Shown here: positions 1-35,598 of the stretch, piece by piece | Layout: each line of letters begins with the position of its first letter | How positions within the stretch are numbered: the stretch's first letter is position 1 | DNA from: Candidatus Saccharimonadota bacterium | GTDB taxonomy: Bacteria > Patescibacteriota > Saccharimonadia > Saccharimonadales > 2-12-FULL-41-12 | Direction: 5' to 3' | Assembly (NCBI GenBank): GCA_016219345.1 | Contig: JACRNE010000006.1 | Coordinates: 1-35,598, forward strand | DNA: 35,598 bases | The notes under the pieces: model-generated | Told to the model about the DNA's origin: nothing | Seen by the model: only the letters and a program-made list of their open reading frames with translations | The model's database searches: none | Translations under genes and position numbers: made by a program

Positions 1-1851
1 TTTGTTCACAAGTCTGAAGTTGAAAATACTGGTGGCCACGGGGGGTATCTGGGAGAGGTCGTTGGAAATGCTATGTTGCTAGCTTTAGATAAAATCCCGG
101 CCAGTATCTTAATGCTGGTTTCGGCTACTTTACTATTTTTCTTAGCGTTTAACATTTCACCAAAGGCTTTATTAGCTTTAGCTAAGCCTTTCAAGAAAGA
201 AAAAGATACAGATTTGTCTGATCTCAAGGCTAAAGAGCAGCAAAGTAGCTTTAAACTTAATGAAGGTGTACCAACTGAGCGGAGCGAGCAGTCTCAGGAC
301 AAATCTCCAAGACTAGCTAGTCTTAAAAATACAGCTAAAACTCTATCAGAATCCGAAGACCATGAGGCTTTAACCGCTGCTTCTGATAAAGATTGGAAGC
401 TTCCGCCGTTAGATTTACTTAATCAAAAACAAGACAAAGCTGATGCCGGTGATGTCCAGGCCAATGCTGAGATAATCCGAGAAACATTATCAAACTTTAA
501 TTTTCCAGTTGAAATGGAAGGGGCCAACATAGGTCCAAGAGTCACTCAGTACACTTTGAAGCCGCCTTCAGGGGTAAAACTTACTAAAATTACTGCTTTG
601 GATAATAACTTAGCGCTTGATCTAGCAGCGCATTCAATTCGAATTGAAGCGCCGATTCCTGGTAAAAGGTTAGTTGGTGTCGAAGTACCAAATGTGAAGC
701 AAGCTACCGTTAGAATCAGCAGCGTTCTGGATTCAGCTAATTGGAAAAATGAGAAAAGTCCATTGAGCTTTGTGATAGGTAAAGACATATCAGGCTCTCC
801 AATGGTAGGGGATCTAGCGAACATGCCTCACTTATTGGTTGCTGGTCAGACCGGTTCTGGTAAATCTGTGATGATAAATACTATTTTAACCAGCCTGCTT
901 TACCGTAATAGTCCATCTGACCTTAAGTTGATTTTGGTTGACCCTAAGCAGGTAGAGCTAACGCCTTATAACGATATCCCACATCTGTTAGCACCCGTAG
1001 TTAACGAGCCTGAAAAGTGTATCAGCGCCCTTAAATGGGCGGTTGCGGAGATGGAACGACGTCTTAGAACCATGGCGGACGCAGGTAAACGCAATATCGT
1101 TGAATACAACAACCTTAAAAGCGAAGAAGGAATGCCATATATCGTCATAGTTATTGATGAGCTGTCTGATCTTATGATGGTGGCTGCTCGCGATGTTGAG
1201 TCGTTGATTGTTAGGATTGCTCAAAAGGCTCGCGCCTGCGGCATACATTTAATTTTAGCTACTCAGCGTCCAAGCGTCGATGTTATTACAGGCTTGATCA
1301 AGGCTAATGTCCCAGCACGAATTGCCTTTACAACGACTTCTCAGGTGGATTCTAAGACTATTATCGACCAGGGCGGAGCGGAGAAATTGCTTGGCCAAGG
1401 AGATATGTTACTTTTGACTTCAAGCATGCCGAAGCCAAAACGTGTCCAAGCAGCCTTCATATCAGACCAAGAAACCAAAAAAGTTACAGAATTTATCAAA
1501 GACCAGAGAGAACCCCAATATGATGAGGAAGTCATTAGCCAGCCAGTCCAAATTGGTAAGGGCGGGGTTGTGTCTGACTTTGGCTCCAGTGATACAGACG
1601 ATGATCTGTGGCGTGATGCTGTACAAGTAGTTATAGAAGGCCGAAAAGCCAGTACGAGTCTACTGCAGAGGCGTCTAAGAGTTGGCTATGCGCGGGCGGC
1701 TCGACTGATCGAAGCCATGGAAGAACAGGGTATAGTTGGTCCAGCAGTTGGATCACGCCCAAGAGAAGTGTTAATCAGTGATATTAGCGAGATAGATGGT
1801 CCGTCGGCGGGATCAGACGTTTATGACGACATGCCCGACGACGAAGCCTAA
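1..1851 (+). CDS. ftsK: DNA translocase FtsK/SpoIIIE, 5'-truncated by the window start
   Basis: Frame is open from base 1 (FVHKSEVENTGGHGGYLGEVVGNAM...) upstream of the listed ATG at 73. Walker A GQTGSGKSV, VDPKQVEL, ILATQRPSVDVITGLIKANVPARIAF and a C-terminal gamma-like winged helix (ASTSLLQRRLRVGYARAARLIEAMEEQGIVGP). Confidence 0.97.
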   Translation, partial: FVHKSEVENTGGHGGYLGEVVGNAMLLALDKIPASILMLVSATLLFFLAFNISPKALLALAKPFKKEKDTDLSDLKAKEQQSSFKLNEGVPTERSEQSQDKSPRLASLKNTAKTLSESEDHEALTAASDKDWKLPPLDLLNQKQDKADAGDVQANAEIIRETLSNFNFPVEMEGANIGPRVTQYTLKPPSGVKLTKITALDNNLALDLAAHSIRIEAPIPGKRLVGVEVPNVKQATVRISSVLDSANWKNEKSPLSFVIGKDISGSPMVGDLANMPHLLVAGQTGSGKSVMINTILTSLLYRNSPSDLKLILVDPKQVELTPYNDIPHLLAPVVNEPEKCISALKWAVAEMERRLRTMADAGKRNIVEYNNLKSEEGMPYIVIVIDELSDLMMVAARDVESLIVRIAQKARACGIHLILATQRPSVDVITGLIKANVPARIAFTTTSQVDSKTIIDQGGAEKLLGQGDMLLLTSSMPKPKRVQAAFISDQETKKVTEFIKDQREPQYDEEVISQPVQIGKGGVVSDFGSSDTDDDLWRDAVQVVIEGRKASTSLLQRRLRVGYARAARLIEAMEEQGIVGPAVGSRPREVLISDISEIDGPSAGSDVYDDMPDDEA

Positions 1852-1854
1852 AAA

Positions 1855-2328
1855 CTATCTTGCATTTTTACTTTGTTCGTCCATAGTTTGCCCGGCAAGA
1901 TTGGATTTAACTTTACGGACGGCGCGGGAGACAACGGCCGCAGTTAATACGCCGAATAAAACCCCAGTGCTAATATCTGCTGGACTATCTATATTTGCTA
2001 TAGATAGGTTGGTTCCGTCCAAATAGCCTGCCTTGCAGGTCTCTATGAGCCCGCTCGCCCCCGGGACTGCCTCCCCGCATGCATCGAAACTTTCGTATAA
2101 AACACCAAATACAAAAGAACCTAAAGCGGCCAACCGTATAGTTTTTGGTGGAGTTTTTATATTTATGGCGTCTCTGCATATCGTGGTTGTTAATCCTATC
2201 GCAATGCCCGGTATAACATGCTTGCCACAATCAACAGGACCTTCGGGATCGAGGAGTTTAATGTTTGGAGCTTCTTTGAAAAGGTCAGCTAGCATCGCTC
2301 CAGTTTGTATTATTTCAGGCTGTGGCAT
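1855..2328 (-). CDS. hypothetical membrane protein
   Basis: 157-aa ORF convergent with ftsK, with hydrophobic stretches (AALGSFVFGVLY; STGVLFGVLTAAVVS). No recognised family. Confidence 0.6.
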   Translation of the reverse strand: MPQPEIIQTGAMLADLFKEAPNIKLLDPEGPVDCGKHVIPGIAIGLTTTICRDAINIKTPPKTIRLAALGSFVFGVLYESFDACGEAVPGASGLIETCKAGYLDGTNLSIANIDSPADISTGVLFGVLTAAVVSRAVRKVKSNLAGQTMDEQSKNAR

Positions 2329-2506
2329 TCTTCCTAACTTACTAATTTTTTATTTGTAACGCTCCATTTGAGCGCCCACCATTCGCTAACATTATAGTAC
2401 AAGAGGCCATTGCTTTTATCTGTTATTTATAGTAAAATTCACATACTAAAAACTTCAGTTCGTAGCCGCTAGTGCATACGGGCTTTAACCAAAGGAAGGA
2501 GAATAC

Positions 2507-2890
2507 GTGAATCAATACGAAATTGCGGTTTTATATGATCCGCAGCTAGAGATTGATCTGTCCAAAGCAGAGGACAAAATCAAAAAAATATTAACCGATA
2601 ACGGCGGCAAAATCGTCAAAACAGATAATTGGGGCAAGAAAAAACTTGCTTACCCGATTGCTAAGCACGAGCAAGCTGTCTATGTATTTTATACGGTTGA
2701 TATGCCGCCAGCGGGCGTGGTAAAGGTAGAATCGTCCCTAAATATAACCGACGAGGTTATCAGGTACTTGATAACTAAGCCAGATCTCAAGGCCATAGCT
2801 AAAGCAGAAGAGGCGAAAGCCGACAAAGCTAAAAAAGCTGCCGAGCGTGGTGATAACGGTAATGACGACGAAGATAAAGACGAAGAGTAG
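2507..2890 (+). CDS. rpsF: 30S ribosomal protein S6
   Basis: MNQYEIAVLYDPQL...KTDNWGKKKLAYPIAKHEQAVYVFY; GTG start preceded by aaggaaggag; followed by ssb and rpsR. Confidence 0.96.
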   Translation: MNQYEIAVLYDPQLEIDLSKAEDKIKKILTDNGGKIVKTDNWGKKKLAYPIAKHEQAVYVFYTVDMPPAGVVKVESSLNITDEVIRYLITKPDLKAIAKAEEAKADKAKKAAERGDNGNDDEDKDEE

Positions 2891-2916
2891 TATAATTAGC
2901 GAAAAGGAGTTTAGTA

Positions 2917-3387
2917 ATGGCGAGGAGTTTTAACCAAGTAGTTCTTATGGGTAACCTAACAAGAGACCCAGAACTTAGACAAATCCCAAGCGGCCAAAGT
3001 GTATGTAGCTTTAGTCTGGCGTTAAACAGGAGCTACAAAGGTTCTGATGGAGAGTGGCAAGAAGCTACTGACTACGTAGACGTTGTAGCGTGGGCGGCGC
3101 TGGGAGAGCGCGTCGCACAATATGTGACAAAGGGTCGGCCAGTTTTGGTTAGTGGTCGCCTGCAAAGTAGAAGCTGGGAGCAAGATGGCCAAAAGCGCTC
3201 AAAACTAGAGGTAGTTGCACAAGATGTAACTTTTCTAGGTGGACGAAATGACGACGGTGGTTCAAGTTTTAGCCCTGCTGAAAGCTCTAAGCCATCGTCA
3301 ACAAAAACCACAAAGACTAAAGACAAGGATGTTGTGATCGAGGATGTGGATGATCAGCCCATCAATCTCGACGACATACCTTTTTAA
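2917..3387 (+). CDS. ssb: single-stranded DNA-binding protein
   Basis: MARSFNQVVLMGNLTRDPELRQIPSGQSVCSFSLALNRSY OB-fold; acidic tail ending DDIPF. Confidence 0.97.
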   Translation: MARSFNQVVLMGNLTRDPELRQIPSGQSVCSFSLALNRSYKGSDGEWQEATDYVDVVAWAALGERVAQYVTKGRPVLVSGRLQSRSWEQDGQKRSKLEVVAQDVTFLGGRNDDGGSSFSPAESSKPSSTKTTKTKDKDVVIEDVDDQPINLDDIPF

Positions 3388-3397
3388 CGCTCCGCTA

Positions 3398-3473
3398 ATG
3401 AGACACCCATATCTGGGTTTCTCATCACTCCGGGCAGCAAAATAAATTTGACTGCTCGGGTTGCTCTTCCCAG
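3398..3473 (+). ncRNA. candidate structured RNA element, copy 1 (duplicated intercistronic element)
   Basis: ATGAGACACCC-atatct-GGGTTTCTCAT hairpin followed by GGCAGCAAAATAAATTTGACTGCTCGGGTTGCTCTTCCCAG. Near-identical to the minus-strand sequence 8733-8659. Lies between ssb and rpsR. Confidence 0.65.
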
Positions 3474-3503
3474 AAATACAATTAATGAAAGGATAAATTA
3501 TAG

Positions 3504-3707
3504 ATGGCAAAGATTTTTAAGCATAAAACAGACGTAGCATATTTTGACTATAAGGACTTTAAGACCTTACAGAGGTACGTAAATCAGTACGGCCAGATAG
3601 AAACTCGTAAGAAAACTGGCCTAACAGAGAGCCAGCAAAGACGACTAGCTGTAGCTATCAAGCGAGCACGTCATTTAGCGCTACTTCCATTCGTAGCAAG
3701 AGGCTAG
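3504..3707 (+). CDS. rpsR: 30S ribosomal protein S18
   Basis: [50 protein letters not shown]. Confidence 0.97.
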
Positions 3708-3710
3708 AAG

Positions 3711-4274
3711 ATGGCGCTAGGTGTAACTGATCTTAAAAAGGGCACAATTATCAAGCTGGAGGGCGTACCTTACAGAATTACTGAATATAGCCAGAAAGTG
3801 ATGGGCCGAGGTGGATCCATCGTGAATGTTAAGATAAAAAGCCTTACAGATGGCCGAGTCCTTGAAAAAACCTTCAAGGGCAATGACTCTATCGATTCAG
3901 CGGATGTGGCATATAGTAGTGTTCAATATCTTTACTCGGACAACGAGAAGGCGTACTTCATGGACGGACAAACCTATGAAACAAAGGAGCTTCCTATTGA
4001 TATGCTTGGTGACCAAACTGGCTATCTAATAGAAGGATTGGACGTTCAGGCTCAATATTTTGACGGAAATATAATTGGCGTTGAGTTACCAAAGAACGTA
4101 TTTTTAAAAGTTACCCATGCCGAGAATGCAGTTAAAGGTGATACTTCATCCGCAGTTACCAAGGACGCAAAACTTGAAACAGGAATATCAGTTAAAGTTC
4201 CAGCTTTTATAAAAACTGGCGATGTAATTAGTGTAGATACAACAACTGGCAATTATCGCGAACGAAAAAAATAG
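3711..4274 (+). CDS. efp: elongation factor P
   Basis: KOW-type N-terminal domain plus C-terminal OB domain (VTHAENAVKGDTSS...LETGISVKVPAFIKTGDVISVDTTTGNYRER). Confidence 0.96.
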   Translation: MALGVTDLKKGTIIKLEGVPYRITEYSQKVMGRGGSIVNVKIKSLTDGRVLEKTFKGNDSIDSADVAYSSVQYLYSDNEKAYFMDGQTYETKELPIDMLGDQTGYLIEGLDVQAQYFDGNIIGVELPKNVFLKVTHAENAVKGDTSSAVTKDAKLETGISVKVPAFIKTGDVISVDTTTGNYRERKK

Positions 4275-4280
4275 TTTTCT

Positions 4281-5006
4281 ATGGATAAGAAGCGGCTAGA
4301 CGAGTACTTGTTTCAAAAGGGTTATGTCTATTCAAGAAGTCAGGCTGAAAACTATATAAAACTTGGTAAAGTAACAGTCGATAATGAGGTTGTAAAAAAA
4401 CCTGCCACTAAAGTATCAAAAAATAATGTAGTTATACTTACAGCAGAGAAAAAATACGTTTCGCGAGCTGGTATGAAGCTAGAATCAGTGGCTGAGGCTC
4501 TGTCTATTAACTTTGCTAACAAAGCTGTACTTGATGTTGGTAGTAGCACGGGTGGTTTCACCGACTATGCTTTACAGCATGGAGCATCCAAAGTGATTGC
4601 CGTGGATGTGGGTAAAAACCAAATGGACAGGCGGTTGCAGCAGAACCCTAAAATTGAGCTTCATGAACAAACGGATATACGAGTGATCAAATCACTGAGT
4701 ACAAAAGTTGACTACGCGGTAATCGATGTGTCGTTTATCTCAATTAGAGAAGTGCTAAAACACCTTAAAACGATATTAAATAAAGATGTAAAAATTGTAG
4801 CCATGGTAAAACCTCAGTTTGAGTCTAAAGACGCATCTATTAAACACAAAGGTGTTATAAAGAACGAATCTCTTCGCCGCAAGATTTTGAGCGAATTTGA
4901 AGTTTGGGCTAAAGCTGAATTTAAGATAATTGGGAAATCCGACTCAAGCGTCCATGGTGAAAAAGGAAACAGGGAAAGATTTTATCTTCTCTCCTTTCTG
5001 CGCTAG
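4281..5006 (+). CDS. tlyA: TlyA-family rRNA 2'-O-methyltransferase (S4 + FtsJ-like domains)
   Basis: S4-like N-terminus RLDEYLFQKGYVYSRSQAENYIKLGKVTVDNEVVKKP; SAM motif VLDVGSSTGGFTDYAL; VAMVKPQFE. Confidence 0.92.
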   Translation: MDKKRLDEYLFQKGYVYSRSQAENYIKLGKVTVDNEVVKKPATKVSKNNVVILTAEKKYVSRAGMKLESVAEALSINFANKAVLDVGSSTGGFTDYALQHGASKVIAVDVGKNQMDRRLQQNPKIELHEQTDIRVIKSLSTKVDYAVIDVSFISIREVLKHLKTILNKDVKIVAMVKPQFESKDASIKHKGVIKNESLRRKILSEFEVWAKAEFKIIGKSDSSVHGEKGNRERFYLLSFLR

Positions 5007-5057
5007 ATAATAAATATTGATAAAAATGGTTGAGCTGCATGATAAACTAGCACCAGC

Positions 5058-5714
5058 ATGCGTTATTTTAAAAATCGACAAGCAGCTGGAAAGCTACTAG
5101 CAAAACAGCTGAAAAAATATAAAACAGAAAACTGCGTTGTTCTTAGCTTGAGTGAAGGTGGCGTTGTGGTCGGTGCTGAGATAGCAAAAGAGCTTCACAC
5201 AGAACTTTTCCTACTTGTTACAGAAGATATTGATCTACCTGGTGAACCTGACCCAATAGCGATAATGAGCTCATCAGGCTCCTTCACATATAACAGCGGA
5301 GCTTACTCAACAGGTGACCTAGAAGCCCTAAGTGTGGACTACAGGCCAATCATAGAGCAGGGCAAGATGATTGCGTTCCAGAAGATTAACAGAGTTGTTA
5401 GTCACGAGGGATCAATCATGAAGATACTGCTTAAAAATCACATAATAATTCTCGTTTCTGACGGACTGAGAAATGGATTTTCGGTAGATGTGGCCACTGA
5501 TTTCCTGAAGCCCATTAATGCTAAAGGTTTGATTATTGCAGCGCCAGTTATCAACTCTTCAGCAATAGATAAAATGCGACTGTTGTCTGATAATATCTTC
5601 TGTCTAGACGTGGTAGAGGAGTATATAAACACCGATCATTATTATGAAGATAATAAGCTACCAAGCCATGATGAGATTGTCATGACCATGAAAAATATTG
5701 TTTTCGAATGGTAG
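5058..5714 (+). CDS. phosphoribosyltransferase-like protein
   Basis: PRTase type-I-like layout (VVLSLSEGGVVVGAEIAKEL; IIILVSDGLRNGFSVDVATDFLKPINAKGLIIAAPV) with a degenerate PRPP loop. Confidence 0.6.
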   Translation: MRYFKNRQAAGKLLAKQLKKYKTENCVVLSLSEGGVVVGAEIAKELHTELFLLVTEDIDLPGEPDPIAIMSSSGSFTYNSGAYSTGDLEALSVDYRPIIEQGKMIAFQKINRVVSHEGSIMKILLKNHIIILVSDGLRNGFSVDVATDFLKPINAKGLIIAAPVINSSAIDKMRLLSDNIFCLDVVEEYINTDHYYEDNKLPSHDEIVMTMKNIVFEW

Positions 5715-5762
5715 TGATCGTAATTGAATAATTTTTTAGTACAGCACTTTTTGTTGTTAAAG

Positions 5763-5771
5763 TTATCCACA
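5763..5771 (+). promoter_or_regulatory. consensus DnaA-box-like 9-mer TTATCCACA
   Basis: Exact match to TTATNCACA in an AT-rich intergenic region. Confidence 0.4.
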
Positions 5772-5984
5772 GAAAATAGTTAAGCATAACAGGGGAAAAA
5801 CCGTAAGAAAACCATACCTCGAAAGTGTTAATTTACTTACTTTAAAAAAAGTACTCGACAGTGCCTTTTTTGTATAAATAAAAAAGATCTTGTATAGGTT
5901 ATTTAACATTGGTAGGGTATGCACTGGGTAGCGAGAGCTGCTTCAAAAAAGCGAAACAAAACGCTAACACGATCTAAAAAAGGG

Positions 5985-6016
5985 AGCCTGCTGGAGAAGA
6001 AATTCTTTGGCGGGCT
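5985..6016 (+). other. 14-bp stem-loop with GAAA tetraloop in the serine-hydrolase leader
   Basis: agcctgctggagaa-gaaa-ttctttggcgggct; all 14 positions pair as Watson-Crick or G-U. Not followed by a T tract. Confidence 0.55.
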
Positions 6017-6043
6017 TTCGCAAAAAAAGACAAAAAGTAAAAA

Positions 6044-6994
6044 GTGAAACGAAAACTAAAATTATTTCGAGTTGGTCGAAGAACATATTTTCACCATTCA
6101 AACGGCATAGTGGTCCAGAAGAATCGCTTGCAAGCTACATTCTTAGCAATGACCATAATGACTGCGGTTTCGAGTGGTTTTTTTGTTGCCGTCGAATATG
6201 CACTACCTGCCCTAAGGCAGTCGAGTTATTTTCAAAATTCTAAAAAGATTGATGCTGAAACAGTTGTGTCAGCTGAGGCACTGCCTGATACTTCTGTTAA
6301 AGACCCCATCAAACAAGACGACGACGCCTTAAGGGATCAGATACAAAGGAGGATAGAAGGCTATCCAGGTAACCAGAATTGGGCGGTATTCGTTTATGAT
6401 TTAAACTCAGATAAAACGGTAAGCATAAATGCCGAGAAAGAATTTGACTCAGCGAGCCTATATAAACTATTTCTTCTCGAAGCATTAGAGAAGAAACTAC
6501 CACAAGATCAATGGAGGAAGACCAAGATCGACCGATTGAGAATTTCTGATTGTGTCCAGGCAATGCTAAAGACTACAGACGATCCGTGCAGTGAGGAATT
6601 GGGGGCATACCTCGACTGGAAATCCGTCGACGATACAAATGCCAAAAATGGCTTCCCGAAGACTAAATTATCTGGTAACGATGGACGAAAGACTACGGCA
6701 GGTGAGGTGGGCGAACTACTAATCAGATTAAAAAAAGGCCACATACTAAGTGACAAAACTCGCCGCTTTGTATTCGATGCTCTATACCAGCAGAACTATT
6801 CAAAAGGCATACCGCTAGGATGCTCAAACTGCCGAACTGCTAATAAATCTGGAGAACTAACAGGTGTTAGCCACGACGCAGGTATCGTAACGCATGGTCC
6901 AAACAGCTACGTAGTCGTGGTAATGAGCCAAGGTGGTAACTTTGACCAAATAGCAGATATTACGAAGTTGATAGATAGCCAATACGCTAATTGA
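6044..6994 (+). CDS. membrane-anchored serine hydrolase, class A beta-lactamase-like
   Basis: N-terminal TM (FLAMTIMTAVSSGFFVAVEYAL); SxxK motif in SASLYKLFLLEAL; KSG motif in NKSGELTGVSHDAGIV. GTG start. Confidence 0.8.
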   Translation: MKRKLKLFRVGRRTYFHHSNGIVVQKNRLQATFLAMTIMTAVSSGFFVAVEYALPALRQSSYFQNSKKIDAETVVSAEALPDTSVKDPIKQDDDALRDQIQRRIEGYPGNQNWAVFVYDLNSDKTVSINAEKEFDSASLYKLFLLEALEKKLPQDQWRKTKIDRLRISDCVQAMLKTTDDPCSEELGAYLDWKSVDDTNAKNGFPKTKLSGNDGRKTTAGEVGELLIRLKKGHILSDKTRRFVFDALYQQNYSKGIPLGCSNCRTANKSGELTGVSHDAGIVTHGPNSYVVVVMSQGGNFDQIADITKLIDSQYAN

Positions 6995-7024
6995 GACTAT
7001 GCGGGTGACCTGTAAGTCTATTTT

Positions 7025-7840
7025 CTAAGCTCTTAGCTTGTAGCCGCGAGCGAACAATCTATAGTTAATTACAAATAACACCAAACCTGCTACTCCTATA
7101 ACCAATAGACTGATCCATGGATTTACATCGGCGTGTCCAAGCATTGAGTAGCGCAATGTATTGATCATGTAGTAAATGGGGTTAATTCTTGTAAGCGCTT
7201 CAAAAAGTGGTGGCAAGAGTGAAGCAGAATAAAATACCCCGCCCAAGAAAATTAATGGTTGCAAAATAAACGTCTGATATAGACTTAAGTCATCAAACTT
7301 CTCAGCCTTCAGGCCTACTAAAACACCTGCCATTGAGAAGAAAAACCCAATCAGAATAAAACTAAGCAAACACATCCAAACATGCGCAACAGGCAGCTCA
7401 GGAATCAATACTTTTGCCGTTATAAAAGCTATAGAAGTGATTATTGCACCTCTAAAAAAACCACCTAGCCCAAAACCCATAAGAAGCTGCGTATTAGAAA
7501 CAGGCGAGGCCAGCTGATCATCAATGGCTCTTTGGAATTTCTGCTGCAGAATAGAAAAAGAGTTATTTATAAAAATATTTATCGCAAAACTCATCATAAG
7601 AAGTCCGGGGATAATAAAAACTATATAGCTATGTCCATCTAATTCATTTATCCGGCTGCCTAGTGCAGCACCGAATATACTGATGTACAAATAAGTTTCT
7701 AGCAGGGGGCCAAATATAGTTTGACGCTTAATCCCCCAGAATCTGTGTAGCTCACGGCGAAGGACTGTCCAAAAGGGCAGCCATCGGTAGGTTACAAGAT
7801 CAGTTCTTTCTGCTGATGGCCCAAAAAGTTTGTCACGCAT
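7025..7840 (-). CDS. ABC-2 type transporter permease
   Basis: Multi-TM ABC-2 family protein (LRRELHRFWGIKRQTIFGPLLETYLYISIFGAALG; FLGGVFYSASLLPP...NPIYYMINTLRYSMLG); overlaps the upstream ATPase gene. Confidence 0.92.
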   Translation of the reverse strand: MRDKLFGPSAERTDLVTYRWLPFWTVLRRELHRFWGIKRQTIFGPLLETYLYISIFGAALGSRINELDGHSYIVFIIPGLLMMSFAINIFINNSFSILQQKFQRAIDDQLASPVSNTQLLMGFGLGGFFRGAIITSIAFITAKVLIPELPVAHVWMCLLSFILIGFFFSMAGVLVGLKAEKFDDLSLYQTFILQPLIFLGGVFYSASLLPPLFEALTRINPIYYMINTLRYSMLGHADVNPWISLLVIGVAGLVLFVINYRLFARGYKLRA

Positions 7841-8591
7841 TTTTTAGTTTGTCCCTTGCTAATTCACTTCGTCCAACAACTTTTAGGTAAACATCTTCCA
7901 GAGTTTTCTTCTTGTAAGCTTCCTTTAGCTCGCTTGGTGTGCCAGTTTTCACTATTTTACCCTTGTTAATCAATGCTAAATTGTCGCAAAGTTCCTCAGC
8001 CTCTTCAATGTAGTGGGTTGTTAAAAGTATAGTTGTGCCTTCTTTGTTAACCTTTTTCATGTACTGCCAAAGCTCAAGTCTAAGTTCTACGTCAACTCCA
8101 GCTGTGGGTTCATCTAGAATTAACATTTTAGGTCTATGCATCAAGGCCCGAGCCAGAACAACTCTCCGTTTCATGCCGCCCGAGAGCAGACGGCTACTTT
8201 CCTTACGTTTATCGGTAAGAGAAAATGCTTCCAGCAACTCTTCAATTCGCTCTTTGCGTTCTTTTTTACGCATTCCATAGTAACCGCCGTGAAAGTCTAA
8301 ACTCTCTTCAACTGTTAGGAACCAGTCAAGATTAATTTCTTGGGGAGCGAGGCCAATTGCCGCCCGCGCTTTTTGATAATCCGTTACAACATCATGTCCA
8401 AAAACTTCAGCCTTACCACCAGTTGGTATGGCCAACCCCATAATGCAATGAATAAGGGTTGATTTACCGGCGCCATTTGGTCCTAGTAAACCAAAGAAAG
8501 ATCCTTCGGGGATTTCAAGATCAATGCCTTTTAAGGCCTCAGTCCCTCCATCGTAAGTCTTTTTTAGACCATTAACTCCCAACGCTATCAT
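7833..8591 (-). CDS. ABC transporter ATP-binding protein
   Basis: Walker A GPNGAGKST, signature LLSGGMKRR, Walker B MLILDEP. Listed ORF starts at 8627; the internal ATG at 8591 (MIALGVNGLKKTYDGG) is preferred because a good promoter lies between the two. Confidence 0.93.
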   Translation of the reverse strand: MIALGVNGLKKTYDGGTEALKGIDLEIPEGSFFGLLGPNGAGKSTLIHCIMGLAIPTGGKAEVFGHDVVTDYQKARAAIGLAPQEINLDWFLTVEESLDFHGGYYGMRKKERKERIEELLEAFSLTDKRKESSRLLSGGMKRRVVLARALMHRPKMLILDEPTAGVDVELRLELWQYMKKVNKEGTTILLTTHYIEEAEELCDNLALINKGKIVKTGTPSELKEAYKKKTLEDVYLKVVGRSELARDKLKNA

Positions 8592-8598
8592 TGGTTCA

Positions 8599-8627
8599 AT
8601 TTTATACAAACAGAGAGCATTTGGCAA
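8599..8627 (-). promoter_or_regulatory. predicted promoter of the ABC exporter operon (leaderless arrangement)
   Basis: On the minus strand: TTGCCA - 17 nt - TAAAAT, with ATG at 8591 beginning 7 nt after the -10. Confidence 0.5.
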
Positions 8628-8658
8628 TCACCAACCCAGAGTGCTAGGTATTAAAAGA

Positions 8659-8733
8659 CTGGGAAGAGCAGCCCAAGCAGTCAAATTTAGTTTGCTGCCT
8701 GGCGCGATGAGAAACCCTGCAAGGGTGTCTCAT
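8659..8733 (-). ncRNA. candidate structured RNA element, copy 2 (duplicated intercistronic element)
   Basis: Minus strand: ATGAGACACCC-ttgca-GGGTTTCTCATCGCGCCAGGCAGCAAACTAAATTTGACTGCTTGGGCTGCTCTTCCCAG; about 64/70 matching positions to copy 1 outside the hairpin loop. Confidence 0.65.
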
Positions 8734-8736
8734 AAA

Positions 8737-9816
8737 CTAAACATTGAAGCGGAATTCAACTACATCGTTTGGTTGCATGACGTAATCTTTGCCTTCAGTA
8801 CGGACTTTCCCAGCGGCCTTTGCAGATGCTTCAGCCCCAGCTTCTATGAGATCTTCATAATTAACTATCTGAGCAGCTATAAATCCTCTTTCAAAGTCAC
8901 CATGAATTACTCCAGCCGCTTGCGGAGCGGTCGACCCTTTTTTGATAGTCCAAGCGCGAACTTCTTTTTCACCTGCGGTTAAATAGCTTTGGAGTCCCAG
9001 CGCGTCGTATGCAGCGTGAATGACTTTGTCCAGACCTCGCTCAGATACGTTATAGGATTCTAGAAGTTCCGTAGCATCGTTTTCATCCAAGCCTTTTAAC
9101 TCATCCTCTAACTTGGCGCAAACAAATATACTTACTGCTGAACCGACTAATTTTCTTAATTCTTGCTGTTTTTGTTCATCCGCTAAAGTTTCTTCATCCA
9201 CATTGAACAGATAAATTGCTGGCTTAGCTGTAATTAGCTGCAAATCGGCAATTAATTCAAAGTCTATATTTTCTCCAGCATGATTTAATGGCTTGCCACT
9301 ATCCAAGATTGCTTTAACTTTTTGAATTTCATCTACGATCGGCCGGAGTTTGGGGTTGGCTCTAGCTTCTTTCTCAGTCTTTTTTAATCTGTTATCTATC
9401 GTTTGCAGATCAGCCAAGATAAGCTCAGTGTTGATAACATCAATATCGTTTTTCGGGTTATGATCCTGGTCCATGTGCTGCACGTCGTTGTCTTCAAATG
9501 CTCTGACAACATGGCATATAGCACTGCAGCTTCTAATATGACTTAAGAATTGATTGCCTAGGCCCTCGCCCTGGCTGGCGCCTTTTACTAGACCCGCTAC
9601 ATCGACAAATTTAACTGTTGCAGGAACGGTTTTTTCACTCTTGTAGAGTTCAGCTAATTTATCTAGCCTCGGATCCGGTACGCCGACTATCCCAGTATTC
9701 GGCTCGATGGTGGCGAAAGGGTAGTTAGCTGCTAGAATATTATTATTGGTTAACGCATTAAAAAGCGTGGATTTTCCAACATTTGGGAGGCCGACAATGG
9801 CAATAGATAAACTCAT
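8737..9816 (-). CDS. ychF: redox-regulated ATPase YchF (Obg-like GTPase)
   Basis: MSLSIAIVGLPNVGKSTLFNALTNN; FVDVAGLVKGASQGEGLGNQFLSHIR; TGS-like C-terminus ending DYVMQPNDVVEFRFNV. Confidence 0.97.
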   Translation of the reverse strand: MSLSIAIVGLPNVGKSTLFNALTNNNILAANYPFATIEPNTGIVGVPDPRLDKLAELYKSEKTVPATVKFVDVAGLVKGASQGEGLGNQFLSHIRSCSAICHVVRAFEDNDVQHMDQDHNPKNDIDVINTELILADLQTIDNRLKKTEKEARANPKLRPIVDEIQKVKAILDSGKPLNHAGENIDFELIADLQLITAKPAIYLFNVDEETLADEQKQQELRKLVGSAVSIFVCAKLEDELKGLDENDATELLESYNVSERGLDKVIHAAYDALGLQSYLTAGEKEVRAWTIKKGSTAPQAAGVIHGDFERGFIAAQIVNYEDLIEAGAEASAKAAGKVRTEGKDYVMQPNDVVEFRFNV

Positions 9817-9870
9817 CCCCGTAACTATACCAGACTCTAGCTCTGAAGGTATTGATTTTTTAAAGCTTTT

Positions 9871-9892
9871 ATGCTAAAATAGTTAGATTATG
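9871..9892 (+). promoter_or_regulatory. extended -10 promoter next to the GGDEF start codon
   Basis: atgcTAAAAT (TGnTAAAAT) then 9 nt then ATG; no Shine-Dalgarno seen. Confidence 0.45.
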
Positions 9893-10876
9893 CCAGATAT
9901 ACAACAGCCAGATACGACGCCTGAATCAGCTCCCGAAGCTTTTGTATTCCCTGAAGTTGATATTCAAAAACATAGGGAATTCCATCTTGAATATGACAGG
10001 CCTTATACGGAAAAGGAAGCTCGTTCGAAAGAACTTGCCCTGTTTTATATAAGCCAATTCTTTAACCACGCTGAGGCTGAAGGTCTATTCCCTCATAAGC
10101 CAGAATCACGAGAATTCAGCTCAGAAGGAGTTGGGGACATGGCTGCTATTTATCAAAGAAATGTAGCAGATGTTGATGATCCGCTCGAATATTCATCTAA
10201 GATAACTAGAGAAGTAAAGAAAAATGCCCACGATGCCTTCCATGATGGGCTAACAGGTCTGTTAAATCGCAAAGGCTTCGATAAGGAGTTAAGTTCAAGG
10301 ATGGCGGCGATAGAGCGCGAGGATGATGATCCAAGCTTAGACAGGAAGGCTCCAAGGCCAGCCGCTCTATTCGTTATAGACCTAAATGGTATGAAAAAAA
10401 TAAATGATGAAAAAGGCCATCCGGTTGGTGATATGATCCTTGTTTCGGCTGCTGAAGTAATAATGAAAACTGTCAGGGGGCAAGATATTGTTGCTAGAAC
10501 AGGCGGAGATGAGTTTATGGTTGCTGTATTTAAGGAAGAAGAGCCAGATGAAGGCCCTGTTCCACATCCAACTGAAGGCGTGATTGATGGGAAAAGAGGG
10601 GTGGAAGAAGAGATAGACCCTGGCATGGAATTAGAACAACCAGATTTAATCAGAGATTTTTCTAAACGGGTTGCATTAGAGACACTAGCCCGTATTGAAA
10701 AAGCAGCCCTAGGAGATGTGGACGATCTAGAGCTAGCTATCGGCGGTGTTGAATGGGATGTTTCAAAACCATTTCAGGAAATGTATGAAGAAGCTGATGC
10801 AAAAATGTACAGAGACAAAGAAGAAAAATATGCCGCTAAGGGCGAAGTTCCCCGAAAAGAAAAACCACCCAAGTAA
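9890..10876 (+). CDS. soluble GGDEF-domain protein, putative diguanylate cyclase
   Basis: DGLTGLLNRKGFDKEL; FVIDLNGMKKINDEKGHPVGDMIL; intact signature ARTGGDEFMVAVF. No predicted TM or recognisable sensor domain. Confidence 0.9.
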   Translation: MPDIQQPDTTPESAPEAFVFPEVDIQKHREFHLEYDRPYTEKEARSKELALFYISQFFNHAEAEGLFPHKPESREFSSEGVGDMAAIYQRNVADVDDPLEYSSKITREVKKNAHDAFHDGLTGLLNRKGFDKELSSRMAAIEREDDDPSLDRKAPRPAALFVIDLNGMKKINDEKGHPVGDMILVSAAEVIMKTVRGQDIVARTGGDEFMVAVFKEEEPDEGPVPHPTEGVIDGKRGVEEEIDPGMELEQPDLIRDFSKRVALETLARIEKAALGDVDDLELAIGGVEWDVSKPFQEMYEEADAKMYRDKEEKYAAKGEVPRKEKPPK

Positions 10877-11077
10877 ACACGTCGTATATATTTTTCCTAA
10901 ACAAGAAATCCCATACATCCATCATTAATTGTTTTTAGTAATAATGGATTGTATAGCTGCATAATTCCACCTACGCCAACGTAATAAAAACTTGCAAAAT
11001 CTATACGCTTATGCTTGCATCTTTGTAACAGATGTGGTACTTTATTCATACTTAAATAGAAAATTGAGAATTTTAAG

Positions 11078-12022
11078 ATGAATGAGTCAGAGCTAGAGAA
11101 AAATCCTGGATTCCTTGGCAGGTTGAGGGATTTTGCTAGTGATACAGTCGATAGGCTTGCCGGTGTTCCCAAAAGCAGGATGGCAGTCTATGGAGCAGCT
11201 GGGGTAGCAGCTTTCTTTGCAAACTCTGAGATGAACTCAAACAATCAGGCCGAAGCCCGCACTCCGATAGATGATGGTTCGGGCAGGGTGACATTGGTAG
11301 GCACAGTAACTGTCAAAGACACCCTAACAACCAAAGATGGAAATAAACACACTGCCGTTACCATTAGCAGGGAGACATTTGATCCATATCCCGACGATGA
11401 CTACAAGCCTACTGGCGTATACACTGCGATAAACGGATCTATAAAACCGTCTACAACAAAAGAAAAGGGAGGCAAGTTCAACCCTTTGGACGTTAACTAT
11501 ACTCTGCCCGATGCTTATGGTTGTGGTATACCTGCACCATCTGGCCTGACATTTAAATATAATGGCAACAAAAAGCTTAAAGTTTCTGGTCGGCCCACTC
11601 ATAAGAAAATCTTTGGCAAAAAGAAATTCGAAGTTCGAGCACGGATGGGTATTACATCTAGTCCTGGCGATGAGCAAAAGGTCATAGAGCTACGGCGAAT
11701 AGCCGACCAAAACGGTGAACCTGATCCGTTATCTAAGATCGAAAGACTTAAACTTCTAAGAGTTAAACCTAATCGCTCAGCAACTCGAAAGTACAAAATC
11801 AACATGGATAAATGCTATCCCATTTCGGAAGCGACAGCTCCTGAGTATGATAAATATAAACAGCTCGGTTACGAATTTGTGCCCACAGAAATATATATAG
11901 AATACGTTGCGAAAATAAGAAACAAGAAAAACGGGTTAATATACGAATCTGAACAAAGAGGAAGCTTCCCTTTAAACGAGGTAAGAATTTACAACCCAGA
12001 AGCCTACAAAACTGCTCCGTAG
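11078..12022 (+). CDS. hypothetical membrane-anchored or secreted protein
   Basis: 314-aa ORF with a short hydrophobic segment (MAVYGAAGVAAFFANSE); no family recognised. Confidence 0.6.
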   Translation: MNESELEKNPGFLGRLRDFASDTVDRLAGVPKSRMAVYGAAGVAAFFANSEMNSNNQAEARTPIDDGSGRVTLVGTVTVKDTLTTKDGNKHTAVTISRETFDPYPDDDYKPTGVYTAINGSIKPSTTKEKGGKFNPLDVNYTLPDAYGCGIPAPSGLTFKYNGNKKLKVSGRPTHKKIFGKKKFEVRARMGITSSPGDEQKVIELRRIADQNGEPDPLSKIERLKLLRVKPNRSATRKYKINMDKCYPISEATAPEYDKYKQLGYEFVPTEIYIEYVAKIRNKKNGLIYESEQRGSFPLNEVRIYNPEAYKTAP

Positions 12023-12077
12023 AAGTTATCCCTAATTTGTAATATAATCTTAAGCGTTAACACATTCAGGCTGTTTA

Positions 12078-12500
12078 ATGTTTAAGATAAAAATAGATAA
12101 GCCCAAGATAAAAAAACTTAAAACAAAAAAAAGTATATTACTGATTGTTTTTATATTTGCATTCATCGGGCTAACAATTTTTTATCTGTATAGCAATAAA
12201 AATAAAGATGATGCAAAAATTCCTCAAAATTCTCAACAGCCGATGGAGACCTACAAAGAAGGTCCTGGAGGAGATCCAAGTTTAGTCATAAGTTACCATG
12301 ACCAAGCGGTCACTGCTTTTAAGGCTGGAGATAAGGAAAAGGCTAAAGAACTAGCCATAAAAGGGTTGGATGAGAATAGTAAGTTGACCGAAGCTCAGCA
12401 GGCACAGATACAGGGGCAGATGAAAATAGTCTACGATATGTCCGATATAAGCAAAGGTATTTATTTTGAGGCTGAAAATGGGCCGTTTGAGCAAGAATAA
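12078..12500 (+). CDS. hypothetical protein with N-terminal TM anchor and helical (TPR-like?) ectodomain
   Basis: KKSILLIVFIFAFIGLTIFYLYSNK; HDQAVTAFKAGDKEKAKELAIKGLDENSKLTEAQQAQIQGQ. Confidence 0.6.
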   Translation: MFKIKIDKPKIKKLKTKKSILLIVFIFAFIGLTIFYLYSNKNKDDAKIPQNSQQPMETYKEGPGGDPSLVISYHDQAVTAFKAGDKEKAKELAIKGLDENSKLTEAQQAQIQGQMKIVYDMSDISKGIYFEAENGPFEQE

Positions 12501-15500
12501 AAACATTTTTCTAAGGCTAGGGATACTAGTATCCCTTTCCGTTGTGGCTGGTTTTGCTTTTTCAGCTAAAACCGATGCAGCATACAGTGATTTACCAACT
12601 TATTTAAACAGTACATACGATCAATATATAAGTCTTGAATCGAATGATCCTATAACTGGTCGAGGAAACTATACTCCCAGTTTTAGATTCTTACTTTATA
12701 GTCCTACGGTCGGACGTTCTGACTCTGTAAAGATTTCTCGGGGACTAGCGAATAGAATACCTAGATGTGATGACTTTAACATAACTCAAGCACCGGCAAC
12801 GAATGACAATTTATCAGATGGCCAAACTAGGGTAGGGAGTGACACTAATATGAATTCATACTGTTCTGATGTATCAGACGGGTTCATAATAAACAATTTA
12901 AATAGAGGTTCAGGCGCTGGATGGGATGTCTCCGAGAGGTTTGGTAATAATTATTCGGTGACCGTTATCCGTATTGCTCTGAAAACGAGCCCAGATAGGC
13001 CCAGTGTTTTTGCTGATGCAGAAGTAAGGGGAGGTAGTGACAGGCTAAGCTATGTTGGGGACAATACCTCACCAGGTGGTTCTCTAGACTCGTCGAGTAG
13101 AGTGAGCTTGAGTATACCTGAGCCCGGAACAAGCACGATTAGAAATAGATTTGCTCCACCGTGTAATTACAATGGTGCTAGAGCCTGGGTTTGGTGGAAG
13201 GATGCAGACTCCAGGGCGGATGCCAACGGAGGCAGTCCTGTTAATTTTCAGCTAAGAGAATTTAGAAACGGCTATAGTGGATCTTATACCGTTGTAGATA
13301 GCGGTGATGCAGGCGATGGAGGAACGATTTATAGAAGTAGTTTTGTGCCCAGGTCTGGCGCTAAGTATGAAATGATATTTACAGGCGTCCAATCTAGGAA
13401 TACTAGCACCGGTCGACCAGCTAACACTATAAAAATATGGATGCCTTTTGACTCGGCGGCTGCCCATGTGAGATGTGACCCTCCGCCCGCGTCTGTTGGA
13501 TCTTGTGGCACGAGTGTGCACTTCAACATAGCCAGTGGCGGCTCCAGGGTAAGAGTGTACGCGCTTAATGGCAGTCAGGCCCCCACCAACCCGAGAAGCG
13601 GGGCGCCTAGGGGTACATTAGTATATGACGAAGTTCATAACGCAACCGCTGAGGTCGATTTGGATGTTCACGTCGGGCTGGATAAATTGCTTAGTAATAA
13701 TGGCTGGGAAGTCTTGGTTAAACCAAACTCCGGTGGTCCTAACCAAGAATTAGGCCCAAATTCCGAATATAGATTTTTAGATATAGGCCCCTGCTGGAAT
13801 GTAAGCTGCTCAATCCAGATTGATGGCAATATTCCAGGTGATGAGCAGGCTAATAGGGTTATGGCCGGGTCAACAACCGAGGCTAGGGTAACAATAATCA
13901 ACAACGGCTCGAACCGAATACCTTTAAATCTTAATGGTGTTGGGCAATTAGGTGTAAACACAGACATAGGTTTCGTGCCAATTAATAATCAAGGTAATTA
14001 CCCTAATGGAGTAAATCCTGGAGAAGCAGCCACTTCTACCCCCTTTACCGTACCATGGCCGATCGGCAGTTATGGCTTTAACGGCTATCCAGATATGTTC
14101 GGTAAATTTGGGCTGGGTCCAGCATGCCCCATAACATACTCTACCTATCAACAATTTAACATTACGCCAATTGCTCAATCTCCTGTAATGGATGATGAAG
14201 ATCCCAGAACCATTACTTACATAACTGGTGGAAATAATTCAGGTGCATCGGTAACACTAGGCTGGCAACGCCAATTGATTAGGAAGCGAGGCGGGGCGGT
14301 AACAACGTTGGATGGAATTTATTCTGGAGCCAGCACCTTTGGTAACTATACCGAGTCTCACGGAATCGGTTCGCCCGGAGTGCCACTCGTCCCAGGTACT
14401 TTACAGGCCGGTGATCAAGTTTGCTCGTGGGCGAATTTCTCAATAACTGATGGCTGGGTAGGTCCTGGAAATGATATAGCTGGGCCTAGTGCTAAATCCC
14501 TGCCCGCCAACCCAGCTGAAAGTGGCTGTATTACTATTTCCGACCGTCCATACCTCAGACTCTACGGCTCAGATGCCATGGCAGGCTCCGACTTTGCAGT
14601 TGGTGGAGTTTGTAACAACGCTAATTCTAGTGAGATCAAGACATACTTCTCCCGTCACGCCGACAGGAGTGGATCGGGCGTGCACTTTGCAGCTCTAGCT
14701 ATGGGCCTAATCACCGAGTTTAGTAGCGCCAGTCTAAGAACTTCTACACCAATACCTACGAATGGACTAAGCTTTGCTAATACTGGAGCTGGATCACCAG
14801 GCAGCTACGCTGGAGCTAATATCTGCGGTGGTGACTTTTACGGTGAAACTCAATATGACGATCCAGCCAAGAAAAACACTAGATCAGGCTCTACTCTGCC
14901 TCTAGCTAGCCTAAACACTGGTCCAACTGACGGAATGCAAACTCTAGCTCAACCATCAGGTTCTCCAAGTCGGCTCACCCTAAACGGCACAACTGGCTTT
15001 AACAACCGGCACACTATCTACGTAGACGGTGACCTAAACATAAACAGTAATATTGAGTACTCGGCCTTCACTGATCCGACGGATGCACCAGCCTTGGCAG
15101 TAATTGTCAGTGGAAACATCTACATAAATAGAAATGTCACCAGGCTAGATGGACTATATGTGGCTCAGAAGCGGGCAGATAACACTGGCGGAACTATCTT
15201 CACCTGCAGCGATGGCTTTAACGAGTATGATACCGATAGCCCTGGTGCCGACGCAGCCCTATTGGCCAACTGCTCTAGCCAGCTAACCATTAACGGCGCC
15301 TTTGTAGCGGATTACGTTAGATTCCTCAGAACCATAAACTCCCTCAGGGACTCAAGAGTAAATGACCAGGAATTAACAGGCATTACAAAAGCCGCAGAAG
15401 TCTTTAACTTTACCCCAGAGATATATCTGTCTCCGCCACCCTTCAACAACGAAACCTCAAGCAACGGTCGTTACCAATCCTTTGAAACCCTCCCACCTAT

Positions 15501-15507
15501 TCTTTAA
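12478..15507 (+). CDS. large secreted surface protein (~1000 aa) upstream of the pilus operon
   Basis: Signal peptide (KNIFLRLGILVSLSVVAGFAFSAKTDAAYS); Gly/Ser/Asn-rich beta-type body; ATG 12478 preferred to the listed TTG at 12466; overlaps the preceding ORF. Confidence 0.75.
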   Translation: MGRLSKNKNIFLRLGILVSLSVVAGFAFSAKTDAAYSDLPTYLNSTYDQYISLESNDPITGRGNYTPSFRFLLYSPTVGRSDSVKISRGLANRIPRCDDFNITQAPATNDNLSDGQTRVGSDTNMNSYCSDVSDGFIINNLNRGSGAGWDVSERFGNNYSVTVIRIALKTSPDRPSVFADAEVRGGSDRLSYVGDNTSPGGSLDSSSRVSLSIPEPGTSTIRNRFAPPCNYNGARAWVWWKDADSRADANGGSPVNFQLREFRNGYSGSYTVVDSGDAGDGGTIYRSSFVPRSGAKYEMIFTGVQSRNTSTGRPANTIKIWMPFDSAAAHVRCDPPPASVGSCGTSVHFNIASGGSRVRVYALNGSQAPTNPRSGAPRGTLVYDEVHNATAEVDLDVHVGLDKLLSNNGWEVLVKPNSGGPNQELGPNSEYRFLDIGPCWNVSCSIQIDGNIPGDEQANRVMAGSTTEARVTIINNGSNRIPLNLNGVGQLGVNTDIGFVPINNQGNYPNGVNPGEAATSTPFTVPWPIGSYGFNGYPDMFGKFGLGPACPITYSTYQQFNITPIAQSPVMDDEDPRTITYITGGNNSGASVTLGWQRQLIRKRGGAVTTLDGIYSGASTFGNYTESHGIGSPGVPLVPGTLQAGDQVCSWANFSITDGWVGPGNDIAGPSAKSLPANPAESGCITISDRPYLRLYGSDAMAGSDFAVGGVCNNANSSEIKTYFSRHADRSGSGVHFAALAMGLITEFSSASLRTSTPIPTNGLSFANTGAGSPGSYAGANICGGDFYGETQYDDPAKKNTRSGSTLPLASLNTGPTDGMQTLAQPSGSPSRLTLNGTTGFNNRHTIYVDGDLNINSNIEYSAFTDPTDAPALAVIVSGNIYINRNVTRLDGLYVAQKRADNTGGTIFTCSDGFNEYDTDSPGADAALLANCSSQLTINGAFVADYVRFLRTINSLRDSRVNDQELTGITKAAEVFNFTPEIYLSPPPFNNETSSNGRYQSFETLPPIL

Positions 15508-15644
15508 TACCCTCTTGCTAGTCATAACGCTTATGATATAATTTCTGCTGTAGCAATTGCCTCTATAAAGAGGGTGGGCAAGATGATGATAAGATTGCAA
15601 AATAAACAAAAAAAATCTACACACCGAATAAAGGATATTAACAG

Positions 15645-16685
15645 ATGAGTCTTCTTAGTGGTGTATCTGATTTTTTTGGCTTAGATATAGGTACAACTGC
15701 TGTTAGAGTTGTCCAGCTTACCAATACTCCTGGCAACAAACAACTTCTTAGATATGGTATGGAACCAATTACCGAAAAATCTTCTGCCAGCGACTCCAAG
15801 GCTGAGCAGCAGAAGCTAGCACAAACTATTAAAGAGCTCGTATCCAAAACAGGCATAAGTACTAGAAATGTGGCTGTTGGACTTTCTTCTTCCAGGGTAT
15901 TTTCAACTATTGTTGATATTGAGAGATTATCGCCTGCTGAACTCGGTAAGACAATTCATTTCCAAGCAGACTCAATTATCCCCACCCCACCAGCTGAGTC
16001 TAAGATAGACTGGGCCTTGATTGGTGATTCGCCAGTCGATGCCAACAAAGTAGAGGTGCTGATAAGTAGCGTGCCGAACGAATTTGCTGAATCGCGTCTA
16101 GACTTGCTGGAGTCTATAGGTCTGAATGTTATATCTTTTGAGCCTGACAATCTGGCCCTGGCCAGAGCTTTAGTGCCTGAAGGGACAACGGCACCACAGA
16201 TGGTCATAGATATTGGCAACAAGAATACAGATATTGTAATCACGATGAATGGTTCTCCGCGCCTTACAAGATCTATTCCAACAGGAGCGGAGGCTTTAGT
16301 TAGGGCAGCCACACAAAACTTGAATATTGATGAACAACAGGCACAGGAATTTGTTTTTAAGTTTGGTCTAAGCCAGCAAAAACTAGAGGGGCAAGTTTAT
16401 CATGCCATTGTCAGCACGGTTGATCTGCTAACTACAGATATAGCTAAGTCCATAAAGTTCTTTGAGAGTCGCTATCAAAATGCAAAACTAGAGAGAATGA
16501 TCATGACGGGATCAGCCTCTGCCTTGCCAGAATTTCCTCTATATTTGGCCAATAAGTTTGGCGTAGAAGTAGAGATCGGTAATGCCTGGGGCGGGGTAAA
16601 GTATTCTCCCGAGAGACAAAATGAGCTCTTAACAGTCTCAAATTATTTCGGTGTGGCTGTTGGTTTGGCGGAGAGGAATGAGTAA
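15645..16685 (+). CDS. pilM: type IV pilus assembly protein PilM
   Basis: FFGLDIGTTAVRVVQL; VIDIGNKNTDIVITMNGSPRLTRSIPTGAEAL; actin-like fold, first gene of the pilM-N-O run. Confidence 0.93.
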   Translation: MSLLSGVSDFFGLDIGTTAVRVVQLTNTPGNKQLLRYGMEPITEKSSASDSKAEQQKLAQTIKELVSKTGISTRNVAVGLSSSRVFSTIVDIERLSPAELGKTIHFQADSIIPTPPAESKIDWALIGDSPVDANKVEVLISSVPNEFAESRLDLLESIGLNVISFEPDNLALARALVPEGTTAPQMVIDIGNKNTDIVITMNGSPRLTRSIPTGAEALVRAATQNLNIDEQQAQEFVFKFGLSQQKLEGQVYHAIVSTVDLLTTDIAKSIKFFESRYQNAKLERMIMTGSASALPEFPLYLANKFGVEVEIGNAWGGVKYSPERQNELLTVSNYFGVAVGLAERNE

Positions 16686-17462
16686 ATGATACAGCTTAAC
16701 CTCCTGCCAGATGTAAAACTAGAATATATCAAGGCTCGTCAACGTAAGAGAATGGTCATAGGTACGTCTGTGATTGTCTCTGGTTTTTTTATAACTATTT
16801 TCATATTACTATTTATTTTTGTTAGATTTGCCCAGAAGGAGCATCTAAGCAACCTAGACGAAGATATATCCAAAACTACACAAGAACTTAAGTCAAAAGA
16901 AGATATAGATAAGATACTGACAATCCAGAACCAGCTTAACAGTTTGCCAGCGTTGCATGATCAAAAGACAATTAGCTCCCGGTTATTTGATTACCTTACT
17001 CAACTAACCCCTACACAGGCAACTATCTCTGAAGTCACACTAGATTTTAGTGAAAATACTCTAAGCTTAGAGGGAAATGCTGACCAGATAAGTACTGTAA
17101 ATAAATTTGTGGATACTCTGAAATTCACAGGTTTTACTACTAGCGAAGAGGGTGTCTCGGATGATCAGAAGGATTGCGTGCTTCAGACTATAGATGTTCA
17201 GGGTGTAACAAACGAAAACACAAAAACCTGTAGAGCTTTTAGTGAGGTTGTCCTGCAAGAATTTTCGCTTGAAGCTGAAGGCGGATCATCTACCCAAAGC
17301 GGGAAGCCTGTTTCCTACCAAATAAAGTTTAAATTTGACCCCAAAATATTTGCAAACATTAAGGCGGACGCTGGGCAGTCAGCTGTATCTCTGAAGATAC
17401 CGAACATAATTAGTACACGTTCTGCCACCGAAAAGCCCGGTGCTTTGTTTGTGCCAAAGTAA
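16686..17462 (+). CDS. pilN: type IV pilus assembly protein PilN
   Basis: MIQLNLLPDVKLEYIKARQRKRM followed by a TM helix; downstream of pilM. Confidence 0.88.
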   Translation: MIQLNLLPDVKLEYIKARQRKRMVIGTSVIVSGFFITIFILLFIFVRFAQKEHLSNLDEDISKTTQELKSKEDIDKILTIQNQLNSLPALHDQKTISSRLFDYLTQLTPTQATISEVTLDFSENTLSLEGNADQISTVNKFVDTLKFTGFTTSEEGVSDDQKDCVLQTIDVQGVTNENTKTCRAFSEVVLQEFSLEAEGGSSTQSGKPVSYQIKFKFDPKIFANIKADAGQSAVSLKIPNIISTRSATEKPGALFVPK

Positions 17463-18073
17463 TTGCCGTAGCAGCTGCTGCATTTGTAGTGGTATTTTCT
17501 CTAGTTGCTTCTAAAGCATTACTTGATCAAAGGGCCTACCAAAGCAAGGTTATATCTAAAAAGGAAGCTGCCTTAAAAACCCTTGAAGCAAACATCGTAG
17601 CAGCAGATAAACTAACCAGTTCTTATAAGGAATTTGTTGGTGCTACTACAAACGTTCTTGGAGGAAATCCTCAAGGTGATGCTGATCGTGATGGTGATAA
17701 CGCCAGAATAATTCTCGATGCATTGCCGAGTAAGTACGATTTTCCAGCACTTACGACAAGCCTGGACAAACTCTTGAGAGATAATGGATTAACGCCGACC
17801 GCTATAAATGGCACGGACGATGAGATAAGTCAGACCGCTACTCAAGCAGATGGTGCTCCCCAGCCGGTAGAAATACCTTTTTCTGTGGAGGTTACAGCCA
17901 GTAATGCCCAGGGCAAAACACTCATGGGTCTGTTTGAAAGATCGATAAGGCCATTTAAGGTTCAAAAAATAAGCATTTCTGGCAACGATAGCCAGCTAGA
18001 ATTTGTTATAAATGGAAGTACATATTTCCAGCCAGAAAAAACGCTAAATCTTAAGAAAGAGGCAGTAAAATGA
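17462..18073 (+). CDS. pilO: type IV pilus assembly protein PilO (start codon uncertain)
   Basis: Membrane-proximal KALLDQRAYQSKVISKKEAALKTLEANIVAADKL and PilO-like ectodomain. Listed GTG start (17489) would cut the TM helix; the frame is open back to 17414 without ATG/GTG/TTG; ATT at 17462 overlaps the pilN stop. Confidence 0.75.
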   Translation: MAVAAAAFVVVFSLVASKALLDQRAYQSKVISKKEAALKTLEANIVAADKLTSSYKEFVGATTNVLGGNPQGDADRDGDNARIILDALPSKYDFPALTTSLDKLLRDNGLTPTAINGTDDEISQTATQADGAPQPVEIPFSVEVTASNAQGKTLMGLFERSIRPFKVQKISISGNDSQLEFVINGSTYFQPEKTLNLKKEAVK

Positions 18074-18306
18074 AACAAAAAGACATAGCTCTGATTATAG
18101 TTGTGGTGTTTTTTGCAGGTATTTTCTCTCTGGTAATATCAAAAGTATTATTCACATCTGGGGCTAACAGAAACTTAACTGCCGAGGTAGTTGAGCCTAT
18201 ATCAGAGAACTTTGAGCAACCCGATAAACGAGTATTCAATGACCAAGCAATTAATCCGACCAAGCTAATACAGATAGGTGATTCAACTAATCCACAGCCG
18301 TTCTAG
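18070..18306 (+). CDS. small single-TM protein in the T4P operon
   Basis: ATGA overlap with pilO; TM IALIIVVVFFAGIFSLVISKVLF. Confidence 0.7.
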   Translation: MKQKDIALIIVVVFFAGIFSLVISKVLFTSGANRNLTAEVVEPISENFEQPDKRVFNDQAINPTKLIQIGDSTNPQPF

Positions 18307-18309
18307 GCT

Positions 18310-20100
18310 ATGAGTGTTCTTTCTGCCGCCAACCAAAAACAAGTAGAAGCTGATCTAGTATCTGACGGGTACTTAACTCCTGAAAAATTGGCTGAGCTAA
18401 AGGAAAAGGCTAAAAATTCATCTATGCCCTTCTTTAGTTTTTTGGTTAGTGAAGGGCACTTATCTAATGAAGCTTTAACCAAAGTCATAGCTAAAATTAA
18501 TCATATTCCTTATGTGAATTTATCCGAAGCCCGCATAGAGAAAGAGGTTCTAAGACTATTACCCAAGGACCTTGCGGCAAGATATATGGCAGTGCCTCTA
18601 GGACAGATTAAAACCAGGTTAGTAGTAGCCATGCTAGATGCTGATAATGTCCAGGCCGTGGATTTCTTATCAAAGAGAATAGGACGCCCTCTAAAAGTTT
18701 ATACAGCCAGCGAAGAAGGTATCCAAAATGTCCTAAAACAGTATGCCGATGACGTCGAAGCAGACGTGACAAAAGCTATGGGAGGCACTCTAACGGAGAA
18801 AGAACAGCAAGAAATTCTTGAAAAAGAGACTCAACAAGGCAAAAACATAAAAACCATTGTTGAGGACTCGCCGATTAGTAAAGCTCTTTCAACCATACTC
18901 GAATATGCTGCTAAAAACCGAGCAAGTGACATACACATTGAGCCGCTTGAAAAGGAACTAAAAATCCGCTGCCGAATAGATGGAGTCCTCAGGGAAATTA
19001 TGAAACTTCCTAAGTCCACCGAACCGCCCCTAATCTCGCGAATAAAAATTTTAGCCAACCTAAAAATTGATGAACACAGGATTCCTCAAGACGGCGGTTT
19101 CGCCGTGGCTGTAGCAGATAAAACAATCGATCTGCGTATCGCAATATCCCCCGTTGTCTGGGGTGAGCAAGTCGTCATTCGTTTGCTGGATAAATCCGGG
19201 ACAAGCTTAAAGCTAGAAGCTATGGGTTATCATGGCCGAGCACTTAGAACGATCAGAAAAGGCCTAGAGCGACCGAATGGAATGATCTTAACTTCTGGTC
19301 CGACTGGATCAGGAAAATCCACGTCCCTATACGCTCTTATACAAGAAATAAAGGACGACAGCATTAATATAGTCACCCTTGAAGATCCGGTTGAGTACAA
19401 AATGCCAGGGATTAATCAGATTCAGGTCAATTCAGAAGTTGGTCTAACTTTTGCTTCAGGGCTGAGGTCTATCTTGCGCCAAGATCCAGACGTTGTAATG
19501 GTTGGTGAGATTCGTGACCGCGAAACAGCAACGCTTGCTGTCCAAGCGGCTTTAACTGGTCACCTGGTCTTTAGCACGCTTCACACTAACTCAGCAGCCG
19601 GCATATTGCCGCGGTTGCTTGATATGGGTATAGAACCGTTCTTGATAGCATCTACCGTACACACCGTGATAGGACAAAGGCTAGTTCGACGTCTGGCTGA
19701 TAATAAAGAAGCTTATGAATCAGACATTACTGAAAAACAGGCAGTGATAGATAATCTGGGGAGATTATTACCGAAGGATGAAGCCAGTCGTAAGAAAGTC
19801 GCTGAAGATCTAGGATATTCTGACTTGCCTCTAGCTACGCAAAACGCTTATACTTTGTACAAGGGTAAAGATAGCCCGGAAACCCCTGGTGGTTACAAAG
19901 GTCGTATGGGTCTGTATGAAGTATTCGAAATAGATGAAAAGATTCAGCAGCTCATACTTAAACACTCGACAAGCAGCGAAATTCAAAGAGCTGCAGTTGA
20001 GCAAGGAATGGTGACCATGCGAGAGGACGGATATCTAAAAGCCCTGGCAGGCATGACTACCATTAATGAAGTTAATAGAGTAGCGGCAGCCGAAGGCTAG
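18310..20100 (+). CDS. pilB: type IV pilus extension ATPase PilB (GspE family)
   Basis: MshEN/T2SSE-N-like N-terminus; SDIHIEPLEKELKIRCRIDGVL; GPTGSGKSTSLYAL; LRQDPDVVMVGEIRDRETA. Confidence 0.96.
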   Translation: MSVLSAANQKQVEADLVSDGYLTPEKLAELKEKAKNSSMPFFSFLVSEGHLSNEALTKVIAKINHIPYVNLSEARIEKEVLRLLPKDLAARYMAVPLGQIKTRLVVAMLDADNVQAVDFLSKRIGRPLKVYTASEEGIQNVLKQYADDVEADVTKAMGGTLTEKEQQEILEKETQQGKNIKTIVEDSPISKALSTILEYAAKNRASDIHIEPLEKELKIRCRIDGVLREIMKLPKSTEPPLISRIKILANLKIDEHRIPQDGGFAVAVADKTIDLRIAISPVVWGEQVVIRLLDKSGTSLKLEAMGYHGRALRTIRKGLERPNGMILTSGPTGSGKSTSLYALIQEIKDDSINIVTLEDPVEYKMPGINQIQVNSEVGLTFASGLRSILRQDPDVVMVGEIRDRETATLAVQAALTGHLVFSTLHTNSAAGILPRLLDMGIEPFLIASTVHTVIGQRLVRRLADNKEAYESDITEKQAVIDNLGRLLPKDEASRKKVAEDLGYSDLPLATQNAYTLYKGKDSPETPGGYKGRMGLYEVFEIDEKIQQLILKHSTSSEIQRAAVEQGMVTMREDGYLKALAGMTTINEVNRVAAAEG

Positions 20101-20133
20101 GCATAAGAACGGTGGGAGGCAAGATACATAAAA

Positions 20134-21204
20134 ATGAGCGAAAAAGAACTTAGAATAGAATCACTTCTAGAGGAAGTAATAAAAAAGAAAGCATCTGACT
20201 TACACTTGCAAGTTGGCTTACCGCCAATGCTCAGGGTTGATGGATCGTTAGTCGCCGTTACAGGCGCTACAGTTTTATCTGAAGAGTTAGTGGAGACATT
20301 AATCTTCGCAATATTAGATGACGAGCAAAAACAGATTTTACTAAAAGACAAAGAATTTGATTTCAGCTTTGCCTTTGGTGATCTAGGCCGATTTCGTGTA
20401 AATGCTTTTCACGAAAGAGGTAATCTAGCGGCAGCGCTTAGGTTAATCCCTAACGAGATTCTCAGCACCGATCAGCTAGGTCTGCCTAAAGTAGTGCAAG
20501 GTTTTGCTGATTATCCTAGAGGGCTAGTCTTAGTTACAGGACCTACAGGATCAGGTAAGTCGACTACTTTGGCTGCTCTTGTAGACAAGATTAATAACGA
20601 ACGACCAACTCATATTGTTACTATTGAGGATCCCATTGAATTCACGCACAAGAGTAAAAAATCAGTTATAGTTCAGCGTGAAGTTCACTACGACACTTAT
20701 TCTTTCTCAGCAGCTCTCCGCAGCAGTTTGCGTCAAGATCCAGACGTGGTGCTTATCGGTGAGATGCGAGATTTAGAGACTATCGCCGCAGCTATTACAA
20801 TCGCCGAGACAGGCCACTTAGTTTTTGCCACTCTTCACACTAACAGTGCCGCACAGAGTATCGACCGTATGATAGATGTATTTCCACCACACCAGCAGCC
20901 ACAAATCCGTGCACAGCTGAGCAATATATTAATGGCGATTTGCTCCCAAAGACTAGTTCCTACTATAGGTGGTGGACGTATTGCAGCTGCCGAAGTTTTG
21001 GTGGCTACTCCAGCGGTTAGAAATATCGTTCGGGAAGGAAAAAGCCATCAGCTCGACGCTGTTATTCAGACAGGAGCGGAGTTTGGCATGCAGTCCATGG
21101 ACAAGACTCTTGTAGGGTTGATTCATGCAGGAACAATAACTTACGACGAAGCTAGGAATTTTGCTGTTGATATACAAGAGCTTGATAGACTAATGAGAGG
21201 ATAA
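20134..21204 (+). CDS. pilT: type IV pilus retraction ATPase PilT
   Basis: ASDLHLQVGLPPMLRVDG; GPTGSGKSTTLAAL; RQDPDVVLIGEMRDLETIAAAITIAETGHLVFATLHTNSAAQSIDRMIDVFP. Confidence 0.97.
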   Translation: MSEKELRIESLLEEVIKKKASDLHLQVGLPPMLRVDGSLVAVTGATVLSEELVETLIFAILDDEQKQILLKDKEFDFSFAFGDLGRFRVNAFHERGNLAAALRLIPNEILSTDQLGLPKVVQGFADYPRGLVLVTGPTGSGKSTTLAALVDKINNERPTHIVTIEDPIEFTHKSKKSVIVQREVHYDTYSFSAALRSSLRQDPDVVLIGEMRDLETIAAAITIAETGHLVFATLHTNSAAQSIDRMIDVFPPHQQPQIRAQLSNILMAICSQRLVPTIGGGRIAAAEVLVATPAVRNIVREGKSHQLDAVIQTGAEFGMQSMDKTLVGLIHAGTITYDEARNFAVDIQELDRLMRG

Positions 21205-21213
21205 ACCAGAAAA

Positions 21214-22437
21214 GTGCTTACTTACGAATATACAGCTAGGGATCCTTCAACTGGACAGAAGGTCACAGCTCAAGTTAAAGCTGATAATGAATCCGCAGCC
21301 GCGAAGCTTATTCAAAAGGAAGGCCTCGCCCCAATAGAAGTAAAGGTTCTAGGCGAGGGCGGTAATAATTTTCTAAGTAGATTCAAAAATCGCATCAAGA
21401 CTAAAGATAAAATTATATTTTCCCGCCAAATGTCTACGTTGATTAATGCCGGGTTGCCCTTGGTACAAAGCCTTAGAAACGTAGGGTCCCAGACTCAGAA
21501 CAAAGCATTTGGGGTAGTTATAAATCAGATTATTTCTGATGTAGAGGGCGGAAAGGCCCTGTCTGTTGCTCTGTCTGCGCACCCTAAAGTTTTTAACGCA
21601 GTTTATATTAGCCTTATTTCTGCAGGGGAAGCTTCAGGGACACTAGATAAAGCCCTAGAGAGACTTGCGAACCAGCAGGAAAAAGATGCAGAGATACTTA
21701 GTAAAGTTCGTGGAGCGATGGCTTATCCAGCCATTGTTATTTGTGTGATGTTAGCTGTGATAGGCTTTATGGTCGTTAAGGTTATGCCCCAGGTAGAAGT
21801 GATTTATAAAGACCTGCCGGGAGCAAAACTTCCATTTATCACAAAGGCGCTTTTGGCGATTTCACATTTTGTTACTGATTACTGGTGGCTTGTTCTCATA
21901 ATATTGATATTCATAGGCTTTGCTCTAACTAGGTATGCTCGTACAGGCCCAGGCAAAGAAGTTATAGATAAGCTAAAAATGAATGCCTGGCCAGTAGGCC
22001 CGCTTTTTATGAAGCTATATATGGCTAGATTTGCTAGAACTGGCACTACGCTTGTTGCAAGTGGAGTGCCACTCATACAGATGTTAGAGATAGTATCAAA
22101 AGCCATAAATAACGTGCACTTAGAGCGTTCCATGAAGGCCGCCACAGAGAAAGTCAAAGGCGGTAAGTCCCTAGCAGATGCACTAGAAGGTGATCCAAAC
22201 TTTCTACCGCTTGTTCCAAATATGCTTAGAATCGGCGAAGAATCCGGCTCGTTAGAGGATATGCTAGCTAAAACGGCAGATTATTATGAAAAAGAAGTTG
22301 ATAATCAAATCAAAACTATAAGTACAATTATTGAACCAGTACTGATGGTCATATTGGGTGTAGTAGCGTTTATTGTGGTTGCTGCGGTGCTTTTGCCGAT
22401 ATACGGTTTAGCTGGTCAAAACATAGGTGGTAAATAG
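21214..22437 (+). CDS. pilC: type IV pilus inner-membrane platform protein PilC (GspF family)
   Basis: Duplicated GspF domain: FSRQMSTLINAGLPLVQSL...LISAGEASGTLDKAL and FARTGTTLVASGVPLIQMLEIV...LRIGEESGSLEDML. Confidence 0.96.
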   Translation: MLTYEYTARDPSTGQKVTAQVKADNESAAAKLIQKEGLAPIEVKVLGEGGNNFLSRFKNRIKTKDKIIFSRQMSTLINAGLPLVQSLRNVGSQTQNKAFGVVINQIISDVEGGKALSVALSAHPKVFNAVYISLISAGEASGTLDKALERLANQQEKDAEILSKVRGAMAYPAIVICVMLAVIGFMVVKVMPQVEVIYKDLPGAKLPFITKALLAISHFVTDYWWLVLIILIFIGFALTRYARTGPGKEVIDKLKMNAWPVGPLFMKLYMARFARTGTTLVASGVPLIQMLEIVSKAINNVHLERSMKAATEKVKGGKSLADALEGDPNFLPLVPNMLRIGEESGSLEDMLAKTADYYEKEVDNQIKTISTIIEPVLMVILGVVAFIVVAAVLLPIYGLAGQNIGGK

Positions 22438-22441
22438 GGTA

Positions 22442-22470
22442 TTGCATTTGTTTTTTGTGTAGAGTAATAT
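22442..22470 (+). promoter_or_regulatory. predicted promoter for the major pilin gene
   Basis: TTGCAT - 17 nt - TAATAT, about 40 nt upstream of the pilin ATG. Confidence 0.45.
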
Positions 22471-22511
22471 TCAAAGCATAAGAAGTAACTTATAAAAGGG
22501 TGAGGAGAATT

Positions 22512-22961
22512 ATGAAAAAACTAACAAAAGACCAAAAGGGCTTCACGATCATCGAAGTTTTGATCGTGCTAGCTATCGCAGGACTGATTATGCTAATAGT
22601 CTTCCTGGCTGTGCCATCGCTACAGCGGAATAGCCGTAATACACAGAGGAATAATGATGCTTCGCTTGTTGCCGCATCAGTTAATGAGTGTCTAAACAAT
22701 AAGAACGGCCAAACAGGCTCTTGCCAAGCGACTGGCTCGAATGCTGTTTCAATAGACACATCTAAGCTCAGGCAGCTATCAAATACTCCTACTTATAACG
22801 CAGCCAGTGCCTATTCACTACAAGAAGCTAGGTGGAGCTTTGGGTTGAAGTGCGCAACCGATGGAGCAAGCACCGTAGCTGGGACTAACCGTCAGTTTAC
22901 AGTTACATATGGTGTTGAGGATTCAAGCGGAGCCGCCGTACAACGCTGTATTGACGGATAA
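22512..22961 (+). CDS. type IV pilin (probable major pilin)
   Basis: MKKLTKDQKG^FTIIEVLIVLAIAGLIMLIVFLAVPSLQRNSR; ATG 22512 preferred over listed GTG 22500; SD gaggagaa. Confidence 0.93.
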   Translation: MKKLTKDQKGFTIIEVLIVLAIAGLIMLIVFLAVPSLQRNSRNTQRNNDASLVAASVNECLNNKNGQTGSCQATGSNAVSIDTSKLRQLSNTPTYNAASAYSLQEARWSFGLKCATDGASTVAGTNRQFTVTYGVEDSSGAAVQRCIDG

Positions 22962-22986
22962 AGCGTGTCAATAAGTTGATGTAAAG

Positions 22987-23015
22987 AAACGGGGCTGAAA
23001 AGGCCCCGTTTTATT
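22987..23015 (+). terminator. Rho-independent terminator after the pilin gene
   Basis: Perfect 9-bp stem aaacggggc/gccccgttt with 7-nt loop, T-rich 3' side (gttttattta). Confidence 0.85.
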
Positions 23016-23032
23016 TATGCTAAGATTAGCTA

Positions 23033-23857
23033 GTGATAATTCTTATCCTTTTTATTCTAGGGCTTTGCTTCGGCAGTTTTGTAAATGCACTTGTCTGGCG
23101 ACTCAGAAAACAGTCCACCATAAAGAATAAGTCAACGAAGAACAAGTACTCCATATCAACAGGTCGGTCAATGTGTATCAATTGTGGTCACGAGCTAGCA
23201 GCCAAAGACCTCATACCCGTAGTTAGCTGGGTTATACTGCGCGGTAAGTGCCGTTACTGCCGGAAGCCCATATCTTGGCAGTACCCACTCGTTGAGCTTG
23301 CTACAGCTCTTTTATTCGTAGCTCTTTATGTATTTTGGCCAGATGATTTAAGTAGTTTGGCAAATAAGATTGATCTAGCAACATGGACTATAGCTTCTAT
23401 CGGGCTGATGGCGCTTTTTGTTTACGACGTACGCTACATGATTCTACCCAACAAGATAATTTTCCCTCTGACGGGCTTAGCAGTCATTAACGTACTAGCC
23501 CAAGCATTTATAAAAACTGATTATAATGTAATGCTCGACAGCATCTTCGGCGTCTTAGCGGGTGGTGGGCTCTTCTATGTTTTGTTCCAGATATCTAACG
23601 GCGCCTGGATAGGTGGTGGCGATGTAAAACTAGGTTTCTTGCTGGGGTTACTTTTGGCAGATCCTGTCCTAGCTCTTTTAATGTTGTTTCTTGCCTCTGT
23701 TTTGGGCTCTGTTTTTTCATTAATTTTGGTAGTTAAAAAGGGGGCGGGTATTAAGACAAAAATACCTTTTGGCCCGTTTCTAATAGTTGCAGCGATAATC
23801 ACCAAGCTTTTCGGGCAGAACCTAATAGACTGGTATAATTCGCTGTTTATTTATTGA
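23033..23857 (+). CDS. pilD: prepilin peptidase / N-methyltransferase PilD
   Basis: GLCFGSFVNALVWRLRK; CINCGHE...CRYCRKP zinc motif; LMALFVYDVRYMILPNKI and GGGDVKLGFLLGLLL aspartyl protease motifs. GTG start. Confidence 0.95.
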   Translation: MIILILFILGLCFGSFVNALVWRLRKQSTIKNKSTKNKYSISTGRSMCINCGHELAAKDLIPVVSWVILRGKCRYCRKPISWQYPLVELATALLFVALYVFWPDDLSSLANKIDLATWTIASIGLMALFVYDVRYMILPNKIIFPLTGLAVINVLAQAFIKTDYNVMLDSIFGVLAGGGLFYVLFQISNGAWIGGGDVKLGFLLGLLLADPVLALLMLFLASVLGSVFSLILVVKKGAGIKTKIPFGPFLIVAAIITKLFGQNLIDWYNSLFIY

Positions 23858-23889
23858 AGCCCTTTACCTCTGTTTGTTAGCTATATGCT

Positions 23890-23900
23890 TATGCTATAAT
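23890..23900 (+). promoter_or_regulatory. extended -10 promoter (TATGCTATAAT) next to a minor pilin start
   Basis: TGCTATAAT ends 6 nt before ATG 23907; weak -35 TTGTTA at 23874. Confidence 0.5.
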
Positions 23901-23906
23901 CACCTT

Positions 23907-24716
23907 ATGAAACCGCCACGCCACTCTGGTGGCTATACTATCGTTGAGGTGATGATTGTATTAGCCATTAGCGCAGCACTTTTTGCTACCGCAGTAATGG
24001 GGTATACAAGCCAGAATAGGAGAACTGCTTTTAACCAAACGGTTAAAGATCTGGAGCTGAAAATCCAGGATACATTGAATGATGTAGGAACGGGCTACTT
24101 CCCTAATAGCGGTAATTTTACATGTTCTCGTACGGGGTCACCTGCTTCGCCAATTGTTGCTGCGGGAGCCAACCAGCAAGGCACTAATCAAGATTGTATT
24201 TTTGTAGGAAAGGCCTTAGATCTAACCAGTGAATCAGGTGATAATAACTTCGAAATATACACGATAATGGGATTAAAAAATAGCTCGGTCAACTCAGAAG
24301 TACTAGCTAGCTCAGTCGAAGATGCTGCTAATCGTACGATCGCTGGTATATCTGGTGCAGTAGAATCCTATACGGTTAATGGCAGTATAGATATAACAAA
24401 AACATTGATTGGAGATGGCACCCTGGCTGATCAGAGCAAAGGCTTTGCCGTTGTTTCAGGGTTTGGTGGCGGAGCCCTTGGAGGTAGTGGAGCGACTACA
24501 AACCAAGTGTCGATTGCCTCTATAGATACATCATATAATTATGGCTCAACTTCCGCTCTGGCTGTTAGATCATCTGACCTGAACAAAACCATAACTATCT
24601 GCATAGAAGAAGGTGGTGGTGGTTCTAACGCCAGGCATGCAACTATTAAAATTGGTATGGGCTCAAAAATAAGCGTAGAATCAAATATAGACGATTGGCC
24701 AGCAGGATGTGCATGA
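23907..24716 (+). CDS. minor type IV pilin-like protein
   Basis: MKPPRHSGG^YTIVEVMIVLAISAALFATAVMGY; ATG 23907 preferred over the listed start at 23874. Confidence 0.85.
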   Translation: MKPPRHSGGYTIVEVMIVLAISAALFATAVMGYTSQNRRTAFNQTVKDLELKIQDTLNDVGTGYFPNSGNFTCSRTGSPASPIVAAGANQQGTNQDCIFVGKALDLTSESGDNNFEIYTIMGLKNSSVNSEVLASSVEDAANRTIAGISGAVESYTVNGSIDITKTLIGDGTLADQSKGFAVVSGFGGGALGGSGATTNQVSIASIDTSYNYGSTSALAVRSSDLNKTITICIEEGGGGSNARHATIKIGMGSKISVESNIDDWPAGCA

Positions 24717-25879
24717 AAAAACTAATAAAGCTTGGATCAAAAGGCGACACGATAGTAGAAGTGTTGTTGGCCATAGCTGTTATGAGCATGGTTCTAAGCA
24801 TCTCCTATGGATTAGCAAATAGAAGTTCACAATCCAATCGACAAGCGCAGGAAAGGGCCGAGGCCCAGAAGGTCGGCGAAGAGCAACTAGAAATTCTGAG
24901 GGGTTATGTTAGCCCAGACCAGCCGTGGGGCACTAACGTATGCTTTAGAGCCGACGATCCAGCGACTACAACGGTTGATGAGACAGGACAGCCTACAGAC
25001 CAGAATTCTGACTGCCAAGGACGAGGGCCTGGCGGACGTTACAACATTAGAATTAGCGTGACTGGTGACGCCACCGCCGGGTATGTTTATACAATAGATA
25101 CTACCTGGGACAATGTTAAAGGCAGCACAGATCAGCTAGCCATGTCCTACAAGTTACCAGCCACAGGTGATATACCAAGAACTCCACATTTTGCTTGTAG
25201 TGATGGTTTAGATAATGATGGTGATGGAAGGATAGATTTTGGTGGCGGTCCCAGCAACGACCCTGATTGCACGAGTGCAACGGGCACCACAGAGACTACT
25301 CCATTACCGCCCCCTCAAATTGCGGTAGTGGTTAGGAAAATACCTCCTGGTCCTGGCAACACGGACCCCAGTTGCGCCACTCCCGCTACTCTAAATCGTG
25401 GGGGGTCACGTGTTACTTTGAACCCTGGTTCGCTAACGCAGTTTACATCCTCAAGTAACTCAACAACAACTTTTATAGGTCTAATCGAAAACACCACATA
25501 CACTGCTGTTGTAACTCCTCCTTCAGGACATTTCATATGTCCGCCGGCAAGCAGAAGCATATCAAGCGGCCTTGCTGGAACAAGTGGACAACTTGATTTC
25601 AAAATAGCTCCAGACTGCTACCCAAGAATAATTGGCTATACTGCTGGGTACTGGGCCTGGGGCGGACGCCGAGCAGACTTAGATAATTGGTATCAACACG
25701 ACTGGCGAGCTGGATGGAATACTGCTTTTGTAGCCGGTCATTACGCAGCACCGGGAACCTTCTGGTATCAATACAGTGGTACCAATGCTTGGTGGGCTCC
25801 AAACGCAGCATATTATTGGGTGTATCAGGCTTACTGGGTAAACGGTACGCCAATATACAGTAATTACTGCCCAAGCTAA
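24713..25879 (+). CDS. minor pilin with DNDGDG Ca-type motif and Trp/Tyr-rich C-terminal domain
   Basis: MKKLIKLGSKG^DTIVEVLLAIAVMSMVLSISYG; CSDGLDNDGDGRIDFGGGPSNDPDC; C-terminus GYWAWGGRRADLDNWYQHDWRAGWNT...NAWWAPNAAYYWVYQAYWVNG. ATG 24713 assumed (overlaps the preceding stop). Confidence 0.85.
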   Translation: MKKLIKLGSKGDTIVEVLLAIAVMSMVLSISYGLANRSSQSNRQAQERAEAQKVGEEQLEILRGYVSPDQPWGTNVCFRADDPATTTVDETGQPTDQNSDCQGRGPGGRYNIRISVTGDATAGYVYTIDTTWDNVKGSTDQLAMSYKLPATGDIPRTPHFACSDGLDNDGDGRIDFGGGPSNDPDCTSATGTTETTPLPPPQIAVVVRKIPPGPGNTDPSCATPATLNRGGSRVTLNPGSLTQFTSSSNSTTTFIGLIENTTYTAVVTPPSGHFICPPASRSISSGLAGTSGQLDFKIAPDCYPRIIGYTAGYWAWGGRRADLDNWYQHDWRAGWNTAFVAGHYAAPGTFWYQYSGTNAWWAPNAAYYWVYQAYWVNGTPIYSNYCPS

Positions 25880-25889
25880 AGGAGGGATT

Positions 25890-26426
25890 TTAGTTTTCCA
25901 CTTTTTCAACTATAAAGGTTAGGGGTTTTCCATCCTCTAAAGCCTTTAGTATGCCTGTTACTGTGACAGGGCCTGAGAGCTGTAATTTATCCCTGTTTTC
26001 GTAACCAGAATTTTTATAAATATTTGGGTCAATTCCAGATTTACTAAAATCCAGTTCTATACTGTAGGGTTCGTCTGGCTGCTTTTGGCTAACAATAGTA
26101 TATCTATTTGCACTTGCCTCAACTACTAATCCCCTCAACATGATCTGTTTTCGAAAATACGGATCTGGCTTAGTAGCTACTGCATGAGGGCTCAAGGTAC
26201 CTTCAGGTAATTTATCGTCATATTTAATATTAGGTGGTTCACTAAGTCCTTCTGGCTTGGCTTCGTCTCGGTCAGGTTTAGGAGCATCAGAATAAGCTTG
26301 ATTGGCACCGGAACCGGTTTCCCCAGAAGGCTTTCTAGCTAGAAAAATTGTTAAGCCTGAGCCGATAAGAATAATTACTAAAAAAGCTATTATGCTTTTT
26401 TGCTTTTTTGATCGTAGCATCATCAT
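25890..26426 (-). CDS. hypothetical single-TM anchored protein
   Basis: SIIAFLVIILIGSGLTIFL TM anchor, Pro/Glu-rich linker, compact beta-rich C-terminus; opposite strand within the pilin cluster. Confidence 0.65.
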   Translation of the reverse strand: MMMLRSKKQKSIIAFLVIILIGSGLTIFLARKPSGETGSGANQAYSDAPKPDRDEAKPEGLSEPPNIKYDDKLPEGTLSPHAVATKPDPYFRKQIMLRGLVVEASANRYTIVSQKQPDEPYSIELDFSKSGIDPNIYKNSGYENRDKLQLSGPVTVTGILKALEDGKPLTFIVEKVEN

Positions 26427-26599
26427 CAGTTCAATTATTATCCTCTATGACTTTAGGTCCAATTTAACACATAGGCTTAAGCAAGACCAGGGAGGGTTTA
26501 CAGAAGGTAGCCGAGCTTGCCCTTATAACAGTAATAATATACAGTAATGCTAATGCTTGTAACCACTGTTATTCTTAAAATAGAAGATTAAAATCTAAA

Positions 26600-27238
26600 A
26601 TGGGTATACATACTTATAAAAAATCCAACATCGTTAAGTCGACAGGTGGGTTTACTATTGTTGAACTAATGATTGCTACCAGCGTTTTTAGCTTTGTCCT
26701 TTTGGTGGCTAGCACGGGGGTGGTTGCCATCGGAAGGCTCTACTACAAAGGAATTACAAGTTCAAAAACTCAGGAGGCAGCTAGATCTATTATTGAGGAT
26801 GTATCCAGGGCTCGTCAGTTTACAGGGGGTAATTTCTCCAGCGGAGGTTCGCCTGGAGGCCTGCAGTCATTTTGCTTTGGGCAAGATAGATATACTTATC
26901 AAATAAACAACCGTGTCACCGATGACACAACCGTCGGAATTAGGCATGATGTTAATACCGATGTGGGAAATTGTGACCCAATAGCTTCTGGCGGCACAGA
27001 ACTTTTAGATAAAAACATGCGACTGCTTAATTTTACGGTTAGTTCAGTCGGCGGAGGGCAGTTCAGTATAAACGTAAGAGTCGCTTACGGTGAGAATGAT
27101 CTTTTGTCTACATATGACAACAGTGGTGTCCCAAATGGCCAACCTCCAAGTAGTGGAGAATGTAAATCAGGTATAGCAGGCAGTAACTTCTGTGCGGTGT
27201 CAGAGCTTGCAACAGTAGTAGATAAGCGTATAGAATAG
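26600..27238 (+). CDS. minor type IV pilin-like protein (PilW/GspJ-like)
   Basis: KSTGG^FTIVELMIATSVFSFVLLVASTGVVAI. Confidence 0.88.
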   Translation: MGIHTYKKSNIVKSTGGFTIVELMIATSVFSFVLLVASTGVVAIGRLYYKGITSSKTQEAARSIIEDVSRARQFTGGNFSSGGSPGGLQSFCFGQDRYTYQINNRVTDDTTVGIRHDVNTDVGNCDPIASGGTELLDKNMRLLNFTVSSVGGGQFSINVRVAYGENDLLSTYDNSGVPNGQPPSSGECKSGIAGSNFCAVSELATVVDKRIE

Positions 27239-27258
27239 CTTATGGTAAGGGCAATACT

Positions 27259-28311
27259 ATGAAAATCAAAATGCTTAAGAGATCACTCGGCCAAGACCAG
27301 TCAGGCATTGCTTCCATGGTAATAGTCATCCTTATAATGACGCTTTTGACTCTCATCGTTCTTTCTATGACGCAAAACTCAAATCGTGAGCAAAGGCAGT
27401 CTCTTGACCGCCAGATGAACACCCAAGCCTTTTATGCAGCCGAATCAGGTATCAGTGATGCGAAGGATTATGTAGTTCAAAATCCTACTACGGCTCCCGT
27501 AAAGAAAACAGAATGCGTTGGTGTTAGTGGAGCTGGACCTGGTCAGCAGTTCCCAGGAAAATCACAAACCATAATAAGCGCAACCGACGCTTCGATAACC
27601 AATGTTAGTTATTCATGCGTTCTTTATAACCGAATACCCAAAGAGCTAAAGTTTGCGAATGTGTCTGTAGGATCATCAGAAATTGTGCCTATTGAAGATG
27701 CCGGCGGAGCTGGTATCCAGAGTTTGACTTTCTCTTGGACTAGAGAAGGCGGAGGGAGTAATTTTGCTGGATGTCCTGCCCCTGGAGATTTTAGTTTCCC
27801 AGATAGACTGGCTGACAGCTGTGAGGCTGGAATGTTGAGAGTTGAGCTGATAGACCCAACAGTGGCAAATAGGGATCTGCTACTCTCTAGCGCATTTGTG
27901 GGCTTTTTTAAGCCAGCTAACGGTCCGGCATCTTCAATATCCTTTGGTTCAGCGGCAGGAACTGTTAATAATCAGGGAGCAATTGTGAATGGCGGGTGTG
28001 ACGCCAATGGCTGCCGCGTCACTATAAACAATATTTCTAAAAATATGCTCTATTTACATTTGCGGTCTATTTACAGATCAAATAAAGTCAGTATTACCGG
28101 AACGACTATTACTGGGACAGAAGTTCAGTTTCGTGATGCTCAGATGGAAGTTGACTCCACAGGCAAGGTCGGGGATATCCTAAAGAGGATTCAGGTAATG
28201 GTGCCTCTAACTTCTAATAAAGGACCATTGCCAGAGTTTGTACTTCAGACTACCGGGGATATATGTAAGCAACTTCAGGTAAGACCTGGTGAAGTAGACG
28301 ACGGTTGCTAA
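27259..28311 (+). CDS. PilX-like pilus assembly protein
   Basis: QSGIASMVIVILIMTLLTLIVLSMTQNSNREQRQSLDRQMNTQAFYAAESGISDAKDYV, typical of PilX-N proteins. Confidence 0.85.
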   Translation: MKIKMLKRSLGQDQSGIASMVIVILIMTLLTLIVLSMTQNSNREQRQSLDRQMNTQAFYAAESGISDAKDYVVQNPTTAPVKKTECVGVSGAGPGQQFPGKSQTIISATDASITNVSYSCVLYNRIPKELKFANVSVGSSEIVPIEDAGGAGIQSLTFSWTREGGGSNFAGCPAPGDFSFPDRLADSCEAGMLRVELIDPTVANRDLLLSSAFVGFFKPANGPASSISFGSAAGTVNNQGAIVNGGCDANGCRVTINNISKNMLYLHLRSIYRSNKVSITGTTITGTEVQFRDAQMEVDSTGKVGDILKRIQVMVPLTSNKGPLPEFVLQTTGDICKQLQVRPGEVDDGC

Positions 28312-28314
28312 GAA

Positions 28315-29262
28315 TTATTGATCATTCTTTTTACGATGAAATTTTTCGTGAACGCTTTTTAAGTGGGGATCTGTAACATGAGTATATATTTGGGTAGTAG
28401 ATATATTACTGTGTCCTAGCATTGACTGGACCGAGCGTAAATCAGCACCGTTCATAAGTAAATCTGTAGCGAAGCTGTGTCTAAGGGTGTGTGGACTGAC
28501 ATGTTTAGTAATTCCAGCCAAAAGTGCATATCTGGCTACGAGCCTCTGGATGCTCCGTGCGGTTAACCGCAGGTGATTGCCGCTTAAATCAGCTTTTTTA
28601 CGTCCTCCAACACGGACAAACAGAGGAACTGCATTATCGGTACGTTTTTCTAGATATTTTTCTATCCAGTTGGCTGCTTCTTCGCTGATAAATATTGGTC
28701 GGTCTTTTTGGCCTTTTCCTCTAACCATAAATTCGCGCCTTTTTAGATTTACGTGGTCTTTGTTTAGTGCGACTAACTCTGAAACGCGAAGCCCGCTCGA
28801 GTAGAGAAGCTCCAAAATCGCACGGTCGCGTAGGCCATTTTCAGACAAGGTGTCAGGCTCAGCCAGTAGTCTGGACATCTCTTCTTCATTTAAAAATGTC
28901 ACTTGAGGACGTTTGGTTCGAGCAAGTTCTATTTTATCAGCGGGCAGAGTATCCAGCCCTCTTTTTGCGCAGAATTTAAGGAAGCTTCGGAGGGCAATTA
29001 GATGATAATTTTGAGTCGTTTTTTGTAATTCATCACTAGTGTTTGTGCCAAGTCGATTCAGCCAAAGGCGCCATTTTCTTATTAATTCGGGTGTTATGTC
29101 AGCAAGGTAGATGTCTCCAGCAAAATCAATCAGCCTCGTTAAATAATGGTCATAATTAGCAATAGTTTTCTGTGAGCGATTTTGCTCAATCTCAAGATAT
29201 TCCAAAAAATCGGTAATTAGATCTTGGACTTTCTGCTTTTGCATAAATATATTGTACGACAC
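28315..29262 (-). CDS. tyrosine recombinase XerC/XerD family
   Basis: SAM-like N-terminal domain; catalytic SSGLRVSELVAL, HTLRHSFATDLL, LGHSNISTTQIYTHV. Confidence 0.94.
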   Translation of the reverse strand: MSYNIFMQKQKVQDLITDFLEYLEIEQNRSQKTIANYDHYLTRLIDFAGDIYLADITPELIRKWRLWLNRLGTNTSDELQKTTQNYHLIALRSFLKFCAKRGLDTLPADKIELARTKRPQVTFLNEEEMSRLLAEPDTLSENGLRDRAILELLYSSGLRVSELVALNKDHVNLKRREFMVRGKGQKDRPIFISEEAANWIEKYLEKRTDNAVPLFVRVGGRKKADLSGNHLRLTARSIQRLVARYALLAGITKHVSPHTLRHSFATDLLMNGADLRSVQSMLGHSNISTTQIYTHVTDPHLKSVHEKFHRKKNDQ

Positions 29263-29330
29263 TAATAAGCTAATACTTACATAATGGTTTTTAATCTGTT
29301 AGAATACCGTAAAAGTAATAAAAGGAAACT

Positions 29331-29795
29331 ATGGAACGAACACTTATCATTATAAAACCAGATGCGCTTCAGAGAGGCTTGGTCGGCGAGATTACTAGTC
29401 GGTTAGAAAGAAAAGGGTTAAAGCTTATTGGCATTAAGATGATGCGCCTAGATGATGCGATTTTGCAATCTCACTATGCGCACATAGTAGATAAGCCTTT
29501 TTATAAGGGCATAGAAGAATTTATGAAAAGTTCGCCAGTTATAGTTATGGCATGGCAGGGTTTTGAATGTGTTGAATCTGTTAGAAATTTGGTAGGTGCA
29601 ACTAATCCTAGAGAGGCTGAAGCTGGCAGTATAAGAGGTGACTTAGCCATAGGTCAGGGGCGCAACTTAATCCACGCATCTGACTCAAAAGAAAATGGGG
29701 AAGAAGAAGTTGCGAGATTTTTTGAAAAGTCAGAGATATTCACTTATGAGAAGCTAGATTATGAGCATCTCTATGAGCCATACGAGCGTAAGTAG
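29331..29795 (+). CDS. ndk: nucleoside diphosphate kinase
   Basis: MERTLIIIKPDALQRGLVGEI; active-site RNLIHASDS. Confidence 0.96.
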   Translation: MERTLIIIKPDALQRGLVGEITSRLERKGLKLIGIKMMRLDDAILQSHYAHIVDKPFYKGIEEFMKSSPVIVMAWQGFECVESVRNLVGATNPREAEAGSIRGDLAIGQGRNLIHASDSKENGEEEVARFFEKSEIFTYEKLDYEHLYEPYERK

Positions 29796-29813
29796 AGCAT
29801 ATTTACGCATCAC

Positions 29814-29889
29814 GCCCTGGTAGCTCAATGGATAGAGCAATTCCGTCCTAAGGAAGAGGTTGTAGGTTCGACTCCTACCCAGGGTACCA
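29814..29889 (+). tRNA. tRNA-Arg (anticodon CCT), CCA encoded
   Basis: gccctgg acceptor, gctc...gagc D arm, loop gtCCTaa, gtaggTTCGACTcctac T arm, ccagggt + ACCA. Confidence 0.92.
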
Positions 29890-29911
29890 ATAAGGGTTTA
29901 CAATAAGCACA

Positions 29912-30454
29912 ATGGCCGATAACAAATATTTCGAAGATCAGCTCGAGGGAGAGGAGCTTTTACTAGTTTTTCGCAAGCATCCAATAGTTATGCGAAAAGG
30001 TTTATTTCTGGGAATGATGGCAATTTTGCTAGGGACAGTTCCTTCACTAATCAAGCCTGAATACTCCTATTTATTCGGTGGATTAGCTGTTGGTTTTATC
30101 TTGTTTTTTGTAATAATGCTACCTTCCTGGATAACTTGGTATTACAGCGTTTACATCGTGACGAACAAGAGATTATTACAGATAAGCCAAAAGGGTTTCT
30201 GGAACAGAAGCGTGGTTGATATTAGTTTAAGCCAAATCCAAATGGTTAATTATGAAATTGCCGGATTCAACGAAACTATCTTAGGCTTTGGTACAATAAT
30301 GATGCAGACATTTGTCGGAGACTTAGTGATTCATGAAGTTCATCATCCGGCGAAGATCCAGCAACAAATACTTGAAATATTAAGAGAAAACGGGGTAATC
30401 GCAAATAGCCCACCTATGGTAAAAGGGCAGGACGAAGGTGTTGATGAAGAATAA
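29912..30454 (+). CDS. membrane protein with bacterial PH (bPH2/YdbS-like) domain
   Basis: Two TM helices then YYSVYIVTNKRLLQISQKGFWNRSVVDISLSQIQMVNYEIAGFNETILGFGTIMMQT. Confidence 0.8.
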   Translation: MADNKYFEDQLEGEELLLVFRKHPIVMRKGLFLGMMAILLGTVPSLIKPEYSYLFGGLAVGFILFFVIMLPSWITWYYSVYIVTNKRLLQISQKGFWNRSVVDISLSQIQMVNYEIAGFNETILGFGTIMMQTFVGDLVIHEVHHPAKIQQQILEILRENGVIANSPPMVKGQDEGVDEE

Positions 30455-31499
30455 AATAAGAAAAAAAGTAACCAGTTTAGCGCCAATAAAAAAACAGGAA
30501 CCTGAGCTGACACCAGCCAGCAGGATAACTAACGAGAATTTAGCCGAACATAGAGAAGAAGTACTGGGGAAGGCCAGAAAATTTATTTATCCCCTCAGGC
30601 ACTCAAAGCACAAACTAGTGGTTATTTCGCTGAGTTTATTTTTGACCGCTCTAGTTCTATTCATGACATACTGCGTGGTTGCTTTGTATAAATTTAAGTC
30701 CAGCTCAGATTTCTTATATCAGGTTAGTAGGGTCATACCTTTTCCTCTAGCTAGGATTGGCTCTGACTTTGTCTCTTATGAGAGCTATCTTTTTGAAATA
30801 AAGCACTACACGCACTACTACGGGACCCAGCAAAGTGTAGATTTTGGTTCCGACTCAGGTAAGCAGCAATTGGCTGAGTTCAAGAAGAGAGCTTATCAAA
30901 AAGTTATCAATGATGCGTATGTAAAAGAAATCGCAGCAGAGAAAGGCATATCCGTAACTGATCAAGAAGTCGAAGACGAGATAACAATTTATCGTAATCA
31001 AAACCGCCTTGGTAGCAACAACGAAGAATTTGAGGCCGTACTAAAAGATTATTGGGACTGGTCGTTAGATGATTTCAAGCGAACGCTTAAACAACAGATT
31101 CTTAACCAAAAGGTAATTGCAGTACTCGATACATCAGCCAACGAGAAAGCCAATAAAGCTTTAGAAGAAATAAAAAGTGGTAAAGATTTTGGCACACTCG
31201 CCAAGGAAGTTTCAGAAGATCCGGCTACGAGCTCTAGTGGGGGTGATTTTGGCTTCCAAATAGATAAAAATAACAGAGATATATCACCTAAAACCGTCGA
31301 AGCTTTGTTCAAGCTAAAACCCGGGGAGACATCAGGCGTTGTGAATATTGGCTACGCTCTTGAAATTGTTAAGAATATTGAACAAAAAGAAGACAAGATT
31401 AAGGCTGCACACATAATATTTAACTTTAAAGACGTCAGTGACTACCTCGGCGAAATAAAAGATCAGCGCAAAGCCCGTAGCTACGTCACGTTTAACTAG
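30438..31499 (+). CDS. membrane-anchored parvulin/SurA-like peptidyl-prolyl isomerase
   Basis: TM LVVISLSLFLTALVLFMTYCVV; DFGTLAKEVSEDPATSSSGGDFGF...VEALFKLKPGETSGVVNIGYALEIV. Confidence 0.85.
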   Translation: MLMKNKIRKKVTSLAPIKKQEPELTPASRITNENLAEHREEVLGKARKFIYPLRHSKHKLVVISLSLFLTALVLFMTYCVVALYKFKSSSDFLYQVSRVIPFPLARIGSDFVSYESYLFEIKHYTHYYGTQQSVDFGSDSGKQQLAEFKKRAYQKVINDAYVKEIAAEKGISVTDQEVEDEITIYRNQNRLGSNNEEFEAVLKDYWDWSLDDFKRTLKQQILNQKVIAVLDTSANEKANKALEEIKSGKDFGTLAKEVSEDPATSSSGGDFGFQIDKNNRDISPKTVEALFKLKPGETSGVVNIGYALEIVKNIEQKEDKIKAAHIIFNFKDVSDYLGEIKDQRKARSYVTFN

Positions 31500-32743
31500 A
31501 TTGCTCTTTGTAGCGAAGTAGCTTTATCAAGGGTTTCTTTATATTCGTGCGATAACTTAGAGTCGAATACAATTCCACCACCAACGGGCAGAATCATTTT
31601 CTTGCCTTTTTTAATTATTGTACGGATCAATATGCTTGAATCCAGGTTTTTTTGAGGATCAATGACTACCATGCAGCCACAATAAATACCCCTGGATTCA
31701 GGTTCTAATTCATCAATTATTTCCATAGCTCGTTTTTTTGGACAGCCTGTTATTGATCCTCCGGGGAACATAGATAAAAGCGCTCGTGTAGGAGATATTT
31801 CGTCCTTAAGCCTGCCCGCGATCTTAGAAAATGTGTGAATAACATTAGATAGAATCTGGATGTCTCGTTCTTTTTCAACTCTGACCGATCCGGCTTCGCA
31901 CACTTTACCCAGGTCGTTTCTGAGTAAATCGGTTATCATATTTAGCTCGCTTAATTCTTTTTGATTTGTCATAAGCTCAGCAATAGCTTTATTGTTTTTA
32001 TCGTCGGCATTTCGCCTAGCCCTCGTGCCTTTTATTGGAAAGGTTTCAATGTGTTTTCCATTGGTACTTATAAATCTTTCCGGAGAAATACTCATAATCT
32101 CAAAATCAGGCCCTTCGAAATAACTCATCATTTTAGCCATATTATTGCTAGCTAAATCTGAAAAAATCATTCTGGCATTCTGGCCTGAAGCAGCCTCAAG
32201 ATTATGCGCAAGATTCAACTGGTATATATGTCCTTTTTTTATATATTCTTTGGTTTTATTAAATAATTTCGCGTATTCACCACCGGTAGAAGTGGTTTCA
32301 AAAACTATATCTTTGCGATCATTCGTCTGTGGATTGCTATCTAGAATAAGCTTAAATTTATCTAAAAATTCTGAATTTTTATAAACAACCTTCCAGCCAT
32401 CACTTTCTTGCACTACATATTCTTGATAAGCGCAGAAAAATATATAAGGAAGGTTCTGGGAATTTGACTTTGTTTTCTTTACCCCCTGGATGCAGTAACC
32501 ATAGTCGTAGCTTACATAGCCGATGCATAATCTGCCTTTTGAATTGTTTTTTTCTATAAAACTCTCTCGTTGGTCATCTCGGCTGCACTCGTATGCAGAA
32601 AAAGTTTCTAAAGGATCCCAGGCGATGGTGCTCGTCCAGCTGTCTTGTTCCGTTCCAGTGAGTAGACTCACACATTTCACACCATTAAGTCTCTGGAGCA
32701 AGTCCGTAACCGTTAAAGATGACTCAATAAAGGTTTCTGCCAT
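31496..32743 (-). CDS. chorismate-binding enzyme, PabB-like (aminodeoxychorismate synthase component I family)
   Basis: ETFPIKGTRARR (PIKGT, as in PabB; TrpE has PIAGT), NMITDLLRNDLGKVCEAGSVRV, MFPGGSITGCPKKRAMEIIDELE. Confidence 0.88.
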   Translation of the reverse strand: MAETFIESSLTVTDLLQRLNGVKCVSLLTGTEQDSWTSTIAWDPLETFSAYECSRDDQRESFIEKNNSKGRLCIGYVSYDYGYCIQGVKKTKSNSQNLPYIFFCAYQEYVVQESDGWKVVYKNSEFLDKFKLILDSNPQTNDRKDIVFETTSTGGEYAKLFNKTKEYIKKGHIYQLNLAHNLEAASGQNARMIFSDLASNNMAKMMSYFEGPDFEIMSISPERFISTNGKHIETFPIKGTRARRNADDKNNKAIAELMTNQKELSELNMITDLLRNDLGKVCEAGSVRVEKERDIQILSNVIHTFSKIAGRLKDEISPTRALLSMFPGGSITGCPKKRAMEIIDELEPESRGIYCGCMVVIDPQKNLDSSILIRTIIKKGKKMILPVGGGIVFDSKLSHEYKETLDKATSLQRAI

Positions 32744-33219
32744 TAGCGAATACCCAACTCTTCTAGTTCTTTTTTGTGCATATCGAAAAATATTTGTTGT
32801 TGAGAGTGCAAGGGACTAGGCAATGTGCCTAGAGTAAACCAGCCACTATCATCAAACATATCAGGCTCATTGATGCGCATATTTTTGGGATCAACTAATA
32901 TAGCAAAGTCCAAGCACAGCCAATGTGTAGGTTGTCCTTTATTTTCTCTAAATACGTCCCTATAACCCATAAATCTTACATCTTTTGGTAAGGCGTTATA
33001 CTCTTCTTTAAGTTCCCGCTTAATATTATCTATGGCGGCCATGCCCCACTTTAGACCGCCGCCGCCCATTTCCCAGCGGCCTTGTTCATCCCGGGCTTTT
33101 TTACTTCTTTTTGCTAAGAAAAATTTGCCATCACTTCTGTAGCAGAAAAAGCATGTTGAGACGCCAACAAAGCTCACGCCTTTGTGCGCCCTCAGCACCT
33201 CACCGGACAATTTATCCAT
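32743..33219 (-). CDS. NUDIX hydrolase-like protein
   Basis: GRWEMGGGGLKWGMAAIDNIKRELKEEYNA (Nudix box with a substituted first Glu); stop overlaps the pabB-like start as TAATG. Confidence 0.85.
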   Translation of the reverse strand: MDKLSGEVLRAHKGVSFVGVSTCFFCYRSDGKFFLAKRSKKARDEQGRWEMGGGGLKWGMAAIDNIKRELKEEYNALPKDVRFMGYRDVFRENKGQPTHWLCLDFAILVDPKNMRINEPDMFDDSGWFTLGTLPSPLHSQQQIFFDMHKKELEELGIR

Positions 33220-33236
33220 AAATTCAATATAACATC

Positions 33237-33491
33237 TTATTTGTTCTGTTGGTTCTTCACATTTTTTCTTATTCGGCGTTTTTTAGCATGTTTTCTGGCT
33301 ATCTCAAAAGCGCCAGCCTGAGCAATATCAATAGCTGCCAAAGTATTAAATGCTACCGCTCCAGCTGGCACTGCCATTCCAACTCCAAATAATGCCACAG
33401 CACCTACCGCGTTTAAATTCCTCAGAAACCTACTGGCTTTTTCCGCTGCGGATTCTTTGTTTCCAAGCGGTCCTTTTTCTTGTTTTGCCAC
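33237..33491 (-). CDS. small hypothetical membrane protein
   Basis: 84 aa, hydrophobic centre (AVGAVALFGVGMAVPAGAVAFNTLA), basic C-terminus. Confidence 0.5.
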   Translation of the reverse strand: MAKQEKGPLGNKESAAEKASRFLRNLNAVGAVALFGVGMAVPAGAVAFNTLAAIDIAQAGAFEIARKHAKKRRIRKNVKNQQNK

Positions 33492-33532
33492 ATCTATATC
33501 TTATAACTATATTGGTATACTACTAAAAGCTT

Positions 33533-34255
33533 ATGAAAATTTTTATGATAGGTTTATTGGTATGCATAGTTTCTGCCGTGCAAGTTAATGCGCAGGGATC
33601 CTCATCAAACTATCGAATTGACGAGAGTTTTATAGGCCCAGGTGGAGCACTGGAAAGTTCCTCTACAAACTATAGTGTTGACCCAGGCCAACAATCTCTA
33701 GGAAATGCTGGCGGGGTAGGGGAAAGTACATCGACGAATTATGGTACACAAAGCGGAAGCACAACTACTTCTGACCCTAGGCTAGTGTGCACTGTTAATT
33801 CTGGGAGCCTCAACCTAGGCGCTCTTTCAACCAGCGTTACAGTTACTGGTACAGCTTCCTTTAGCGTACTTAACTATACGGCCTATGGCTATAATGTCAC
33901 CATATTAGGCAACCCCCCAAATAATGGCGCACATTCACTTAATGCACTAGCCTCAAATGCCTCTTCTGCGACTGGCACGGAGCAATTTGGCATCAATCTA
34001 AAGGACAATTCCACGCCTGATATCGGGGCAGAAGCAGTTCAAGTACCTTCTGGCTCATTTTCATTTGGAGCGGCGGCAACAAACTATAATATTGCCGATA
34101 GTTTTAGATATGTATCGGGTGAGACAATCGCCCAAGCTCCCAAGAGTTCTGGACAAACTGACTACACAATTTCCTACATTGTAAATACTTCCATAGATAC
34201 GCCAGGGGGCAGTTATTTAGGGAACCAAACATTGCTCTGTACGGGTACTTATTAA
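33533..34255 (+). CDS. secreted protein of the QFGxNLxDNxTP family
   Basis: Signal peptide (IFMIGLLVCIVSAVQVNAQG); SSxNY repeats; C-terminal domain shared with the 34601-35347 frame. Confidence 0.7.
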   Translation: MKIFMIGLLVCIVSAVQVNAQGSSSNYRIDESFIGPGGALESSSTNYSVDPGQQSLGNAGGVGESTSTNYGTQSGSTTTSDPRLVCTVNSGSLNLGALSTSVTVTGTASFSVLNYTAYGYNVTILGNPPNNGAHSLNALASNASSATGTEQFGINLKDNSTPDIGAEAVQVPSGSFSFGAAATNYNIADSFRYVSGETIAQAPKSSGQTDYTISYIVNTSIDTPGGSYLGNQTLLCTGTY

Positions 34256-34355
34256 ATCTAGCTCTAACATCATAAAATAGGCTTGATTTTTTAAAGTGCA
34301 TATGCTATTATTCGTCCGAAGTTAATTTACTTTTAAAAGTAGGACAAAAATAAAA

Positions 34356-35347
34356 ATGATTAATAATAATCTACATCTAAAGGCCCGGAGTGTTTCGAGC
34401 AAGTTTTTTGTTGTTCTAAGCTCGCTAATACTAACTGCAGTTAGCTTACAGGCTGCTTTTTTCCCAGGATTGGCATCTGCAGCACAGCTCACCACCCGCT
34501 CTCTAACTCTCGGTAGCTCAGCTCCTAATGCTTCTACAACCTATAGATTTGATTTTACAACTGCAACAACAGCCACCTTCCAATCTTTTCAGGCTCAAAT
34601 TTGCGATGCAGCCTCAGGAACGTGCGTCTTCGTGGTTCTGCCACGGGAGCATCAAGTACTACCTCCGGTACTGCAAGACAGATCACATTCGGAGCAGTAA
34701 CCAACCCTACTGCTACAAACACAACTTACTATGCAAGAGTGACTCTTTACTCCGACACAGGCTGGGCTACACCAGTAGACACTGGTACGGTGGCTGCAAG
34801 TACGGCGACGCAGATCACCCTTAGCGGGACCATGGATGAGTCACTAGTATTCTGTACAGGTACTTCTATAACTGGCACCAACTGTGGAACCGTATCTGGT
34901 AGCTCAGTAAACTTTGGCACATTCTCAAGCACTTCAACTAGCAGTGGTACATCAGTTATGGCTGCTTCAACGAACGGTACATCAGGATACTCAATAACAG
35001 TAAATGGTTCAACTCTTACTTGTTCTTGTGCTGGCTCGCCTACGATTGCTGCGCTAGGTTCTCAAACAGCCTCATCAACAGGTACGGCGCAATTCGGTGC
35101 TAACTTACGCGATAATGCTACACCAAATGTTGGGGCTGATCCATCCGGATCTGGCTCTGGAACCTACACCGCCAACTACGGTACAGCTGATCAATATAGA
35201 TTTGTAACGGGCGACAGTGTGGCGTCTGCTTCAGGCGCAACGAATGCAAATACGTTCACCGCTAGTTATATTGTTAACGTGCCAGGATCACAGGCGGCTG
35301 GTTCGTACACAGCCACAATGACTTACATAGCAACAGCAACATTTTAG
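34356..35347 (+). pseudogene. secreted protein of the same family, split by an apparent frameshift
   Basis: N-terminal half in ORF 34356-34700 (signal peptide + QLTTRSLTLGSS...ICDAASGTC); C-terminal half in another frame, ORF 34601-35347 (...QFGANLRDNATPNVGAD...SYIVN). May be an assembly artefact. Confidence 0.6.
34485..34625 (+). repeat. 141-bp perfect direct repeat, copy A
   Basis: Identical to 35458-35598 (offset 973); encodes the N-terminal mature domain QLTTRSLTLGSSAPNASTTYRFDFTTATTATFQSFQAQICDAASGTC. Confidence 0.97.
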
Positions 35348-35358
35348 GAGGTATGAGA

Positions 35359-35598
35359 ATGAGCGGAATTATTAACAGAACCACATCAGCCTTCTCGGCC
35401 TTCGTGCTTGTGTTTGCTTCTTGCCTTATTCTCTTATCCCCTTATGCCTCCGCCCTCCAGCTCACCACCCGCTCTCTAACTCTCGGTAGCTCAGCTCCTA
35501 ATGCTTCTACAACCTATAGATTTGATTTTACAACTGCAACAACAGCCACCTTCCAATCTTTTCAGGCTCAAATTTGCGATGCAGCCTCAGGAACGTGC
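35359..35598 (+). CDS. second secreted paralogue, truncated by window end
   Basis: MSGIINRTTSAFSAFVLVFASCLILLSPYASALQLTTRSLTLGSS...; SD taggaggt 7 nt upstream of ATG 35359. Confidence 0.75.
   Translation, partial: MSGIINRTTSAFSAFVLVFASCLILLSPYASALQLTTRSLTLGSSAPNASTTYRFDFTTATTATFQSFQAQICDAASGTC
35458..35598 (+). repeat. 141-bp perfect direct repeat, copy B (runs to the window end)
   Basis: Identical to 34485-34625. Confidence 0.97.

Follow-up and report, generated by a model that had tools for sequence, protein, structure and literature searches.

A dispersed two-hairpin palindromic repeat of Saccharimonadales, probably a non-autonomous mobile element with a folded single-stranded DNA stage

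Anatomy and predicted structure of the element in the window

The window, that is the whole 35,598-nucleotide stretch of contig JACRNE010000006.1 from a Candidatus Saccharimonadota bacterium, carries an element of ~71-75 nt between ssb and rpsR and a second copy on the opposite strand beyond ychF, both being members of one dispersed family (Table 1). A preliminary description had placed these segments at 3398-3473 (+) and 8659-8733 (-), and both were found there with the spacing it gave, beginning 10 nt after the ssb stop codon and 3 nt after that of ychF and ending some 30 nt short of the following listed ORFs, and with identical hairpin arms around a loop that varies in length and sequence. 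The anatomy is constant and comprises hairpin 1 (ATGAGACACCC...GGGTTTCTCAT, interrupted by a C.T mismatch), the linker CGCGC, hairpin 2 (with a loop of 5 nt, a bulged A, and a wobble or mismatch in the lower stem) and the tail GGYTGCTCTTCCC. Two occurrences of the tail motif AAATTTGACTGCTYGGG were counted where 0.2 would be expected. A CTTCGC-type micro-repeat or mini-hairpin occupies the 10 nt directly 5' of hairpin 1 in 50 of 175 copies, compared with 6 of 175 control flanks. Variants with an additional A/T-rich hairpin in the hairpin-1 loop were seen at two loci (L296, 1956-2023 and 4016-4082; L047, ~1450-1540).

Table 1. Coordinates of element copies and their parts in the window, with further copies named in the text
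Feature	Position	Strand	Remarks
Element copy 1	3398..3471	+	Between ssb (ends 3387) and rpsR (starts 3504); 85.8 bits
CGCTCCGCTA, optional 'CTTCGC'-type micro-repeat directly 5' of copy-1 hairpin 1	3388..3397	+	Enriched relative to control flanks
Hairpin 1 of copy 1, ATGAGACACCC/GGGTTTCTCAT, C.T mismatch	3398..3425	+	
Hairpin 2 of copy 1, CCGGGCAGCAAA-ATAAA-TTTGaCTGCTCGG, bulged A	3430..3459	+	
Pyrimidine tail of copy 1, CTCTTCCC	3464..3471	+	Parallel complement of hairpin-1 5' arm; putative third strand
Element copy 2	8661..8733	-	Lies between the ychF stop codon (8737) and the listed start (8627) of an ABC-transporter ATPase gene; 89.9 bits
Hairpin 1 of copy 2	8707..8733	-	
Hairpin 2 of copy 2	8673..8702	-	
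Pyrimidine tail of copy 2, CTCTTCCC	8661..8668	-	
Further copies in the window's genome	C29:3209; C35:4465; C9:5224; end of contig C22		Found by BLAST; C22 copy cut by contig end
Antisense copies in the spc operon (L094)	244-313; 1367-1438; 2028-2097; 2440-2503	all -	

The predicted secondary structure was examined in an alignment of 92 distinct copies, in which standard pairs fill 96.1% of cells, double (compensatory) changes occur at 19 of the 22 pairs of the two hairpins, and the covariation score is 0.481, compared with at most 0.111 when the pairing partners are slid. Because this alignment was fitted to the covariance model, a nine-sequence MAFFT alignment serves as the independent check, and it gave 0.350 against at most 0.128. 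The two predicted hairpins are therefore strongly supported by covariation, bearing out the earlier claim of a structured and conserved element. The GCAGC/GYTGC helix proposed at the same time did not survive, as it has no covariation, zero double changes and a score no better than shuffles; the supported hairpin 2 is GCAG-CAAA/TTTG-a-CTGC, extended by CYGG/CYGG. A search of Rfam 15 at gathering and at relaxed thresholds returned nothing over the element, in keeping with the preliminary description, in which no known riboswitch or ribosomal-protein leader was recognised, and membership of a known RNA family was rejected. Nor is the element an ordinary terminator, a T tract following the hairpin in just five of 176 copies, again in line with the preliminary description.

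The pyrimidine tail is conserved and varies in step with the hairpin-1 5' arm, the two running parallel. Arms of the form GAGAC(A)n are matched by tails of the form CTC(T)n+1, the T-run equalling the A-run plus one in 122 of 130 copies (n=1 in 40, n=2 in 4, n=3 in 61, n=4 in 17), and where the arm is G-rich the tail again follows in parallel (arm/tail GAGAGGGG/CTCTCCCC, GAGGGGAGA/CTCCCCTCT and GAGAGGAGGG/CTCACCTCCC). Several arm/tail types are present within single genomes (G004, G010). Parallel complementarity of this kind cannot be Watson-Crick pairing, and it matches the requirement for a third, pyrimidine strand lying in the hairpin-1 major groove. The geometry, in which the tail would exit at the base of hairpin 2 and run up hairpin 1, is feasible. 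One interpretation is that the tail forms the third strand of an intrastrand triplex on hairpin 1, in which case its covariation with the arm would be a triple-helix signature that is rare in natural sequences. The arm types also differ in strand: in the positive-GC-skew regions of two G010 contigs (C3 and C1; L285-L323), the minus strand carries almost all A-type copies and the plus strand most copies with G-rich arms.

The mismatches in the hairpins bear on the nucleic acid in which pairing has been kept. With one column excluded, 22 G.T and 33 A.C mismatches were counted among 1,928 cells, whereas the acceptor stems of 37 tRNAs from one carrier genome had 13 and 0 respectively (p = 7e-5). 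A selected RNA strand is expected to tolerate G.U but not A.C. The equal rarity of the two in the element suggests that pairing was selected as DNA, or in both strands, rather than in one RNA strand. Equal mismatches also arise by neutral decay of old copies, and the symmetry is evidence against a shared RNA function and no proof of a DNA function. A reading of the strand from wobble was rejected, since in hairpin 1 alone the given strand shows an excess of A.C, chiefly from one column, and hairpin 2 leans the opposite way, so that no RNA strand is favoured.

Distribution, orientation and insertion sites

The window's genome (735 kb in 36 contigs) contains at least six copies. A whole-genome BLAST search with copy 1 returned copy 2 at E = 7e-20 together with four further copies (Table 1), and weaker matches were present in C13 and at the end of C3. 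A covariance model built from nine copies was searched against 396 Saccharimonadales genomes and located the element in 122 of them, a per-genome count of 12 in this search meaning at least 12. In a phylum-wide sample one genome, G010, held at least 20 copies, and in that sample the element was confined to Saccharimonadales, with none in ~180 genomes of other Patescibacteria orders. A pattern scan of named genomes gave matches almost exclusively in Saccharibacteria bins. Carriage by phage or plasmid was rejected, as the viral contigs, phage records and plasmid records searched contained no match. The element is thus specific to this order, and in the reduced genomes of Saccharibacteria, which are tiny parasitic bacteria, copy numbers reach 20 or more, with copies lying in essential-gene operons.

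Simple ORF calling around 162 distinct copies placed most of them in intergenic sequence. Between co-directional genes 66 were antisense and 36 sense; a further 36 copies had convergent neighbours and 17 had divergent ones. Five genomes carry a copy at the ssb-rpsR junction, in the sense orientation in three (L001, L066, L124) and antisense in two (L156, L120), and in sister genomes of the same genus or family (G001-G005) the spacer is ordinary and empty. Insertion junctions recur across different families: the alaS 3' end is a target in five genomes, three of which share the left junction, and other recurrent targets are rplK, rpsB-tsf, rplC-rplD and rfbB-rfbC. The spc ribosomal-protein operon of G070 carries four antisense copies, including an in-frame insertion close to the rplE start, within the N terminus of the protein. 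In the ssb-rpsR spacer of G166 (L120, ~2052-2125) a partial older tail adjoins an intact one, which suggests that an element inserted into an element.

A cis-acting structured RNA, whether resembling a leader or riboswitch or acting in mRNA processing or stability, and also spread by duplication, could account for the strong conserved secondary structure and for the intergenic positions, often in ribosomal-protein operons and adjoining ssb, rpsR, alaS and rplK. Such a function would also suit the type-II copies, which prefer one orientation relative to genes (47:21). It is nevertheless quite unlikely given that the ssb-rpsR junction accepts both orientations and is empty in sister genomes, that no consistent gene set is associated with the element, and that G.U is tolerated no more than A.C, unlike in tRNA. 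Of the novel cis-regulatory structured RNA first proposed, the structure and the absence from Rfam stand. The regulatory role is not supported: the mismatch symmetry argues against a selected RNA strand, and a link to ssb-rpsR fails in view of dispersed copies in both orientations, flanking direct repeats and the lack of consistent gene context. This is the REP/MITE-like distribution that the preliminary description had itself set against its reading.

Flanking direct repeats and candidate enzymes

Direct repeats exceeding the 99% null flank 26 of 160 copies, compared with 1.6 expected, and most copies have none. Exact repeats span 16-50 bp (for example 50/50, 48/48, 38/38 and 16/16), and a 36/37 repeat lies at the tpiA start. 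Those at L068, L122 and L163 were discounted, as they involve two tRNA genes and reflect paralogy rather than duplication, leaving ~20 convincing cases. The repeats mostly duplicate the end or the start of a gene, so that the gene stays whole. At four loci (L005, L028, L138, L104), the repeat copies show 12 single differences, scored by hand with the L104 second codon, which is replaced, not counted. All 12 are at the third position of a codon (p = 2e-6 against the 1/3 expected), and the detached copy therefore also looks coding. This pattern is not predicted by a simple decaying duplication and counts against a mobile repeat. Its simplest account may be homologous recombination with insertion-free strains, in which a diverged allele replaced one of the repeats.

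Genes for Y1 (HUH) transposases, encoding Y1_Tnp proteins of about 205-250 aa, were present in 18 of 30 high-copy genomes compared with 3 of 20 zero-copy genomes (p = 0.003). Twenty-eight Y1 loci were scanned; copies were found in two and none closely flanked a Y1 gene, although one copy lay 1.5 kb away, between two Y1 genes. As this is a correlation with copy number without linkage, Y1 was rejected as the linked transposase. One such gene, from a Saccharibacterium (L249, 1300-1917, minus strand), encodes a RAYT-like Y1 transposase of 205 aa and is flanked by recA on one side and a pilB-like gene on the other. Movement of a REP-like element by the RAYT/Y1 transposases of these genomes would agree with the copy-number correlation and with hairpins that carry fixed mismatches, as HUH substrates do. 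It is unlikely, however, since 12 of the 30 high-copy genomes have no Y1 match, copies are not found beside Y1 genes apart from the one described, and the GTAG or CGTC tetranucleotide stands at 0-6% at every hairpin end, about as in control flanks. HUH transposition would also not be expected to leave long direct repeats, and it is not known to make target duplications.

Target-primed reverse transcription produces target duplications of variable length, and a SINE-like retroposed RNA, inserted as an RNA copy by a reverse transcriptase, would thus fit the exact 16 to 50 bp repeats and the few variable bases at both ends of the element. This origin appears very unlikely: RVT_1 genes are not associated with copy number (6 of 30 high-copy and 2 of 20 zero-copy genomes, p = 0.45), reverse transcriptase being rejected as the linked enzyme, and the RNA-type wobble signature is absent. 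Hairpins that are imperfect, with mismatches at fixed places and a bulged nucleotide, together with several copies in the same orientation within one operon, might instead suggest an attC-like site for site-specific recombination or a DNA uptake signal. The integron R' and R'' boxes (GTTRRRY / RYYYAAC) were jointly present in none of 176 copies, however, the neighbours are core operons and not cassettes, and the copies are neither numerous nor short enough for an uptake signal, making this reading extremely improbable. As for a related autonomous transposon, no long form carrying an ORF turned up in the 80 loci located with the 3' half of the element, and no linked transposase was found. DDE transposition gives target duplications of fixed length, and those of IS1202-type elements are long.

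Known repeat families and a proposed route of insertion

The element behaves like REP, RPE or MITE sequences but has neither the tags nor the terminal repeats that mark them. It was tested for REP tags, terminal inverted repeats (mean 5.2, compared with 4.9 in shuffles), attC boxes and a terminator T tract, and all are absent. Like REPs, including the GTAG and CGTC palindromic repeats associated with RAYTs, it is a short, dispersed, mostly intergenic palindrome with Y1 transposases in many carrier genomes, and CGTC repeats likewise lack a flanking transposase (PMC3733652, PMC2817692). Reported REPs, however, are 20-40 bp and come from other phyla (PMC3733652, PMC2817692), whereas this element is ~75 nt with two hairpins, a covarying tail and long flanking direct repeats, and bears no GTAG/CGTC tag. 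Rickettsia palindromic elements (RPE) are also palindromic repeats of a reduced-genome bacterium and are found in frame within genes, of which rplE (L094) provides one clear case here; the present element differs from them in its phylum, in sharing no common sequence tag and in being almost always intergenic. With MITEs it shares small size, non-autonomy, multiple copies and direct repeats at a minority of copies (review, PMC10969869). Target-site duplication as in MITEs is thus present, but the repeats are long and variable instead of short and fixed, and no terminal inverted repeat joins the ends. IS1202-type elements (PMC10132070) resemble it in unusually long target duplications near preferred sites, and differ in having a transposase and terminal inverted repeats; the repeats seen here vary from 16 to 50 bp or more. 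The open-access literature searched describes no dispersed palindromic element for Saccharibacteria.

Since HUH transposition is not known to give duplications, DDE transposition gives fixed lengths and reverse transcription lacks an enzyme here, we favour a non-autonomous mobile palindromic repeat of Saccharimonadales with a folded single-stranded DNA stage, which is the probable identity of the element. Dispersal in many copies and in either orientation, the unoccupied sites of sister genomes, the direct repeats, and the covariation of both hairpins and of the tail with hairpin 1 all speak for it. One DNA strand, when single-stranded during replication, uptake or transposition, would fold into hairpins 1 and 2, with the pyrimidine tail lying on hairpin 1 as a third strand. 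A protein supplied in trans would recognise the folded strand and insert it at a staggered break, and gap filling would then generate direct repeats of variable length. Copies would persist mainly where insertion spares a gene end, hence their position immediately downstream of stop codons or immediately upstream of start codons, and adjacent operons would be affected only secondarily, if at all. Common routes of bacterial transposition do not account for duplications so long and variable. More tentatively, the element could represent a distinct class of bacterial mobile element: single-stranded DNA folded as two hairpins and an intrastrand triplex, recognised by an enzyme whose widely staggered insertion breaks would leave duplications of 16-50 bp or more, and favouring certain junctions within Saccharibacteria core operons; this possibility is doubtful at present. 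Some Saccharibacteria can be cultured with their hosts, which makes both the structure and the route of insertion directly testable.

The family also explains breaks in the assemblies of these genomes and the mis-calling of short ORFs in them. In the window's own assembly (G000), contigs C22 (18167-18193) and C3 (28816-28876) terminate within element copies, as expected because repeats break assembly.
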